A DNA stretch of 64,000 nucleotides from Pseudoalteromonas sp. GCY (lineage in GTDB: Bacteria; Pseudomonadota; Gammaproteobacteria; Enterobacterales; Alteromonadaceae), in NCBI RefSeq assembly GCF_016695175.1, contig NZ_CP068022.1:792001-856000 (forward strand), in the 5' to 3' direction. Position numbers and translations under genes: made by a program. The notes below the pieces were generated by a model. The model was not told where the DNA came from. It worked only from the letters and a program-made list of their open reading frames with translations, and did not search any database. Positions 1 through 64,000 of this stretch are shown here, in pieces; the stretch's first letter is position 1, and the number at the start of each line of letters is the position of its first letter.

Positions 1-633
1 GGAGCTGAATTTGCGCGAGCTGGGAAACTTGCGAATGTCGTTTTTGCTTATATGGCCTCAATATTTGCGCTTGTTTGTCTCCCCGTATACCTGAAAGAGT
101 CTGAGCCTCATATCCTTTACCTTATGATTGGGTTAGTGGTGTTTGCAAGCTTCGTTTTTTATCGAGTTCATAGAATTAAACACCATACATCTGAAGTGCT
201 ACGGGTCGACTTCTTCCGAAATACAGGCCTTGTCACTTTTCCCATTGGCAATAACGAAGGAAGCTTCTCGTTAACACTTGATGAAGTTGAACTATATATT
301 GTAAAGGTCTCATCGGGTAAAGGTGTGAGGCATAACCTAGCGTTTTTAGCCCCACTGCGATACCCAAAAACACTTAAGCGCCAGACACTTTATTCAACCG
401 ATTGGGAGCCAAAGGATATGGACAGCAGCGTGCAGCTGTGGAGTGAAATACACCGTTTTATGGATACCACTCAGCCCATACCAAGTTCGTTTTATAGAGG
501 TTGGCAAGAAACGATAGAAAGCCCCTATCTTGACCACGAAGACCATATTCAAATATTAGGTGAAGATTTAGTAAAGCAAGCCCCCTTTTATGACCTAAAA
601 AATAACCGTCCGTTAGATAAAGTGTTTTGGTAG
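1..633 (+). CDS. Membrane protein of unknown function, 5' end outside window
   Basis: The frame is open from base 1, so the gene starts upstream; the internal ATG at 52 is not its start, because codons 1-17 align with residues upstream of the same Met in the next gene (LAN-x-x-FAYMA shared). The visible part has two hydrophobic stretches near the N-terminus and then a soluble domain with conserved blocks SAEVLRVDFFR, LVTFP.GNN, LDEV.LYI, LWSEIHRFMD and a C-terminal LKNNRPLDKV. It is a tandem paralogue of the gene at 644, separated by 10 bp and probably cotranscribed. The soluble domain reminds me of proteins annotated DUF6708 (from memory, unverified). No function is assigned. Confidence 0.8.
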   Translation, partial: GAEFARAGKLANVVFAYMASIFALVCLPVYLKESEPHILYLMIGLVVFASFVFYRVHRIKHHTSEVLRVDFFRNTGLVTFPIGNNEGSFSLTLDEVELYIVKVSSGKGVRHNLAFLAPLRYPKTLKRQTLYSTDWEPKDMDSSVQLWSEIHRFMDTTQPIPSSFYRGWQETIESPYLDHEDHIQILGEDLVKQAPFYDLKNNRPLDKVFW

Positions 634-643
634 CAATAACATA

Positions 644-1618
644 ATGAAAGCACGCCATAAGGAAGTCAGCCCTACCCATAACCGCACTCGGAAAAAAGTG
701 GTGGCCTTACTCGCTTTAGGTCTGCAAAAAATAGTAAGTAAGGTAATGGAAACCGAGGTAGCGCCCAAAGCACCTAAAGAGATAAAAGAGCATACAGAGG
801 ACAATTTACCACCGATTGATTTTGGTCGACCGGTGGAAGAGACTCCTCTACTACCAATAGCAGACTCAGTACCAAGACGTAAAAAAGTAAAGGGAGGATT
901 TGAACGAGTGCCTATACAGTTAAACAGCCGCTTCTTACTCGCGCAAAATAACCTAATGGCCTCCAGCAGAGATATAAAATTGATGAGTGTTGACCTTGAT
1001 CGTATTGATAAGTTAGCTAACGCATTCTTTGCCTATATGGCAACAATATGTGCATTTATCACCTTATATTTTTATCTTGCTACCAGAGAAGTCGTTTACA
1101 TCAAGGTCATTGCTGTATTGCTGAGTATCGCCATCCCGATCTTCATTCATGTTGGCTACGTAAAACGCACTTCAGCTGAAGTACTCCGTGTTGATTTCTT
1201 TCGCCATAGTGGCCTTGTTACCTTTCCCGTTGGTAACAATGTTAGTACCTTTTCGTTAGCGTTAGATGAGGTTGATTTGTATATCGGTAAAGTTTCCGCA
1301 GGTCGAGGGGTGCAGTTTAACATGGCCTATTTGGTACCAAAGCGCTACCCCAAACACCTTCGCCATCAACCTATGTACCCTGTCGACTGGGAGCCAAGAG
1401 ACTTAGAAGATAGCATGGAGCTGTGGAGTGAAATCCATCGTTTTATGGATAACACTCAACCTATACCTGCATCCTTTTACAAAGGCTGGCAAGAGGTAAT
1501 CGAAAGCAGTGACTTTACGGAGCAAGATAAAATAATCATATTAGGTGAAGATTTAGTAAAACAAGCCCCCTTTTATGACCTAAAAAATAACCGTCCGTTA
1601 GACAAAGTGATTTGGTGA
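644..1618 (+). CDS. Membrane protein of unknown function, tandem paralogue
   Basis: A 324-residue protein: a basic, hydrophilic N-terminal region of about 120 residues, two transmembrane segments around residues 127-175, and a C-terminal soluble domain closely matching the preceding gene (VLRVDFF, GLVTFPVGNN, WEP.DLEDS, ELWSEIHRFMD). The start is 10 bp after the previous stop, with no clear Shine-Dalgarno, which suggests translational coupling. The last ~70 bp are almost identical at DNA level to the first copy while the rest has diverged, pointing to recent gene conversion. Function is unknown; paired duplicates of this sort are often polymorphic accessory genes, but that is inference. Confidence 0.82.
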   Translation: MKARHKEVSPTHNRTRKKVVALLALGLQKIVSKVMETEVAPKAPKEIKEHTEDNLPPIDFGRPVEETPLLPIADSVPRRKKVKGGFERVPIQLNSRFLLAQNNLMASSRDIKLMSVDLDRIDKLANAFFAYMATICAFITLYFYLATREVVYIKVIAVLLSIAIPIFIHVGYVKRTSAEVLRVDFFRHSGLVTFPVGNNVSTFSLALDEVDLYIGKVSAGRGVQFNMAYLVPKRYPKHLRHQPMYPVDWEPRDLEDSMELWSEIHRFMDNTQPIPASFYKGWQEVIESSDFTEQDKIIILGEDLVKQAPFYDLKNNRPLDKVIW

Positions 1619-1651
1619 TACTCGAATTAATCTCTATAACAAGGAGCTTTT

Positions 1652-2254
1652 ATGACAATAAAAAAGTTAATTAAGAAATGCGTTGAGCATATTCTAGATG
1701 AAGGAACGCCCACTCGTGCAATCAGTGATGTGAGTGTGCAAAATCAACAACCCAAATATGGTCAAGCTTATCAACAACAGCCGCAACAAGTAATACGGAA
1801 TGGTCAGCAAGTTACGATAACAAGATCTCAAGTTTCAACAAAGCGAGAGCCCAACCCAGTCGCTGAATTTTTGATTAAAGCCATTGTTATTTTGATAGGC
1901 ACCTTTGCAGTTGGTGCTTTATGTTTCGATGCATATTATTTAAATAAACGAGGCGACAATGCAGCTGTCGGCTTAATGATGGCAGCCGTTGGTGTGATGT
2001 ATGGGTATCACTTTATTATGGCAAAGCTTGGCGATTACACTCAGCTTGTAAAGACATCCCGTTTTGTAGGATGGGGCTTAAATATAGCAGGTACGTTTTA
2101 TAGCCTATTTATCTTTGCTGATTTACTGTCCGACTTTCGCGGGCACTCAGAGGATCAAGTAGCCCTTATCATGGCTTTCATCAATATCATTTTTATAGGA
2201 CTTTTGTTCTTTCTAATGCAAAAGATAAAGCAACCCACAAAGCAAATTGATTAA
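1652..2254 (+). CDS. Multi-pass membrane protein of unknown function
   Basis: A 200-residue protein with a Gln-rich hydrophilic N-terminal region (residues ~30-65) followed by four hydrophobic segments (about 72-95, 103-125, 137-157 and 168-190). A strong AAGGAG Shine-Dalgarno lies just before the ATG. It follows the two paralogous membrane proteins on the same strand with a 33-bp gap, so the three probably form one transcription unit, closed by the hairpin at 2267. I do not recognise the family. Confidence 0.78.
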   Translation: MTIKKLIKKCVEHILDEGTPTRAISDVSVQNQQPKYGQAYQQQPQQVIRNGQQVTITRSQVSTKREPNPVAEFLIKAIVILIGTFAVGALCFDAYYLNKRGDNAAVGLMMAAVGVMYGYHFIMAKLGDYTQLVKTSRFVGWGLNIAGTFYSLFIFADLLSDFRGHSEDQVALIMAFINIIFIGLLFFLMQKIKQPTKQID

Positions 2255-2266
2255 ACTCCTTGAAGT

Positions 2267-2297
2267 AGTAAGCCACCGCTAAAATAGGTGGCTTACT
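2267..2297 (+). terminator. Rho-independent terminator
   Basis: An 11-bp perfect stem (AGTAAGCCACC with GGTGGCTTACT) and a 9-nt loop, followed by ATTTTG. It lies 13 bp after the stop at 2254 and before the converging gene ending at 2331, so it may serve both strands. Confidence 0.75.
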
Positions 2298-2330
2298 ATT
2301 TTGAGCCTGTGCGCATTCAGGAAACCTAAT

Positions 2331-3737
2331 TTACTGACTCTTTTGCATTAACTTTAAATAGTTGTTGTAAATATGGCTTACTTGCATGGTTGATTTACCT
2401 GAACTTATACCATGGCAGCTGAAACAGTTAGCTGGTTTAATTTGTGGCTCGCTGCCAGTGACATCGCTGAAAGTTTGGGTATAAGTTTCCATAGTGATAT
2501 TGGCAACCGCTAATGAGCCGCGTAACGCCTCGTTGGCTCCCTTACCCACGATATTGCCACTAATGCCATTTGCAAAATCGTAATCTTGCGTGCTCAGCCA
2601 GATTGATCCGGCGTAAAAGTAGTTACTCCAAACTGGATTCTTTTGTTCCAGTTTTACATTCACTAAGCTATTTAGTTCAGTAATATTATTGAAGTTAGTT
2701 TCATCTTGAGTTTGTTGTGTCTGACTCCCCACCAGCTCAGGGTTATTACCCGCTATATATGGATTGCCGTTTGGCACGCCGTATTGATATAAACGAAACG
2801 TGTTGGTCGTAGTTTCAGAAGCTGGATACGTTAAATGTGCATTTTGCACTTCTGTTCCGCCCCGATAAAATAGCAGCTCATGACTGTTACTCACTACTTT
2901 ATCTTGCTGTAAGTAAGCCGTGCTTTTCTTAAACTTCCCCTCAGAGCTGTAGTAATCTGGTGCACTCAATTTATGTTCGAACGTCGCCCAAATAAACTCT
3001 GGGTGATTTTCAACCACACCGACAACATGCATACCAACGAGCGCCACTTCTCCCGTACCGCTATATTTATTGTCTTTTTGGTAAACCGCTTCACGAATAT
3101 AAAAATGCTCAGCTAAATCAAGCTTTGGATAGACTTGTTGCAGCGCTTTTACATCCATCCAAGCAACCTTTAACTCAACCGACCCCACAGCAAATTCAGC
3201 TTTGCTATCTGCTTTAGGGTGAGAGGTTGCTGACTTCATATAAGTATCGTTAACGTGGATCGAATAATGTACGGGCGTCCCGCCAAACTTGCTGTAAATA
3301 ACGCCATCTGATCCTGCTTGGTTTATATCTTCCAGGATCAACACATTTGCAGGGCGAAGTCCGGTTGGATTTAATAAATCATTCCAAGGGGCAAAATAAG
3401 GTTTTAGCGCATTATCAACCTGCCAAAACCCAGAACCAAACATCAACAAGCCACCAGGAGCACGCTTGTCAGGCTGCGTTAAATAGAGAAACTTATTCCA
3501 CGACCACTGATGAAAATCGCAGTTTGTCGAGAGATCTTTACCACCTTTAAATGCAAACGGACTATTTGCACCTTCAGGAGGGTTTGGCACAGGGCTGCCA
3601 AACCAATCGTTATTCGGTTTACAAGAAGTATCGTTCGAGTAAGCAAGCGCACTTGGCGCAGCCAGTGTACTTGTAGCAAGCAATAATGACATTCCAAGTA
3701 GTTGGAGTTTAGTGCGTGTAATTGATGACGGTAGCAT
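2331..3737 (-). CDS. Secreted protein with one CxxCH haem motif
   Basis: A 468-residue protein with an N-terminal signal peptide (hydrophobic core around residues 13-27, ending APSALA). A single c-type haem attachment motif, CFSCH, sits near the C-terminus (residues 438-442), so it should be exported and haem-bound in the periplasm. The remaining ~400 residues are Trp/Tyr-rich without a motif I can name. It is the last gene of a minus-strand group with the phosphatase at 3877 and the TonB receptor at 5311, but a 139-bp gap leaves cotranscription open. The redox partner is unknown. Confidence 0.75.
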   Translation of the reverse strand: MLPSSITRTKLQLLGMSLLLATSTLAAPSALAYSNDTSCKPNNDWFGSPVPNPPEGANSPFAFKGGKDLSTNCDFHQWSWNKFLYLTQPDKRAPGGLLMFGSGFWQVDNALKPYFAPWNDLLNPTGLRPANVLILEDINQAGSDGVIYSKFGGTPVHYSIHVNDTYMKSATSHPKADSKAEFAVGSVELKVAWMDVKALQQVYPKLDLAEHFYIREAVYQKDNKYSGTGEVALVGMHVVGVVENHPEFIWATFEHKLSAPDYYSSEGKFKKSTAYLQQDKVVSNSHELLFYRGGTEVQNAHLTYPASETTTNTFRLYQYGVPNGNPYIAGNNPELVGSQTQQTQDETNFNNITELNSLVNVKLEQKNPVWSNYFYAGSIWLSTQDYDFANGISGNIVGKGANEALRGSLAVANITMETYTQTFSDVTGSEPQIKPANCFSCHGISSGKSTMQVSHIYNNYLKLMQKSQ

Positions 3738-3876
3738 GATGCTTTCCTTAAGATGTAAAACTCCTGTTAAATCTAGTTCATCAAAACGGAAGTTATCAAT
3801 TACATAGCATTACATTTAATCTGTATTTCACCCTTTTTAAATGCTTAAAACCGCATGTTTATCACCTGCTGATTCC

Positions 3877-5136
3877 TCACTTACTACGATGAGCAAAACT
3901 AAAGCTTTGCTCTGGCACCAGCTGACCGCTTAAATCGTTTAGCGTTGAGTAAAACGACACATTTAGCATGTCTTTTTGGTTGTCTAATTCGATATGCGCA
4001 AAGCCCCAAGTAAAAGCTTTATTCCAGACTAGGTCGTACTCTGGGTAACGCTTTTCTTGATAGTTAGCAAGCGGTGTATGCGTGCCGCGCATTTTTGATG
4101 CGGCGCCACTGATAACAAGTGGTAACTTAGGCTTTGTGTTTCCAGGGAGTACACGTGAGCAGTCGTCCGTTAACAGTTCCAAATCATGCTCATGGCCTGC
4201 GATATATGCATCTGCGTACTCACACAGTTCGGGTAAGATTAGACGGCGTAATACATGTGCTTCATCGTACTTGGTGCCACCAATAGACCAAAGTACATGG
4301 TGTCCATATACAATTTTCCATTTTGCGGTTGAGTTTTTAAGCCCATTTGCAAGCCAAGCCAATTGCCTGTGATCTTCCCCATTGACAGGTTGCTCGTGTT
4401 TTTCAATGTCTTCAACTTCGGCTTGACCACTCGCCAGTGCGCTTGCCAATCCCTGTTCACTACCGTCCGGTTTTAGTGGAATTTCGTAATAATGCTGGCC
4501 AGAGAGTAGCATATTGGTATCGAGCACAAAAAATTCTACGTCATTGCCTTTTTCACCAAAGGTGTAGCTGTAATAACCTTTGCCATCCATATGAAAATTA
4601 GCTTGCTTAGCCATCCACTCGGTCTGTAATTTCACGCCGCGACGAGACGTCTTCCAATCGTGGTTGCCTAATGCTGAATACACAACCAACTCTGGGTTTT
4701 GAATAAGTAGCGGCTTTAGCGGTCCTAAAATCAAGTCATCCATACGCTTTTGGTCGTCTTTACCATCGTTAGCCGCCGCACCATCAGGATAGATATTATC
4801 ACCAAGCTGAATAGCAAAGTCGCATGGCTTTTTCTCACACAAAGAGGCCATTGCCTGTCCAACCACCAACGCACCGGTTTCCTCCGTTGCGGTTTCGGTT
4901 CCCGGATAAACATAGATAGGCGCATGATTAAATTCTTCGAGCGGGCGATGCTCTTCTAACCAATCCGCCTTTTCAGCAGCAATAAACTCGGCCTTATTTT
5001 TAGGCGATTTAATGTGCTTTGTTTTTGGATAATCTGGGTGATAGCCGCCATCACCAAAGGCCAGAAAGTTAATATTTTCTGCGGCTTGTGCTGCACCACT
5101 AAGCGCGAATAGTAAAGCTATTGATGTTATTTTCAT
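3877..5136 (-). CDS. Secreted purple acid phosphatase-like metallophosphoesterase
   Basis: A calcineurin-like metallophosphoesterase with the ordered metal-binding motifs of tartrate-resistant/purple acid phosphatases: FGDGG near residue 29, LGDNIYPDG, GNHDW, GHHVLWS and GHEHD. The mature enzyme should hydrolyse phosphomonoesters outside the cytoplasm; the signal peptide ends at about AAQA-AEN. I prefer the ATG at 5136, which begins a classic signal peptide; a GTG four codons upstream (5148) is also in frame. It is transcribed in the same direction as the TonB receptor at 5311, with repeats between them. A role in phosphate or organophosphate scavenging is inferred from this pairing. Confidence 0.85.
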   Translation of the reverse strand: MKITSIALLFALSGAAQAAENINFLAFGDGGYHPDYPKTKHIKSPKNKAEFIAAEKADWLEEHRPLEEFNHAPIYVYPGTETATEETGALVVGQAMASLCEKKPCDFAIQLGDNIYPDGAAANDGKDDQKRMDDLILGPLKPLLIQNPELVVYSALGNHDWKTSRRGVKLQTEWMAKQANFHMDGKGYYSYTFGEKGNDVEFFVLDTNMLLSGQHYYEIPLKPDGSEQGLASALASGQAEVEDIEKHEQPVNGEDHRQLAWLANGLKNSTAKWKIVYGHHVLWSIGGTKYDEAHVLRRLILPELCEYADAYIAGHEHDLELLTDDCSRVLPGNTKPKLPLVISGAASKMRGTHTPLANYQEKRYPEYDLVWNKAFTWGFAHIELDNQKDMLNVSFYSTLNDLSGQLVPEQSFSFAHRSK

Positions 5137-5183
5137 TGTTACCGACACAGTGTTACCACTGCATCCTCCTGCATATAAATAAG

Positions 5184-5297
5184 GGGGTGTCCTGTTAATA
5201 CCCTAAGGTGGGTGTCCTGCTAATACTGCTAATACCCTAGCTCGATTCGGTGGGTGCTTTTACAAGCTTTTACAAAAGCTTTTACAAGGACACCCAC
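5184..5297. repeat. GGTGGGTGTCC repeat cluster (REP-like)
   Basis: A compact cluster: GGGTGTCCTGTTAATACCC, then GGTGGGTGTCC (5207-5217) followed by TGCTAATAC repeats, then GGTGGGTG with three copies of GCTTTTACAA, closed by the inverted GGACACCCAC (5288-5297). The outer inverted motifs could pair. The same core occurs as a hairpin at 18206-18249, also followed by short tandem direct repeats, so this is a repeat family rather than a private terminator. It lies between the TonB receptor and the phosphatase and may modulate their shared transcript. Confidence 0.6.
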
Positions 5298-5310
5298 TTT
5301 TACTTCTCTC

Positions 5311-8100
5311 TTAGAAGGACGTTACCGTTACTCCAAGCTCAAATGAACGGCCATAGGTTTCGTATTGGTAGTTGTAACGAGTGTCGCCTTGATAAATGCT
5401 CATCGGCTCGTCGGTTAAATTGATCGCGTTGAAATAAAGTTGAGTTTGCTCGGTATAAAAGTACTTCATGCTGAAATCGAGTTGCAGATGGTCGTCTTGG
5501 AAAACGCGCTGCTTGTTCTCTTCAAACAAAAAGCTTTTGCTCTTGTACGACGCACTTAACCTTGCGCTTATTTGGCTATTTTCATAACCAAACATCAGAT
5601 TGCCCACGGTGTCGGATTGGTTTGGTAGATTGTCATCAGCGTCAATAAATGTACCATTGACTGAGAGCATCAAACCATTTTGAAAGTTCTTCGTGTACGC
5701 AAGTTCTACCCCTGTCAGTTCAGCAGCGCCGCCATTAACACTTTGAATAACTTCTTTATAGCCTTGCCACTGACCGTTATCTTGCACCTCGGCTTTGGCA
5801 ATAAAATTATCGATGTTTTTGTGAAAAACGCCTGCAGATAACACGCCAATCGCGCCGGGGTAATATTCTACCGAAAAGTCATAGTTTGTTGACTTGTATG
5901 GGTCTAAGTCTGGGTTTCCGACTTCGGCTTTACGCTCAATTTCAATTTCGCCATCATCTTCTGTGGTCTCTGTTTCTATGATTTGAAATGCTGCTGCATC
6001 TTCAAAGCTTGGACGCGCAAGAGTTTGTGTATAGGCAAAACGGGTGATCAGCTTGTCGCTGATTTCATAGCGTAATGTTAAGTTTGGTAATAAATGGTCG
6101 TAGCTATCTTCAACTTGCCATTGGTTGATCTCGACGCGCTCAACGTCATTCACTTCATCATTAATGAGTTCAACGCGATTACCACTCGTTGCATAATCTG
6201 TGTCTTCGTATCTAAAGCCTGCAATAACATTGAGTTTATCAATGTCGACCGTCAGCATGGCGTAGAGCGCGGTGACGGTTTCTTCACTGGTGTATGAGCG
6301 ACCTTGTGTTTCAATGTCAGTTTCAAGCTGGTTTAGCTCAAGGGCACTGCGATTACTGTAGAAGTAGTCGCGGATCTGGCCGCGACTTAAACCCGGACCA
6401 AAGGCCCCAAGCTCATACTCAGGCTCATTGGCGGCAAAGTCTTTCGCCGTTAGATCATCAAAACCGCCATCATATAGTTTGGCGTCAACGCGGTTAAACT
6501 TTTCACGGTCGGCATATTTACCACCAAATTTAATTTGCGCATTGTGACCAAGTAAAGTGAAGTCTTTAGTTAAATCCAGTCTAAAGCTGGTATTTTCATC
6601 TTCACTGAGGTTGTTCTCCCAGACAATTTCATCGATTTCAAAATTGCTGAGCTTCTTAGAAGCTTCATCCGCTGCAAGCGTTGGCGTCTTACCATCCAGT
6701 ACATACCCTAGCGCAAAATCTTCTCCAGCAAATGAGGTATCCAAGCGATTTGGCTCGCTTTCATCCGATTTCGAGTAGCCAATGCTGTATTCAATAAACC
6801 AATCCTGCACTAAGTTTTCGCCGCCCAAAACCACAGATAAAATGCTTTGCTCTTCATATCTGTCTTTGGTATCTCTATCCATTTCTGCACCTGAGAAATA
6901 GGCCGCATTTTGGCTTAGCTCATCGGCAAATAAATCGCCTTTGTCAAACTTGTACTCATTGCGTTGACGAAATTCATCGTCAGAAAACTTGCTGTAGAGC
7001 GTGCGTAAGTAGTATTTGTTAAACCCTTTGTGATGCACATCAAGATTCAGTGCCGCCCCTAAACGCTCTCGCGTAATACGATAGTGGCGCTGTTCCATTT
7101 CCTCAGCACCAAAGAAGCTCACTTCTTCCCCTGAGTTCACATCGTCCATTTCTAGTTCCATCCAGCCGCCGTCGGTTTCCATATTATGAGAACCAAACTC
7201 ACGCTCAAACCAAGATACCGCCGTTGCAACCCCAACTTCCAACTCTTTGCCTGCGGCATAAATATCGGTGAAACTAAACGACGCTTTTGGGCTGGTCTCG
7301 CTCACCTGTTCATTGTGTGACGCTTGTAACGTCACGCTGTAGCTCTGCCCTTCTCGGTCAAAAGCACTGAGGCTTTTTACTTCGATGCTACCACCCACCG
7401 CTGATGCGTCCATATCCGGTGTGACTGTTTTGCTCACCTCTAGGCTTTGCACTAACTCACTTGGGATGACATCCATCGCCACTGAGCGCACGCCCGCTTC
7501 AGGAGAAGGCACGTTGGCTCCATTGATAGTCACGTTATTTAGATTTGGGTCGATCCCACGAATTGCCACAAAACGGCCTTCACCTTGATCTCGTTGAATA
7601 GAAAGTCCAGGCAGACGTTGCAGTGCTTCTGCTGCGTTTTGATCCGGCAACTGACCGATGGAATCCGCGCTGACGATCGATTTAAGTGACAGAGCATTTT
7701 TTTGTCGGTTTAGTGCACCTGCTTGTCCGGCTCTTTGCCCTACAACAATAATATCGTCCATTTGGCCCGATTGAGAACCAAGCTGTACTTGAACATCGGT
7801 GACTTGGTTATCAGTAATTGTGATACTTTTAGTCACTGTTTCAGCGCCAAGATAACTTATCTCAAGCGTATAATTACCCGCCGGGAGATTAGTTGCCGTA
7901 AAGCGGCCATCTCGCTCAGAGATAAGGGCTCTGTCTAATTCTTTGATCACCACTTTTGCCCCTTGAAAGTGGCTCTTTTGCGATACGGAACTAACTTGCC
8001 CTGTTAGGGTGTTAGCATTTGCAACTGAGCTTAACGTCAGTCCAGCACAGATCATCGCAACGGCAGAAAGCGTAAAGCTTGTCGGTAGATTTTTTTTCAT
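5311..8100 (-). CDS. TonB-dependent outer membrane receptor with carboxypeptidase-regulatory-like N-terminus
   Basis: A 929-residue protein with a signal peptide ending ASSVANA-like, a CarboxypepD_reg-like beta-sandwich (residues ~33-110; GRFTATNLPAGNYTLEISY), then the plug (IIVVGQRAGQAGAL, QLPDQNAAEALQRLPG, FVAIRGIDPNLNNVTING) and a long beta-barrel ending in Phe (GVTVTSF). This arrangement fits the TonB-Xanth-Caul type of receptors, often used for sugars, peptides or phosphorylated compounds. The ligand cannot be read from sequence; the phosphatase downstream suggests a phosphate-containing ligand. Unusually acidic extracellular loops are visible (ETETTEDDGEIEIE). The upstream 349 bp contains a palindrome at 8167. 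Confidence 0.9.
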   Translation of the reverse strand: MKKNLPTSFTLSAVAMICAGLTLSSVANANTLTGQVSSVSQKSHFQGAKVVIKELDRALISERDGRFTATNLPAGNYTLEISYLGAETVTKSITITDNQVTDVQVQLGSQSGQMDDIIVVGQRAGQAGALNRQKNALSLKSIVSADSIGQLPDQNAAEALQRLPGLSIQRDQGEGRFVAIRGIDPNLNNVTINGANVPSPEAGVRSVAMDVIPSELVQSLEVSKTVTPDMDASAVGGSIEVKSLSAFDREGQSYSVTLQASHNEQVSETSPKASFSFTDIYAAGKELEVGVATAVSWFEREFGSHNMETDGGWMELEMDDVNSGEEVSFFGAEEMEQRHYRITRERLGAALNLDVHHKGFNKYYLRTLYSKFSDDEFRQRNEYKFDKGDLFADELSQNAAYFSGAEMDRDTKDRYEEQSILSVVLGGENLVQDWFIEYSIGYSKSDESEPNRLDTSFAGEDFALGYVLDGKTPTLAADEASKKLSNFEIDEIVWENNLSEDENTSFRLDLTKDFTLLGHNAQIKFGGKYADREKFNRVDAKLYDGGFDDLTAKDFAANEPEYELGAFGPGLSRGQIRDYFYSNRSALELNQLETDIETQGRSYTSEETVTALYAMLTVDIDKLNVIAGFRYEDTDYATSGNRVELINDEVNDVERVEINQWQVEDSYDHLLPNLTLRYEISDKLITRFAYTQTLARPSFEDAAAFQIIETETTEDDGEIEIERKAEVGNPDLDPYKSTNYDFSVEYYPGAIGVLSAGVFHKNIDNFIAKAEVQDNGQWQGYKEVIQSVNGGAAELTGVELAYTKNFQNGLMLSVNGTFIDADDNLPNQSDTVGNLMFGYENSQISARLSASYKSKSFLFEENKQRVFQDDHLQLDFSMKYFYTEQTQLYFNAINLTDEPMSIYQGDTRYNYQYETYGRSFELGVTVTSF

Positions 8101-8449
8101 TATTTGCTCGCACAGGTTGAGTAGAATTTTAGCGCCCCGCTAAAACGTCGCGGCTACCCTAGTGCGAAAACGTGACGTTTTTATTTCACTTGAGTGCGCT
8201 GCAGCCTTTAACAGGGCGTTTATGCCGGCCGAACTCGTGAATTTGAGCCGATATGACCCCCAGCCTTTAGGATTTTGGCAACGATATTTAACCTGAACTC
8301 TGAATAACAATCGGTTTGCTAGCTGCTGTTATGCAAAAATGTTGCGGTTTTTGTCATAAAAACATCGCCTTTACTGAGCTAAATTGACCCTATCAGCACC
8401 AAGCGCAAATTTTTACTATATCGCTCTACATTTTGACTAGACAACAAAC
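8101..8449. other. Divergent intergenic region between TonB receptor and GGDEF-like gene
   Basis: A 349-bp non-coding region holding promoters for divergent genes. Apart from the AAAACGTGACGTTTT palindrome (8167-8181) and a TTAACCTGAACTC string at 8287 that resembles the MITE end, I see no ORF, tRNA or convincing terminator. I looked for a PhoB box and found none. Confidence 0.5.
8167..8181. promoter_or_regulatory. Perfect 7-1-7 palindrome, candidate operator
   Basis: AAAACGTGACGTTTT is a perfect inverted repeat around one G, located 67-81 bp upstream of the TonB receptor ATG. Its form is typical of LacI-type or similar dimeric repressor sites. No cognate regulator is recognisable in the window. 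Confidence 0.3.
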
Positions 8450-9358
8450 ATGAAACTTCAGCCTTTTTTACTTCATCAATCGCGGTGGTTGCTACTAGTG
8501 CTACTCACACTGGTTGCCATTACCATCACGGCCTATACCTCAGTACTGCGACCACTGTCGGACGTCAATTGGCTCGATAGCCTTGGTGAAGGTGGCCTCA
8601 CGCTGATGACATTGATTTGGATTGCGGTGACCTTGCTCACTCGACCAAAAGGGCTCGTTACTAACCTACTGTTTGCAGGGTTGAGTGCCATGTATGTTTC
8701 TATGCTGTGGGATTTTTTGGATGAGATGGTGGTATTCACGCCCCATTATTTAACCAGTTTTGAAGCGATCCCAGCTTGCTTTGGCATGGTACTGATGAGT
8801 ATTTCAGCCTATTACTGGTACAAAGAACAAAGCATATTCAATCAAACCTTAATGAAAAAAGAGCGTTTTTATCGTGACCACAGCATGACCGACTTTGTCA
8901 CCGGCCTCTACAGCGTAGAGTATATGCAAAATCAAGTTCGCCACGAACAATCTCGCCTTGCCAATGGCAATAGCCCATTTTGCTTAACGCTATTCGATAT
9001 ATGTGATTTTGCCGCTTATTCTCGCCAGCATGGTATGCAAAAAAGTAATCAGTTACTACGCGATATTGCCGATATGCTCTCTTTGAGCATGCGAGAGAGT
9101 GATCTGCTATGTCGTTTTGCGGCAGATAAATTTGTGGTCGTTCACCCACAAACCAACCATATTCAAGCCCAAGCTTTTGCCAACCGTGTGGCTGAATTTA
9201 TCGCTCGCCATGCCAACTATGATGACGGTGAAAACCAGCCGCAATATAGTGCAGTGAGATGGAGCTGTATCGAAGTTAATGACAAACACTGTGAATTTGA
9301 ACCTCTGATAGCAGCGCTTGTGAACGAGCTGAATCAGACCAAGGTAGCTGCGGCTTAA
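8450..9358 (+). CDS. Membrane protein with degenerate GGDEF domain
   Basis: 302 residues: about four transmembrane segments (residues ~12-30, 48-64, 70-90 and 105-124) and a C-terminal GGDEF-fold domain beginning at SMTDFVTGLYS. The signature GGDEF is replaced by AADKF (residues 224-228), and the substrate-binding region is also altered, so diguanylate cyclase activity is unlikely. Such domains usually act as GTP- or c-di-GMP-binding or protein-interaction modules. Its stop overlaps the start of the AraC-type gene (TAATG), implying coupled translation and a joint regulatory task. No strong Shine-Dalgarno is seen. Confidence 0.82.
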   Translation: MKLQPFLLHQSRWLLLVLLTLVAITITAYTSVLRPLSDVNWLDSLGEGGLTLMTLIWIAVTLLTRPKGLVTNLLFAGLSAMYVSMLWDFLDEMVVFTPHYLTSFEAIPACFGMVLMSISAYYWYKEQSIFNQTLMKKERFYRDHSMTDFVTGLYSVEYMQNQVRHEQSRLANGNSPFCLTLFDICDFAAYSRQHGMQKSNQLLRDIADMLSLSMRESDLLCRFAADKFVVVHPQTNHIQAQAFANRVAEFIARHANYDDGENQPQYSAVRWSCIEVNDKHCEFEPLIAALVNELNQTKVAAA

Positions 9359-10350
9359 TGTCCTATTTTGAGTGCCAAACAAAACAACTTGCGAGTCGCT
9401 ATTTTGCACTCCCCTTAGTGGAGTTGGCTTCCCAGCGCGGTGTACATGCAGATGTCATTTTGAAAGGCAGTAAGTTGTTTTATACCGACCTGCACGCTAA
9501 TCCAACCTGCATTAGTTATGAGCAGTTTGAAACAATAGTAAGCAACCTTGTCAGTCAGGCGAGCTGTCAGGAAGTCAGTTTTATTTACGGCCAATACCTA
9601 CTTAATACGCTAATCAGCCACCATGCCGAGCTGTTATTTAATTGCCACAACATACAGCAATTGCTCAAAGTACTACTGCTTAAAGGTTTGAATATATTGC
9701 CTTTTTACCACGTTAGAAAACTCCAGACAGAAACAAGCTGCCATTTACTGTTTTCACCCGCCATTGCAGAAGGTAAGCCTGCGGTCACGCGATTTTTATG
9801 CGAAGCAATGGCAAGCCTTTGTTGTGGCTACCTTAAGTGGCGCAGCCCAGAAACCACATTAACATTGCAGTTTCCGTATACAAAGCCAAAACAAGTCGCG
9901 CAATACCTGAGCCATATACACCTAGCTTACAGCTTTGATCACAGTGATTTTGCCGTTGTAATGAGTAACCAAGCTTTGGCTCAGCAACAAATTGGCACTT
10001 TTCCTTATTTAGTGGCCCGGCAGTTAAAAGCTTTGCCCTCACCACAGCGTGGATTTCTCGCCCAGCTGCACCGTTTACAATTAAAATATCCTAAATATCA
10101 TAGTGAGCAAATCGCCGAAATGATGGGCATGAGCGCTGCAACTTTCAAACGTAAACTCAAGCTACATCAGACTACTTTTATTAACGAAAAAGACAGACTG
10201 CATCGTCAACAAGCCATGTTTTACGTGACCGAGCAAGGCTATTCCAATGAACAGATTGCAACCGCTTTACAGTTTAGCGACATCACTAATTTTCGCCGTG
10301 CATTTAAGCGTTGGACGGGATTAACGCCTTCCTATTTTCGTAAGATTTAA
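9358..10350 (+). CDS. AraC-family transcriptional regulator (AraC-binding-like N-terminal domain)
   Basis: 330 residues with an N-terminal ligand-sensing domain of the type found in OruR/ArgR-like AraC proteins and a C-terminal double helix-turn-helix: SEQIAEMMGMSAATFKRKL followed by SNEQIATALQFSDITNFRRAFKRWTGLTPSYFR, the classic AraC consensus. The ATG overlaps the stop of the degenerate GGDEF gene by one base. It lies just upstream of the bufferin operon, but a 125-bp gap with its own leader separates them; whether it controls that operon is unknown. Confidence 0.88.
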   Translation: MSYFECQTKQLASRYFALPLVELASQRGVHADVILKGSKLFYTDLHANPTCISYEQFETIVSNLVSQASCQEVSFIYGQYLLNTLISHHAELLFNCHNIQQLLKVLLLKGLNILPFYHVRKLQTETSCHLLFSPAIAEGKPAVTRFLCEAMASLCCGYLKWRSPETTLTLQFPYTKPKQVAQYLSHIHLAYSFDHSDFAVVMSNQALAQQQIGTFPYLVARQLKALPSPQRGFLAQLHRLQLKYPKYHSEQIAEMMGMSAATFKRKLKLHQTTFINEKDRLHRQQAMFYVTEQGYSNEQIATALQFSDITNFRRAFKRWTGLTPSYFRKI

Positions 10351-10410
10351 CTTTATCCCCCATTTTTTCTTCTACACTGAAATGGATCTTGCGGTTACTA
10401 GGTCTTTTAT

Positions 10411-10449
10411 AACGTGACTGCGTTTCGCTTGGCCGAAGCTAAGCACGTT
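10411..10449 (+). promoter_or_regulatory. Structured leader upstream of bufferin precursor
   Basis: AACGTG (10411) pairs with CACGTT (10444) around an internally palindromic segment (GCTTGGCCGAAGC). It ends 26 bp before the precursor ATG and could be a 5'-UTR hairpin or a regulator site. No copper- or ECF-sigma-type consensus could be assigned. Confidence 0.25.
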
Positions 10450-10475
10450 AATAGATAACAAAGAGGATTAAAAAC

Positions 10476-10925
10476 ATGAAAGCATTAACGGGCGCTGCAA
10501 TGGCGATGATGGTAGCGGGTTTAGTGGGTTGTAATAGCACAGAGAACAATTCTACAAGCGCACAAGCTGCGACAGCTGAAACAGATTTAGTGCATTGTTA
10601 TGATGTCAATGTTTGTGGTGGACATAACGATTGTAAAACCGCGAGTAATGCCTGTTCAGGACAAGCTTCTTGCAAAGGCACAGGCTTTGTTGCCATGCCG
10701 AGTAAAGCGTGTAGTGATGTCGGTGGCAATCAAAAAGACGCATGGGTTGGCAGTGTCGCAAAGGCCGACCTTGTGCACTGTCACGATGTCAACGTTTGCG
10801 GAGGCCATAACGATTGTAAAACCGCAAGTAATGCTTGTGCGGGACACGCTTCTTGCAAAGGGACTGGATTTGTCAGCATGCCAGCAAAGGCTTGTGCTGA
10901 TATTGGCGGCAAAGCGAAAAGCTAA
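10476..10925 (+). CDS. bufA: Bufferin-type RiPP metallophore precursor with duplicated core (BufA2-like)
   Basis: 149 residues. The N-terminus is a lipoprotein-type signal (lipobox LVGC, Cys19). Then come two near-identical 48-residue cores, residues 37-84 and 98-145, offset by 61 residues. Each has six Cys with the same spacing, C-x5-C-x5-C-x6-C-x5-C-x12-C (41,47,53,60,66,79 and 102,108,114,121,127,140), and the repeated strings NVCGGHNDCKTASNAC and ASCKGTGFV. This matches the BufA2 type of periplasmic bufferin precursors, whose Cys residues are modified by the adjacent MNIO enzyme to bind metals such as copper. BufB and BufC follow directly. Two cores in one lipoprotein precursor is, to my knowledge, not the usual form. 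Confidence 0.88.
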   Translation: MKALTGAAMAMMVAGLVGCNSTENNSTSAQAATAETDLVHCYDVNVCGGHNDCKTASNACSGQASCKGTGFVAMPSKACSDVGGNQKDAWVGSVAKADLVHCHDVNVCGGHNDCKTASNACAGHASCKGTGFVSMPAKACADIGGKAKS

Positions 10926-10942
10926 TAGGCTTTAACCTCGGC

Positions 10943-10986
10943 GCGTGTTTATCTATCAAGATTATTATTGCAATAGATAAACACGC
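10943..10986 (+). promoter_or_regulatory. Intercistronic hairpin between bufA and bufB
   Basis: A perfect 14-bp stem (GCGTGTTTATCTAT with ATAGATAAACACGC) with a 16-nt loop, 17 bp after the precursor stop and 24 bp before the enzyme start. There is no T-run after it, so it is more likely an mRNA-stability or attenuation element that keeps precursor expression above that of the enzymes than a simple terminator. Confidence 0.65.
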
Positions 10987-11010
10987 ACTATGCATTAAAA
11001 GAGCGCAATT

Positions 11011-11841
11011 ATGTCAGTACCCTTTCTGGGCTTTGGTCTTGGCCTACGCACGTGTTATTTTGACGCTATTATCGACACCCGACCCCAAGTAGATTGGTTT
11101 GAGATTATCTCTGAAAATTACTTTGTCGACGGCGGCAAGCCTTGGTATTACCTCTCGCAGATTAAAGAGCACTACCCCATTGTGATGCACGGAGTATCGA
11201 TGTCGATAGGCAGTACTTCGCCCCTAGATATGAATTACCTTGCGCAACTTAAACGCACCATCGCACGGGTTGAACCCGAATGGGTGTCAGATCACCTCTG
11301 CTTTAGCAGCTTAGGCGAATTTAATAGCCATGATTTATTGCCACTTCCCTACACTGAAGAAGCGCTGATACATCTCACCGCAAGAATCAAACAAGTACAA
11401 GACTACCTTGAGCGTCCAATGATCTTCGAAAATGTCTCAAGTTATTTAAACTACAAACAATCTGAACTGACAGAGTGGGCGTTTTTGAGCGAATTACACC
11501 AGCGTACCGGATGCCAGTTATTGCTCGACATCAACAATGTATATGTAAGCTCACGCAATCATCAATTCGACCCAATGACTTACCTAAACGCCATACCATC
11601 ACAAGCGGTCGCACAAATTCACTTGGCTGGCCATAGCGATTTTGGGACACATATTGTTGATACGCACGACCAACCAATTTGCGAAGAGGTATGGAGTTTA
11701 TATCGACAATATACTCAAAACAGATCTCCCATTAACACCATGATTGAGCGTGATGATAACTTTCCTGAGCTCGCGGGATTGTTACAAGAGCTGAACTTGG
11801 CCAAAGGAATAACCCCTAGCAGTTGGAGAACATATGGCTGA
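11011..11841 (+). CDS. bufB: MNIO (DUF692) family bufferin maturase
   Basis: 276 residues with a TIM-barrel DUF692 signature. Likely iron ligands appear in order: MHGVS, SDHLCF, FENVS, LLLDINNV, IHLAGH, DTHD and MIERDDN. Family members are multinuclear non-haem iron oxidases that convert Cys of RiPP precursors into thiooxazole or thioamide-type groups. The substrate here is presumably the double-core precursor at 10476. The gene overlaps the DUF2063 gene by 8 bp. Length is normal for the family and all motifs seem intact. Confidence 0.92.
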   Translation: MSVPFLGFGLGLRTCYFDAIIDTRPQVDWFEIISENYFVDGGKPWYYLSQIKEHYPIVMHGVSMSIGSTSPLDMNYLAQLKRTIARVEPEWVSDHLCFSSLGEFNSHDLLPLPYTEEALIHLTARIKQVQDYLERPMIFENVSSYLNYKQSELTEWAFLSELHQRTGCQLLLDINNVYVSSRNHQFDPMTYLNAIPSQAVAQIHLAGHSDFGTHIVDTHDQPICEEVWSLYRQYTQNRSPINTMIERDDNFPELAGLLQELNLAKGITPSSWRTYG

Positions 11842-12619
11842 TCTCGCCGCGCTGCAACACGCCTTTATTGCAATGCTAAAAGGCAATGACAGCCAATTAA
11901 TGGCTGAAATTGAATATCAAAGTGGCCTGAATGTCGCGCAACGTGCGCAAATATACACTAACGCTTACCACATCAGATTAAAAAAAGTGTTAGAACAAGA
12001 TCACGAAATGCTTGGCTTTTACTTGGGTGATGCCCTGTTTGATGAGATGTTCTCGGGCTATCTACAGCACTTTCCTTCACGTTCGACCTCATTGCGCCAG
12101 TTTGGCGACGCGCTTCCTGAATATTTAAGTCAATTTGAGCCATTTAAGCTCTACCCTATTCTCACTGAAATCGCACAATTTGAACGTACATTACTCAGTG
12201 CATTTGACGCAGAAGATGCGCCTCAATTGGGACTTGTGCACCTACAAAAAATTGCAGCTGCACAATTTCCAAACTTGCAGTTTACCTTGCACCCCAGCGT
12301 TCACATATTGGGATTTACACATAATGCGGTCGACAGCTGGCAAGCTTTAAAAAACAGCACGCCAGTCCCTGAAGTGTCCACTACACCGAATTACTGGATA
12401 CTCGCCAGAGAGCGCGATATGCGCACTGGGTATCACCCGTTAACGGAAGCAGAATTTGCTTGCCTAAAAAACATGAAGAGTGCGCTGCCGTTTAGTTTTG
12501 TCTGTGAATACGCGGCTGAGCAAAGTGATGATTTAGCACAAGGCACAGCAATGGTGATGCAGTTACTGCAAAAAGGGCTTAACTTGGGATGGTTTAGTGG
12601 CTTTAAAGTTGCCATATAA
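11834..12619 (+). CDS. bufC: DUF2063 bufferin partner protein (BufC-like)
   Basis: 261 residues. The N-terminal DUF2063 domain is recognisable from LQHAFIAML, then RAQIYTNAYHIRL, VLEQDHEMLGFYLGD and LRQFGDALPEYL. In bufferin and HvfABC-type operons this protein presents the precursor to the MNIO enzyme. Translation starts inside the end of bufB (8-bp overlap), consistent with a tight functional unit. The C-terminal half is less conserved. A possible 37-codon membrane ORF starts 30 bp downstream. Confidence 0.9.
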   Translation: MADLAALQHAFIAMLKGNDSQLMAEIEYQSGLNVAQRAQIYTNAYHIRLKKVLEQDHEMLGFYLGDALFDEMFSGYLQHFPSRSTSLRQFGDALPEYLSQFEPFKLYPILTEIAQFERTLLSAFDAEDAPQLGLVHLQKIAAAQFPNLQFTLHPSVHILGFTHNAVDSWQALKNSTPVPEVSTTPNYWILARERDMRTGYHPLTEAEFACLKNMKSALPFSFVCEYAAEQSDDLAQGTAMVMQLLQKGLNLGWFSGFKVAI

Positions 12620-12648
12620 CCGCGATATTCAACAAAGCGGCATAGAAA

Positions 12649-12762
12649 ATGAGGATCAGAGAGAAGTTAAAGCTGTATCAACCAAGTTTAATAATAAGCA
12701 TGGTTTTCACCTTGATTGGCTTTGTCCTTGTTTACAATTCAAAAGTCAAAAACCAAGCTTAA
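12649..12762 (+). CDS. Possible small single-pass membrane protein
   Basis: A 37-codon ORF starting MRIREKLKLYQPSLIISM: a basic N-terminus, one hydrophobic helix (residues ~13-30) and a short polar tail. It starts 30 bp after bufC in the same direction. The Shine-Dalgarno is weak. It fits a small inner-membrane protein and could belong to the bufferin operon, but with so few codons chance cannot be excluded. Confidence 0.4.
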   Translation: MRIREKLKLYQPSLIISMVFTLIGFVLVYNSKVKNQA

Positions 12763-13189
12763 ATGTAAAGATAAATTAACAAAAATAACATACCCTATAC
12801 TCATTTGGAATTTTTTCAGCCTATTTATTCCACCTTTCCCGGTAGCGTTACCCCTCTCTAAAATCAAAATTAACCAACTGTATTTATTGATAATGTATAA
12901 AGAACAAGCCTAAACCTCTCGCTTATTTGGTCAGCTAATCTATGCATTAAAAAACACATTGTAAATTTTTTTTGTATTTTTTGTTTATTTTTTAAACTTT
13001 ACTTCTATCCTAGTGTAACCAGTCGAAATTATGTGCAATTTTTATTTATCTGGCGTTGTTCATTATCTCAAAACAAACGCAATCAAGCGTTGAACTTTGG
13101 TGAATAACGCGTCTACAGCAGCTAGATAAGTTCGTAACCTTGAGATTGGTAAACACAATTAAACAAAACAACATGCAAGGAACAACAAA
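12763..13189 (+). other. AT-rich upstream region of the protease gene
   Basis: 427 bp, strongly AT-rich with T- and A-tracts around 12960-13000. It should hold the promoter of the secreted protease. I see no credible ORF, tRNA or recognisable operator. The ATG at 13190 is preceded by AAGGAACAACAAA, a good ribosome binding site. Confidence 0.45.
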
Positions 13190-15049
13190 ATGCGTAAATT
13201 AAGTGCTATTAGTTTTGCAGTATTAGCGGGTTTGACTTCAGTCAACGCACAAGCCGCTAAAATACTTAGCGTAGAGTCAAACAAAGCAATCGAAGATCAG
13301 TACATTGTGGTGTTCACAACACCTTCTGTTTTAAATGTCAAAGACAGTAAAGCGGTTGCAGCCTTCGCTAATAAGCAAGCTAAAGCGTTACAGAATAAAC
13401 ATAACGTAAGCATTACAAAAGAGTTTGGTGGCGTGCTAAACGGTGTGGTGATTAATGCATCTGCAAAGCAACTAAAAGGTCTGCTTAATAATCCAAATAT
13501 TGACTATATCGAACAAGACCAAGTGGTCACGGTGACCCCAACTATCACAGCAAGCGGCGACCAAGCTAATCCAACTTGGGGTCTAGATCGCATCGATCAA
13601 CGTAATCTACCACTAAACTCAAACTACCACTATGATTTTGATGGCACTGGCGTAACAGCCTATGTTATCGATACAGGTGTTCGCATTAGTCACAATGAAT
13701 TTGGTAACCGTGCATCACATGGTTATGACTTTGTTGATAATGACAATGATGCAACAGACTGTAACGGTCATGGTACCCATGTTGCAGGCACAATTGGTGG
13801 CGGTGAATATGGGGTAGCGAAAAACGTCAATATCGTTGGGGTAAGAGTATTGGGTTGTAACGGCTCGGGTTCGTATTCAGGCGTTATCTCTGGTATTGAT
13901 TGGGTTAAAAACAATGCATCAGGCCCATCCGTTGCTAACATGAGTTTGGGTGGTGGTGTTTCTCAAGCTGTTGATGACGCGGTTAATAACGCAGTTGCAT
14001 CAGGCGTTAGCTTTGTTGTCGCGGCGGGTAATGACAATAGTAATGCCTGTAATTACTCACCTGCACGTGCAGCCAATGCAATCACAGTGGGTTCAACCAC
14101 AAGCAGCGATGCCCGCTCTAGCTTCTCAAATTACGGTAACTGTCTAGATATTTATGCGCCCGGTTCAAGCATCACCTCTGCTTGGTATAACTCAGATACA
14201 TCGACCAATACCATCAGTGGAACTTCGATGGCCGCACCGCACGTTGCGGGTGCTGTTGCGCTATATTTGGATGAAAACCCAGGTTTAAGCCCATCACAAA
14301 TTGATAGCTTACTGAGTCAACGTTCATCAAAAGGTAAAGTCTCTAACCCACAAAACGGTTCGCCTAATGAACTACTTTACACGCTCGCAGGTGGCACTGA
14401 TCCGGACCCAGATCCAATCACAGAGCTAGTTAATGGCCAAGGCGTCAGTGCATCTGGTGCATTTGGTCAGCAAACCTTCTATAAGTTGGTTGTTCCTGCA
14501 GGCGCGAGTGCGCTGAACTTCTCACTTGCTGGTGGTACTGGCGATGCCGACCTGTATGTACAGCAAGGCACTCAGCCAACACTAAATAGTTACGCTTGCC
14601 GCCCCTATCAGGATGGTAATAATGAATCATGCGATTTCACCAATCCGACTGCTGGTGATTGGTATGTGATGCTAAATGGCTACGCTGCGTATGCAAATGC
14701 GTCCCTCACTGGTACTTACTCATCTGATCCAGGTGGCTGTGGTAGCAACTGCTTAGAAAATGGCATCCCAGTAAGTGGTTTGGCTGGTGCATCTGGCCAA
14801 GAGTTGCTATACACCATTGATGTTCCAGCAAATGTAACATTGACAGTAGCAAGTTCTGGTGGCTCTGGCGATGCAGACTTATATGTTCGTAAAGGTGCAG
14901 CACCAACGACATCAACCTATGACTGCCGTCCGTTCTTAAATGGTAATAATGAATCTTGTAGTTTAAGTTCAGGCCAAGGTGCAACCTATTACATCAAGTT
15001 GCGTGGCTACTCTAGCTTCTCTGGCGTAACACTTGTTGCAAGTTACTAA
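13190..15049 (+). CDS. Secreted subtilisin-like serine protease (S8) with two PPC domains
   Basis: 619 residues: signal peptide (ending NAQA-AK), inhibitor I9-type propeptide (~35-118; QYIVVFTTPSVL ... YIEQDQVV), proteinase K-like S8 domain with catalytic Asp161 (VIDTGV), His194 (GHGTHVAGT) and Ser346 (GTSMAAPHVAG), then two C-terminal pre-peptidase domains (~415-510 and ~525-619; each with SGGTGDADLYV-like repeats and Cys pairs). It is an extracellular alkaline protease, probably exported by Sec and type II secretion, with the PPC domains removed on maturation. It closely resembles proteases abundant in Pseudoalteromonas and Alteromonas. It is monocistronic, with a terminator at 15110. Confidence 0.95.
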   Translation: MRKLSAISFAVLAGLTSVNAQAAKILSVESNKAIEDQYIVVFTTPSVLNVKDSKAVAAFANKQAKALQNKHNVSITKEFGGVLNGVVINASAKQLKGLLNNPNIDYIEQDQVVTVTPTITASGDQANPTWGLDRIDQRNLPLNSNYHYDFDGTGVTAYVIDTGVRISHNEFGNRASHGYDFVDNDNDATDCNGHGTHVAGTIGGGEYGVAKNVNIVGVRVLGCNGSGSYSGVISGIDWVKNNASGPSVANMSLGGGVSQAVDDAVNNAVASGVSFVVAAGNDNSNACNYSPARAANAITVGSTTSSDARSSFSNYGNCLDIYAPGSSITSAWYNSDTSTNTISGTSMAAPHVAGAVALYLDENPGLSPSQIDSLLSQRSSKGKVSNPQNGSPNELLYTLAGGTDPDPDPITELVNGQGVSASGAFGQQTFYKLVVPAGASALNFSLAGGTGDADLYVQQGTQPTLNSYACRPYQDGNNESCDFTNPTAGDWYVMLNGYAAYANASLTGTYSSDPGGCGSNCLENGIPVSGLAGASGQELLYTIDVPANVTLTVASSGGSGDADLYVRKGAAPTTSTYDCRPFLNGNNESCSLSSGQGATYYIKLRGYSSFSGVTLVASY

Positions 15050-15109
15050 TTGGCTTTATTACAAATAAATCTCATTTCGTTTGGGATTTATTGAAAAAAC
15101 AAGTACAGT

Positions 15110-15141
15110 GGTGGCTCATTTGAGCCGCCATTTTTGTTTTT
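15110..15141 (+). terminator. Rho-independent terminator of the protease gene
   Basis: GGTGGCTCA and TGAGCCGCC form a 9-bp stem (one G-T pair), followed by TTTTTGTTTTT. It immediately precedes the ATG of the AraC gene at 15143, so the terminator tail is also that gene's leader. Confidence 0.75.
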
Positions 15142-15142
15142 A

Positions 15143-15985
15143 ATGAGTATTGTATTAGATCTCTACAGCCAATTATTACATCAAGGGTTTTATGACCATG
15201 TGTCTGACGGTGAACTGCACACCGAAGTGCCGCTCATCTCCAGTAGTATCTCGCAAGTAAAGCTCGATGGCATTATTTACCATCGCACTGCGCAAACTGC
15301 GGCGATGATGCCTGAAAACTATGGTAGTTTGATCCTTATCTCTGAAGGAAAAGGTTGGTGGCTGACTGAGCAATCCTTGCAGCGTGCTGATCTAACGCAG
15401 TTAGTCTATCTTGAAGCAAATCAAAAACATGTGTTTCACCTTCCTACACAATACCACGCCGTTAGCTTCAACTTTCCAATTAATTGGTTAGCATCTCGAA
15501 CAGGCAAGCGGCTTTTGCATGGTCAAACGCTGACAATTCCCTCTGGCTTGTCAATATTATTCAAAACCGCCTTAACCGCCACAACGCTAAATTTAACAGC
15601 GGCAAAGTGGCTGGAAGATGAAATTGTACTGCATCTAAGTGCTTGCCAGCTGACCCAAGTACCAAGGTCGCCACTGGCGGAGTTAAAACGGCTCATCTCT
15701 ACATATGCAAGTGATGAAGCATTTTGTATTGACATGCTATGTGAGCATTCTGGCTGGTCAAAACGTTATATCCACAAACTATTTGCCAGATCTGATCTGA
15801 GTGCCAGTGAATATCTGATCCGCACCAGACTCACTCACGCTTATTTTGAGTTACTCAATAGCTCCGCATCATTAAATCAAATCGCTATTGATAGTGGATT
15901 TAAAAATCAGGCACACTTCAGCCGTCGTTTTAAACAATTATTCTCTCTTTCACCCAAGCAAATTTCACAACGAGTGCACTCTTAG
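15143..15985 (+). CDS. AraC-family regulator of iron/siderophore uptake
   Basis: 280 residues from the ATG at 15143; a TTG three codons upstream is in frame but less likely. The C-terminal AraC domain is clear: FCIDMLCEHSGWSKRYIHKLF and LNQIAIDSGFKNQAHFSRRFKQLFSLSPKQ. The N-terminal half is a cupin-like sensing domain. It lies 64 bp upstream of a siderophore receptor and next to a Fur-like site, an arrangement typical of regulators that sense the loaded siderophore and activate its receptor. The role is inferred from context. Confidence 0.85.
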   Translation: MSIVLDLYSQLLHQGFYDHVSDGELHTEVPLISSSISQVKLDGIIYHRTAQTAAMMPENYGSLILISEGKGWWLTEQSLQRADLTQLVYLEANQKHVFHLPTQYHAVSFNFPINWLASRTGKRLLHGQTLTIPSGLSILFKTALTATTLNLTAAKWLEDEIVLHLSACQLTQVPRSPLAELKRLISTYASDEAFCIDMLCEHSGWSKRYIHKLFARSDLSASEYLIRTRLTHAYFELLNSSASLNQIAIDSGFKNQAHFSRRFKQLFSLSPKQISQRVHS

Positions 15986-16012
15986 ACAAAACTGAAGCGT
16001 TCAAATATATAT

Positions 16013-16034
16013 AATAAGAATCACTCTCATTATC
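16013..16034. promoter_or_regulatory. Candidate Fur box
   Basis: AATAAGAATCACTCTCATTA (16013 onward) resembles the Fur consensus of inverted GATAATGAT-type hexamers with A/T-rich arms. It sits 16 bp before the siderophore receptor ATG, where iron-dependent repression would be expected. The left arm matches imperfectly. Confidence 0.5.
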
Positions 16035-16049
16035 CATAGTAGTAGAACA

Positions 16050-18155
16050 ATGAAAATCAACACGCTCTATGCTGCAGTGTGCCTCTCACTGCTTTCTCAA
16101 ACCACCAGTGCCAATGAAAACCAAAAAGATGAGTTAGAAAGAATAGAAGTTCAGGGCAGCCAATATAAAAGTACCGGAACAAAGTCGTCTTTAACACCAA
16201 TCAACGCGCCCTTTTCTATTTCTCATATAGATCAAGACACCCTGCAGCTACGCCAAGCTGACTCCGTCAATGCTGCGTTACGCTATGTTTCTGGTATCAC
16301 ACCAGAAAGCCGCAGTACGGTCACCATTTTTGACCAATACACTATTCGCGGTTTTGAATCTTATCGAAATTATTACGATGGCCTAGAACTGCAATCTAAC
16401 AATCTTTGGAATTTATATCCTCAAGTTGATGCCTTTGCCACCGACACCATTGAGGTGCTAAAAGGCCCTGCGTCAGTACTTTACGGCTCAGCACCGCCAG
16501 GTGGCATGGTGAACCAAATCGCAAAGCTTGCCAATGGCACTGAGCAAACACAGGTTCGCCTGAGAGTCGGTAGTAGAGCGCTCAAAGAAATCGGCGTTGA
16601 TCATGGAGGTGTGATCACCGATGAACTAAGCTATCGAGCCATTGTGCTATCAAGAACAAGTGATGGCCAGCAAAAAACAACGGAAGAAGAGCGCACTGTA
16701 TTTGCACCTTCGCTGCGCTGGCAACCGAACCATGATACGGCGTTAACTACACAGCTTTATTACCAAGACGATCCCAAAGCCATACCATCTACCCCCTTAC
16801 ATAGTGTTGGTACGCTTACGCGCGCAAGTTATGGTTATCTAGATACCGATGCATTTGCAGGCGATATCAATTGGTCTAATTTTGATAGAACAACGCTAAT
16901 GGCAGGGCTAAAGCTGGAACACAGTTTGTCTGACGATTGGTCTTTGTTTGCCAACTGGCGTTACACCGATGCAAAAGGCCTGCAGCAAAATACCTACAAC
17001 CAAAACTTAATTGCTGATAGCGATACCATACTTGCCCGTGCAGCATATAAAACCGATGAAACGCAACACGGCTATGTTTTAGACAACCAATTGTCTACTC
17101 ACTTTACGGTTGGCAACTCATCACATCACTTGCTCTTGGGTTTTGAATACAAAAGCTTAAGCTCAACCGTAGGATATTGGGATACACTCGGGACAGGCAC
17201 ACCAAACATCAATCTAGCAGCGCCCAATTATGCAGCGTTTGATGTCAGCGCTTTGCCACTTAACTTCTATACCGAAGCGCACGATATTGAACAAAGTAAC
17301 CGTGCGTTTTACATCCAAGACGAAGTGACAATATCAGCATTGACCCTCTTGGCAGGTCTTAGATACGACAGTTTCACCAGTGATGTTACTGCTGATAAAA
17401 ACTACGCTGGCACCGAGTGGCAAACGGAATCAAATATTGATGACACCCAACTCACCGGAAGAATTGCCGCACTTTATCAGCTGGATTCTGGTTGGCGACC
17501 TTACGTAAGCTATAGTCAGTCATTTGAACCCGTTGCAGGTGAAGATAGCGTAACTCAACAAGCCTTCAAGCCAACTGAAGCAGAACAATGGGAACTTGGC
17601 GTTAAATATCAATCTCGCGATACACAGCTAACATTTGCGCTATTCGATCTCACCAAGCAGAACGAAATCATTAACAGCAAAGACTTTGTCACGAAAACTC
17701 AAGCTGGTGAAATCCAGTCCAAAGGTATTGAGCTTGAGGCTTCTCACACCTTTAACGAACAAGTTGATGTGCAGTTCAATGCCACGCATCTAGACCAGAA
17801 AGTCACTAAAAATGAATTAGACCAAGATTTGGTGGGGAAACGCTTAGTGTGGGTTGCAGATAACACCGCATCGCTTTGGTTGAACTATTATCCAAACCTG
17901 CTAGACGCACTTAAAGTAAGTGTTGGTGCTCGGTATGTGGGCGAGAGTTATGTTGGCAAATACAACTCTGATACTGTGCCATCCTATACCTTATTCGACA
18001 TCGCCTTTGATTATGAACTCAGCGAGCAAGCCAGGATCACCTTTAGTATTAGTAACCTCAGTGACAAGCGATACGTTGGTGCATGCTATGACGAAAGTAA
18101 CTGCTGGATGGGGGCAGAGCGCAAAGCCGATGTTGGTCTTCACTATCGCTTTTAG
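16050..18155 (+). CDS. TonB-dependent siderophore receptor
   Basis: 701 residues. The signal peptide ends SQTTSA-NE; the plug contains the siderophore-receptor hallmarks INAPFSISHID, ESRSTVTIFDQYTIRGF and IEVLKGPASVLYGSAPPGGMVNQIAK; the barrel ends in YRF. The C-terminal CYDESNCWMGAER string with a Cys pair is typical of ferrichrome/ferrioxamine-type receptors. It takes up a ferric siderophore across the outer membrane using TonB energy. Neighbours support this: an AraC regulator upstream and a PepSY membrane protein downstream, with a Fur-like site in front. The exact ligand is unknown. Confidence 0.93.
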   Translation: MKINTLYAAVCLSLLSQTTSANENQKDELERIEVQGSQYKSTGTKSSLTPINAPFSISHIDQDTLQLRQADSVNAALRYVSGITPESRSTVTIFDQYTIRGFESYRNYYDGLELQSNNLWNLYPQVDAFATDTIEVLKGPASVLYGSAPPGGMVNQIAKLANGTEQTQVRLRVGSRALKEIGVDHGGVITDELSYRAIVLSRTSDGQQKTTEEERTVFAPSLRWQPNHDTALTTQLYYQDDPKAIPSTPLHSVGTLTRASYGYLDTDAFAGDINWSNFDRTTLMAGLKLEHSLSDDWSLFANWRYTDAKGLQQNTYNQNLIADSDTILARAAYKTDETQHGYVLDNQLSTHFTVGNSSHHLLLGFEYKSLSSTVGYWDTLGTGTPNINLAAPNYAAFDVSALPLNFYTEAHDIEQSNRAFYIQDEVTISALTLLAGLRYDSFTSDVTADKNYAGTEWQTESNIDDTQLTGRIAALYQLDSGWRPYVSYSQSFEPVAGEDSVTQQAFKPTEAEQWELGVKYQSRDTQLTFALFDLTKQNEIINSKDFVTKTQAGEIQSKGIELEASHTFNEQVDVQFNATHLDQKVTKNELDQDLVGKRLVWVADNTASLWLNYYPNLLDALKVSVGARYVGESYVGKYNSDTVPSYTLFDIAFDYELSEQARITFSISNLSDKRYVGACYDESNCWMGAERKADVGLHYRF

Positions 18156-18205
18156 TCATTCATCTAGGAGAGCTTACGGAAGGACATAGACTGAAAGATT
18201 TAAAC

Positions 18206-18285
18206 GGACACCCACCTTAATGCGCCTGCAAGCATTAAGGTGGGTGTCCTTGTTAATTCACTTGTTAATTCAGCCTGTTAATTCT
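18206..18285. repeat. GGACACCCACC hairpin plus TGTTAATTC repeats
   Basis: A perfect 18-bp stem, GGACACCCACCTTAATGC with its complement, and an 8-nt loop (18206-18249), directly followed by three spaced copies of TGTTAATTC. The core matches the cluster at 5184-5297, making this a dispersed REP-like family. It lies between the siderophore receptor and the PepSY gene and could attenuate read-through. Confidence 0.65.
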
Positions 18286-18328
18286 TCTCTTTATTCATTC
18301 TCATTTAGCTTTAACTCAAAGGAAAACA

Positions 18329-19462
18329 ATGCGTAAAACACTATTTAAATGGCACAGTGCAATGGCATTAATCGCGATACTGCCGCTCGCCGTTATGTCA
18401 GTCACAGGTAGCATGTTGGTGTTTAAATTCGAGATAGATAGCCTATTACTTCCAAAGCAAGCGACATTGACTTATCAGGACCAAAACGTCCAACGTCAGC
18501 CCATGAAGGTGCTCGTTAATTATGTCGCAGACACCCATCCAAATTATGAAATTGGTAGCTGGGAAATATTCGATGACGGTTATGAAGCTGATAGAGTCTA
18601 TTTATTAAAGCATGGTACAGACACGTGGTTTAAAACGTATCTAGATCCTTACGCAGGCAAAATGCTAAGCGAGCCTGTGGGTATTCACAGCGACTTTACT
18701 GATTTTATTCTTCACCTACATTACACCTTACTACTTGATGATGTGAGTAAAACCTTTCCACACATGGGTGTCGTTATTGGTTTAGCTGTGGCTATACTTT
18801 TTACTTTGCTTGGTGTATCCGGCTTAGTGATATACCGGCGCTTTTGGCGGCGATTCTTTAGCTTTAGACGACAGGCTCCTCGGCTCGTCATGATGAGCGA
18901 CCTGCATAAGGTAATTGGCATTTGGAGTGCGCCAGTATTGCTCGCGCTCGGTATTACCGGCGTTTACTTTAATGCAGTGGAGTATTATCACGAGGCTTTT
19001 GAGCATCAAGAAGATGAGCACCATATTGTCAGCCACGCAATGTTTAATCACTCATTAGATTTTGATGCCATGATGACCCAAAGCCATCGTGCAGTTGACG
19101 GACTTAAACCAACCTACTGGCTATTTCCATTTGAGCCAGAGCAAACCAACATTACCATTTTTGGCAGCGTGGTCGATGCCAACCCGTTCATTAGTAACTA
19201 TGCAGCAACGGTTAGTTTTGACGCGCAATCTGGTAAACAAACCTTTGCCTACGATATTCGAACGGCGTCTACTTTAGACCGGGTAATCGACAGTTTTAGA
19301 AAACTTCACTTTGGCCACTTTGCAGGGCTTACCAGTAAAATAATTTGGTGCATTATGGGACTCGCCCCCGTATTGCTCGGTTTTACTGGGTTATATTTAT
19401 GGTGGCAAAGAAAGCGTAAAAAACTCAAGAGTAAGAAAAACCGTCAACTCGCGTTAAGCTGA
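18329..19462 (+). CDS. PepSY-associated transmembrane protein (iron-uptake reductase type)
   Basis: 377 residues with four transmembrane segments in the PepSY_TM pattern: KWHSAMALIAILPLAVMSVTGS at the N-terminus, FPHMGVVIGLAVAILFTLLGVSGLVIYRR, LHKVIGIWSAPVLLALGITGVYFN and a C-terminal KIIWCIMGLAPVLLGFTG-type segment, with His residues in the helices able to ligate haem. Such proteins accompany siderophore receptors and are thought to reduce ferric siderophores at the inner membrane. It lies 174 bp downstream of the receptor, separated by the REP-like hairpin. Start chosen at the ATG preceded by AAAGGAAAAC. Confidence 0.88.
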   Translation: MRKTLFKWHSAMALIAILPLAVMSVTGSMLVFKFEIDSLLLPKQATLTYQDQNVQRQPMKVLVNYVADTHPNYEIGSWEIFDDGYEADRVYLLKHGTDTWFKTYLDPYAGKMLSEPVGIHSDFTDFILHLHYTLLLDDVSKTFPHMGVVIGLAVAILFTLLGVSGLVIYRRFWRRFFSFRRQAPRLVMMSDLHKVIGIWSAPVLLALGITGVYFNAVEYYHEAFEHQEDEHHIVSHAMFNHSLDFDAMMTQSHRAVDGLKPTYWLFPFEPEQTNITIFGSVVDANPFISNYAATVSFDAQSGKQTFAYDIRTASTLDRVIDSFRKLHFGHFAGLTSKIIWCIMGLAPVLLGFTGLYLWWQRKRKKLKSKKNRQLALS

Positions 19463-19525
19463 CTGTTCAAGTTTCAATCCAGATCCGTTATTGTCGTTAT
19501 TATCAGCAAATAACGAGCAATCACT

Positions 19526-20242
19526 ATGAAACAACTTGGGCTAATTGGCGGTATGAGCTGGGAGTCAACACAAAGCTACTACCAGCTTATCAATCAAACC
19601 GTTAAAGCAAAGCTTGGCGGACTACACAGCGCAAAGCTTTGCTTGTATAGCGTCGACTTTGCCGAAATTGCAGAGCTTCAAGCAGCTGGTGATTGGCAGA
19701 AAATGACGACCATTTTGGCAGGCGCGGCTACTTCGTTGAAACTTGCTGGCTCAGATGCCATTGTGATCTGTACCAACACCATGCATAAAATTTCAGGTGA
19801 AATTAGCGCAGCGTCAGGATTACCGGTACTGCATATTGCCGACGCAACCGCGAAGCGACTTAAAGATGACGGCGTAAAATGCATCGCGCTGTTAGGTACG
19901 AGATTTACGATGCAGCAAGACTTTTATAAAGCACGATTGCAAGACCTTCACGGCATTGAGGTCATAACGCCTGATGGGGACCAACAAGCTTTAGTTCACC
20001 ACATAATTTATGACGAATTATGTCGCGGTGAAGTCAACGCAAGCTCACGGCAAACTTATCTAGACATCATCGACGCACTCTATCAACAAGGGGCTGAAGG
20101 GGTAATTTTAGGTTGCACAGAAATAGGTTTGCTCGTTCAACAAATCCATACTCAAGTCCCTCTTTATGACACGACCAAACTTCATGCTGAAGCCGTTGTA
20201 GAGTGGTCACTTGGGGTAACGTCTTGCTTTATTCATGAGTAA
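19526..20242 (+). CDS. Aspartate/glutamate racemase family protein
   Basis: 238 residues with the Asp/Glu racemase fold: GLIGGMSWEST at the N-terminus, the first catalytic Cys in VICTNTMHK and the second in GVILGCTEIGLL. It is of the YgeA-like amino acid racemase type, PLP-independent, interconverting L- and D-amino acids in the cytoplasm. It follows the PepSY gene after 63 bp that contain a CGTTATT/AATAACG inverted repeat; a link to iron uptake is not evident. Confidence 0.88.
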   Translation: MKQLGLIGGMSWESTQSYYQLINQTVKAKLGGLHSAKLCLYSVDFAEIAELQAAGDWQKMTTILAGAATSLKLAGSDAIVICTNTMHKISGEISAASGLPVLHIADATAKRLKDDGVKCIALLGTRFTMQQDFYKARLQDLHGIEVITPDGDQQALVHHIIYDELCRGEVNASSRQTYLDIIDALYQQGAEGVILGCTEIGLLVQQIHTQVPLYDTTKLHAEAVVEWSLGVTSCFIHE

Positions 20243-20352
20243 TATCAAACTTTGTTGAAAATAAAGACATAACAGCGAAATCACTATTGTCGCGATTACT
20301 TGGCTCCTATAGAATAAAATCTCACTTATTCTAATTAAATCAGGGATGTATT

Positions 20353-20577
20353 ATGACCCAATACGACGAATATAAAGTTATCCATGTAGTTGAAGGTGGC
20401 TGCGGCACACTATTACTTGGCTCAAGTGGATTACCGTTAAAAAAGCTTGAAGCAACTTTAAACATGGAAGCGCAAGATGGCTGGCAGCTTGTTTTCCAAG
20501 TTATCGAAAACAAACGCTTTATGCTATTTTGGAGCCGCGAAGCCGTGATCTTAACACTTGGTCGTAAACGTGCTTAA
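20353..20577 (+). CDS. DUF4177-like small protein
   Basis: 74 residues: YKVIHVVEGG near the start and LNMEAQDGWQLVFQVIENKRFMLFW in the middle match the small alpha/beta DUF4177 pattern (a strand, then ...DGW-L... and a final strand). The function is unknown. The ATG is preceded by CAGGGATGTATT. Its 3' end overlaps the yidD start, and the order DUF4177, YidD, TM2, M48 suggests one operon. Confidence 0.75.
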   Translation: MTQYDEYKVIHVVEGGCGTLLLGSSGLPLKKLEATLNMEAQDGWQLVFQVIENKRFMLFWSREAVILTLGRKRA

Positions 20578-20794
20578 ACGCTTTGCTCTGTCTGCCATTC
20601 GCCGCTATCAAGCGAATGGTGGAGCAAAAGCCCACTTCAATATAAGTTGTAATTTTACGCCGTCATGTTCTGAATATACCTATCAAGCAATCGAAAAATA
20701 CGGCTTCTTTAAAGGCGTGCGTATCGGTTTTTGTCGGATCAGGCGCTGCAATGATCCAGATTGTATTGAAGTAAAATCAGACCCCCTACCATAA
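20558..20794 (+). CDS. yidD: Membrane protein insertion efficiency factor YidD
   Basis: 78 residues from a TTG at 20558; a GTG at 20570 is an alternative. The diagnostic core FTPSCSEYTYQAIEKYGFFKGVRIGFCRIRRC is present, with the conserved Cys residues and the amphipathic N-terminal helix. YidD assists YidC-dependent insertion of inner-membrane proteins. In most Gammaproteobacteria it lies in the rpmH-rnpA-yidC cluster, so this is an extra copy in an accessory operon. It overlaps the DUF4177 gene by 20 bp. Confidence 0.88.
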   Translation: MVVNVLKRFALSAIRRYQANGGAKAHFNISCNFTPSCSEYTYQAIEKYGFFKGVRIGFCRIRRCNDPDCIEVKSDPLP

Positions 20795-20813
20795 CCTAAT
20801 CCTAGGAGTTTGC

Positions 20814-21200
20814 ATGGACGAAATAGCATTAAGAGAACAAGAAGAAGCGTTGAGAAACCAAGTTGCTCAGCTAAATCCTGAAGCGCGCAAGCAATACTAC
20901 CAACTAGAAGAACAGCTAGTAAAAGATCCTGATACTTACGCCGTACTCAATTACTTTTTTGCCGCAGGTTTACATCACTTTTATCTGGGTAAAACTGCAC
21001 GTGGTGCTATTAATCTAACCTTGATGCTAATAGGGCTTGCGCTGATTCTCTTTTATGGCTGGATACTGCTAATTTTAGTGTGCTTAATTGAGCTACCTCA
21101 GTTATTTAATAGCCAAAAAATAGTGAGAAAATACAACATCGATGTGATGCGAGAAGTGCTAGATGAGCTCAAAGATACACAGCAGAATCAAACAATCTAA
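20814..21200 (+). CDS. TM2-domain membrane protein
   Basis: 128 residues: an N-terminal acidic/helical region rich in Glu and Gln (residues 1-40), then a TM2 domain (YFFAAGLHHFYLGKTARGAI) with two hydrophobic helices and a short basic tail. The function is unknown. An AGGAG site precedes the ATG, and the 3' end overlaps the M48 protease start by 38 bp, arguing for coupled expression. Confidence 0.82.
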   Translation: MDEIALREQEEALRNQVAQLNPEARKQYYQLEEQLVKDPDTYAVLNYFFAAGLHHFYLGKTARGAINLTLMLIGLALILFYGWILLILVCLIELPQLFNSQKIVRKYNIDVMREVLDELKDTQQNQTI

Positions 21201-21936
21201 AGAAACGCAGTGGCTTTGGATTATAGCGGCCACGGTTGTGGTCGTTTTATTTAGTGGTTATCAGTTTTATACCAAAGGCGTGCCTTACTTCGCTGAAGAG
21301 ATCTCAGCCTCACTGCCCAAACAAATCTACCAAATCATCGACGAAGGAAGCCTAAACGAGCTAGATAATTCGGAATTTTCTGAATCAAAATTAAGTGAAA
21401 TCAAGCAGCAAGAGACTCGAGCTTTATTCGTTTCGTTGCTTGGCGCCAATGCATCGAGTGAACGTGAATTTAAACTTGAATTTAGGCAGTGGAAAGATAA
21501 AGCCAACGCCATGACACTGGCCAATGGTAGCATAGTGATCACCGATAACATGGTCGAACTGGCATCGACTCAGCAAGAGCTTAGCGCAGTGTTACTCCAC
21601 GAGATTGGCCATGTGGAACATAATCACGTCATGGAATCCCTTGTGAGCTCGTCTATCGTATTTGTCAGTTTGAGTGTCGTATTGGGTGACATCTCTGCGC
21701 TCTCTGATCTTATGATGCAGGGCGCAATGTTAGGTATCAACCAAAATTACTCTCAACAAGCTGAGCTCGAGGCTGATTTGTACGCGCACAACAAGCTAAT
21801 GGCGCTGTATGGTAATAATGATGCGATGATCTCTATATTTGAAAAACTCGCCAAGGAAAGCGATGAACAGCATAGTTGGTTAAGCACACACCCAAGCTTC
21901 GAGCAACGGATAGAGCGAATAAAGCAAAGCCTCTAA
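21163..21936 (+). CDS. M48 family metalloprotease
   Basis: 257 residues with an N-terminal transmembrane anchor (residues ~17-33) and the zinc motif HEIGH (146-150); the third ligand is probably Glu in AELEADLYAHNKL, a typical M48 second motif, followed by WLSTHPSFEQRIERI near the C-terminus. It resembles BepA/LoiP-like periplasmic peptidases for envelope quality control, but has no lipobox. Start chosen at the ATG at 21163 inside the TM2 gene. Upstream YidD also relates to envelope proteins. Confidence 0.88.
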   Translation: MSSKIHSRIKQSKETQWLWIIAATVVVVLFSGYQFYTKGVPYFAEEISASLPKQIYQIIDEGSLNELDNSEFSESKLSEIKQQETRALFVSLLGANASSEREFKLEFRQWKDKANAMTLANGSIVITDNMVELASTQQELSAVLLHEIGHVEHNHVMESLVSSSIVFVSLSVVLGDISALSDLMMQGAMLGINQNYSQQAELEADLYAHNKLMALYGNNDAMISIFEKLAKESDEQHSWLSTHPSFEQRIERIKQSL

Positions 21937-22122
21937 CATTGACTGTGTTTATTCTCTCTGACTCTGACTGCAATGAACATGCACTCACTTTGCCCACATG
22001 TTTAGCTACAGAAAAACGGAGTTTTGCGCCCCCTAATTAAGACTCCTCACAATGTATCTTGCCACAGAGCTGTTGCACCACTAATAAGTTAGCCAAAGGC
22101 TAACATTGCCAGTATGACGCCT

Positions 22123-22294
22123 CTATGTATAAAACAGCTCAAATATCTTGTTGCGAATATCAGCTTCTACCCCAATTCCATTATCCACAATCACAATTTC
22201 AAAATACGCTGTATATTCATGAATATACAGCGTGAATGGTAAATGCTGTTTTAGGCTTAGCATGCTGTATTACGTTACTAAGTAACCTGATGTA
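22123..22294 (-). pseudogene. C-terminal remnant of a sensor histidine kinase
   Basis: On the minus strand two frames together read the ATPase end of a histidine kinase: LLSNVIQHAKPKTAFTI (N box) in one frame and FEIVIVDNGIGV ... KIFELFYT with a stop (G1/F boxes) in another. The frame switch coincides with a 28-bp perfect palindrome (22206-22233). The upstream side ends at the inverted repeat of the IS1111-group element at 22295. The kinase N-terminus appears on the other side of that element at 24290-24404, so the gene was split and most of it lost. Confidence 0.7.
22206..22233. repeat. 28-bp perfect palindrome
   Basis: A perfect palindrome of two 14-bp halves, ACGCTGTATATTCA and its complement. 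It lies within the kinase remnant at the frameshift, so it may be a small inverted duplication that caused the frame loss. A LexA site was considered and rejected because the CTGT/ACAG spacing is wrong. Confidence 0.7.
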
Positions 22295-22467
22295 ATGGTC
22301 TCCTCCCACACTCGGCATCGGTGTGCCATGATTGAATTGCAAACAATCAAAATGGGAGAAGACCAAATGCAGATTACAACAATCAGTATCGACATCGTGT
22401 AACTCCCCCAAAAAATGAAACAGTTCATAAGTAGAATTTTCCATTAACTAAAATAGGAAAATTTACG

Positions 22468-22734
22468 ATGAGAAAAAGCAAGTTCACCGAAACCCAAATT
22501 GTCAGCATGATCAAGGAAGCTGAATCAGGTATTCCTGTGCCAGAAATCTGCCGCAAACATGGTATCGGCCAAAGTACGTTTTATAAATGGCGCTCAAAAT
22601 ATGGCGGGATGGAAGCTTCAGACGTTAAGCGACTTAAAGAGCTTGAAGAAGAAAACCGTAAGCTAAAAGATATGTTTGCAACGCTTAGCCTAAAGCACTC
22701 GATGCTTGAGGATATCATCGCAAAAAAGCTGTAA
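22468..22734 (+). CDS. IS3-family OrfA (helix-turn-helix)
   Basis: 88 residues, starting RKSKFTETQIVSMIKEAE, with an HTH (EICRKHGIGQSTFYKWRSKY) and a leucine-zipper-like tail (LKELEEENRKLKDMF). It binds the IS ends and supplies the N-terminus of the fused transposase. Near its end the heptamer A-AAA-AAG (22722-22728), in frame as GCA AAA AAG, is the canonical -1 slippery site; after slipping, reading continues into orfB. Confidence 0.93.
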   Translation: MRKSKFTETQIVSMIKEAESGIPVPEICRKHGIGQSTFYKWRSKYGGMEASDVKRLKELEEENRKLKDMFATLSLKHSMLEDIIAKKL

Positions 22735-23546
22735 AAACAAGTAGGCGCAGAGCTTGGGTAGAGCATTTAAGAGCTCAATTTAACGTCAGCGTCGCATTTG
22801 CTTGTGAAGTGGCAGGGTTAAGCCGCTCAGTTTTTTATTACAAACATAAACGACCGTCAGATGATGAAGTTATCGACGCATTACTTGCGCTGGTAGAGCG
22901 CCATCCTAGGAGGGGGTTGCCTAAGCTATTCAAAAGGCTTCGCAATAAAGGTAAGCCGTGGAATAAAAAGCGTGTTGAACGCGTTTATAACATGCTAAAA
23001 CTAAACTTGAGACGTAAGGGAAAGCGCCGTGTTCCAACAAGAACACCTGAACCATTAAGTGCACCGACACAACATAATGAATCGTGGTCAATGGACTTTA
23101 TGAGTGACGCATTAAGCTATGGACATCGTTTTAGAACACTGAATGTGCTGGATGATTTCAACCGACAAGCACTGGCGATTGAGGTCGATACAAGCTTAAC
23201 TTCTGAACGAGTTATTAGAACGCTACAACAAATTATTGCTTGGCGCGGTAAACCAAAGCAGATTAGAGTGGATAATGGTCCAGAATTTACTTCAACGGCA
23301 CTCGAAGATTGGGCAATGAAAAATGACATCAAGTTGGAATTTATAGAGCCAGGCAGTCCTTACCAAAATGGTTTTGTGGAAAGGTTTAATCGGAGTTACC
23401 GTGAAGAAGTGCTAGATTTATACTTGTTTGAGTCACTGCAAGAAGTACGTGAAATCACTGATGAGTGGTTAGATATTTATAATTATGAGCGACCTCATGA
23501 TTCACTTGGCGATATGACACCAATTGGTTATCTTGAGGCTGCATAA
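22729..23546 (+). CDS. IS3-family OrfB (DDE transposase)
   Basis: Read in the -1 frame from the slippery site through AWVEHLRAQFNVSVAFAC; the first internal start would be near 22809. The rve integrase core shows the DDE triad: MDFMSDAL, RVDNGPEFTS and FVERFNRSYREEVLD, with the C-terminal YNYERPHDSLGDMTP typical of the family. No internal stop is present, so the OrfAB fusion should be functional. Confidence 0.92.
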
Positions 23547-24289
23547 AATTCTACGAAATAGCTGTACTAAATTGGGTGGAGTTACAATCGCAAAAAATAT
23601 TTTTCATTTTATTGGATGTAACCTATCCAATAAGATTGTAGTAAAGAAAGCTATTAAACGTCGTCAACTACTGACTTATTTGGCACAAATGCCAAATTGT
23701 AAATTAGTCATGGAAGCGTGTGGAACCTCTAATTATTGGGGGCGTGAAATTAGCCAATTAGGTTTTCAAGTTGAACTCATACCACCACAACACGTGAAGC
23801 CATTTTTTGACGGGGAATAAAAATGATTACAACGTAAGCGTGGTAATCGATATTTGAGGTGTTTACTTATTCAAGGAGCGAAATCGGTTGTATCGAGAGC
23901 AAAGTATAAAACAGACCAACTGAGTCTTTGGATAAATCGACTTGTACAAACGCGAGGGCATAATAAAGCCTGTGTCGCTTATACGAATAAAATGGCTAGA
24001 GTGGCTTGGGCAATTACAGTATCAAAAGAGGCATATCAAGCAAGATAAGTAGATTTCTTTCACCGAATTGCGAAAGTGACTGAAGTAGATGACATAACAG
24101 GTCAAACCGACATATTGAAAACCTGTCGAGTTCAGGGGTAGCTAAATACCGATAACCTGATTAGGGCAATATGCGCGATTTACATCTAGGTCAGAGTTTC
24201 AAATAGAACTCATTAACAGACCGTATATATGACAGCAATCCTGTCCCTGTTATTTACTAAAGAAACCTCGCAATAAGGGAGGAGACCAT

Positions 24290-24404
24290 ATATGAGCTCA
24301 ACTTCTTTGCCGCTATCAAACTTAAACGTAGTGAAAATATAGGTCAATGCGATACCGAGAATAATCAGCAGCAAAAGCACAAACCTTTTTAAAACAAACC
24401 CCAT
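24290..24404 (-). pseudogene. N-terminal remnant of a sensor histidine kinase
   Basis: From the ATG at 24404, with an excellent AGGAG site, 38 codons encode a basic start and one transmembrane helix (GFVLKRFVLLLLIILGIALT) before reaching the IS1111-group inverted repeat. This looks like the membrane anchor of the kinase whose C-terminal ATPase fragment lies at 22123-22294 on the same strand. Assignment to the same gene is inference from orientation and position. Confidence 0.55.
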
Positions 24405-24683
24405 AAATTCTCCTGAGAAAAATAACTCTCCCGAACTTCACCTGCATTCTCCCCTAATTATTGCTAGGGCAAGGCTTACCAGGTATCGTTTTGGCGTTGG
24501 CATCACGATAGTGCATGCGACTTGTTGAACATAAGTCAGATACAACCAGCGTTTACCTACTAGTACTACATTTAAGGACAGCTTAGAGTTGCGCCAGACA
24601 TGGTCAGCTCTAAACTGCACGAATATCCGATTAAAAAAACCTCTCTATTTCAGGCGCCACCCTTTTGTGATGGCGCCCCGCTT

Positions 24684-26735
24684 TCATAGCTTGATCACCG
24701 AAAGGAGGCTGGAATGGTTATCGCTCCATTGGATCACATTCTGACTCACTTCCCGCAGCGGCATACTCTTACTCACCACTTGAGGATCAGCTAAATAGCG
24801 CATATTGCTAGTGAATATCACCCACTCAGCTTGATCTGTATCGGTCGCGGAGTCCGATGTTTTAAAGTACCGAGACTGCAAGCCACTTTGCGCTTCGATA
24901 CCAGACATAATCGCTCTCAGATCTAGGTAACTGTTGGAAATGTGGAACACCAGCACCCCATCAGCTGCCAGGTGCTGCTCATACAAGGCGAGCGCTTCTC
25001 TGGTTAACAGGTGCTGAGGAATAGAGTCACTTGAAAACGCATCCACAATCAGCATGTCAAACCCATGAGCACCATTTTGCTGGTAATCATTAGCTAAGCT
25101 CACCCGCGCATCACCGGAGCGCACATCTATAGTTGCCGCCGAGGTTGTCAGGTAGTTAAAGTATCTTTTAGCAACATACTCAACATCCGGATTGATCTCA
25201 TAAAATACAAACTCATCCTGTGCTTGCCCATAGTAGGCTAATGCCCCCACACCCAGACCGATAATGCCCACTTTATTACCTGAGCCATTATTGGCCATCA
25301 GGTTGAGCATAACGCCTACCCCAGTTTCCGGACGATAGTAACTTAATGGCATGGGCTTACCCTGATGAGCCAATGCTTGCGCCCCATGCGACGTGTAGCC
25401 ATCGATTAGCCTGCGTTGTGGATTATCGATATTCACAATATCCTTAACCTGTATAATACCGAAAAAATTACGAGATTCGTAAACATTGTATCTATTAAAC
25501 TGACTTTGCATCAGGTAAAACAAACTGACAAACACCAAGCAACCTACAACATTTAGGTAGACCAATTTGCGCTCTACTCTCCCTTGCTGTTTTTGCCATT
25601 CCATTGCAATGGACAACACAAAGACCAAGCATATACCAACTATGTACTCATAGTACTGAGTAAACAATTCAGTGGCTAGAATGGACGCAAATACACTACC
25701 TGCACATCCGCCGGCAGCCAGTATCAGGTAAAACAGGGTCATGTCTTCGTTGCCTGGTTTAGATTTGGCTATTTCACCATGGCAGATAATACAAGCAACA
25801 AACAACACAACGAGATACAGGCAGATTTGTTCGGTGATCGCAAACTGCGAGCCAATAGAGAATAAAAACAGTGCCACCAAGGATACGACAGAAAACATAA
25901 GGTTCCAGTACCACTTAAGATACACTCTCTCATCGAAGAAACACAATATATATGTCAGTAAATATAACGCCAGCGGTAAAGTCCATAAGAAAGGGATCGG
26001 TGGGACATTGATCGTCAGGTTGTTGGTCGTCGATACAAGCAGAATAACACCTGTCGCAGAGAGTAAAAACCACTTAATACATCTGGTGATATTTGCCCCT
26101 GATGCCAGCTTAGATTGCGCTGTTTGAACTGGCTGAATGGCTGTCTTGTCCGTATTGCGATAGACCTGATAAAGGCAGTAAAAATTGAACAAAGAAAATG
26201 CGATGTACAAACCTGACCACATCCAGACCTGCATAGACAGCACCAAGTTATATTCGATGATCAATGGATAGCAAAACAGTGCCATCATGGCTGCAACGTT
26301 CGAAACTGAATACAGCCGATAGACCTGGACGTTTTTTACCGAATGACTAAGCCAATACTGAAGCAGTGGCGAAGTGGCCGACAGCACAAAATACGGCGCA
26401 CCTATTCCCAGCAACAGTAAAGTGAAGATATCAAAAAACGGCTGTGTTGAAATTTCCGTCGTCGCAATTGACTCCAGACTAAGCGGCATCAGTGCCATTC
26501 CGACAACCAGCAACACACTGTGCACCGCGAGCTGCTGATAAACAGTTCTCAGCTTACTAATACAAAATGAATAAAGATAACCAACCAATAATAAGCTCTG
26601 ATAAAAAAGCATACAGGCAGTCCACACCGCACTCCCCCCGCCAAAATACGGTAATATGATTTTTGCTACCATCGGCTGGATCCCAAATAGCAAAAATGAG
26701 CTTAAAAATATTGTTGTTATAAAAAAATACTTCAT
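24684..26735 (-). CDS. Membrane protein fused to spermidine-synthase-like domain
   Basis: 683 residues: a long N-terminal multi-pass region with about 10-12 helices (FGIQPMVAKIILPYFGGGSAVWTACMLF is the family hallmark, residues ~18-45) and a C-terminal Rossmann domain with IGLGVGALAYYGQ (SAM-binding glycine loop), FYEINPDVEYVAKRYF and MLIVDAFSSDSIPQHLLT. Proteins of this layout are annotated as fused MFS/spermidine synthase; real polyamine synthase activity is doubtful because substrate residues are not evident. It lies 152 bp downstream of the frameshifted HlyD gene, same strand. Confidence 0.82.
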   Translation of the reverse strand: MKYFFITTIFLSSFLLFGIQPMVAKIILPYFGGGSAVWTACMLFYQSLLLVGYLYSFCISKLRTVYQQLAVHSVLLVVGMALMPLSLESIATTEISTQPFFDIFTLLLLGIGAPYFVLSATSPLLQYWLSHSVKNVQVYRLYSVSNVAAMMALFCYPLIIEYNLVLSMQVWMWSGLYIAFSLFNFYCLYQVYRNTDKTAIQPVQTAQSKLASGANITRCIKWFLLSATGVILLVSTTNNLTINVPPIPFLWTLPLALYLLTYILCFFDERVYLKWYWNLMFSVVSLVALFLFSIGSQFAITEQICLYLVVLFVACIICHGEIAKSKPGNEDMTLFYLILAAGGCAGSVFASILATELFTQYYEYIVGICLVFVLSIAMEWQKQQGRVERKLVYLNVVGCLVFVSLFYLMQSQFNRYNVYESRNFFGIIQVKDIVNIDNPQRRLIDGYTSHGAQALAHQGKPMPLSYYRPETGVGVMLNLMANNGSGNKVGIIGLGVGALAYYGQAQDEFVFYEINPDVEYVAKRYFNYLTTSAATIDVRSGDARVSLANDYQQNGAHGFDMLIVDAFSSDSIPQHLLTREALALYEQHLAADGVLVFHISNSYLDLRAIMSGIEAQSGLQSRYFKTSDSATDTDQAEWVIFTSNMRYLADPQVVSKSMPLREVSQNVIQWSDNHSSLLSVIKL

Positions 26736-26887
26736 GCCTTAAACTATTGATTTTTAAATTTTATTTATAATACTATAGATAGCATACTTTAACACTGCAT
26801 ATTCCAGCTCATAATTCAGACACATCAAGTAGCTAGCAAAACGCATGCTAATATCAATTTAGATGCGTCTTTATATCTGAACGTTTG

Positions 26888-28160
26888 TTATTCTAATTTC
26901 AGGCTTCCCGCGTCACTAAAATTAGCCAAGGGAGATAATACAAACCGATCCCCAACAGCCGCACCGCCTTTAATCTCGATAAGGTTGTCTGACTGCATAC
27001 CAAACCGGAGCTTTTGCCAATGTCCGGTGTCATCGACCACTTTGAGCAAATCTTGTTCCGAGTTTGCCCTAACACTTTCAGGTAACTCAATGTAGAGGGC
27101 ATTTTTGATAGTATCAATTTCAATATTACCATCGACCGTGAGTTCAGGCCTCAGCCCAGGAACATACTGGCCGACCAAGGCCATTTCAATGTTCACTTTG
27201 CCATCAATGACCGTCGGATCGATCGGCTGTACCACAGTGCCTACCTTGCCCGCCAAGGTCTGGATATGACCAGGCATACCTAACTTGATCCTATCCGCAT
27301 TAAATTGAGGAACCTTTAACCTTACGACCAGATCGCTGTCAGACCCCACCAAGGCTATTTTTTCCCCTGGCAGATACGCTGCTGCCGATATCCACCGTCA
27401 GTTCCTGGAGAATACCCGCAATGCCCGCGGTCACTTGCATTCTATCCAGCATTTGTTTAGCCGTATCATAATTAAGCTGGAATTGCTCTTCAATTTTTTG
27501 TTGTAGCTCAATTTGTTTTGCATGAAGAATTTTTAAAAACGCTAGACGGCCAATACTGGTTTCAAGTTGCTTCTCAAGATCGGACAGCTTTAACGTTGTA
27601 CGCTCAAAATCAATGTCTGAAACAATGTTTTTCTTATGTAACTCAAGCTGTGCGCCATGATTGAGTTTTTTCAGCTGAATTTGGTTACGCAAGTTGTGAA
27701 TCGTCTGCTCTTGCTCGAGTAGCGTGTATTGATCCTGAAGCTTTTTTTCTTCCATGCTCGCTTTATGCTTGACTAGTTCAAACCTCGCTTGGTCTACCTT
27801 GCGCACCAATTCCGGGTTGTTCATTGCTACGATCACGGTATTGGCTTCAACACGATCACCGGGATAGTAAAATTCTTTTTCAACAATCGCTTTGTCATCG
27901 CTGCTAATCACGCGCAGATCTCGGGAGCGAAGTTTGCCATAACCTGCGACTTCAATTTTCAGCTCTCCTTGCTTTACACTGGAGATCCTCAGTTCTTCTT
28001 TCTTGATAACTGGTACAGTTGGAAAGAACATATAGCCAAGCAGTGATAAGCAAATAACCGCACACAGTAATAAACGCTTTACCTGAAGCCCGGATGTGGA
28101 ACGCTTGTGTCTTTCAATGCTGTCCTTAATATTCTGTTCCGTGTAAACCTCACTACGCAT
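26888..28160 (-). pseudogene. HlyD-family periplasmic adaptor, frameshifted
   Basis: The first 273 codons (from 28160) give a cytoplasmic tail, one membrane anchor (~residues 28-47), a lipoyl half-motif (YYPGDRVEANTVIVAMNNPEL-like) and long coiled coils. The frame breaks at the T6C4 tract 27358-27367, after GSSVSARG. A second frame continues with KIALVGSDSDLVVRLKVPQF and a beta-barrel domain to the end at 26888. One inserted base restores a ~424-residue MacA-type adaptor. A homopolymer sequencing error is possible. No ABC transporter partner is adjacent, so the gene may be an orphan from a lost export system. Confidence 0.78.
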
Positions 28161-28545
28161 TTATACCTAACCGTGTCGTCTGCCTTACAGCCTGCTTTGT
28201 ACTGATAATACTGACGTTCGCCTGTATTACCATAGCCTAATATCAGTACAAGTTAGTTTGATAAACAAACTCATAAACTTACAGTAGATACTTGCTCTAA
28301 CATTTTTCGGGCAATTAAAAGTAACACAGCAATTTTTGTTGCAGCAAGTCAACTGAGCTGCGGTGAACAATAAACACGTCTTTTATTTAATCTGTGCTCA
28401 CTCAGGTCAGCAATGAATGAATTTCTTGTCACAGGAGTTGAATCCTCGCGATATTTTTTACATTGGATAAGCAGTTCATAATGAGTGTCAGGCATTGCCT
28501 CAATGTATGATTATCAATACGTCAGCTCTATAAGTTGATTTAAAA
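28161..28545. other. Intergenic region between HlyD and thioesterase remnants
   Basis: 385 bp between divergent decayed genes. A short inverted repeat (AGTTTG-ATAAA-CAAACT near 28253) is visible. I see no ORF, RNA gene or other recognisable site. Confidence 0.4.
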
Positions 28546-29072
28546 ATGAATAAATGGATTATAAGACCAGTAAAAAACCCGCAGCCAAAGTTAAGCTGAT
28601 ATGTTTTCCCTATGCAGGCGGAGGTACACACGTATTTATCCCATGGCAGCAGCTGCTGCACCCGCATATAGAACTGTGTATTGTTCAACCTCCAGGCCGA
28701 GGATCAAACTTCGAGCTTGCACCGTTCGCAGAGAAAACTTTTCGATATGATGAAGATATTGAAATTCATATTGATGGAATAGACTTAGCGAGTGAGACAT
28801 CTCTTATCGTTAACTATGCATGCCCGAATAATACGGGCGGGTTAGTGACAGGCTCTTTCTCAACACAATTTGGAAACTCGACAAGCAATACATTCAATGC
28901 AAAAAGCGCTAGCCTCATAGATCTAGAACAGATTGCAACTTCAAAACCATGTGAATTTGAATTAGAAATTCAAAGAGTTAGAACTGGCCGCTTTTCCGGT
29001 GAACTTAAAGACAATAGTTTAATTAGGGGTATCCAATCAAGAGTTATTAAAGATCTAGAGTTTACTTTTTAG
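28546..29072 (+). pseudogene. Type II thioesterase N-terminus joined to unrelated tail
   Basis: The frame from 28546 starts MNKWIIRPVKNPQPK, a usual type II thioesterase start, and ends at a stop; a shifted frame gives KVKLICFPYAGGGTHVFIPW and VQPPGRGSNFE, the oxyanion-loop region of NRPS/PKS thioesterases. After about residue 60 the homology stops: no GHSMG nucleophile motif is present, and a beta-rich tail of unknown origin continues in frame to 29072. It is a truncated, rearranged relic, suggesting that a nonribosomal peptide or polyketide cluster was once nearby. Confidence 0.65.
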
Positions 29073-29246
29073 TTTACATAGCTTTTGAGTAGTCACAGCG
29101 TTAAATGCCTCACCCTATTTCTTCTAATTTAAATGGGTGTCTTTTTAGCCGCTTTTCCCTTTTGCTGTACTTTAGCGTAGAAAAACGAAAGCAAAGTGGA
29201 GCGAGTCCACTTTGGTTTAAGATAAAACAGAACTAGCTAGTACTGC

Positions 29247-30290
29247 TCAGTAGCCCTTTTTTAGTCTTCTAGTATCGCTTTGTACAAAACGATACTTCTT
29301 TGCAAGTGCTCTTTCCTTATCTCTCTTATCTTTTAGGCTGGCGTTGTTTCTTTGATGTTCACTTCTTAGTTTTATGAAGTTGTTGAAGCGCCTAACTTCA
29401 AGTTCTCCACTCTCTATCGCTTGCTGAACAGCACATCCGGGCTCATTTTGATGCGAGCAATCACTGAAACGGCAGGCGCTTTCTAACACTTCAATTTCTG
29501 CAAATGTTTTACTGATCCCTTGTTGGCAATCGGCTAGTTGGATCTCTCTCATTCCTGGCGTATCGAGCAACACTGAACCATTGTCCATAAAATGTAACGA
29601 GCGAGCAGTTGTTGTGTGCCGCCCTTTTGCATCATCTTCACGGATTGAACCAGTGAGCTGTTCTTTACACCCTAACAGCGTGTTCACCAAGCTGGACTTA
29701 CCCACACCTGATGAACCTACAAATGACAACGTTTTTCCCGTGCTAAACCAAGCTTTTAGACACTCAACGGAGCTCGGCTCCAACGCATTTATCGCTTCGA
29801 CTGTCAAAAATGGGTCCAACTCCTGAACGAGTTGTACTTGCTGTTGCCAACCGTCAACCAAATCCTTCTTAGTCAAAACAACAATTGGCTCCACTTGCGC
29901 TTCATTAGCCAGTGCTAAGTAACGCTCGATCCGGTTTAGATTAAAATCCTGATTTAGCGAGCAAACAATAAACAGGCTATCGATATTTGCGGCTATCAAT
30001 TGCTCCGCGACTTTACTACCAGCAGCTTTCCTTGAAATAACCGATTTGCGGGATAATAGCCTAATAAATTGATAATTTTCATCTAACAAAGCCCAATCAC
30101 CAACCGTCATACTAGGCAGTGATACATGAGTAGCTAAAGAAATTTGCCGTGATTGCAACTGGATTAAATAATTACTTCTGTGGTGCGCTATCACGCGGCC
30201 AAGATTTGATGATTCTAGTTCTGTTAGTGTCAGTTGCTGTTGAAAAAATGCTTGCCAACCAAGCTGTGTCGGCGAATAAGATGTATTCAT
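29247..30290 (-). CDS. rsgA: RsgA-like circularly permuted GTPase
   Basis: 347 residues with the permuted GTPase order G4 (TKKDLVDGW), G1 (GSSGVGKSSLVNTLLG), G3 (DTPGMREIQ), an N-terminal OB-fold and the C-terminal zinc region (CRFSDCSHQNEPGC). RsgA promotes late maturation of the 30S subunit. The basic tail (KLRSEHQRNNASLKDKRDKERALAKKYR) is typical of the second RsgA-type paralogue found in several marine Gammaproteobacteria, so this may be an additional copy. A leader with a short ORF precedes it. Confidence 0.88.
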   Translation of the reverse strand: MNTSYSPTQLGWQAFFQQQLTLTELESSNLGRVIAHHRSNYLIQLQSRQISLATHVSLPSMTVGDWALLDENYQFIRLLSRKSVISRKAAGSKVAEQLIAANIDSLFIVCSLNQDFNLNRIERYLALANEAQVEPIVVLTKKDLVDGWQQQVQLVQELDPFLTVEAINALEPSSVECLKAWFSTGKTLSFVGSSGVGKSSLVNTLLGCKEQLTGSIREDDAKGRHTTTARSLHFMDNGSVLLDTPGMREIQLADCQQGISKTFAEIEVLESACRFSDCSHQNEPGCAVQQAIESGELEVRRFNNFIKLRSEHQRNNASLKDKRDKERALAKKYRFVQSDTRRLKKGY

Positions 30291-30679
30291 TATAAAATCT
30301 CAAAAATGCAGAAAGACTGCAAAAATCAAGCAGGGTTAATGAATATCATTGACCCCGGAGAAGCCCGTTAGGCATCACACCGGGTAAAAGGAGTAAAAAT
30401 TTAGAAGAGACGAAAGTTAGCGTCTACTAATCACACCTAGCTACAACTTTTACCGGGTGGCTCAATAAAACAATCATCAAATTCTCCTTAAACTTTTTTG
30501 AATACTGCCGTAGGTTAGCACTGAAGATAGGCGAGGTAAACCAAGTATTTCACGCAACTAATTTCAATAATAGATAAAAGTTTTGTGTTTAAAGCGATAT
30601 CAATCACGCAATTTTTTCGTATGTTATCTGGGCTAAAATAAGAGCAGACGCTCGCCTGCTCTTGTGGTTTTAATAAGCT
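30291..30679 (-). other. Long leader of the RsgA-like gene
   Basis: 389 bp upstream of the GTPase. It contains a 16-codon ORF with a strong ribosome binding site (30427-30477), G/C-rich segments CCCGGTGTGATGCC and GGCTTCTCCGGGG that can pair, and CCGGTAAAAG-like inverted copies near 30385 and 30453. This looks like a structured, possibly attenuated 5' leader; nothing else is recognised. Confidence 0.4.
30427..30477 (-). CDS. Putative 16-residue leader peptide
   Basis: MIVLLSHPVKVVARCD, preceded by AAGGAGAATTTG, an ideal Shine-Dalgarno and spacing, inside the leader of the RsgA-like gene. The good ribosome binding site on so short an ORF suggests a regulatory leader peptide. No run of a single amino acid marks it as a classic attenuator. 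Confidence 0.35.
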   Translation of the reverse strand: MIVLLSHPVKVVARCD

Positions 30680-31840
30680 TTACAACGCAAGCATTAAAAT
30701 CTCTTTCGCCTTCGCTAAATCAATATCGCCGTGCTCACCTAGCGCCGTCATGCCGTTCTTTTCTAGATTAGCGATAACTTCTTGTACTGCTTTTTCGTCT
30801 AATTGATAATCAGCTAAACGCGTTTGCACCGCCATCGACTCAAAAAAGTCTTGAACTGCTTTTATTGTTTGGTCAATTTGCTGTGCTTCGTCTGCGGCTG
30901 CAATACCAAATACACGCTCACCCAGTTGCTTGATTTTCTCGGCTTTTTTGCCTCGTTGCACATACATCAGCGCAGGTAATACAATCGCAAGCGTTTGCGC
31001 GTGGTCAAGGTTATACAATGCCGTTAGCTCGTGACCAATCATATGCGTTGACCAATCCTGTGGCACGCCTTGACCAATAAGGCCATTTAGCGCCATAGTT
31101 GCAGACCACATAACGTTTGCTCTTACATCATAATTGTTAGGCTCGCTTAACGCCTTTGGCCCTTCGCTGATAAGCGTTTGTAAAATACCTTCTGCGAATC
31201 TGTCTTGCAGTGGCGCATTTACTGGATATGTTAAATACTGCTCAATTACATGAACAAACGCATCCACTACCCCATTACTCACTTGGCGGGGCGGTAGTGA
31301 ATAGGTGTACTCTGGGTCGAGTACCGCAAACTGCGGCTGTACCGTCGGTGACGAAAATGCACGCTTTTGCGAAGTTGCCTTTTTAGTAACTACTGAGTTG
31401 CCGTTACTCTCAGAGCCAGTCGCAGGTAAAGTAAGTACAGCACCAATCGGCAATGGGTTGCTAAAGCTTGCGCCTTTTACCAAAATGTCCCAAGGCTCAC
31501 CGTCAAAATTAAAAGCTGCCGCCACAAACTTTGCGCCGTCAATCACACTGCCGCCGCCAACCGCAAGAATAAAGTTCACATCGTTTTGCTTTGCTGTCGC
31601 GACCGCTTGCATTAGTGTTTCATATGTTGGGTTTGGCTCCACACCACCAAATTCCACAACCTCAACACCTGTCAATGCATTCATTGCTTGGTCGTATACA
31701 CCATTGTTTTTAATCGAGCCGCCACCGTACAGTAGCAGCACCTTTGCAGCCTCCGGTAATCGTGAGGTGATTTCACGCATTTGGCCTTTACCAAAAAGAA
31801 TTTCGGTTTGATTTTTAAATACAAAATTAAGCATGCTCAA
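30680..31840 (-). CDS. yqhD: Iron-containing alcohol dehydrogenase (YqhD-like)
   Basis: 386 residues of the type III Fe-dependent ADH family: NFVFKNQTEILFGKGQ at the start, the GGGSIKN and ILAVGGGSVIDGAKFVAAA nucleotide-binding glycine motifs, and metal ligands in DAFVHVIEQY and GHELTALYNLDHAQTLAIV. YqhD reduces short aldehydes using NADPH and protects from lipid-peroxidation aldehydes. It follows the DJ-1/PfpI gene by 4 bp on the same strand, a likely two-gene detoxification operon governed by the divergent LysR gene. Confidence 0.92.
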   Translation of the reverse strand: MSMLNFVFKNQTEILFGKGQMREITSRLPEAAKVLLLYGGGSIKNNGVYDQAMNALTGVEVVEFGGVEPNPTYETLMQAVATAKQNDVNFILAVGGGSVIDGAKFVAAAFNFDGEPWDILVKGASFSNPLPIGAVLTLPATGSESNGNSVVTKKATSQKRAFSSPTVQPQFAVLDPEYTYSLPPRQVSNGVVDAFVHVIEQYLTYPVNAPLQDRFAEGILQTLISEGPKALSEPNNYDVRANVMWSATMALNGLIGQGVPQDWSTHMIGHELTALYNLDHAQTLAIVLPALMYVQRGKKAEKIKQLGERVFGIAAADEAQQIDQTIKAVQDFFESMAVQTRLADYQLDEKAVQEVIANLEKNGMTALGEHGDIDLAKAKEILMLAL

Positions 31841-31844
31841 TTCC

Positions 31845-32708
31845 TTACTGTTTAATATTCGGTTCTTTCGCTAACATTTCTAGCAGCTTTTCTGCTAGTA
31901 ATGTGTCTGAAAACGGGTTTTGCCCTGTAATTAGCTCTCTATCAACAACCACTTTTGGCTGCCATGCATTTGCAAACTGCATCTTTCCTCCAGCCTGAGA
32001 CATCGCTGCTGCTGGGTAAAAGTTGAGCTTTTCGCCATTTAACGTGCTTTCAAATACCTGTTCTTCTGGGTTCGAAAATATCGTCATTTGATATCCATCA
32101 TAAATCCAGTTTTTCGCTTGAACAGGTGACTGTGTTGTTAAACTCTGATAATACGCTTTTGGTTCACTTTGTGCCGACAGCAACGTAATTGGGCCGTGGC
32201 AAATCGCGGCTGTTGGTTTATTCTCACGGTTAAAATGGCGCAAAATTTCACCCACCTGCGGATTATTCGCCAAGTCAATTAACGGTGCGTGTCCGCCTGG
32301 AATAAATACCGCATCAAACTCGTCTAACCCCGCAGCAAGGATCTCGCTAAAACTTGCGGTATCGTTAATGTCTGGCAGATTAGCAATAAATTTTTTGATG
32401 CTTTGTAATTTAGTCTCATCACCGCCAAAGTAATCAACCGTCACTGACTTTTGATCAACAGCAGGGGCATTGCCTTTTGGTGTTGCTAATACTAGTTTAT
32501 ATCCAGCATCCACCAACGCCTTTGCTGGGATCCCAAACTCATTGAGATAATAACCTGTTTCTATTGTCTCACCACTGGCAAGTTCCATAGAGGTTTCGCT
32601 CGAAAGTAACACTAATACTTCACCTTCACTTGCATGAGCGCTAAGCACATGTGTTGCACCCAATAACGATGACACCCACACCATCGTATTCAGTATACTC
32701 TTTTTCAT
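31845..32708 (-). CDS. Secreted DJ-1/PfpI family protein (type 1 glutamine amidotransferase-like)
   Basis: 287 residues with a signal peptide (SLLGATHVLSAHA-SE) and the DJ-1/PfpI fold: FDAVFIPGGHAPL and the nucleophile elbow AAICHGPITLL with catalytic Cys. The family includes glyoxalase-III and chaperone-like proteins; export to the periplasm is unusual but seen in marine bacteria. Its gene is 4 bp from the YqhD-like dehydrogenase, consistent with reactive-aldehyde detoxification. The exact activity is not readable. Confidence 0.86.
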   Translation of the reverse strand: MKKSILNTMVWVSSLLGATHVLSAHASEGEVLVLLSSETSMELASGETIETGYYLNEFGIPAKALVDAGYKLVLATPKGNAPAVDQKSVTVDYFGGDETKLQSIKKFIANLPDINDTASFSEILAAGLDEFDAVFIPGGHAPLIDLANNPQVGEILRHFNRENKPTAAICHGPITLLSAQSEPKAYYQSLTTQSPVQAKNWIYDGYQMTIFSNPEEQVFESTLNGEKLNFYPAAAMSQAGGKMQFANAWQPKVVVDRELITGQNPFSDTLLAEKLLEMLAKEPNIKQ

Positions 32709-32818
32709 CCCGGCTCCTCATACCAGTTCAATATCGACGAGTTTAGGCGATTTGCGGACACAGGAGAATTCGGATAAATTGGTAGGAGCAATCAGAATAT
32801 TTATGGCTCAAGTAATTT

Positions 32819-33718
32819 ATGTCTCATCTCACCCAACTAAAAACCTTTGTGGAAGTATACCGCTGCAAAAATATCACCAAGGCAGCGGCCAACTTGGGGA
32901 TGTCGCAGCCAGCTGTCACGGCACATATTCAAACCATGGAAGCGGTAGTAGGAAAAGCCCTGTTTGAACGCCAAGCAAGAGGGGTAAAGCCAACGCCAAC
33001 AGCACATGACTTAGCGCTGCAGGTGTCTGGTCATATCGATATTTTAGAGCAGAAGATCACCTCAATTCGGGCTCGCTCCAATGCGGTGTTTGGCACACTA
33101 AATATTGCCGGCCCCGCGGAGTATTTAAGCTTTGTCTCTGGTCCACAAATCGCCAACTTATTGCAAGCGGGCAACATTAACGTGGTACTTCATATTGGCA
33201 ATAAAATTAACATTTTCGACGCACTAATAAACGACACCGCCGACATTGCCATTGCCGCCTCTGCGCCAGATCCCACAACCTTTGACTATCTCGTTCTAGA
33301 CAAAGAGCAATTGTGGCTAGTGATGAACCGTTTAGAGGGCCGAGAAATTCAAGACAGCGATATTACCGCCGACTTACTCTCAAGCTATAACGTCGTCACG
33401 TACGATCAAGACTTACCTTTAGTTAGACAATACTTTGACCGTGTATTTAATGCGAGCTGCAACTCTAACGTCATCGCTATTTGTCCAGACATTAGAGCAA
33501 TTGCTAACATCATTCGCTCTGGAATAGGTTACTCCGTTCTCCCCGATTATCTCTGCCGAGATCTCATAAAAGCAGGTGAACTGATCCAACTTGGCCCCGT
33601 AGGCCCTGAAAACAACATCTATTTGGTATGGAAAAAGGGCGCGTTAAAACACCCTCGCATTGCTTTTGCAAAAGATGTGATCTCCGCCTTTGCTAATATT
33701 AATTATCTTTCGAATTAA
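32819..33718 (+). CDS. LysR-family transcriptional regulator
   Basis: 299 residues: winged HTH (LKTFVEVYRCKNITKAAANLGMSQPAVTAHIQTME) and a LysR substrate domain. It is divergent from the DJ-1/YqhD pair with a 110-bp shared promoter region, the classic position for a LysR activator of the neighbouring operon. The ATG at 32819 begins the standard N-terminus. Confidence 0.9.
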   Translation: MSHLTQLKTFVEVYRCKNITKAAANLGMSQPAVTAHIQTMEAVVGKALFERQARGVKPTPTAHDLALQVSGHIDILEQKITSIRARSNAVFGTLNIAGPAEYLSFVSGPQIANLLQAGNINVVLHIGNKINIFDALINDTADIAIAASAPDPTTFDYLVLDKEQLWLVMNRLEGREIQDSDITADLLSSYNVVTYDQDLPLVRQYFDRVFNASCNSNVIAICPDIRAIANIIRSGIGYSVLPDYLCRDLIKAGELIQLGPVGPENNIYLVWKKGALKHPRIAFAKDVISAFANINYLSN

Positions 33719-33806
33719 AAAGTTGTAAAAAAATTATTTTCCGCAGATTTCTGCTGAGAATTCCTGTTACCTTGCTGTAAATTAAAAGAGACGGGTTGGA
33801 ACAACA

Positions 33807-34040
33807 ATGGACTATCAAAGCCAATATCGTGACTTAACTATTTATTACGACGCACTAAAAAAAGCAACAAAGCAAAGTGAAGCGGTACCAGACACCACAG
33901 AAAAATGGCTGGCACTCGTAGAAACAACCTTATTTGAACTACAAGAGCTTGCCCATATGGAAAAGGCTTATATGCAAAAATCAAGAACGATGAATAACCT
34001 AATTGAGTTGGTGTACTCCAGTGCCCCAAGCATGGACTAG
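33807..34040 (+). CDS. Small helical protein of unknown function
   Basis: 77 residues, mainly alpha-helical and rich in Glu, Lys and Leu, without signal or membrane segment. The ATG has only a moderate upstream site (GGTTGG), but the ORF is followed by a strong terminator at 34078, which supports a real monocistronic gene. No family recognised. Confidence 0.6.
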   Translation: MDYQSQYRDLTIYYDALKKATKQSEAVPDTTEKWLALVETTLFELQELAHMEKAYMQKSRTMNNLIELVYSSAPSMD

Positions 34041-34077
34041 CAACTAAGGGTTATTGCTGTTGAGTTTTGCATTGACA

Positions 34078-34105
34078 AGAGTGCTACTACTAGCACTCTT
34101 TTTTT
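34078..34105 (+). terminator. Rho-independent terminator
   Basis: A 9-bp perfect stem (AGAGTGCTA with TAGCACTCT), a 4-nt loop and a run of seven T. It lies 38 bp after the small gene ending at 34040. Confidence 0.85.
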
Positions 34106-34186
34106 CGCTAGAAATAGAGTTAAAGTTTGAAAAGAAATTAGCAACTTAAGCTTTACGGCGCAGATAACCTGCGAAAACTCAGAATG

Positions 34187-34687
34187 TTATGTGTGCTGCT
34201 GATAGGCCTTCAATGTAGCAAAGATCTCCTCAGACAGTTCAGCAAACACACCGTGGATCCGCTCTGATAGCGCTTTTACATTGTCGAAATCAGGGTCAGC
34301 AAGCATTAAAATTTCAAAGATTGACCACTCAGGCATAACATCTTGATCCACCCACCTAACCCCCTGTAACTTTGTCCAATAATCAATTTGAACATCCTTT
34401 GTTTGCCCAAGGAGCCAAAGTTCGAATTGCACCTCTTGATGGTTCAACACCACTGCCAATTTGAGTTTGTGTTTTTTAAGGTAATCGTTTTGTAGATAAA
34501 AGTATGTAAAGTCAATATATCCGTGTAACACGTTTGCGACTGTAAACTGGCCTTTATACTGCTTACTGAATTCAGCTCTGAGACTTTGAACAATAGAGAC
34601 GAGATCCTTATAGGTTCTCTGCAGTTCGCCACTTGCAAATACCATTTTATAGGCTGGAATTCGAGCACTAAGACTTTTATTAGACAT
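34187..34687 (-). CDS. DUF7000-like cytoplasmic protein
   Basis: 166 residues from the ATG at 34687, which has a GAGGA site; an in-frame ATG 15 codons upstream lacks one. The sequence has YKMVFASGELQRTYKDLVSIV, then GYIDFTYFYLQNDYLKKHKLKLAVVLNHQEVQFELWL and YWTKLQGVRW, a pattern I associate with the uncharacterised DUF7000 family (from memory). It carries no catalytic motif. It stands alone on the minus strand. Confidence 0.7.
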   Translation of the reverse strand: MSNKSLSARIPAYKMVFASGELQRTYKDLVSIVQSLRAEFSKQYKGQFTVANVLHGYIDFTYFYLQNDYLKKHKLKLAVVLNHQEVQFELWLLGQTKDVQIDYWTKLQGVRWVDQDVMPEWSIFEILMLADPDFDNVKALSERIHGVFAELSEEIFATLKAYQQHT

Positions 34688-34919
34688 GTTGTCCTCTGAG
34701 TTTTTCAGGCACATAGACAAAATGACCCACACACGAAGCTAGCTTTGCAAGGAGCCTGAGTCATCATTAGATTGTCAAATATCATATCAAACAATCAAAG
34801 TCGAATGGCGCTTCATATACGCCAAGCTAGGGTGTAAATAAAAGAAGCGGACTGTTTTGAACTATTGGCATAACTATAGTGCTAAGTTATACTTAAGAAG
34901 TCAGACAAGAGGTGTATTT

Positions 34920-35075
34920 ATGGCTGTTACTTCGGTGAAAAAAGCAAAAAATGTTCAAACATTTATACCTAAAATGAGCAACTTTGAAATAAGCGCTAAA
35001 TACGAAGGTCTAAGTTTTAAAAAAGAGAGCTTGAGCAAATCAATTGCTGATTTAAAAGCAAAATATGCGAGATAA
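34920..35075 (+). CDS. Fic antitoxin (class I, YhfG/VbhA-like)
   Basis: 51 residues from the ATG at 34920 (AGAGG site). It contains SAKYEG (Ser25-Glu29-Gly30), matching the class I Fic inhibitory motif (S/T)xxxE(G/N), whose Glu blocks ATP binding in the toxin. The gene overlaps fic by 11 bp. An ATG 21 codons upstream is in frame but poorly placed. Confidence 0.75.
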   Translation: MAVTSVKKAKNVQTFIPKMSNFEISAKYEGLSFKKESLSKSIADLKAKYAR

Positions 35076-35652
35076 ATACGGCGTTGCTCAGGATAGTTAT
35101 TGTTATCCAAAATCTGACGTACTAGTTAATAAGCTTAATATTACAGATGCAAATGAGTTAGCGGAAGCTGAGCTAGCGTTTACCGCCTTTAGATATAGTA
35201 AATACTCTTCTACTATCAAATCCCTCCACGAATTTAGTTTAAATCATTTACGACATCTCCACTGGTATTTATTTCAAGATGTATATGATTGGGCTGGTGA
35301 GATTAGAACTGTTGACATTTCCAAAGGGGAAACTCGGTTTTGTACTTGTTCACGAATCAATGTTGAAGTACAAAAGCAGTTCCAGCAAATTGAAACATTG
35401 GATATAAACGCAGCTAAACCAGAAATCTTAACCCAACTTGCGGATATCTACTGTGAATTAAATATTATTCATCCCTTTAGAGAGGGCAATGGTAGAACTC
35501 AACGTTTTTTCTTTGAGGAGCTACTATTTTTCTTAGGCTTTTCTGTCAATTGGCCAGATATATCAAAAGATGAATGGGTTCAAGCAAATATAGATGGCTA
35601 TTACGGTAATTTAAATCCACTACACACCATCCTAACACTCGCGACGAGATAG
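35065..35652 (+). CDS. fic: Fic family AMP-transferase toxin
   Basis: 195 residues with the intact Fic motif HPFREGNGRTQR (136-147), catalytic His136, and the upstream flap region (WAGEIRTVDISKGETRFC). It transfers AMP from ATP to target proteins; bacterial class I members poison topoisomerases or similar targets. It is translated coupled to the antitoxin just upstream. The start at 35065 overlaps the antitoxin end. All key residues are present, so it is likely functional. Confidence 0.92.
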   Translation: MRDKYGVAQDSYCYPKSDVLVNKLNITDANELAEAELAFTAFRYSKYSSTIKSLHEFSLNHLRHLHWYLFQDVYDWAGEIRTVDISKGETRFCTCSRINVEVQKQFQQIETLDINAAKPEILTQLADIYCELNIIHPFREGNGRTQRFFFEELLFFLGFSVNWPDISKDEWVQANIDGYYGNLNPLHTILTLATR

Positions 35653-35723
35653 CTTACCCCATACGTTTAATGCCTGAATTGTAGCGAGTGCTAATCTACA
35701 TACAGCACGATATGTTAACAGCC

Positions 35724-36602
35724 CTATTTTGGTGCTGACTCAAGATACCCAACTTGTAGCGGAGCATTTCTTCGAGCTATAAACCCGATATAAAGTACCG
35801 CGACACACAGCAACATAGGCACTGATTTTAAGTAAGCAAAATAGTCATAAAAGAAGGTTACTTCCCAGAACACCTTTGCGGTTTCTTCGTTTATACCCAT
35901 TCTATCTAGGTTACGGAGAAAGTTTTCCATCAATGCCAGAAAGTCTACGAAAGCTAAAATAATTGCTAGGAAATATAATGGCCCTTCAGCATAGTTTTTC
36001 TCAAAGACAGAAGCCGACTTTCCCCGAGTTAAAATAATAGCTATCTCGATACGATGCTTGAGTAAAAAGAGCAACAGTAGGCTGAGAGAAAACTGAATTG
36101 AAAACGCAAATATATTTTCTATAAAGTAGCTTTCCACAACAGGGAAGATCGCGATGCGAAGCATGTATATCGCTACAATTGCAAGAAAGTAAGGCACTGC
36201 AAAACATAACGTCAGTAGCTGACTATTTTTGTCTTTGTAAGAGTAAAAGAACAAAACTAACAATAAGATAAATAAAGTAGATTCAAAAATAATTACGCCA
36301 AAAGCCGATCCCAAGATAAGCGTAAGAATACTGCCTTTGTTCTTCATATTGTCTGGGTATAGTCGTGAGAGCGCTTCGGTATCATCTAAAATATCAGCGA
36401 GTTTGACTCTACATAAGTCAGCAAACTTCATTAACGTACCAAGCTTAAAAGAGCTAACACCATTGAGATAGTTGTCTAGCGTTCGCATGCCAATCCCGAG
36501 GTGCCGGCATATATCTTCTCGTGACATCCCGCGTTTATACTTGAGGCCCTTTATCAATAGCCCTATGCGCTGGCTTACTTCGTACTCTTCTGGCGTTTGC
36601 AT
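35724..36602 (-). CDS. XRE-type HTH protein with multi-pass membrane domain (array copy 1)
   Basis: 292 residues: an XRE-like HTH (residues ~8-70; SREDICRHLGIGMRTLDNYL) and a C-terminal membrane domain with about five or six helices, ending in a conserved block VFEKNYAEGPLYFLA, LMENFLRNLDRMGINEETAK, FWEVTFFYDYFAYLK. It is almost identical in its HTH part to the gene at 36649 and lies 46 bp downstream of it. A DNA-binding domain fixed to a polytopic membrane domain suggests a membrane-embedded transcription regulator sensing an envelope or peptide signal; this is inference. I recognise no named family for the membrane part. Confidence 0.85.
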   Translation of the reverse strand: MQTPEEYEVSQRIGLLIKGLKYKRGMSREDICRHLGIGMRTLDNYLNGVSSFKLGTLMKFADLCRVKLADILDDTEALSRLYPDNMKNKGSILTLILGSAFGVIIFESTLFILLLVLFFYSYKDKNSQLLTLCFAVPYFLAIVAIYMLRIAIFPVVESYFIENIFAFSIQFSLSLLLLFLLKHRIEIAIILTRGKSASVFEKNYAEGPLYFLAIILAFVDFLALMENFLRNLDRMGINEETAKVFWEVTFFYDYFAYLKSVPMLLCVAVLYIGFIARRNAPLQVGYLESAPK

Positions 36603-36648
36603 CGCCTCGCTATCCTTCTATTTCCGTGATTTACTTATCGACTTATTA

Positions 36649-37512
36649 CTACGCACTTTGGGGCTGCTGCGTATTTCTTTTCCGTGCGAGTATTCCTGCA
36701 TAGAGGAGTACTAAACTGAGTAAGATCGGCGGGGCTTTAATGTATTCGTAATAATCATAAAAGAAAGTTAATTCCCAGAATGTTTTAGCGAAATCTTCAT
36801 CCATACCGATATGCTCTAAGTTGCGAATAAAATTTTCCATCAATGCGCAAAAATCAATGAGCGCTATCATCATTGCTAGGAAGCACAGAGGTGCCTCTAT
36901 AGGGTTTTTCTCGAAGACATCTTCAGACTTGCCTCGCGTGATAAATACAGCAAATTTCATTCTATATTTAAGTAAAATGAATAAAAGTAAGCTTAAAGAC
37001 AAGTTAGTTGAGAAAGCATAAATATTTTGATAGAAGACATTAGTAACCACGGGAAAAAGAACAAAATGCAGCCAGTAGTTAGCTACATTCGTTAATATAT
37101 AAACAGTGACAAAAATTGCGACCATGCATTGACTGTTTTTGTCCTTATATGAATAGCAAAGCAGCCCAATTAATAAAAGCAAGAAAACCGACTCGAACAG
37201 CATAGCGGTTGTACCTAAGCCAAAAAGCAATGTAAGAATACTGCCTTTGTCCTTCATATTGTCTGGATATAGTCGCGAGAGCGCTTCAGTATCATCTAAA
37301 ATATCGGCAAGCTTGACTCTGCAGAGGTCGGCAAACTTCATTAACGTACCAAGCTTGAAGGAGCTAACGCCATTAAGGTAGTTGTCTAGCGTTCGCATGC
37401 CAATCCCGAGGTGGCGGCATATATCTTCTCGTGACATCCCGCGTTTATGCTTTAGACCTTTTATTAGCAGTCCTATACGCTGGCTTACTTCGTACTCTTC
37501 TGGCGTTTGCAT
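36649..37512 (-). CDS. XRE-type HTH protein with multi-pass membrane domain (array copy 2)
   Basis: 287 residues from the ATG at 37512, chosen because all array copies start MQTPEEYEVSQRIG; an upstream start at 37536 would add eight residues. HTH residues ~8-70, then helices, then VFEKNPIEAPLCFLA, CALMENFIRNLEHIGMDEDFAK and FWELTFFYDYYEYIK. The HTH region is near-identical to copy 1 while the membrane part has diverged, so sensing may differ while DNA recognition is kept. The conserved promoter element lies at 37546-37584. Confidence 0.85.
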   Translation of the reverse strand: MQTPEEYEVSQRIGLLIKGLKHKRGMSREDICRHLGIGMRTLDNYLNGVSSFKLGTLMKFADLCRVKLADILDDTEALSRLYPDNMKDKGSILTLLFGLGTTAMLFESVFLLLLIGLLCYSYKDKNSQCMVAIFVTVYILTNVANYWLHFVLFPVVTNVFYQNIYAFSTNLSLSLLLFILLKYRMKFAVFITRGKSEDVFEKNPIEAPLCFLAMMIALIDFCALMENFIRNLEHIGMDEDFAKTFWELTFFYDYYEYIKAPPILLSLVLLYAGILARKRNTQQPQSA

Positions 37513-37545
37513 CGCCCTACACTTCCCTTTAACCAAACCACAAAA

Positions 37546-37584
37546 TTAACCCAAACATTACATTTTGTTTAATATAAAGACAAG
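37546..37584 (-). promoter_or_regulatory. Conserved 39-bp promoter/operator element, copy 1
   Basis: Read on the minus strand: -35 TTGTCT, 17-bp spacer, -10 TAATGT, with outer TTAAC/GTTTAA arms forming an imperfect palindrome over the -10. It ends 33 bp before the start codon of array copy 2. Near-identical elements occur at 39004 and 40153. Confidence 0.7.
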
Positions 37585-37718
37585 TGGAATAACACTTCAG
37601 TTATGAAATAGCGCACATATTCAAATAGGTAGCGACGATACACCTGTCACAATTACGCTTAAGAGGATAAGGTAACGTAATGTATTCTTTATCGTAAGGA
37701 GAAGTTAGAATATAGAAA

Positions 37719-37749
37719 TAAGCGTAATATCGGAGATATATTACGCTTA
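37719..37749 (-). terminator. Terminator-like hairpin
   Basis: A 12-bp perfect stem (TAAGCGTAATAT with ATATTACGCTTA) and a 7-nt loop, just after the stop of the membrane-only gene at 37763 and followed on the minus strand by TTTCTATATTC. It probably ends the split unit. Confidence 0.6.
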
Positions 37750-37762
37750 CTCAGATATCAAA

Positions 37763-38383
37763 CTAGTTTTGAATTGGTTGTCTTTTGGTTCTTACGATTA
37801 AACCAATATAAAGAAGGAGCACACATAAAAATATTGGAACAGCCTTTAAATAAGCAAAGTAATCGAAGAAGAAGGTTACTTCCCAAAACATCTTTGCAGT
37901 TTCCTCATTAAGACCAAGTAGCTCTAAGTTACGAAGGAAGTTTTCCATTAATGCAGCGAAATCAATAAAGACCATTGTAAGAACCAGAAAATAAAGTGGC
38001 CCCTCCGCATAATTTTTTTCAAATACAGAAGCTGATTTTCCTTTGGTTAGTATCACAGCAATTGTCATTCTGTGCTTTAGTAGAAAAAGCATTAATAAAC
38101 TAAGTGTAAGCTGAATAGAAAATGCGTAAATATTTTGTATAAAATAGCTTTCAACAAGCTGAAAAACCACTGTTTTAAGTATAAATAACGCCACAGCTGA
38201 CACGGTAAATACAAATGTAAAACACAAAGTCAATAATTGACTATTTACATCATCCTTTGATAAAAGAACTAAGATAATTAATGCAATCGGAATCAAAAGT
38301 TCAAGGATCGTTACACTTACAAACGACACTGATACTGTAGCTACAATGCTAGTTAGCAAAGCTAAATTAAATAAACTTTTCAT
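37763..38383 (-). CDS. Membrane-only paralogue of the HTH-membrane array
   Basis: 206 residues with five or so helices and the full C-terminal signature of the array (VFEKNYAEGPLYFLVL, ALMENFLRNLELLGLNEETAK, FWEVTFFFDYFAYLKAVP) but no HTH. The N-terminus is a new start, MKSLFNLALLTS. The matching HTH is a separate gene at 38658-38969, and two small peptide ORFs lie between. The three downstream ORFs and the HTH gene are on one strand with tiny gaps, so they form an operon. Splitting shows that the two domains can work as separate proteins. Confidence 0.85.
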   Translation of the reverse strand: MKSLFNLALLTSIVATVSVSFVSVTILELLIPIALIILVLLSKDDVNSQLLTLCFTFVFTVSAVALFILKTVVFQLVESYFIQNIYAFSIQLTLSLLMLFLLKHRMTIAVILTKGKSASVFEKNYAEGPLYFLVLTMVFIDFAALMENFLRNLELLGLNEETAKMFWEVTFFFDYFAYLKAVPIFLCVLLLYIGLIVRTKRQPIQN

Positions 38384-38391
38384 AACAAACC

Positions 38392-38559
38392 CTACACTTT
38401 AGGCTTTTCTTTTGTTGCAGAAGCCTGTTCATTCTTTGGACCGTTTCCCGTGCTCATGCCCGACCCTCCATAAACTTTCTTACAGAGTGAACGTTCAAGT
38501 GTTGAGGTTTTGGGCTTCTTTCGACCCGTTGACAAAATCAGGCTAAATAAACTTTTCAA
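38392..38559 (-). CDS. Small peptide with double-glycine-like leader (peptide 2)
   Basis: 55 residues from a TTG at 38559 with a TGAGGTG site; a TTG at 38574 is an alternative. The sequence holds STLERSLCKKVYGGSGMSTG: GG preceded by V at -4 and L at -12, resembling double-glycine bacteriocin/pheromone leaders, then a hydrophilic tail rich in Gly, Lys and Thr. The start (MKSLFSLILSTG) is a duplicate of the start of the membrane gene 8 bp downstream. It shares LCK-x-VYGG-x-G with peptide 1. Confidence 0.6.
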   Translation of the reverse strand: MKSLFSLILSTGRKKPKTSTLERSLCKKVYGGSGMSTGNGPKNEQASATKEKPKV

Positions 38560-38575
38560 GATACACCTCAGCAAT

Positions 38576-38713
38576 TCAACTTTTCTGGTGGAGAGGCTTT
38601 ATGCTATCCCCTTTCCTCAAGCCCAAACCACCATAAACTTGTTTACACAATAAGTGACTAAGGGCTATTTTTATCGGCTTTTTCTGTGCAGCCTTCATTG
38701 TTCTTTTCCTCAT
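38576..38713 (-). CDS. Small peptide with double-glycine-like leader (peptide 1)
   Basis: A 45-residue ORF that begins inside the 3' end of the HTH gene in another frame, with an excellent GGAG site 6 nt before the ATG. Residues 17-31 read ALSHLLCKQVYGGLG, with L at -12, S at -11, V at -4 and GG at -2/-1, close to the LSxxELxxIxGG leader pattern. After GG comes a short basic tail of 16 residues. It overlaps the HTH gene by 56 bp, suggesting coupled translation. Confidence 0.6.
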   Translation of the reverse strand: MRKRTMKAAQKKPIKIALSHLLCKQVYGGLGLRKGDSIKPLHQKS

Positions 38714-38969
38714 GTTTTTCTCCATACAGGCCTGAGAGCTTATCTGTATCTTCTAAAATATCTGATAACTTTACTTTACAGATTTCAGCAAACCGAAGCA
38801 ATGTCCCAAGCTTAAAGGAACTAGAGCCATTTAAATAGTTATCAAGGGTCCTGTCACCCACACCTAAACGTCGGCTAACCTCTTCTCGGGTCATCCCTTT
38901 TTTGCGCTTTAGCCCCCGTATCAATCGGCCGATACGTTGGCTTACCTCGTATTCTTCTGGCGTCTGCAT
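38658..38969 (-). CDS. HTH-only paralogue of the array
   Basis: 103 residues from the ATG at 38969 (MQTPEEYEVSQRIGRLIRG), with the XRE-like HTH (TREEVSRRLGVGDRTLDNYL, SSFKLGTLLRFAEICKVKLSDIL) and a short hydrophilic tail instead of a membrane domain. The conserved promoter element is at 39004-39042. A soluble regulator in the same operon as two small peptides and the membrane-only paralogue suggests a split signalling unit. Confidence 0.82.
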   Translation of the reverse strand: MQTPEEYEVSQRIGRLIRGLKRKKGMTREEVSRRLGVGDRTLDNYLNGSSSFKLGTLLRFAEICKVKLSDILEDTDKLSGLYGEKHEEKNNEGCTEKADKNSP

Positions 38970-39003
38970 CGCCCCACCATATCTCTCAATCACCCCAACC
39001 AAG

Positions 39004-39042
39004 TTAACTAAAAGTTTACATCCAGTTAAATATAAAGACAAG
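39004..39042 (-). promoter_or_regulatory. Conserved 39-bp promoter/operator element, copy 2
   Basis: Minus-strand reading gives TTGTCT, a 17-bp spacer and TAAACT, with TTAAC/GTTAA arms. AAATATAAAGACAAG on the plus strand is identical to copy 3. It lies 35 bp upstream of the HTH-only gene start. Confidence 0.7.
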
Positions 39043-39241
39043 TAGATGACAGTACTATTTTTAGGTGCACACTCGCAAAACAACCCAAAACAGAAACAAA
39101 CTTACCATTATATTTGAATTTTTGGTATCAATTGATTTAAGCAACCCTTACTACACCCGCTTATTTGTTCTTTTGCAGATCATAAAAAATCAATAATTAA
39201 AAACACACAGAGTTCTCTATTTTTATGGGAATATCTTCACA

Positions 39242-40117
39242 TTATTGTATGGGTGCAGCATTTGCTCTATTTAAAGCCTGCTTACGGCGCGCAGTTATTC
39301 CTGCGTATAACACAAACATGCAGAGCAGATAAGGCACGGCCTTAATATAAGCAAAGTAATCAAACATAAAGGTCAGCTCCCAAAATGGTTTGGCAACTTC
39401 TTCATCTATACCTAAATGCTCTAGGTTACGGATAAAGTTTTCCATCAGTGCAGCAAAATCAATCAAAGCTAACGTACATGCGAGTGCATAAAGCGGCGCG
39501 TCTACTTGGTTCTTCTCAAAAATGCTGGCTGAATTCCCTTTGGTAAAACACGCACCTAAAAACATTCTGTATTTGATCATTAGCGCAAGCAGTAAACTCA
39601 GTAAAAGTTGAGTTGCAAAAGCATAGATATTTTCAATGTAATAGCTTTCAATAGCTGGGATCAATACAAATGTAAGCCAGTAAACAACGGCGATTTCCAA
39701 CGAAAAAGCAAATATAAAAATTGCAACAATGCTTTGACTATTCTTGTCATTACGCGCATAAAAAAATAACAAGATCAGTAGTCCAATGAAGATAACTTCA
39801 AATACTAAAACGCTGACAATAGAACTCATAAATAGTAAAAAGATATTGCCTTTGTCTTTAATATTCTCAGGATACAAGCGCTTCAGCGCCTCGGTATCAT
39901 CCAAAATATCAGCCAGCTTTACCTTGCAAAGATCCGCAAACTTTAACAATGTCCCAAGTTTAAATGAGCTCACTCCGTTTAAGTAATTGTCTAACGTGCG
40001 CGAGCCTATACCTAAACGTTTACAGACATCTTCTCGGGTCATACCTCTGGTACGCTTTAACCCAAGTATTAACCTACCTATCCGCTGGCTTACCTCATAT
40101 TCCTCTGGCGTTTGCAT
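39242..40117 (-). CDS. XRE-type HTH protein with multi-pass membrane domain (array copy 4)
   Basis: 291 residues with the same architecture as copies 1 and 2: HTH (TREDVCKRLGIGSRTLDNYL), five or six helices, and the C-terminal block IFEKNQVDAPLYALA, ALMENFIRNLEHLGIDEEVAK, FWELTFMFDYFAYIK. It is the most upstream gene of the array and has its own promoter element at 40153. Function as for the other copies: probably a membrane-tethered transcription regulator. Confidence 0.85.
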   Translation of the reverse strand: MQTPEEYEVSQRIGRLILGLKRTRGMTREDVCKRLGIGSRTLDNYLNGVSSFKLGTLLKFADLCKVKLADILDDTEALKRLYPENIKDKGNIFLLFMSSIVSVLVFEVIFIGLLILLFFYARNDKNSQSIVAIFIFAFSLEIAVVYWLTFVLIPAIESYYIENIYAFATQLLLSLLLALMIKYRMFLGACFTKGNSASIFEKNQVDAPLYALACTLALIDFAALMENFIRNLEHLGIDEEVAKPFWELTFMFDYFAYIKAVPYLLCMFVLYAGITARRKQALNRANAAPIQ

Positions 40118-40152
40118 CTGTCCACCATTGTTTTACGTTAGCTCCCTTGAAA

Positions 40153-40191
40153 TTAACCCAAACATTACATTTAGTTAAATATAAAGACAAG
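40153..40191 (-). promoter_or_regulatory. Conserved 39-bp promoter/operator element, copy 3
   Basis: Minus-strand reading gives TTGTCT, 17 bp, TAATGT; the left part (TTAACCCAAACATTACAT) is identical to copy 1 and the right part to copy 2. It ends 35 bp before the start of array copy 4. Confidence 0.7.
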
Positions 40192-40310
40192 CTTCTCTCG
40201 ATAAATTGCAATTAAAAAACAATAAAACACTCAATACTCCGCCAACTTTACGTAATTTGAAATATTTCATCGTTTTCACGCTTAACCGTTCTTTAAAGAT
40301 AAACCTTATT

Positions 40311-40325
40311 GAGGGTACAACCCTC
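40311..40325. terminator. Short hairpin before the repeat array
   Basis: GAGGGT-ACA-ACCCTC, a 6-bp G/C-rich stem. No clear T-run follows, so function as a terminator is uncertain. Confidence 0.3.
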
Positions 40326-40391
40326 ATAGCCGTGAGCATTTATAAAACCAGATAAGCTGTGGGTAATCCGCAGCCGGCGTTTTAAAAAGAT

Positions 40392-41046
40392 CGCTGGGTA
40401 AACCAGCTCCTACATGGTGGTGTGGAGTCAGTATAAGGTGCTTTGTGTAGCGGTTGGTGCCTTATAAAGATCGCTGGGTGAACCAGCTCCTACGAGGGGG
40501 TGTGGAGTCAGTATAAGGTGCTTTGTGCAGCGGTTGGTGCCTTATAAAGATCGCTGAGTGAACCAGCTCCTAGAAGGAGGTGTGAAGTCAGTATAAGGTG
40601 CTTTGGCAGCGGTTGGTGCCTTATAAATATCGCTGGGTGAACCAGCTCCTACGAGGAGGTGTGGAGTCCGTATAAGGTGCTTTGTGTAGCGGTTGGTGCC
40701 TTATAAAGATCGCTGGGTGAACCAGCTCCTACGAGGAAGTGTGGAGTCAGTATAAAGTGCTTTGTGCAGCGGTTGGTGCCTTATAAAGATCGCTGGGTAA
40801 ACCAGCTCCTAGAAGGAGGTGTGAAGTCAGTATAAGGTGCTTTGGCAGCGGTTGGTGCCTTATAAATATCGCTGGGTGAACCAGCTCCTACGAGGAGGTG
40901 TGGAGTCCGTATAAGGTGCTTTGTGTAGCGGTTGGTGCCTTATAAAGATCGCTGGGTGAACCAGCTCCTACGCGGGGGTGTGGAGTCAGTATAAGGTGCT
41001 TTGTGCAGCGGTTGGTGCTTGGTAAAGATCGCTGGGTGAACCAGCT
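40392..41046. repeat. Tandem array of ~80-bp units each carrying a REP-like hairpin
   Basis: Nine occurrences of CGCTGGGTGAACCAGCTCC-like sequence start at 40392, 40472, 40552, 40631, 40711, 40791, 40870, 40950 and 41030, spaced 80,80,79,80,80,79,80,80. Three unit types (A with GTGTAGC, B with GTGCAGC, C 79 bp with GGCAGC) alternate, giving a 239-bp higher-order repeat. On the minus strand each unit shows GTAGGAGCTGG...CCAGC, the tetranucleotide-plus-hairpin form of REP sequences. The array is interrupted by an IS1111-group element and resumes briefly at 42447. Confidence 0.92.
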
Positions 41047-41061
41047 AATATGGACTCCTCC

Positions 41062-41333
41062 AATTGTACAAGCCATTTTTAGCATTATTAGTGTGATTGC
41101 GTGCTTATATCCGGGCTCTTGATGAGGTGCTACCTCGGCCTCTTTGATGTATTCGCGCCCTTGTGCCTTATCTCCTACGCGGTATTTGTATACACCTGCG
41201 GTTTAACAGGCTCTCAAGGGTGGGTCTCACCGCTTAATGCTCTATCTTGGCTTGTTCAATACTGGGGGTAATCTCAGTATACTTTTTGCTTTCTTTTTCT
41301 GTTTATCTTGATTTTTTCTTCTGTTACTCAGTG
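41062..41333 (-). ncRNA. Candidate bridge/seek RNA region of the IS1111-group element
   Basis: 272 non-coding bases downstream of the transposase stop. IS1111-group elements encode their target-guiding RNA in this end of the element (established for the group); the location is the only evidence here. The exact RNA ends and guide loops were not derived. Confidence 0.35.
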
Positions 41334-42365
41334 CTATGCCGCTAAGATTTTTGGCTCGTATGTTGAACCGTTTTTAAGTAAGGCATAGGCAGTTCTAACC
41401 GTTTTGTTGGCCAATGCAATGGCAACACATTTCACGCTTTTCTTGGCGAGTAGGTTTTTTATCCAGCGTTCTTTCTCTGTGGTCGCTTCTTTATGTTTTA
41501 GCCTGCTGACTACCGTTCTTGCACCGAGAAACAGGTTTTTCCTTAATGTATTGCCTCGTCTTTTGGGGATATGCCCTATCTTGGCTTTTCCGCCTGATGA
41601 GTGCTGGGTCGGTGTAACACCTGCACATGCTGCAGCCCCTCTGGCATCACTAAATTGTGAAGTATTGCCTAAAAAGGATAGCAGCTCTATCGCGGTAATT
41701 GGGCCAACGCCTTCTAATGCCATTAAACGCTGGCAACTGTCATTTTGCTTGGTTATCGCTTCAACTTGTTTATGTAGCTGTGCTTTAGCGTTGCTTTGTG
41801 TTTTATATAGGTCATAACTCACCGCGAGTGCTTGTTTTAATGCGATAGGGAGCGCATTTTCAGCATCTTCTAAAATATCTGGAACCGCTTGTGTTAACGC
41901 TGCATCGCCTTGATTAATGACAACACCAAACTCTAATAGCAATCCACGTATTTGATTTGAAAGCTGGGTCTTTTGTTTATCTACTAAGGTTCTCGCTTGG
42001 CTCAGTGACTGCAACGTTTGCTCTTCAACTGCCATGATTTTACAGGGCTTCACGTTGTATGCTTGGCTTGCACTGGCAATGGCGAGGACATCGTTTGCAT
42101 CGGTTTTTTGGCCTTGCCTAAACGCTTTTACGAACTTAGGGGGAAGCAACATGACGTCGTGCCCCAGTGACAGTGCTTTGCGAGCAATATGCTGGGCGCT
42201 ACCACAAGCTTCCATCACGACCTTTGAACCCTCGGTTTTTGCTAGCAACTCAAGCATAGGTTCGCGTTTCATTGGCTTATTAAACTTGAGTTTATTGCCT
42301 TTCAGCTGTGCCACCTGGAAAATGTTTTTTGCCAAGTCGATAGCAATTAAATTAGACTGTGTCAT
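41334..42365 (-). CDS. IS110-family (IS1111 group) transposase
   Basis: 343 residues from the ATG at 42365, chosen because MTQSNLIAIDLAKNIFQ is the family N-terminus; a longer frame runs to 42446. The RuvC-like DEDD catalytic set appears as Asp10 (AIDLAKN), Glu in VVMEACG and the Asp pair in KTDANDVLAI. The C-terminal transposase_20 part reads LMALEGVGPITAIELLSFLG and AAACAGVTPTQHSSGGKAKIG, with the conserved Ser. Apparently intact. Confidence 0.93.
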   Translation of the reverse strand: MTQSNLIAIDLAKNIFQVAQLKGNKLKFNKPMKREPMLELLAKTEGSKVVMEACGSAQHIARKALSLGHDVMLLPPKFVKAFRQGQKTDANDVLAIASASQAYNVKPCKIMAVEEQTLQSLSQARTLVDKQKTQLSNQIRGLLLEFGVVINQGDAALTQAVPDILEDAENALPIALKQALAVSYDLYKTQSNAKAQLHKQVEAITKQNDSCQRLMALEGVGPITAIELLSFLGNTSQFSDARGAAACAGVTPTQHSSGGKAKIGHIPKRRGNTLRKNLFLGARTVVSRLKHKEATTEKERWIKNLLAKKSVKCVAIALANKTVRTAYALLKNGSTYEPKILAA

Positions 42366-42446
42366 GTATGGACTCCTTATTTGGTAAAAGTGTTTTGCAA
42401 TATCTTTATACCGTACTCTCCCGATAAGGGGGAGGAGTCCATACAT

Positions 42447-42486
42447 CTCCTACATGGGGGTGTATCGCATAGTAAACCAGCTGCAA
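42447..42486. repeat. Terminal fragment of the REP-unit array beyond the IS
   Basis: CTCCTACATGGGGGTGT continues the repeat unit broken at 41046, followed by a degraded half unit containing AAACCAGCTGCAAC. It proves that the IS landed within the array. Confidence 0.75.
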
Positions 42487-42518
42487 CATTAAAAGGTGAT
42501 TGTTATGCTTTACAAAAA

Positions 42519-42557
42519 AGTACAACTGTTCTATTTTAATAAAAGTACAAGTGTTCT
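42519..42557. promoter_or_regulatory. Two direct copies of an imperfect palindrome, candidate TetR operator
   Basis: AGTACAACTGTTCT (42519-42532) and AGTACAAGTGTTCT (42544-42557) are 25 bp apart and each partly palindromic (10 of 14 positions). They lie 16-54 bp upstream of the hydrolase start in an operon whose second gene is a TetR regulator, so autoregulation is plausible. Confidence 0.45.
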
Positions 42558-42572
42558 TTTTTAGAGGTCAGG

Positions 42573-43433
42573 ATGAAATTCAGCTACTTTAATGACAAAG
42601 ACGGCTCGCTTATCACCAAGATAAGCCGGCGTGTCACAGGGCTTATGTGCACGCTTGCGCCACCTATCACTTCGAGGTTAGGTCAGGTATTACTGATGAG
42701 CCCGCATGGTAAGCGTCAATATCAGTTTAAAAATAAAAAACCCAATGGTGAGTTCAATATTCTTACCTCGCTTGGTCGCGTTCATGTAAACGTGTTTGGT
42801 CTCGGCCCAAAGACCGTTGTATTAAGTCATGGTTGGGCCGATAACAGCAGTTGCTTTGATACCTTGATCCCAGAACTCGTTGCGGCGGGATTTTGCGTTG
42901 TGGCGATTGATCATGTTGGTCATGGACAATCTCATGGTAAGCAAGCCCATTTGCTGGCTTTTGTTGAAGCGCTGGATACTCTGATTGAGAAGCTAGAAGC
43001 CGATCGCCATGATATCGTGGCTTTGGTGGGCCATTCTATGGGCGCTGTGGCGCTGATGAACTTACCAGATTATCGGCTAGAAAATCGCGTGGTTATTAAT
43101 GTTGCAACTCCCGTGCAGTTTTTTGAGCTGATGTTTGAGCGCGTCGCGCGAGCGGGCATTTCTGAAAAAATGCTGCACCAAGTGTTAGGAGCTATCACCA
43201 CAAGGTATGGCACGCATTGGCATTTGATCCGAGATAAATTCCACGACGGTGTACTTAAATTTAAGCCGACATTTATCCACGATACCGATGACCGATTTGC
43301 GCCATTTGAACACGTAGAGTCGCTTATCGCTGCCACCCCTGAGCGTTTAATCCAAACCTCAGGCCTTGGACATCGCCGCATTTTAGGCGATACTGGCGTT
43401 ATTCAACGTATTACTCAAAGAATAACTGCATAA
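42573..43433 (+). CDS. Alpha/beta hydrolase
   Basis: 286 residues with an alpha/beta-hydrolase fold: oxyanion-region SHGWADNSSCFD, nucleophile elbow GHSMGA, acid in FIHDTDDRFAPFEH and a C-terminal catalytic His in GLGHRRILGD. It is cytoplasmic, with no signal peptide, and its substrate is unknown. It is the first gene of a three-gene operon (hydrolase, TetR, GNAT) with touching or overlapping ends. An AGGTCAGG site precedes the ATG. Confidence 0.88.
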   Translation: MKFSYFNDKDGSLITKISRRVTGLMCTLAPPITSRLGQVLLMSPHGKRQYQFKNKKPNGEFNILTSLGRVHVNVFGLGPKTVVLSHGWADNSSCFDTLIPELVAAGFCVVAIDHVGHGQSHGKQAHLLAFVEALDTLIEKLEADRHDIVALVGHSMGAVALMNLPDYRLENRVVINVATPVQFFELMFERVARAGISEKMLHQVLGAITTRYGTHWHLIRDKFHDGVLKFKPTFIHDTDDRFAPFEHVESLIAATPERLIQTSGLGHRRILGDTGVIQRITQRITA

Positions 43434-44060
43434 GTGATGAATAAAGGCGAGAGAACGAGACAAACCATTTTAGAGCAAGGTATGCGCTTTAGTAGCCAAT
43501 ATGGCTTGATAGAAGTCACTATTGGTTCTATGGCAAAGCTTTGTGGCTTGTCTCGCAGCGGGCTTATCTCGCATTTTGACAGTAAAGAAGATATGCAGTT
43601 GGCGATCCTCGATTACTGTGAAGATCAATTTATGCTGCATGTCGTCGCACCGGCACGACACCAAGATCCCCTTGTACAACTCAAAATGCTCTTTTCTATT
43701 TGGGCAGACTGGACTCGCGAATTATTTAATGAACCACATTCAACTTGCCCGTTTATCAAAGCGTTGGTTGAATTTAATTGCCATACAGACAGCCCTATTC
43801 ATACCAAAGTTACCGAGCAACATAACCGATTATTTAGCTATATTAAGCATAAAATCGTGCAAGGGATAGAAAGCGGTATTTTTCATCCTGAGCTTGATGC
43901 ACAATGCGCGGCGTACGAGCTATACAATTTGTATCTAGGCCATGCGATAGCGAAAAATACGGTACTAACAGAACATGCCAGCGAGTTGTTTAAACGTAAT
44001 ATTGAGCACTTACTTGAAAGTTACCAAGCTGATCCAAAAGCACGGAGCGTATCTGCATGA
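43434..44060 (+). CDS. TetR-family transcriptional regulator
   Basis: 208 residues with an N-terminal TetR HTH (RQTILEQGMRFSSQYGLIEVTIGSMAKLCGLSRSGLISHFDSKEDMQLAIL). The start is a GTG directly after the hydrolase stop or the ATG at 43437. The C-terminal ligand domain is of the YxaF/LfrR-like type with Cys and His residues. Its position in the operon suggests that it represses the hydrolase gene, perhaps through the repeats at 42519. Confidence 0.88.
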   Translation: MMNKGERTRQTILEQGMRFSSQYGLIEVTIGSMAKLCGLSRSGLISHFDSKEDMQLAILDYCEDQFMLHVVAPARHQDPLVQLKMLFSIWADWTRELFNEPHSTCPFIKALVEFNCHTDSPIHTKVTEQHNRLFSYIKHKIVQGIESGIFHPELDAQCAAYELYNLYLGHAIAKNTVLTEHASELFKRNIEHLLESYQADPKARSVSA

Positions 44061-44548
44061 TTGAAATAATCTCTACCCCAAACCCTGATATTGTTGAGCA
44101 GCTTACTGAGCTATACATCGCGACTTTTTCAGCGCCGCCACGTAATGAAGAAATAGACCAAGCAGCCATTCGCTTGCTTATGGAAAAGGAAATCGAAGAA
44201 GGCGAAGTGCGTGTTATTTTTGATGACTCAACAAAGCAACTTATAGGCAGTTTGTCGCTAGTGCCAATCGCGCATTTTAAAGATAAGGCGCGCTTTGATC
44301 TTACATCAGGCCTCTATATTTCGAACTTTATGGTTGATGCGAATATTCGCGGTAAAGGAATTGGCAAGCAATTACTGCAAGACACCTTAGCCGCTACTCG
44401 CCAACCTATCCACACTCGTTGTCGAGTAGATGCCTTAGCAGTGAATCATTTATTTCAGCGCCATGGCTTTAAATTGGTTGCTAATTACACAACAATTATG
44501 AATAACTCGGTTGCGGCGCGTAATATCTACACCTATCAAGCTGAATAA
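44057..44548 (+). CDS. GNAT family N-acetyltransferase
   Basis: 163 residues, with the acetyl-CoA-binding loop motif VDANIRGKGIGKQLLQDTL and the C-terminal FQRHGFKLVANYTTIM. The ATG overlaps the TetR stop (ATGA). The substrate is unknown; the operon context with a hydrolase and TetR regulator suggests modification or detoxification of a small molecule. Confidence 0.85.
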   Translation: MIEIISTPNPDIVEQLTELYIATFSAPPRNEEIDQAAIRLLMEKEIEEGEVRVIFDDSTKQLIGSLSLVPIAHFKDKARFDLTSGLYISNFMVDANIRGKGIGKQLLQDTLAATRQPIHTRCRVDALAVNHLFQRHGFKLVANYTTIMNNSVAARNIYTYQAE

Positions 44549-44633
44549 TCTGCGGATAATCCTTGGATTGTCATTGTTGATTAATACATTCACTCTTATA
44601 CTTTGCCAAAGAGTCGTCGTGTAGAGTAATGAG

Positions 44634-45590
44634 ATGCTGAGGTTTTTTTCGATTGAACACGGTGTAATTTCCGAAATGGAACCAAGCGCCGACACCCCGA
44701 TTGAAATAGCAATCAAAAACGCCCATTGGATAGATACTATTAATCCCACTGAGGAGGAGCGAGTTGCCCTGGCAAACACGCTAAATATTACCCTTCCTGG
44801 TGCGGATGACGTAGAGGAAATTGAAGCCTCTTCACGCTGTTTTATCGACAGCGAAGGTCTGCATGTACACGCTTTGTTTATGTCTCCCAATGACGGGCGT
44901 TTTAATACGGTGACCGTCGCCTGCTTATTACAAAAAAACTGCTTATTAACCATTCGTGATGACGAACTTGCGGATTTTAGGTTGCTGCGACTGCGTGCGC
45001 GTAAAGGGCAAGTGGCGTGCGATAACCCAAAACAGCTGTTAGTGACTTTGTTCGACCAAAAAGTCGAAAACCATGCGGATATGCTTGAGGATATGCACCA
45101 CCAGCTTGAAAAGCTCAGTGCCTATGTGCTTGAGGAAGAAGACTCAGATCTAGAAGAAGCTGTTAGTCGTATTTCAAGACTAGAAGATGCTAACGGTAAA
45201 GTGCGCTTATGTTTGATGGACACGCAGCGCAATATCTCGTTTTTAATGCGTCATGTGGGGGTGCAATCTGAAGAGCGAGAAACGCTACGGGAAGTCACAC
45301 GAGATATCGAAACGCTAATGTCGCACTGCGCCTTTCTCTTCGATAAAGTGAATTTTTTGATGGATTCTACGCAGGGTTTTATCAATATCGAACAAAACCA
45401 AATTATTAAAACCTTTTCCATTGCCTCTGTCGTATTTTTGCCACCCACAGTGGTTGCCAGTGTGTATGGAATGAATTTTAATAATATGCCAGAGCTAAAC
45501 TGGGCTTGGGGCTATCCTTTTGCGATTGCTATTATGCTGCTCTCTGGTTTTGCGCCTTATTTATTCTTTAAACATAAAGGTTGGCTGTGA
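44634..45590 (+). CDS. corA: CorA-family magnesium/divalent cation transporter
   Basis: 318 residues. The N-terminal cytoplasmic domain is followed by a long helix and two C-terminal transmembrane segments, with the pore signature YGMNFNNMPEL (GMN) between them and a basic C-terminus (FFKHKGWL). Channels of this family import Mg2+ (or Ni2+/Co2+; ZntB members move Zn2+). The MPEL loop fits CorA proper. It is separated by 86 bp from the upstream operon. Confidence 0.92.
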   Translation: MLRFFSIEHGVISEMEPSADTPIEIAIKNAHWIDTINPTEEERVALANTLNITLPGADDVEEIEASSRCFIDSEGLHVHALFMSPNDGRFNTVTVACLLQKNCLLTIRDDELADFRLLRLRARKGQVACDNPKQLLVTLFDQKVENHADMLEDMHHQLEKLSAYVLEEEDSDLEEAVSRISRLEDANGKVRLCLMDTQRNISFLMRHVGVQSEERETLREVTRDIETLMSHCAFLFDKVNFLMDSTQGFINIEQNQIIKTFSIASVVFLPPTVVASVYGMNFNNMPELNWAWGYPFAIAIMLLSGFAPYLFFKHKGWL

Positions 45591-45602
45591 TCTTTGGTTA
45601 AT

Positions 45603-46255
45603 CTAGAGGTGTAGCTTCATTTCCAGCAGGCAAGGTGTAAATCCCGCTTTTTCATAAGCGCGAATTGCTGCGGCGTTACTACTGTATACATCAAGGTAAA
45701 AGTCGTTGACGTTTTGGGTTTTACACCAAGCGATTAAGTGCTCCATGATCTCTTGATTTAAACCTTTACCACGATGCTCCGGTGTTACATACATAAACCC
45801 AAGATAACCATGCTGCGTGTGCTGTAGCTGCTGTTTAGACGCCCTTATCTGCACATATCCTGTTGCGACTATTTGCTCTGACACTTCACCAACAACCACT
45901 AACGTATTCGAACAAGTGAGTAATTTCTCAAGATCATAGTATTTGGCGTCTTGCGATTTGATTGCTGCGTTATACGGACGCTCTGCTTCAACCACTTGCT
46001 GTTCTAAGTCTAGAAGTGTAGTTAACCTGAGCTGCGGATAATTAATGCCTTTCTAGCAGCCAGTTTTAGCGCTAACTGCGTTGAATTCACTTCCAATAGC
46101 CAGCTATTGGTGCGTAAATTCGCCTTGTTTTCCCTAAAACTCTCTGGCTAGACAAGGAAAAAACTAAGTTGTGCTTTAGCAACAATGAGTTGGAACATTC
46201 CTTATCCAAACCTAAGGTTAGTTAAGTCGTTGATAGTGGCTGCTCTAATTTTCAT
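45603..46255 (-). pseudogene. GNAT acetyltransferase interrupted by a MITE
   Basis: The gene starts at the ATG at 46255 (AAGGAAAAAAT site) with MKIRAATIND, is broken by the element at 46025-46218, and resumes with TLLDLEQQVVEAERPYN, continuing through the acetyl-CoA loop VTPEHRGKGLNQEIMEHL and YEKAGF to 45603. Deleting the element and one 6-bp TAGTTA duplication restores a 150-residue, stop-free GNAT protein in frame. The remaining 130-codon frame could give a truncated product. Confidence 0.9.
46025..46218. mobile_element. MITE copy 1 (194 bp) inside a GNAT gene
   Basis: The ends are ACCTGAGCTGCGGATAA and, inverted, ACCTTAGGTTTGGATAA. Target duplication TAGTTA is at 46019-46024 and 46219-46224. 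It contains no ORF of note. It is nearly identical to copy 2 (52514-52754) except for a 47-bp block, and related to copy 3 (48534-48729). No transposase with matching ends is in the window. Confidence 0.88.
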
Positions 46256-46273
46256 ATTTTTTCCTTAAAAAAA

Positions 46274-46298
46274 GCCACCTTAGCTTAACTAAGGTGGC
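46274..46298 (-). terminator. Rho-independent terminator of the lipoprotein gene
   Basis: A 10-bp perfect stem (GCCACCTTAG with CTAAGGTGGC) and a CTTAA loop, followed on the minus strand by seven T. It ends the gene at 46355 and lies just before the GNAT start. Confidence 0.85.
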
Positions 46299-46354
46299 AA
46301 AGCCACTATCTACAGTGTTAAAAATTGTCAGGGACTACATGAGTAAGCTAAGTA

Positions 46355-47707
46355 TTAATGGTCGTGAGACTCCTCAGCTGCAATACCAAGCCATACTAGT
46401 TTTTCTGGCACGTAATCTAGCTCAAACGTGTCTACCAGTTTGGCTTCTTCTAAATCAAACTTTTTAATTTGTTTTGCAATTGGATCGCTCACATATACCG
46501 CTTGCTCTGAATGAGAGAATGTAATTTGGAAGCCATGACCTTCTGGCATCGTAGTTAAATCAGCATCACTTACTTGTACTTCACCTGCAGCTTCAAAATG
46601 GTGCTCGCCATCATGCTCATGACCGGCAAAAATGCTGAGTTTACCTGCGGTATCCATCACCACAACATGCTCACCCGCAAAGCTAAATCCAAAACTAGCA
46701 ATGCGATAGTTATCACTTACTTGCCATTCAAGCTTCTCGATATGGCCGTGCTCTGGGTCAACCATCAGCACATCATTACCTGCTGATGCGATAAACTGCT
46801 CTGCACCATGGTGGCCTTTAAGGGTGCCAATTCGCTGCCCGTCAGCAAAGTAATCTGGATTAGCTAGTTTTACTGCACTAAAGCTTTCGCCTTGCTGAGT
46901 GATAAGCGCAACACCGTCACCGCAACCAAATGCCACTGCTTCTTCATTTTGAGCGCTGCCGTGAAGTGCTGGACAACTTACGTTAAATACTTGCTCTTGA
47001 TGAAAATGGTCACCATGCGCATGATATAAACCAATTTGCGAGGGTAGAGAAGTTTCGGTTTGAGGGTCTCTGATCGTGCTAATTAAAAATTCACCTCGAG
47101 CTTGCGCCGCACCGTGCATGTAAGTGTCGTAATGTAATACAGCGACTTCGCTTTGCTCGCCGCTAATATGCGCTTCACTAAACATCGCGGCACTAGCATT
47201 TTGTTGGCTGTCTTTGTCGCCATCAGAGAATACAGCAATACCAGACTCACCCACCGTAACGTGTGTTGGCTTCACTGATTCTAAATGGAACGAAGCAAGT
47301 GCAGGCGCTTCTTCATGAGTATGGTGATGATCGCCATGCTCCTCTTCATACAAACCGCCATCAATAAACTCCACTAAACCTTGGTCACGTTGTACCAAGA
47401 CAGCAAAGCGGTGATTTTCAGAGCTATATACATATTTTGGATAGTGGGTAACGCCAATCGAGTCGATAAGTGATTTATCCGCCGTTGAGTACACATTCAC
47501 AACGTTACTTTCTGCGCTAGTGACTAACAGACGACCATTTGCGTCTGCGATCGTATCTCCATGATCGTGATCATCATGACCATCGTCATCATTGCCGTTA
47601 TCTTGTGCTGGCGGGTCTACTTTTACGATTGTGTGTTCAGTACCACCACATGCAGAAAGAAGAATTGCGGAAATGGCAACTGCCAAAAGTTTACCTTTTA
47701 ATACCAT
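46355..47707 (-). CDS. His-rich beta-propeller-like lipoprotein, probable zinc metallochaperone (AztD-like)
   Basis: 450 residues with a lipobox (LLSAC, Cys20), an acidic/His-rich segment (DDDGHDDHDHGD, residues ~42-53), further His clusters (EEEHGDHHHTHEE, GHEHDGEHH, ESHDH at the end), and a body of repeated beta-strand blocks like seven-bladed propellers. It resembles AztD, a periplasmic zinc chaperone, from the His-rich N-terminus and propeller pattern (family call from memory). Two Zur-like boxes in front support a zinc-starvation role. Confidence 0.75.
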   Translation of the reverse strand: MVLKGKLLAVAISAILLSACGGTEHTIVKVDPPAQDNGNDDDGHDDHDHGDTIADANGRLLVTSAESNVVNVYSTADKSLIDSIGVTHYPKYVYSSENHRFAVLVQRDQGLVEFIDGGLYEEEHGDHHHTHEEAPALASFHLESVKPTHVTVGESGIAVFSDGDKDSQQNASAAMFSEAHISGEQSEVAVLHYDTYMHGAAQARGEFLISTIRDPQTETSLPSQIGLYHAHGDHFHQEQVFNVSCPALHGSAQNEEAVAFGCGDGVALITQQGESFSAVKLANPDYFADGQRIGTLKGHHGAEQFIASAGNDVLMVDPEHGHIEKLEWQVSDNYRIASFGFSFAGEHVVVMDTAGKLSIFAGHEHDGEHHFEAAGEVQVSDADLTTMPEGHGFQITFSHSEQAVYVSDPIAKQIKKFDLEEAKLVDTFELDYVPEKLVWLGIAAEESHDH

Positions 47708-47730
47708 GAGAGAGATCCTATTTTTATTTA

Positions 47731-47767
47731 TGTTATACCATAACTTTAAATATGTTATCTTATAACA
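47731..47767 (-). promoter_or_regulatory. Two tandem Zur-like boxes
   Basis: TGTTATACCATAACT (47731-47745) and TGTTATCTTATAACA (47753-47767) both match the gammaproteobacterial Zur core TGTTATANTATAACA (inverted TGTTAT/ATAACA with a 3-bp centre). They lie 24-60 bp upstream of the His-rich lipoprotein ATG, so expression should rise when zinc is scarce. Confidence 0.75.
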
Positions 47768-47862
47768 AAACCAAAAACAACACCTCGACTAATCACCTAT
47801 TTTACACACAAACCCAATCGTGAAATATGAAATCCAATTGTCACGACCAAACAAAGGCTAAA

Positions 47863-48151
47863 CTGCAGATAACAAAATGCCTGTGGGTAAACGCAAAAGC
47901 ATGGATTGTGGCAATAGGTACTATTTCAACTTATACCTCCACTGGTGCAGACTTTATGAGTCAAAACTTGATGATCACCATTGTCTTTCTATTGGTGTCA
48001 TTTCCTTGTGTTGGGATCTGGTTGGTGTTTGGTTAGTCGCTGCAACATGTATTAAAAAAATGAGCAAAGCCTTGGATGGTTTAATTTTGTGATGGCTGCA
48101 TTACTTGTGCTTTCAGTAATGCCAATCGTGCTGGATATCTTTGCAGGATAA
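47863..48151 (+). pseudogene. C-terminal remnant of a LysE/RhtB-type exporter
   Basis: One frame reads LWVNAKAWIVAIGTISTYT and IVFLLVSFPCVGIWLVFG, typical of the second half of LysE-family amino acid exporters; another resumes with FNFVMAALLVLSVMPIVLDI to the stop at 48151. The N-terminal half is missing and a frameshift lies near 48036-48077. A hairpin (CTTTGCAGG/CCTGCAAAG) overlaps the stop. Confidence 0.75.
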
Positions 48152-48196
48152 TCCCCTGCAAAGATTACCGTGTTATTGTTACTTGTTGTCCGCTTT

Positions 48197-48355
48197 TTAC
48201 CGACGGGCGATCACCCACACTGCATGCACAATTCCTGGTATATAACCCAACAATGTCAGCAAAATATTTAACCAAAAAGCCCCGCCAAGACCGACTTGCA
48301 AGAACACGCCGAGTGGTGGAAGCAGGATTGCAATGATGATCCTCAATAAATCCAT
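48197..48355 (-). CDS. YqaE/Pmp3 family small membrane protein
   Basis: 52 residues: MDLLRIIIAILLPPLGVFLQ, then GGAFWLNILLTLLGYIPGIVHAVWVI, the two-helix Pmp3/YqaE signature with the central LGGAFW-type motif. An excellent AGGAGA site precedes the ATG. Such proteins affect membrane potential and stress tolerance. Confidence 0.92.
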   Translation of the reverse strand: MDLLRIIIAILLPPLGVFLQVGLGGAFWLNILLTLLGYIPGIVHAVWVIARR

Positions 48356-48457
48356 TGTTCTCTCCTAAAAGTTATAGACGCTTACATGGTGCATAGGTTA
48401 TGCCAACTCAAAAGAATGCCTTTTGCATTAACCCACTAACAGTATAGGAGATAAAAA

Positions 48458-49067
48458 ATGCCAGATTGGATTAATCTTGATTTAGCACTCATTTGGTATC
48501 ACTTTTACCAAATTATTTTTGCGTTTTTAGTTAACCTGAGCTTGGGATAAGAAGTTAGTTAACTTATTAAAAGCGATAAGTTCAAAAAACATCTTCCCAC
48601 TCTAGCTTGGTGTTTTTTCTTAATCCAAGGCAAATTTGTGCGTCAATAGCCAGCCTATTGCAAACAAATTTAACGCAGTAGTAAGGAAAAACAACTGCTA
48701 GAGAACAAGTTGTTATTCCGAGACCAGGTTACCCACTCTACCTTTGGCTATTAATAGAGAAAGTCGCTCTGATAGCGCGGGGCTAAGAACATTCCCATTA
48801 GTCGCTATTTCCTGTTGTGCTTTTATTTTAACAAGTATGGACGTCTTTGAATCACATGAAGCGCAAGCAAGAGTAATGTACGGTGTCATTACTGGAATTG
48901 GCTTTATTGGTGGCGGCTCAATTGTGAAAAATGATAACTCCACACATGGCGCAGCAACCGCTGCAGGTATTTGGTTAACCGGGGCAATAGGGATCTCAAG
49001 CGCATGTCAACGATATGAAATCGCAATTGTATTAAGCGCGGTCGGGTTTTGGTGTTTCGCTTGCTAG
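48458..49067 (+). pseudogene. MgtC/SapB-family protein interrupted by a MITE
   Basis: The gene starts at the ATG at 48458 with a TAGGAG site (MPDWINLDLALIW ... FAFLV), is broken at 48534-48729, and resumes with LPLAINRESRSDSAGLRTF, then VITGIGFIGGGSIV and AAGIWLTGAIGI, the MgtC core. Removing the element and one 6-bp site restores a 135-residue frame without stops. MgtC-like proteins act in magnesium limitation and phosphate signalling. An uninterrupted frame starts at 48744 but lacks the first helix. Confidence 0.85.
48534..48729. mobile_element. MITE copy 3 (196 bp, diverged) inside an MgtC-family gene
   Basis: The left end ACCTGAGCTTGGGATAA and right end CAGGT match the family, as do the internal AATAGCCAGC and AAGGAAAAAC strings. 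The left flank is TAGTTA and the right flank TACCCA, so the duplication is partly eroded, but frame restoration of the host gene confirms a 6-bp duplication. Older than copies 1 and 2. Confidence 0.75.
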
Positions 49068-49101
49068 AGTCTTATAAAAAGCCTTCGAGTTCTCAATAGA
49101 C

Positions 49102-49338
49102 TTACGTTGAACCTTTCGTTCTTTTGCTCGAGACTTGGCGCTTGAGCTCTAACTTTTCACCAAAGAAGTATTCGTAAGCTAAAATAGCGATAAAATAAAA
49201 GAATCCAAAAACGCTGATATCAATAAGCAATTTACCGAAGTCAAAGGGTTCTTCGAATAAAAAATATTCAAAATCAGTAAGATAAAAAACTAACTTAGTC
49301 AAAAAAAGTGCGGGTAAAAGTGAAATAACAAATTTCAA
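49102..49338 (-). CDS. Small two-helix membrane protein of unknown function
   Basis: 78 residues from a TTG at 49338, with an AAAGGA site 8 nt before it. Two hydrophobic segments (residues ~4-20 and ~38-58) and a basic C-terminal tail (LELKRQVSSKRTK). No recognised family. The intact length and ribosome binding site favour a real gene, though there is no homology evidence. Confidence 0.5.
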   Translation of the reverse strand: MKFVISLLPALFLTKLVFYLTDFEYFLFEEPFDFGKLLIDISVFGFFYFIAILAYEYFFGEKLELKRQVSSKRTKGST

Positions 49339-49490
49339 ATTAATGTCCTTTTAATTTGCCTGAGGTACTATCCGAAGTGCAGTTTACCTGCTTTCTTCCT
49401 AGATTGCACGCAATATACATTTTATTTCGATAGTTTACAAAGAGTTACTATCTTATCAGCTGAGCACTAAGCTCAGCTAATAACGAAACA

Positions 49491-51197
49491 TCAAAACTTG
49501 ATAATAGTTGAAACCGCTTCCTCGTTTGCCGTTTCAATAGACATTTTCAGTTCACGATTTTGCCAATCTATATCTATCAAGCCGTAGTTACTTCCCGATT
49601 TATTAATCAAATGGCGGTTAGATGTTGTCAACTTTGCGATGTCTTTGCTTATCGCACCAACTCGTCCGGTTGGAATACTGGCACCTGCTGGCGCACAGTT
49701 GCCCCACTCACCTTCGATGCCGTTTTGGTTATCATCCACTTGGGTATAACACCAAGGCTTATCGTTGTCTCGCGTGATACAACCTTGGTAGGTTACACCT
49801 GCATATTTGAACGGTAACTGACATACTTTGGCAAAATTGCCATCCCCTTTGTCATCTGCGTAAATCGGTAACCTTAATGGGTTTTCGATATGATAAGGCC
49901 AGTTTTGACCAAACCCAGATGCCGTCACTTCGTAGACGTTAACTGCTTGACCATATGTGCTGCTTGCGGGAATAGTCTTTTGCAAAAGCTCTCCCCAATG
50001 TTGATCGCCAGACAAAAATACAACGGCTTTAGTCTTACCTTCGTTCACTGATTTCTGTACTAACCTAAGCAAACGCTCTCTTTGTGCTGGCATTTCAGCC
50101 CAAGACTCATAACTAGTACCAGACATATTTGTTTCTTCTAATGACGCGATGGCAGCATTAAATGTTTTGCCGTCTCCATAAGCACAGTAGTTAGTTTTAC
50201 TTCTGCCTTGATGCAGTGGAGGCAGTACTTGAATGCCGCTTGCAATGAGCTTGATTTCTGAAGGTTTTTGTAACTCTTGCTCAAGCCATTGCCACTGCGC
50301 CTCTCCCAATATGGTGCTACTTTCACCTTCACACGTACCGTAACTTGAAAAAGTTGGAGAACGGAAGTAACGGGCATCCAATGTGATCACATGTGTGGTT
50401 TCGCCCGAGCCACCCAGCATTTTTGCTTCGTAAATACCAGCTTGACCGTTTAGTCTTGGGTCAGCCTTATCAACATCAAAGTGACGCAAGTATTCTTTCT
50501 GTGCGTTTACTCTCTGTGGATAATGTTTGCCTTCATTGTTCCAACCAAAATCATGGTCATCCCAAGTCGCCATCACCGGGATCTTTGCCTCTAAAAACTT
50601 GCGATATTCACTATTGTTCTTTTTATCATCGTACTTCTGGCGCATCACTGCCATATCGGTGGTATCTGCGTAGATATTGTCTCCTAACCAAAGAAATAGA
50701 TCCGGTTGTTGACCAATTAGTTTAGCGAGCGCTTCAGGCATATCTCCTTTGGTTTTGAAACATGAGCCAAGTGCAACTCTATCTAATCGCTTACTTTGTA
50801 GGGGTTGAGTGTGAGCTAAAAGCGCTGGCGGCGCTTCTGGCTGGCATTCTTCCCAGCCGCCTTCTTCAACATAGCACCAAGGTGCGGTGTGATTTCGGGT
50901 TGTACAGCCATAAAATTTTTCACCCTGATACTCCGATGGCGTTTTACACGCTTTTCCGGTTATAGTTTTGAATTCCGGGATGGTTTCTGTTCTGACATGA
51001 CCCCATGTTGCGCCTTCGATGCTTTGTTTTAAATAGCACCACTGCGAACCTGAATTATTTTTATCCGTCGTCCCTTGATACTGAGCGGCTAGATAGTTAA
51101 AAGTGGATTTACAAGACTCGTAGTGAACTTCAGGTTCTGCATTGGTGACGCTGCTCATGAGCATCAACACGACTGGCGTGAGAGTATAAGTTTTCAT
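49491..51197 (-). CDS. Secreted PhoD-type phosphatase with fibronectin type II-like modules
   Basis: 568 residues with a signal peptide (MSSVTNA-EP). A PhoD-like metallophosphoesterase core (~140-450) shows LGSCFKTKG, FLWLGDNIYAD, MATWDDHDFGWN, ITLDARYFR and VFLSGDQHWGE. It is flanked by Cys-rich modules: two at the N-terminus (second: YQGEKFYGCTTRNHTAPWCY ... WEEC) and one near the C-terminus (LPFKYAGVTYQGCITRD, PWCYT, WGNC), all in the fibronectin type II/kringle-like pattern. The modules may bind polysaccharide or protein. It should act as an extracellular phosphodiesterase/alkaline phosphatase. Monocistronic. Confidence 0.87.
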   Translation of the reverse strand: MKTYTLTPVVLMLMSSVTNAEPEVHYESCKSTFNYLAAQYQGTTDKNNSGSQWCYLKQSIEGATWGHVRTETIPEFKTITGKACKTPSEYQGEKFYGCTTRNHTAPWCYVEEGGWEECQPEAPPALLAHTQPLQSKRLDRVALGSCFKTKGDMPEALAKLIGQQPDLFLWLGDNIYADTTDMAVMRQKYDDKKNNSEYRKFLEAKIPVMATWDDHDFGWNNEGKHYPQRVNAQKEYLRHFDVDKADPRLNGQAGIYEAKMLGGSGETTHVITLDARYFRSPTFSSYGTCEGESSTILGEAQWQWLEQELQKPSEIKLIASGIQVLPPLHQGRSKTNYCAYGDGKTFNAAIASLEETNMSGTSYESWAEMPAQRERLLRLVQKSVNEGKTKAVVFLSGDQHWGELLQKTIPASSTYGQAVNVYEVTASGFGQNWPYHIENPLRLPIYADDKGDGNFAKVCQLPFKYAGVTYQGCITRDNDKPWCYTQVDDNQNGIEGEWGNCAPAGASIPTGRVGAISKDIAKLTTSNRHLINKSGSNYGLIDIDWQNRELKMSIETANEEAVSTIIKF

Positions 51198-51365
51198 CGT
51201 TTCCTCGGTATTTGAATGTTGGCATCCTTGCTAGTTTTCCTTGCGGGAACGGAGTCTAATTCGAAAATGTTAAATTTTAGTTTAATATTTATTTCAAGTT
51301 CACATTTACTTCCACATTCATGAAATAATACGAAAGAGGCTCAATTAATGAGCCATAACTAGGCC

Positions 51366-52268
51366 TTATGGCAAGTGGTTAATAAGCCAATCAATAAATA
51401 CTTGGATCCGAGCTCTTTTTGGTGAATAGGGATCAAATAACACATAGCGTTGCCATACCACAGGGTGAGGGATATCAAAAAGCTGCACAATAAGTCCAGC
51501 TTGTTGAAAGTCTAAAAATAGCTCTTTGGAGACGATTGCCACACCTTGGCCTTTAAGCGCTGCACTCAATGCCATGTCATTAGAAGAGACTCGAGTGTGT
51601 GGGCCTTTGGCACAAATACTTGAACCGCATATCCCTTGAGTCTCAAACCACTGCTCCCAGCTTACTTTGTCATCGTCGTGATGGATAAGGTTGCATCTTG
51701 CTAAATCACTCGGAGACTTAATTTGCAGCGCTTCTTTGTAGCTTGGTGAACAAACAGGGTAGTTGCTATCTTCCCCAAGATATAACTGCTCAAGTCCGGC
51801 TGGGCACGCTAACTCTCGCTTGGTAGAAAATCGGATCGCAATATCAATATGGTTTAAACGAATGTCTTCAAAGCGATTCGAGCCAAGCACACGAATTTGG
51901 ATGTCGTCATGAGACTCGTAAAACGAACATAAGTTAGGCATTAGCCATAATGAGCAAAAAGACTGGGTTGACGTGATAGTTAAGCTACCAGCCAATTCTT
52001 GTGTTTGAATTTGATTTAATCCCCCAATAATGCGCTTAAACGCACTTTGAGTAGACATTAGCAACACTTCACCGGCTTCAGTCAAGTGCATATTACGGCC
52101 TTTTCTTACAAAAAGCTTAACTGCAAGTGCATTTTCCAGTTGCCGCATTTGTTGACTTACTGCCGCTTGCGTAATGTTCAATTCGAGTGCAGCTTGAGTG
52201 TAACTTTGGAGCCGAGCTGCACTCTCAAAACAGCGTAGTGCACTTAAGTGCCTTAACCTCTTATCCAT
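51366..52268 (-). CDS. LysR-family transcriptional regulator (GcvA-like)
   Basis: 300 residues with the winged HTH of GcvA-type LysR proteins (LRHLSALRCFESAARLQSYTQAALELNITQAAVSQQMRQLE) and a substrate-binding domain. It is divergent from a small ORF at 52391 and 122 bp away; a 14-bp inverted repeat at 52351 lies between them and might be its site. Its target is unknown. Confidence 0.9.
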   Translation of the reverse strand: MDKRLRHLSALRCFESAARLQSYTQAALELNITQAAVSQQMRQLENALAVKLFVRKGRNMHLTEAGEVLLMSTQSAFKRIIGGLNQIQTQELAGSLTITSTQSFCSLWLMPNLCSFYESHDDIQIRVLGSNRFEDIRLNHIDIAIRFSTKRELACPAGLEQLYLGEDSNYPVCSPSYKEALQIKSPSDLARCNLIHHDDDKVSWEQWFETQGICGSSICAKGPHTRVSSNDMALSAALKGQGVAIVSKELFLDFQQAGLIVQLFDIPHPVVWQRYVLFDPYSPKRARIQVFIDWLINHLP

Positions 52269-52350
52269 AAGCTCAACTTATATTAATTGTAATTAACTAT
52301 CGTTGGTATCCTGCCATATTTTGACCCAAGATACAGTCATAAATTACTTA

Positions 52351-52364
52351 ACCTGAACTCAGGT
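52351..52364. repeat. Minimal MITE-end palindrome (solo ends)
   Basis: ACCTGAACTCAGGT is what remains if both outer 6 bp of the MITE family are brought together; it is flanked by TACTTA and TACTCA, a possible 6-bp duplication with one mismatch. It could be a deletion footprint, or equally a LysR operator in this divergent promoter. Confidence 0.4.
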
Positions 52365-52390
52365 TACTCACGACTACGACAGGAGCAACA

Positions 52391-52489
52391 ATGAATTATT
52401 GCAAACCAAAGCCAAAGTCACGGTTATTACACTGGTTAAATATAATCGGGGCCTATCTGAAGTTAGAACACACAGTGAAACATAAGTAG
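52391..52489 (+). CDS. Possible 32-residue basic peptide
   Basis: MNYCKPKPKSRLLHWLNIIG followed by 12 residues, preceded by an excellent AGGAGCAACA site. Divergent from the LysR gene. The very basic composition and one short amphipathic helix recall DUF1127-type small proteins, but no identity is claimed. Confidence 0.4.
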   Translation: MNYCKPKPKSRLLHWLNIIGAYLKLEHTVKHK

Positions 52490-52513
52490 TTTCAATATGT
52501 GGGAACATAATTA

Positions 52514-52754
52514 ACCTGAGCTGCGGATAATTAATGCCTTTCTAGCAGCCAGTTTTAGCGCTAACTGCGTTGAATTCACTTCCAATAGCCAGCTATTGGT
52601 GCGTAAATTCGCCTTGCCTACAGGATGTAGGTACCTTAGCGAGAGCAGGACGCGGAAGCGGTGTTTTCCCTAAAACTCTCTGGCTAGACAAGGAAAAAAC
52701 TAAGTTGTGCTTTAGCAACAATGAGTTGGAACATTCCTTATCCAAACCTCAGGT
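52514..52754. mobile_element. MITE copy 2 (241 bp) with a 47-bp internal insertion
   Basis: The ends are ACCTGAGCTGCGGATAA and, inverted, ACCTGAGGTTTGGATAA, with a perfect TAATTA duplication (52508-52513 and 52755-52760). The sequence is almost identical to copy 1 except for a 47-bp block after CGCCTTG that begins with the hairpin CCTACAGGATGTAGG. Intergenic; no gene is visibly broken. Confidence 0.88.
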
Positions 52755-53000
52755 TAATTAAGTACGGTGGAGCCTGTTACAATTTTTGTTACACAAAAAG
52801 TCGACTAACCCACCGCTACAATTTATTGATATTACTTAATATTTTAAATATCAACCGGATAGTAAACCTTTACCCTCACTATTTTGCAACAAGTTTTGTT
52901 AAAATAAACGGAACACTGCGCTCATTATGTTTTGTTTACACCTAGTGACAACATACGGCACATTGATTACAACAATAACAAATATGGATAAAGGATTTTT

Positions 53001-55589
53001 ATGCTATCTAAATCTCTGATATGCAGTGCTATTTTACTAGCTACTAGCGCTTCTGTTGATGCCCAATCTAATGCTGAACTTCATCGTTTAGCCACCGTAG
53101 CTAAACCGATAGAACAAGCTGTCACATTTAACTTAGATCCGTCTAAGGAGCGTTTTTCAGGACACACGACTATAAAACTTGAGGTGCTCAAAGCCACTCA
53201 GTTTATTGAGCTCAACGGATTAGACTATGCAATCAACACTGCTGAGTTAGTCGGAAAAGCGTCGTGTGAGCTCAGAGATAAAATGCTCGAAACCGGTAAA
53301 GTGAGATTGAGTTGTGAAAAAACACTGCAACCGGGTCGCTACACGCTTACTATTGACTATACCGCTCCTTACAATCGCAATAGCGTCGGTCTCTATAAAA
53401 CCATAGACAATGGCGTGCCTTACTTATTTACTCAGTTTCAGATGAGTGATGCAAGAAGAGCAATACCAACGTTTGATGAACCTGAGTATAAAATTCCATT
53501 CCAACTCACTATTACCGCCCCTGACGATCAAAAAGTATTCGCCAACACGCTTGTTTTAGAGACCAAAAAGTCAAATGGCATGACCACCCACTACTTCGAC
53601 AAGACACCGCCTCTTCCTTCTTATTTAGTTGCCTTGTCCGTTGGTCCATTCGAAGTACTTGATGTTAAAGGGATGTCGGTTCCAGGTAACATTATTACCC
53701 CACAAAAGAAATCAAATCTTGCCGCTTATTCCATCGAAAACACGCCAAAGATACTCAAAGCACTTGAAGACTATTTTGACTTACCCTATGTCTATAAAAA
53801 ACTAGACCAAGTCGCAGTCCCTGAATTTCCGTTCGGAGCAATGGAGAATGCAGGCCTTGTGACTTACCGAGAAGATATATTACTTATCGATCCGCCAACG
53901 TCGACAAGACAAGCCCAAACTTCGCATGTGAACGTTATTGCTCATGAGCTCGCACACCAATGGTATGGTAATTTAGTTACGATGAAATGGTGGAATGATC
54001 TGTGGTTAAACGAAGCATTTGCCACTTGGATGGCTGCAAAGATCACATTACAGTTGTTTCCTGAGCTAGAGACCAATTTATCCTTATCTCAACACAGTGC
54101 CATGCCCTATGACGCTCAAGCAACTACCTCACCGATCCGCAAACCGGTTATTACAGAGTCTGATGTAACAGATGGCTTGGGACTTGCGTACAGCAAAGGT
54201 AGCGCGGTACTTTACATGGTTGAGCAGTGGCTTGGGGAAGCGGTATTCAAGCAAGGCATGCGCAATTATATCCGTAAATTTGCTTATAAAAATGCAGAAG
54301 CTAAAGATCTTTGGAATGAGCTGGGTAAAGTGTCTAATAAAGATGTTGCTACAGTGCTAAACTCATTTGTATCACAAGCTTCATTTCCACTTTTGACGAT
54401 TAAGTTAGATGGTCAGAATGCCATCGTATCCCAACAACGTTTTGTAATAAAAGGGCAAGAAGCGGCAGCACAAACTTGGCATATACCCATCACGTTGCGC
54501 TATGGTAAAGGTGACAAAACGGCCACTAAGACAATACTTCTAGACGCTAAGACACAACAGATTAAATTAGACTTTGAGCCTGAGTGGATCTTACCAAACG
54601 ACAATGCGACAGGTTATTACCGCTGGGATCTTTCTGAGTCTCAACTCGCAAGCCTAATATCACATGCCCCAAACAAGCTAAACGAGCGGGAGAGATTAGA
54701 CTTACTAAGCAATGTTGACGCGCTGATGGAGTCTGGAAAAATAAACGCCAATGCGTTGATGTTAACACTCAGTGAGTTTATTAACGACACTCATCCCAAG
54801 GTAGCAAAGGCCGCTCTCACTCAATTACTATCACAACATAAACAGTATGAAGACGATTCAAATAAGTTACTTTGGAAGAAACTTTTTACGACTTATGTTG
54901 AGCCTGCGTTTTCTCGATATGGACTTGAGGCAAATGCAAATGAACCAGCTGCCACATCGGAAATACGTGCAGCATTGGTTAGAGCACTGGCTTTCGAGAC
55001 AAAGCATCAAACCATTATTACGCATGCAAAAAAACAAGCGAGTTTATATTTAACGTCACCTGATAAAGTTGACCCCTACTTGGCAAGAAGTTTCCTGCAA
55101 ATTGCCGCTTACTACGGTGATGCTGAGCTGTTGAAGTCGTACAAAAAAGTATTTGAAACTACTAATAACCCAACTCAACGTACTAATCTATTGCTTGCCA
55201 TGGGTTATTTTGGTCCTCAAGAATTGCAACAACAAGTACTAGATTATGCCCTAAGCGAGCATGTAACTGCCTCCGACTTTAATTACATATTAAGCGGGAA
55301 TGGTAAAGGCGATGAGCGAAAAGCGCTTTATCAAAAGTGGTTTTATAAGCACTTTGAGCGCGTAAAGGAACGTTTTCCTCCTTTTGCCAAGCCACAGCTA
55401 CCTTTTTACCTATTTTCGTACTGTGACGCAGATGCACTAAAACAGGCGCAGCAGTTTTTTGGACCAATGCAAAACGAGATAGAAGGCCTAAGTAAATCAC
55501 TTAAGCAACTGGAATTGGCAACAAATACCTGCATCATGCAAAAGCAAAGAGAGCTAGCTTCAGTTAACCAATTTTTGAATAACTTGTAA
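53001..55589 (+). CDS. Exported M1-family aminopeptidase
   Basis: 862 residues with a signal peptide (SASVDA-QS), the M1 exopeptidase motif GAMEN (279-283) and zinc motif HELAHQW (from residue 315) with the downstream Glu ligand in WLNEAFATW; a C-terminal ERAP1-like helical domain follows. It cleaves N-terminal amino acids from peptides in the periplasm or outside, complementing secreted proteases. The closest type is the ePepN/aminopeptidase N group. An AAAGGA site precedes the ATG. Confidence 0.93.
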   Translation: MLSKSLICSAILLATSASVDAQSNAELHRLATVAKPIEQAVTFNLDPSKERFSGHTTIKLEVLKATQFIELNGLDYAINTAELVGKASCELRDKMLETGKVRLSCEKTLQPGRYTLTIDYTAPYNRNSVGLYKTIDNGVPYLFTQFQMSDARRAIPTFDEPEYKIPFQLTITAPDDQKVFANTLVLETKKSNGMTTHYFDKTPPLPSYLVALSVGPFEVLDVKGMSVPGNIITPQKKSNLAAYSIENTPKILKALEDYFDLPYVYKKLDQVAVPEFPFGAMENAGLVTYREDILLIDPPTSTRQAQTSHVNVIAHELAHQWYGNLVTMKWWNDLWLNEAFATWMAAKITLQLFPELETNLSLSQHSAMPYDAQATTSPIRKPVITESDVTDGLGLAYSKGSAVLYMVEQWLGEAVFKQGMRNYIRKFAYKNAEAKDLWNELGKVSNKDVATVLNSFVSQASFPLLTIKLDGQNAIVSQQRFVIKGQEAAAQTWHIPITLRYGKGDKTATKTILLDAKTQQIKLDFEPEWILPNDNATGYYRWDLSESQLASLISHAPNKLNERERLDLLSNVDALMESGKINANALMLTLSEFINDTHPKVAKAALTQLLSQHKQYEDDSNKLLWKKLFTTYVEPAFSRYGLEANANEPAATSEIRAALVRALAFETKHQTIITHAKKQASLYLTSPDKVDPYLARSFLQIAAYYGDAELLKSYKKVFETTNNPTQRTNLLLAMGYFGPQELQQQVLDYALSEHVTASDFNYILSGNGKGDERKALYQKWFYKHFERVKERFPPFAKPQLPFYLFSYCDADALKQAQQFFGPMQNEIEGLSKSLKQLELATNTCIMQKQRELASVNQFLNNL

Positions 55590-55652
55590 AAGACTCCAAC
55601 CAGTTGTGGCGCTTTTGGCTTTTGCTGAGCGCCACTATTTTTTAGGATAAAT

Positions 55653-56399
55653 ATGTTACGTTCATTTTTATTATTGCTATGTCTGCCATTCGCCTTGGCC
55701 GCTGAAACCGTGATTGACTCCGCTCGTGATAGAGCAATTCCAGTAGAAACTCATTTGCCAACCGACATCAATCACTGTTCAGAAGCGGCACCTTGTCCTG
55801 TTGCACTGCTAAGCGCCGGCTATGGTGTCTCACATACTGACTATCAATTTTTGGTCAAGACGCTAAACCGAGCTGGATATTTGGTTATTACTGTAGGCCA
55901 TGAGCTTGCAACTGATCCTCCTCTTTCCGTCGAGGGAAACTTATACGAAACACGCGCAGAAAACTGGCAACGGGGCGCTGATACGCTGGTGTTTATTCAC
56001 GATTACTTTAAGCCGAAGTTCACCACCTTTGACTTTGAGCATATCCTCTTAATTGGCCATTCTAATGGCGGCGACATTTCAGCATGGTTAATCAATCACG
56101 GTGCTAAATTTGTAAACCAAATCATTACGCTAGATCATCGCAGAGTGCCATTACCGAGAAGCCTTGATGTAAAGGTATTGTCGATACGAGCAAGTGACTT
56201 TCCAGCAGACAAAGGGGTGTTGCCAAGTCGTACTGAAAAGCACAAATATCAGGATTGTGTTGTCACGATAGCGAGCGCAAAACACAACGACATGACTGAC
56301 GAAGGTCCGAGCTGGCTAACAGACAAAATAGCACAAATTTTGGCTGATCATTTGGCTGGTAAACCTTGCTTAGAGAATGAAAAAGCAAACGACCAATAG
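55653..56399 (+). CDS. Secreted alpha/beta hydrolase
   Basis: 248 residues with a signal peptide (LCLPFALA-AE) and a dienelactone-hydrolase-like alpha/beta fold: LLSAGYGVSHTDYQFLV, nucleophile elbow GHSNGGDI and likely catalytic His in SAKHNDM. Two Cys pairs suggest a disulphide-stabilised periplasmic enzyme. It follows the aminopeptidase by 63 bp on the same strand. Substrate unknown. Confidence 0.82.
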   Translation: MLRSFLLLLCLPFALAAETVIDSARDRAIPVETHLPTDINHCSEAAPCPVALLSAGYGVSHTDYQFLVKTLNRAGYLVITVGHELATDPPLSVEGNLYETRAENWQRGADTLVFIHDYFKPKFTTFDFEHILLIGHSNGGDISAWLINHGAKFVNQIITLDHRRVPLPRSLDVKVLSIRASDFPADKGVLPSRTEKHKYQDCVVTIASAKHNDMTDEGPSWLTDKIAQILADHLAGKPCLENEKANDQ

Positions 56400-56415
56400 T
56401 CTAGTCGCGAAATGC

Positions 56416-56450
56416 AGAAAGGGAAGCGGGTCAATCTCACCCCCCTTTCT
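56416..56450. terminator. Bidirectional terminator candidate
   Basis: AGAAAGGG and CCCTTTCT pair across a 19-nt loop between two converging genes. The A-rich and T-rich ends fit use on both strands. Confidence 0.5.
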
Positions 56451-56477
56451 GTTTATGTGTTCTGCTTGAGCTGAGCT

Positions 56478-56960
56478 TTATTTAATTTCAGCCACTGGTA
56501 TTGATAGCGGTTTTACACACATAAAATATGCCCAAGCAATCAATATGATTTGCAGTGGTGCTCTAATTAGCAAATAAACTGGTCCCCACTGATGTCCCCC
56601 CAAGCCAACGCTGTTGAGCGCTGCATACACATTTGCAGGAAAAAACAGGATAAAAACGGCAATAGCCGCTTTTGCTGTAGGCAACTGATATTTAGGTATA
56701 AATAACAGAATCGCTACTGCGAGTTCGATGACACCAGTGAAGTACACCAAAGGAAGCCTATACGGCACCCAACTAGGTAACATTTCTACCATTCCCTGTG
56801 CTTTTACGATATGGCCAATAAAAAAGAACATGAATGCGATACCGAGACCCCAACAGGCAAGCGTTGTTGTCTCTACCTGTACGCCTCTTACCTTTGAATA
56901 GATAATACCGAGTAATAACGGGCTGCAAAGTAACAGTATAATGATGATTGGTGTAACCAT
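56478..56960 (-). CDS. DoxX-like membrane protein
   Basis: 160 residues with four or five helices and the DoxX-like pattern FFIGHIVKAQGMVEMLPSWVPYRLP ... GVIELAVAILLF. The function of the family in bacteria is uncertain. It stands alone and converges on the hydrolase gene. Confidence 0.78.
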   Translation of the reverse strand: MVTPIIIILLLCSPLLLGIIYSKVRGVQVETTTLACWGLGIAFMFFFIGHIVKAQGMVEMLPSWVPYRLPLVYFTGVIELAVAILLFIPKYQLPTAKAAIAVFILFFPANVYAALNSVGLGGHQWGPVYLLIRAPLQIILIAWAYFMCVKPLSIPVAEIK

Positions 56961-57084
56961 GGTTTATGCCTTATCCCTAAACATTGTTAGCAGCTAAAAA
57001 GCCACCAAGTTTATCCAATCATGTCACGTGATGTTCCTAAAAACAATAAAGTTAGCAACCGTATGTGCTAGATTTTGCTGATCT

Positions 57085-59850
57085 TTAGCTCACCACTTTC
57101 ATCAATTCCGCTTTAGTCTTGCCGATATCAAACTGCTCAACCATCTCTCGCAATTCATTGGCTTTACTCAACAATGACAGCCCCGATGCATTCGTCATCT
57201 CTACCAAGGTATTGTTTTGTTGCGTGATACCATCAATTTGTTTAATCGCTAGATTAATTTGCTCAATACCACTTGATTGCGTATTGCAAGCTTCAGCAAT
57301 CGTCTGCACTTGCGATGCAAGTCCATACACACTTTCCACGATGGTTTTTAACGTCTCACCGGATTCTGACGCCAACTTAGACCCTTGCTTCACTTTGATG
57401 TTACTGCTTCCCAGCAACTCAGAAATGTCTTTTGAGGCGCTTGCACTGCGCAGCGCTAAATTTCTCACTTCTGAGGCGACGACCGCAAAACCTTTTCCTT
57501 TTTCTCCGGCTCTTGCAGCTTCAACAGAGGCGTTCAGCGCTAATAAGTTAGTTTGAAACGCAATAGAATCAATAACCTCAATGACGGTAAGTATTTCTTT
57601 GGCACTCTTACTAATTTCGGTCATTGCCTCAATCGTTGACTCAACTACCTTTCCACCTTGCTGTGCTTGCTGGTTAACTTCTATAGCCAACTGATTAGCC
57701 GATTGCGCATTACTGGCGTTTGAGTGCACGGTTTCGGTGATTTCACCGACTGATACTCGTGTTTCTTCAATAGATGCGGCTTGAGAAGAGGAACGTTCAC
57801 TTAACTCTTCGATGCCTGTGGTGATCTGCTGTACCGAAACCGTGATGGATTCCGCCATGGCCAGCAGCTTTTGCATCATATTGGCTAAGTTGCCAACACT
57901 GGTATTCACCGATTGTTTCAGCAGCGCAAAATCACCCGCATAGCTTTTTTCAACTTGGCGAGTTAAATTGCCTTGAGACAGCCCATCCATCACATTCATG
58001 CACTCCTTAAGCGGCGCTTCTATCGAGTCCAGCGTTTCATTCATGGCTGTAATTATGCAGGCGTATGCGCCATGGTGATTGCTAGCGTCTGCTCTATGAT
58101 GCAAGTCTCCTTCGCTGGCCGCATCAGCAAGCTTCTCGGCATCGGTTAGCATCAACTTTATCGCACCAACACAAGCAAAAAGGCTTTGATAGATGCTATT
58201 AAACTCTCCTTTATAACCATCATTCGTTAAGGCGGGTAATTCTCCTTTTGCGATACTTTCTAGATACCCACTAGTAAGGGCTACGGGTTTAGAGACCGCA
58301 TCAAGCGTTTCATTAACACCACGAATGATTTTCCGAAATTCACCCTGATGTTTGGCTTCATCCGCGCGAGTAGAGAGCTCCCCTTCTCCTGCGGCGGCAA
58401 CTAAACTGTAAGTATCCTCAATAAGTAACGATAGTGATGAGGTGGCGCGTTGTAAGGCCTTATGTATTTGCGCAAATTCGCCCTTAAACTCACCGCTAAT
58501 CTGCTCGGGAATTTCTCCTTTTGAAAGCGAAGTTAGATATTGTTTTGTTTGGCTAATGGGTTGCTCAACAGCATCAAGTAGTTTGTTAAGTCCGCTGGCT
58601 ATTAATTTCATGGAGCCAACGTATCCCTCAAGGTTTAGACGTTCACTTAGTTTGCCATCGGAAGCTGACTTAATGAGCTGTTCAACCTGTTGCTCTGCAC
58701 GTCTTGTCTGACTTAAATCCTTAAATTCAAATACCGTACCTAGCACCCTACCATTTTGATCGGAAACCGGGTTAGCGGTTGCCTCGATGATTATGTCACC
58801 CACACGCCACTCCCACTCTAACTGGCGTACTAATTGACCGGCAGCCTGCTGCAGTGCTTTAGAGCTGTGAAGTAACGCTTCGGGAATTGGATGATTAACG
58901 ACTTCAGCCGGCACGCTTAACGCGATGCGGTATCCATCAAATAAAGAATCACACTGCGCGTTCACATAGATCACTTGATTACTGTCATCACACAAAAGCA
59001 CAGGTGCGGCCACGTTATTTAGCGCATAACGGATCCGTAAGTTTTCTCTTGCTTGTAGTTCTAGTTTTTGAGTCGCATCAAGTAAGCTAGTTTGCATTTG
59101 CCGTAAATTTGCCAGTAAGTTACCTATTTCATCGTTACTGTGTACAACAACTTTGTTGTCTAATCGACCACTCGCAATTGCCTTGGCCACATCAGATGCG
59201 CGGCGGATTGGACGAGTGATTAAATGCTGCATATACCAAGTCAGTAATCCTAAAGTCACAAGCGCAACAATGATGAGTCCTAGAGTACTGAAAAAGATAA
59301 GTTGGTTTTTTGTCGCGACAATTTCACTCGTTCTCGTGTCTACTAACGCGTTAATTTGCTCATTAATTTCAAGTAAGTAAACACTTGCTTGGCGGTCTAT
59401 TCCACTCACTGAAGCATCAGCAAGGTTAATATCAAAGCCTGAACTTTTGAATAGCTCCACCGCTTCACGATATTTTTGTCCTAAGGTGAGGTGTTCTTTT
59501 TGATATTCACGCAACTTATTTTCTAGGGTAGTTGGTAACACATAGGCTGAAACAATTGAACTGAGTTGCTTTTGTACCTCAGCTTCTTTGGTTTCAAATC
59601 TTGACCAATATTTATTTAGCTGGGCAGGATCTCTTCCTCTAATGAGTACATTTTTCCACTCTTGTACTTGGGTTTTGAAATCATCGAGCACTATATTTAT
59701 TTGCTCACGGGCAGCCAATTCATTGTCTATCATGCTGTCATACTGCTCCGCGACGCGTTTCATCACCAAAACAGTAATCATCGCACCGATGAGCATTACC
59801 ACTAAACCCGCTGTTACCGCAGAAATAAGTTTTGCCTTAACACTTTTCAT
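57085..59850 (-). CDS. Methyl-accepting chemotaxis protein with PAS and repeated HAMP-like domains
   Basis: 921 residues: TM1 (~11-31), a periplasmic four-helix-type sensor (~35-185), TM2 (~187-207), HAMP, PAS (~275-385; [21 protein letters not shown]), then several consecutive HAMP-like repeats (~390-620, recurring GEFAQI/GEF-KI/GEFNSIY) and the MCP signalling tip with [20 protein letters not shown]. The poly-HAMP layout is less common than the single-HAMP form and relays signals over a longer stalk. No CheB/CheR pentapeptide is visible at the C-terminus. Monocistronic, divergent from the kinase at 60080. Confidence 0.9.
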
Positions 59851-60079
59851 TCTGAGTATCCCTAATTATGAAAAGATTGTTACATAAAGATAGAACAGGA
59901 ATAGTGGCGTCACAAATCAATGCACCATCAAGGGTGAAAAACCGTTATTGCACTTTGATTTACAATGTAAAACTTATGACATTCGTCATCATCACAGAGT
60001 CACAAATATCTGCTAGGATAGGTTCGCAAGAGAATAAAGGAATAATACCTGCAGAGCAGGTTTTTAGCGGAGTAAGTAG

Positions 60080-61192
60080 ATGTCGGCGTTTTTTCGCTAT
60101 CCGACGGCTTGGTTGGTAACAACCATTTTCACTTGGTTAGCCGTTGCAATACCAAGTTTGGTTTATGCTCAGCAGAAAGCACAATGGCTGCCTTGGGTAC
60201 AGCATATCGGTGTTTTGATCCTCGTACTTTTATGTATCAATGAATCCGAAAAATACTATGGTTACAAGGCTAGATATTCAATGCTGTTTGTATTGGCGCT
60301 TTTGATCCAGTCAATTAACCTTACTTCCCCCGCCGCAATTCATCTTATTTACAACGTAAAACTCGTTGGGATCCTTGCTTTTTATGTTCCTTTAAGTTTT
60401 GCGCTTGGGTATATCCTAGTTACCTCCTGCTTATATGTTGCGTCGCAATACTTTTTTTGGGGACATGGCTTTGAATATCTCAACGCTGTGTTATTTGCTT
60501 GTTTTCAGTTATTTGCGTACGTGGTGTGTAAAAGAATGCAAAAAGAACAAGAAGCCAAAGAAGCGCTACAACTTGCCCACAGTCAGCTATCTGCAACGCA
60601 GTCCCTGCTAAGCCAAAGTATTGCTAAACAAGAACGCCTTCAGTTAGCACGAGAATTACATGACGATGTTGGACATCAAATAACCAGTCTGATTGTAAAT
60701 TTAGATGTCGCAAGACGAACTGCGGCTGCACCATTAACCGAGCTATTAGATAGCTGCTATTTGCAAGCTAAAGACACCCTAAAATGTATTCGCGATTTAG
60801 TCAGCGACAAGCGTAGCAACGAGCATATCGATCTCCATGATGCATTGCTGAGGCTTACTGAATCTATCCCTCGTCTTAACATTGAACTCGACTATGAACA
60901 TCACCCGTTACTCGAGAAATTAAGTTATGCCAATTGCATTTTAAAATGCTGCCAAGAGGCCATCACCAATACCTTGAAGCACGCCAAGGCGGATAAAATG
61001 CAAGTACGAGTGTATTGTCAACAAGGGTTAAAAGTACGAATAAGTGACAACGGCATTACCTTAAATAGTATTCGATTTGGAAATGGTCTGGCTGGTATGC
61101 AGGAACGGATCCAAGAACTCGGCGGCAGTCTTGATGTGTCAACTCATCAAGGCGTAACATTAACTATCCATTTTGGGACGACAAATGGCTAA
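60080..61192 (+). CDS. NarL-type sensor histidine kinase (HisKA_3)
   Basis: 370 residues with five to six transmembrane helices (residues 10-150), a coiled coil, dimerisation/phosphoacceptor segment ERLQLARELHDDVGHQITSL (His194) and an HATPase domain (TNTLKHAKADKMQV, ISDNG, GNGLAGMQERIQELGGSLDV). The 8-bp overlap with the response regulator start means coupled expression. The membrane sensing domain resembles those of DesK/LiaS-like kinases. Signal unknown. Confidence 0.9.
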   Translation: MSAFFRYPTAWLVTTIFTWLAVAIPSLVYAQQKAQWLPWVQHIGVLILVLLCINESEKYYGYKARYSMLFVLALLIQSINLTSPAAIHLIYNVKLVGILAFYVPLSFALGYILVTSCLYVASQYFFWGHGFEYLNAVLFACFQLFAYVVCKRMQKEQEAKEALQLAHSQLSATQSLLSQSIAKQERLQLARELHDDVGHQITSLIVNLDVARRTAAAPLTELLDSCYLQAKDTLKCIRDLVSDKRSNEHIDLHDALLRLTESIPRLNIELDYEHHPLLEKLSYANCILKCCQEAITNTLKHAKADKMQVRVYCQQGLKVRISDNGITLNSIRFGNGLAGMQERIQELGGSLDVSTHQGVTLTIHFGTTNG

Positions 61193-61811
61193 AATATCAG
61201 TTTACCTAGTCGATGATCAGGCGCTTGTGCGCCAGGGTATGCAAGCACTTCTTTCGCTAAGTGGTGACATTATTTGTTCTGGAAGTTGTGGCAGCGGCAG
61301 TGAGTTCATCCAACAGGTTCAATTAAACCAAATTACAGCTGACATTGTACTTTTAGATATGCGAATGCCTGAGCTAGATGGTGTCGATGTGCTCACCGAG
61401 CTTTTGCCTTTGGCAATCAAGTTTAAAGTCATTATCCTCACTACCTTCAACGATACTGCAAAGCTAAAATTAGCCCTAGAGCTTGGTGCTAAAGGCTGTC
61501 TTCTTAAGGACGTGGACTTAGAAGAGTTAATTGATGCCGTTCGACAAGTCCATCAAGGTGAACTCATCATCCAAGAAGAACTGGCTGAGACCTTACTAAA
61601 ACCTGACCCCACTTTAGATAAGCTCACCACACGAGAAAAGGATATTTTAAAACTAATCGCGAAAGGATATTCCAATAAGGAAATCGCCAATACGTTATAT
61701 AAAGCGGAAGGTACGATCCGTAACTCAGTTTCTTGCCTGCTTGCAAAACTACAAGTACGAGACAGAACCCAAGCAACACTGAAAGCTAAAGCGCTCGGCT
61801 TCGGGGATTGA
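61185..61811 (+). CDS. NarL/LuxR-family response regulator
   Basis: 208 residues from the ATG at 61185, which overlaps the kinase end; a TTG 12 bp earlier is in frame. The receiver has the phospho-acceptor Asp58 (VLLDMRMPELDG), the acidic pair DD near residue 10 and Lys in GCLLKDVD; the C-terminal LuxR HTH reads LTTREKDILKLIAKGYSNKEIANTLYKAEGTI. Partner of the kinase just upstream. Confidence 0.92.
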   Translation: MAKISVYLVDDQALVRQGMQALLSLSGDIICSGSCGSGSEFIQQVQLNQITADIVLLDMRMPELDGVDVLTELLPLAIKFKVIILTTFNDTAKLKLALELGAKGCLLKDVDLEELIDAVRQVHQGELIIQEELAETLLKPDPTLDKLTTREKDILKLIAKGYSNKEIANTLYKAEGTIRNSVSCLLAKLQVRDRTQATLKAKALGFGD

Positions 61812-61850
61812 TATTGCTACACTGCCATATCGCCATTTCCGGAGCCGTTT

Positions 61851-62756
61851 TTGAACAACCCAAATTTACCACTAGTTTATCACTCTAATTACTCATTCAA
61901 TTTTGACCCAAAGCACCGCTTTGTGATGAGTAAATTTGCGCGTCTTTACCAAGAAGTAGATGCACTAGGGCTAATTCACAACAATGTTTATAGCCCAGAG
62001 TCAGGCAACCCATCGCCACTTGAAAGCGTGCACTGCGAGCAATATATTTGGGACTTATGGCGTAATCAACTCGACGCTAAATTGATGCGCCGTATAGGTC
62101 TACCTTGGTCAGAGCAGCTTATGGCGCGTACTTTTACTGCGCCTCTTGGAACGCTAAAAACTGCAGAACTTGCGCTTAAACATGGTATTGCATGCCATTT
62201 AGCCGGTGGCACGCACCACGCACACTATGATTTTGGCTCTGGTTTTTGTATGGTGAATGATCTTGCCTTTACAGCTACGCATTTGCTCGACAACAATCAG
62301 ATCACCAATGCCTTAATTTTTGATTTGGATGTTCATCAAGGCGACGGTACCGCCGCTATGCTAAAGCACAACCCGTATGTTTATACCTGCTCAATCCACT
62401 GCGAGAAAAACTTCCCCTTTCGTAAACATGCTAGCGATTTAGATATTGGCTTAGAAATAGGGATCAGTGACACACACTACCTAGAAATTGTCGCACATAC
62501 GCTTGAGTCATTATTGATTGATCTAAATCCAGATATTGTGCTGTACGACGCTGGTGTCGATGTTTGGCAAGGTGATAACTTAGGTAAATTGGATATCTCA
62601 TGGCTTGGCATTGCGAAACGAGATGCATTGGTGCTGACATTATGTCAAAAGCATGGTGTCCCTGTCGCAACCGTGATTGGTGGCGGATACGATAAAGATC
62701 ACCAAAGACTAGCAAAGCGCCACGCGATTGTGGTGCAGCAAGCTGCAAAGCTTTAA
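61851..62756 (+). CDS. Histone deacetylase-family (acetylpolyamine/AcuC-like) hydrolase
   Basis: 301 residues, start TTG at 61851 with a CCGGAG site. Zinc-dependent deacetylase motifs: HLAGGTHHAHYDFGSGFCM (catalytic His pair), FDLDVHQGDGTA (zinc ligands Asp/His) and YDAGVDVWQGDNLG. It probably deacetylates a small molecule or protein lysine in the cytoplasm. It follows the response regulator by 39 bp, so the three genes may be one operon. Confidence 0.9.
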   Translation: MNNPNLPLVYHSNYSFNFDPKHRFVMSKFARLYQEVDALGLIHNNVYSPESGNPSPLESVHCEQYIWDLWRNQLDAKLMRRIGLPWSEQLMARTFTAPLGTLKTAELALKHGIACHLAGGTHHAHYDFGSGFCMVNDLAFTATHLLDNNQITNALIFDLDVHQGDGTAAMLKHNPYVYTCSIHCEKNFPFRKHASDLDIGLEIGISDTHYLEIVAHTLESLLIDLNPDIVLYDAGVDVWQGDNLGKLDISWLGIAKRDALVLTLCQKHGVPVATVIGGGYDKDHQRLAKRHAIVVQQAAKL

Positions 62757-63039
62757 TCTAACCAATCGATTATGCAACAAGCTTTTCGTACACTTCCAAT
62801 AGATAAATAATTCATAAAACACCCAAAAACCTCATTTGAATTTCAAAAATAACTTATCTTTTTGGATAAAAGTAAAAAAAATGAGACAAAAAACAACAAA
62901 AGTTAACAACACTCCCAAAAAAAATACCTAACTTAATGTTTCTTATACTTATAATAAATTTTTTAATTTTACATTTGTAATGTTATACAAACCTTGTTAC
63001 AAAATAAGTGCATCTATGCAAATATGTTAAGGAATAATA

Positions 63040-64000
63040 ATGAAAATAAACTTAGTAACATTAGCCGTAGTTCTTGCGCTATCATCAATAAACCCTGCGT
63101 TCGCCGATAACTCGACAGGTTCAATATCGGGCATTGCCAGCCAAGGCTCTGTTGTAACAATCAAAAATACAGATACAGGCCTATCAAGAACTTTTTCAGT
63201 ATCGACGAATGAGAAGTTTCACTTTAGACAATTACCTACAGGTAATTATACGGTCTCTAATGGTGAACAAAGCTTCGATATCGTTGTAACTGTCGGTGGC
63301 ACGCGATCTATCGATTTTACAGACAAAGTTGAAGTCCTCAGTGTAGTCGGTTCCCGAGTTTCTCCTCTGGATTTGACTTCAGTGGAGTCAGCAACTGTAT
63401 TTACAGCGGAAGATATAGATCGATTACCAATTACAAAAGACTTAACGAGTGTTGCATTACTTGCTCCAGGTACGACTAAAGGTGACTCAGGCTTTGGCAA
63501 CCTAGCATCATTTGGTGGTGCCTCAGTTGCTGAAAATGGCTATTATATTAATGGCTTCGATGTTACAAATATTCGAAAATTCACTTCTTTTGCCAACCTT
63601 CCCTACGATGGTGTATCACAACAACAAGTTAAAACTGGTGGTTATGGGGCTGAGTATGGCCGTTCACTCGGCGGCGTAGTTAATATAGTAACAAAACGAG
63701 GGTCCAACGATTGGGAATTTGGAGGTTCAGCATATTGGACACCAAAAGGCCTACGTGAAGAACGTACCGATAACTTGAGCAAGCAAACCGACCCATCTCC
63801 AAGCGAAAAGTACCATGTCTACAATTCTGACAATACTTACGATTACTTGAAATATAACGTTTACGGTTCTGGCCCTATCATTGAAGACAAACTATTTTTC
63901 TTCGCAATGTACCAATGGCACGACGATGAATGGAATGATTTTAATGTCGACAGAAGTACACGTAATACCGATGAGTCGCCTCTAGGTTTGTTTAAGTTAG
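63040..64000 (+). CDS. TonB-dependent receptor, 3' end outside window
   Basis: Starts at the ATG at 63040 (AAGGAATAATA site) and stays open to the window end (320 codons). Signal peptide ends NPAFA-DN. A short carboxypeptidase-regulatory-like region (TGSISGIASQG ... FRQLPTGNYTV) precedes the plug (VEVLSVVGSRVSP, YYINGFDVTN, VKTGGYGAEYGRSLGGVVNI). The Oar-like layout suggests peptide or other large ligands. Preceded by 283 AT-rich bases with no gene. Confidence 0.88.
   Translation, partial: MKINLVTLAVVLALSSINPAFADNSTGSISGIASQGSVVTIKNTDTGLSRTFSVSTNEKFHFRQLPTGNYTVSNGEQSFDIVVTVGGTRSIDFTDKVEVLSVVGSRVSPLDLTSVESATVFTAEDIDRLPITKDLTSVALLAPGTTKGDSGFGNLASFGGASVAENGYYINGFDVTNIRKFTSFANLPYDGVSQQQVKTGGYGAEYGRSLGGVVNIVTKRGSNDWEFGGSAYWTPKGLREERTDNLSKQTDPSPSEKYHVYNSDNTYDYLKYNVYGSGPIIEDKLFFFAMYQWHDDEWNDFNVDRSTRNTDESPLGLFKL

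Follow-up and report, generated by a model that had tools for sequence, protein, structure and literature searches.

Peptide pheromones with double-glycine leaders are chiefly a Gram-positive theme; in streptococci, ComC and BlpC are paired with the histidine kinases ComD and BlpH. In the agr groups, a variable block of peptide and membrane sensor lies within constant flanks and gives rise to communication groups. Double-glycine leaders and C39 exporters are also typical of class II bacteriocins and microcins. Four papers were used for comparison, covering the streptococcal ComC/BlpC systems (PMC7595303, a review), the ComQXPA pherotypes of Bacillus (PMC4408185), class II microcins and bacteriocins (PMC9746304) and the small secreted proteins of biofilm control in Synechococcus (PMC4997328). 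Among the literature matches listed, no paper described the cassette reported below or its membrane protein in its title or the start of its abstract, and in the available part of PMC6275029, on quorum sensing in Pseudoalteromonas, the word 'peptide' occurs 0 times.

The locus analysed here lies in a 64,000-nt stretch of Pseudoalteromonas sp. GCY DNA, the whole of which is called the window and which belongs to the smaller of the two contigs that make up the 5.47 Mb genome. The genes are on the minus strand, in the order fused HTH-membrane gene (39242..40117), HTH-only gene (38658..38969), small ORF A (38576..38698), small ORF B (38392..38559), membrane-only gene (37763..38383) and two more fused genes (36649..37512 and 35724..36602). 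The original prediction had placed two small ORFs between an HTH-only and a membrane-only gene whose paralogues are fused; both ORFs could be read on the minus strand, and three single-chain fused paralogues lie alongside. The HTH-only protein (103 aa, XRE/Cro-C1 type) has no membrane part, and the frame that contains it (38658-39083) matched Pfam HTH_31 (1.9e-9) and HTH_3 (3e-9). The membrane-only protein has 206 aa and no HTH. Its sequence is 50% identical to the membrane part of the fused protein at 39242..40117 (291 aa, with a Pfam HTH match), 49% to that at 36649..37512, which starts with MQTPEE in a longer frame reaching 37536, and 61% to that at 35724..36602 (292 aa).

With the starts judged likely, on which coordinates and lengths rest, ORF A encodes 40 aa (including LSHLLCKQVYGGLG) and ORF B 55 aa (including LERSLCKKVYGGSG). 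The leader of A ends in LCKQVYGG and is followed by a 16-residue tail, LGLRKGDSIKPLHQKS; that of B ends in LCKKVYGG and is followed by a 23-residue tail, SGMSTGNGPKNEQASATKEKPKV. The common motif LCK[KQ]VYGG[SL]G was thus present as claimed, and the proposed fit to a double-glycine leader held, with L at −12, S at −11 in A and V at −4 in A and B. In a whole-genome search, a degenerate DNA pattern for this motif matched without mismatch only ORFs A and B. The start of A overlaps the end of the HTH gene by 41 nt, and an identical ORF is found in the related locus L034. ORF B starts with TTG at 38559, where peptide 4 of a second related locus, L024, has ATG at the matching position; relatives of B are present in both L034 and L024.

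Above the cut-offs, Pfam returned HTH families only, all in the HTH parts, and none in the membrane protein, ORF A or ORF B; no NCBIfam model exceeded its cut-off for any part of the cassette. The AlphaFold2 model of the membrane protein (pLDDT 85.4, pTM 0.80) has six long helices, and a PDB structure search with it gave no confident match. Because the HTH comes first in the fused form, the N-terminus of the membrane protein should be cytoplasmic.

The likeness to ComC/BlpC consists of a short GG-leader peptide, a C39 ABC exporter, a membrane partner and strain-specific pairs. Here, however, there is no kinase domain in the membrane protein, whose partner is an XRE HTH, separate or fused; the host is Gram-negative, the exporter is encoded outside the cluster and there are multi-unit precursors. 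A ComCDE/Blp-type assignment was rejected, as Pfam showed no membrane histidine kinase or LytTR-type regulator above cut-off in the HTH, fused and membrane proteins; so was one to the RRNPP receptors (Rgg, PlcR, ComR), as no TPR family was found in the HTH or fused proteins. As in the ComQXPA pherotypes (PMC4408185), constant sequence flanks a variable block of peptide and membrane sensor, which there leads to communication groups. Unlike ComQXPA and agr, the locus has no ComQ/AgrB modifying enzyme or two-component kinase that could be seen, and the peptides look linear and unmodified by sequence. With class II microcins and bacteriocins (PMC9746304) it shares the GG leader, the C39 exporter and a small membrane partner beside the peptide, whereas the tails are shorter and hydrophilic and paralogues carry HTH and membrane domain as a natural fusion. 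The Synechococcus proteins are likewise small, carry a GG motif and have a role in behaviour rather than killing, but the available part of PMC4997328 mentions no HTH/membrane cassette.

Relatives of the membrane protein were found elsewhere in the same genome, at 729 kb on contig 1 and at 443 kb and 3,628 kb on contig 2, and at each of these three loci an HTH-only gene and GG-leader ORFs precede the membrane gene. The precursors there are a 177-aa protein with three units, a 262-aa protein with seven units and two small ORFs. The three-unit precursor (L021) matched Pfam ComC over 15 residues at 20.5 bits, against a cut-off of 20.4, and fell below cut-off for the NCBIfam EntF induction-factor and bacteriocin-leader models; the match of the repeat precursors to lant_leader_L1a was also below cut-off. 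Weaker members occur at 1,028 kb and 686 kb on contig 1 and at 3,547 kb on contig 2, the last with a peptide and no HTH seen. Beyond this genome, the window locus was found in four named genomes, where the membrane protein is 63-68% identical and one to four small ORFs are present. The membrane family is present in 45 of 108 genus genomes. In a sample of the order, its profile matched 3 of 295 genomes, namely the present genome, a second from its genus and a weak match taken as spurious. Of 53 protein matches (8000 candidates scored), every one bearing a name was from Pseudoalteromonas, and relatives without an HTH are named hypothetical or uncharacterized protein. The small ORFs, whose conservation in other genomes the original prediction had made its own test, are therefore kept as a class with very variable tails, not as fixed sequences, and the predicted arrangement is confirmed as part of a larger recurring cassette family.

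Seventy distinct membrane-only ORFs were taken, mainly from the better-scoring matches, and for 62 of them an HTH gene precedes the ORF in the same orientation. A strict GG-leader ORF, that is, a C39-type leader within an ORF of at least 35 codons, was found in 43 of these 62 HTH-to-membrane gaps, compared with 0/62 on the antisense strand and a mean of 0.68 (at most 3/62) in 100 dinucleotide shuffles of the gaps. Control stretches gave 1/60 upstream and 12/61 downstream, the latter raised because a related Cys-rich peptide lies there at 7 loci. When membrane proteins were clustered, 19 of 25 clusters at 60% identity and 6 of 8 at 40% contained a strict GG ORF. Twelve of the 19 gaps that lacked one hold GA, GS, AG or similar variants, and in the other 7 of the 62 gaps (L043-L046, L049, L089, L096) no recognisable peptide was present.

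Several variant loci were observed. L043, L044, L045, L046 and L049 form a subfamily with near-identical 77-78-aa HTH proteins, similar membrane proteins and no recognisable gap peptide; they could be solo sensors or could have lost the peptide. The Cys-rich GG-leader peptide gene (74 aa, L023:2187-2411) begins 44-70 nt past the membrane gene and occurs in at least 7 of the 62 loci (L023, L065, L070, L074, where it is shortened, L081, L082 and L083); it could encode an effector under cassette control. In L134:742-1674 and L110:1269-2540, the peptide follows the membrane gene, and the tails have SPDLPxR in common (MKTLSEHLLKQIKGGTHSRSPDLPAR and IAKKITGAAGGGVTSPDLPER). In L131:1472-2597, a GG-leader peptide is followed by two other small membrane proteins, with no HTH among same-strand ORFs of at least 75 aa.

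To derive the leader and tail motif, 112 distinct GG/GA/GS sites were considered, and the 72 that also carry a hydrophobic −12 were used for the logo. For these the only demands were wide hydrophobic classes at −12 and −4 and a G before G, A or S, with nothing demanded in the tail; a few of the 72 arose by chance, and loci that are related enter separately. The leader pattern of the C39-exported double-glycine class (L at −12, a hydrophobic residue at −4, GG, GA or GS at −2 and −1) was found at 72 of the 112 sites and in A and B. Leader preferences were L at −12 (81%), S/N/T at −11 (71%) and V/I at −4 (95%), and the undemanded tail positions showed S/T at +1 (77%), D at +8 (52%), P at +9 (72%) and R/K at +10 (67%), so that tails tend to S-G-G-x4-D-P-R/K. 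The shortest tails have 11 residues (SGMDQYDDPRG). Over 18 chosen tails the mean GRAVY was −1.32, though microcins are diverse, and 1 Cys was present in total; the tails of A and B have none. In some cassette peptides, AG, AA or AR stands where GG is expected.

A peptide profile was built from 25 units, 8 of them from the present genome. In this genome it matched 13 places, all 13 in cassettes; the cassette at 1,028 kb, which is outside the model, is among them. ORF A scored E 5.2e-8, being itself a member of the model. There were zero matches in the other 196 genomes of the order. Within the genus, 22 of 108 genomes matched, all 22 among the 45 with the membrane family, leaving 23 of the 45 missed. 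Of the 88 genus matches, 78 lie within 1.5 kb of a listed membrane match. The other 10 fall in eight stretches, of which L134 and L136 hold an HTH gene; the match in L131 is the one followed by two other membrane proteins, and L129, L130, L132, L133 and L135 show no such partner among same-strand ORFs of at least 75 aa.

The cassette is polymorphic between strains. Across nine strains with the window locus, the HTH-only protein is 0.975 identical (pS 0.126) and the membrane protein 0.665 (pS 0.79), with 0.52 in the N-terminal half and 0.79 in the C-terminal half. Identity in the first downstream fused gene is 0.997 over the HTH part and 0.668 over the membrane part. Five single-peptide strains were compared in 60-nt windows. 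Nucleotide identity was 0.92-1.00 across the HTH gene and the leader, dropped to 0.46-0.57 in the peptide tail, from just past the LCK codons, and ran at 0.46-0.76 along the membrane gene. For the next fused gene it was back at ~0.96 over the promoter and HTH part, before dropping again in the membrane part. As the break begins at the GG site and extends through the membrane gene, mature peptide and membrane protein behave as one replaceable block.

Peptide and membrane protein also covary. In Mantel tests over 11 strains, the membrane-adjacent peptide correlated with the membrane N-terminal half at r 0.71 (p 0.0002), or 0.48 (p 0.001) without the near-duplicate L034, with the C-terminal half at r 0.57 and with the HTH at 0.39 (p 0.017); HTH against the membrane N-terminal half gave a weak 0.32 (p 0.006). 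Linkage could give part of the covariation between peptide and membrane protein, though the HTH gene is about equally close. In L024, four peptides stand ahead of one membrane gene, together with a duplicated 77-nt segment of HTH tail and leader (86%) and a duplicated 80-nt segment (70%); in the window itself no repeat of this type was found. Peptides 3 and 4 of L024 and ORF B of the window start like the membrane gene, with MKSLF, MKSLL or LKSLF, as if cassettes had been inserted at the start of the membrane gene. L024 has a short stretch that by eye resembles a truncated membrane-gene start. Split and fused membrane genes have no close alleles in common, the best identity being about 72%.

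The original prediction was right that no C39 transporter is adjacent. The genome's one C39 match is on the other contig, so an exporter gene in the cassette cluster was rejected. This match is an ABC exporter beside genes that we take, by eye and from recall, to be HlyD-, LanC- and LanB-like, and beside a separate GG-leader precursor (L059:4441-12676). The precursor has 66 aa and a leader ending in PQIAGG, and by eye the cluster resembles one of class I lanthipeptides; it may supply the exporter's main cargo. A class I lanthipeptide assignment of the cassette peptides was rejected, as the tails of A and B lack Cys, the LanB/LanC-like genes are at the distant C39 cluster and lant_leader_L1a stayed below cut-off. 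Within the genus, C39 matches co-occur with the membrane family: strong ones (E ≤ 1e-33, a threshold picked after viewing the data) were present in 45/45 genus genomes with the family and in 9/63 without it, and at E ≤ 0.001 in 45/45 and 36/63, both as raw genome counts that ignore kinship.

In window-type strains, a promoter/operator-like block, CTTGTCTTTATATTTAAC...ATGTAA...GGTTAA, is conserved ahead of the HTH gene and of two fused genes. Its copies in the window lie on the minus strand at 39004..39042, upstream of the HTH gene, at 40153..40191, upstream of the fused gene 39242-40117, and at 37546..37584, upstream of the fused gene 36649-37512; the fused gene 35724-36602 has no such block within 140 nt upstream. 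The genome pattern search found these 3 sites at up to 3 mismatches, all within the array, and 0 with the reversed control. Output beyond autoregulation is therefore not seen.

The anatomy of the cassette is firm, and its function is what we infer from it. With modest confidence, we read the cassette as a polymorphic system of exported peptide, membrane sensor and HTH, a strain-variable cassette for peptide communication; such a system would probably be a pheromone system. The small ORFs would be precursors, and the C39 peptidase ABC exporter, whose gene lies elsewhere in the genome, would remove their leaders behind the double glycine, releasing hydrophilic peptides of about 11-35 residues, most with S or T first. 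The cognate six-helix membrane protein would sense the released peptide and alter the activity of the HTH, the two forming a split pair that is one chain in the paralogues. The HTH may act on the operator common to genes of the array, so that the cassette would regulate its own production and that of the fused sensors. Export, cleavage, sensing, contact between HTH and membrane protein and the direction of regulation are all proposed from sequence. The original prediction, of a signalling or peptide/immunity module in which the membrane protein senses or exports the peptide, is strongly supported as to the HTH/GG-peptide/membrane module by recurrence, the leader and tail motif, strain covariation and C39 co-occurrence. 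Of the roles proposed for the membrane protein, export is the least likely, as Pfam finds no domain in it and a C39 exporter is present elsewhere.

The main and serious rival is that the GG peptides are narrow-spectrum, microcin-like bacteriocins, with the membrane protein as cognate immunity, the HTH regulating the pair and the fused genes as an immunity bank. Although we consider it doubtful, strain-variable toxin/immunity pairs would covary too, leaders and exporter are of the kind typical of class II bacteriocins and microcins, the L021 precursor weakly matches bacteriocin leader models and the Cys-rich peptide, shortened in one locus, follows the membrane gene. An HTH fused to an immunity protein would be odd, however, the tails are short and hydrophilic, and no close alleles are common to the fused and the split membrane genes. 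The stacked peptides of L024 persist without an adjacent membrane gene of their own, which is hard to reconcile with self-toxic peptides. Signalling is favoured because the paralogues join HTH and membrane domain in a single protein, the peptide tails are hydrophilic and peptides persist where they have no membrane gene of their own. The natural fusion, the ComC match of L021, the leader and tail residues, the identity break at the GG site, the peptide-membrane covariation, the constant HTH parts beside variable membrane parts in the first downstream fused genes and the gap, profile and C39 counts were counted for it. Against it were set the restriction of the operator-like block to three array sites, the want of a confident PDB match, the peptide-less gaps, the profile misses, possible linkage, the post hoc threshold and the neglect of kinship in the C39 association, and the lanthipeptide-like context of the exporter.

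Two further readings dispense with communication between cells. Peptides that stay inside the cell, of a regulatory or leader type, might bind either the HTH or the membrane protein and determine how far the membrane gene downstream is expressed; the overlap of ORF A with the HTH gene, the single-operon look of the four genes, the want of an adjacent C39 gene and the replacement of GG by AG, AA or AR in some members would all suit this. We regard it as improbable, since leader positions −12, −11, −4, −2 and −1 match the C39 substrate pattern, all 45 genus genomes with the membrane family have C39, and multi-unit precursors with GG ahead of each unit make most sense if cut. Very improbable, in our estimate, is a selfish or toxin-antitoxin-like locus in which cassette recombination left the small ORFs behind as relics. 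The stacked peptides with their duplicated leader segments, the apparent truncated membrane-gene start in L024 and hypervariability are compatible with it, but relics are not expected to retain motif or frame, and GG-leader ORFs recur in most clusters at 40% membrane identity with a common tail motif.

Should the signalling reading be true, the study of kin recognition and communication groups would gain a new setting, a Gram-negative genus that carries variable peptide/sensor cassettes in large number. Our judgement is evenly balanced on a wider proposal, a new Gram-negative class of polymorphic peptide signalling with one-component six-helix sensors and split or fused XRE HTH, exported double-glycine pheromones, multi-unit precursors that hold as many as seven signals and sensor arrays that vary around one common DNA-binding domain, diversified by swaps of peptide plus sensor at the cleavage site. 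The cassettes supply natural cognate and non-cognate pairs, so specificity is directly testable.

At 40390-41050 of the window, a unit of roughly 100 nt (containing gatcgctgggtgaaccagctcctac) was seen by eye in about six tandem copies, beside a transposase-like ORF at 41334-42446.
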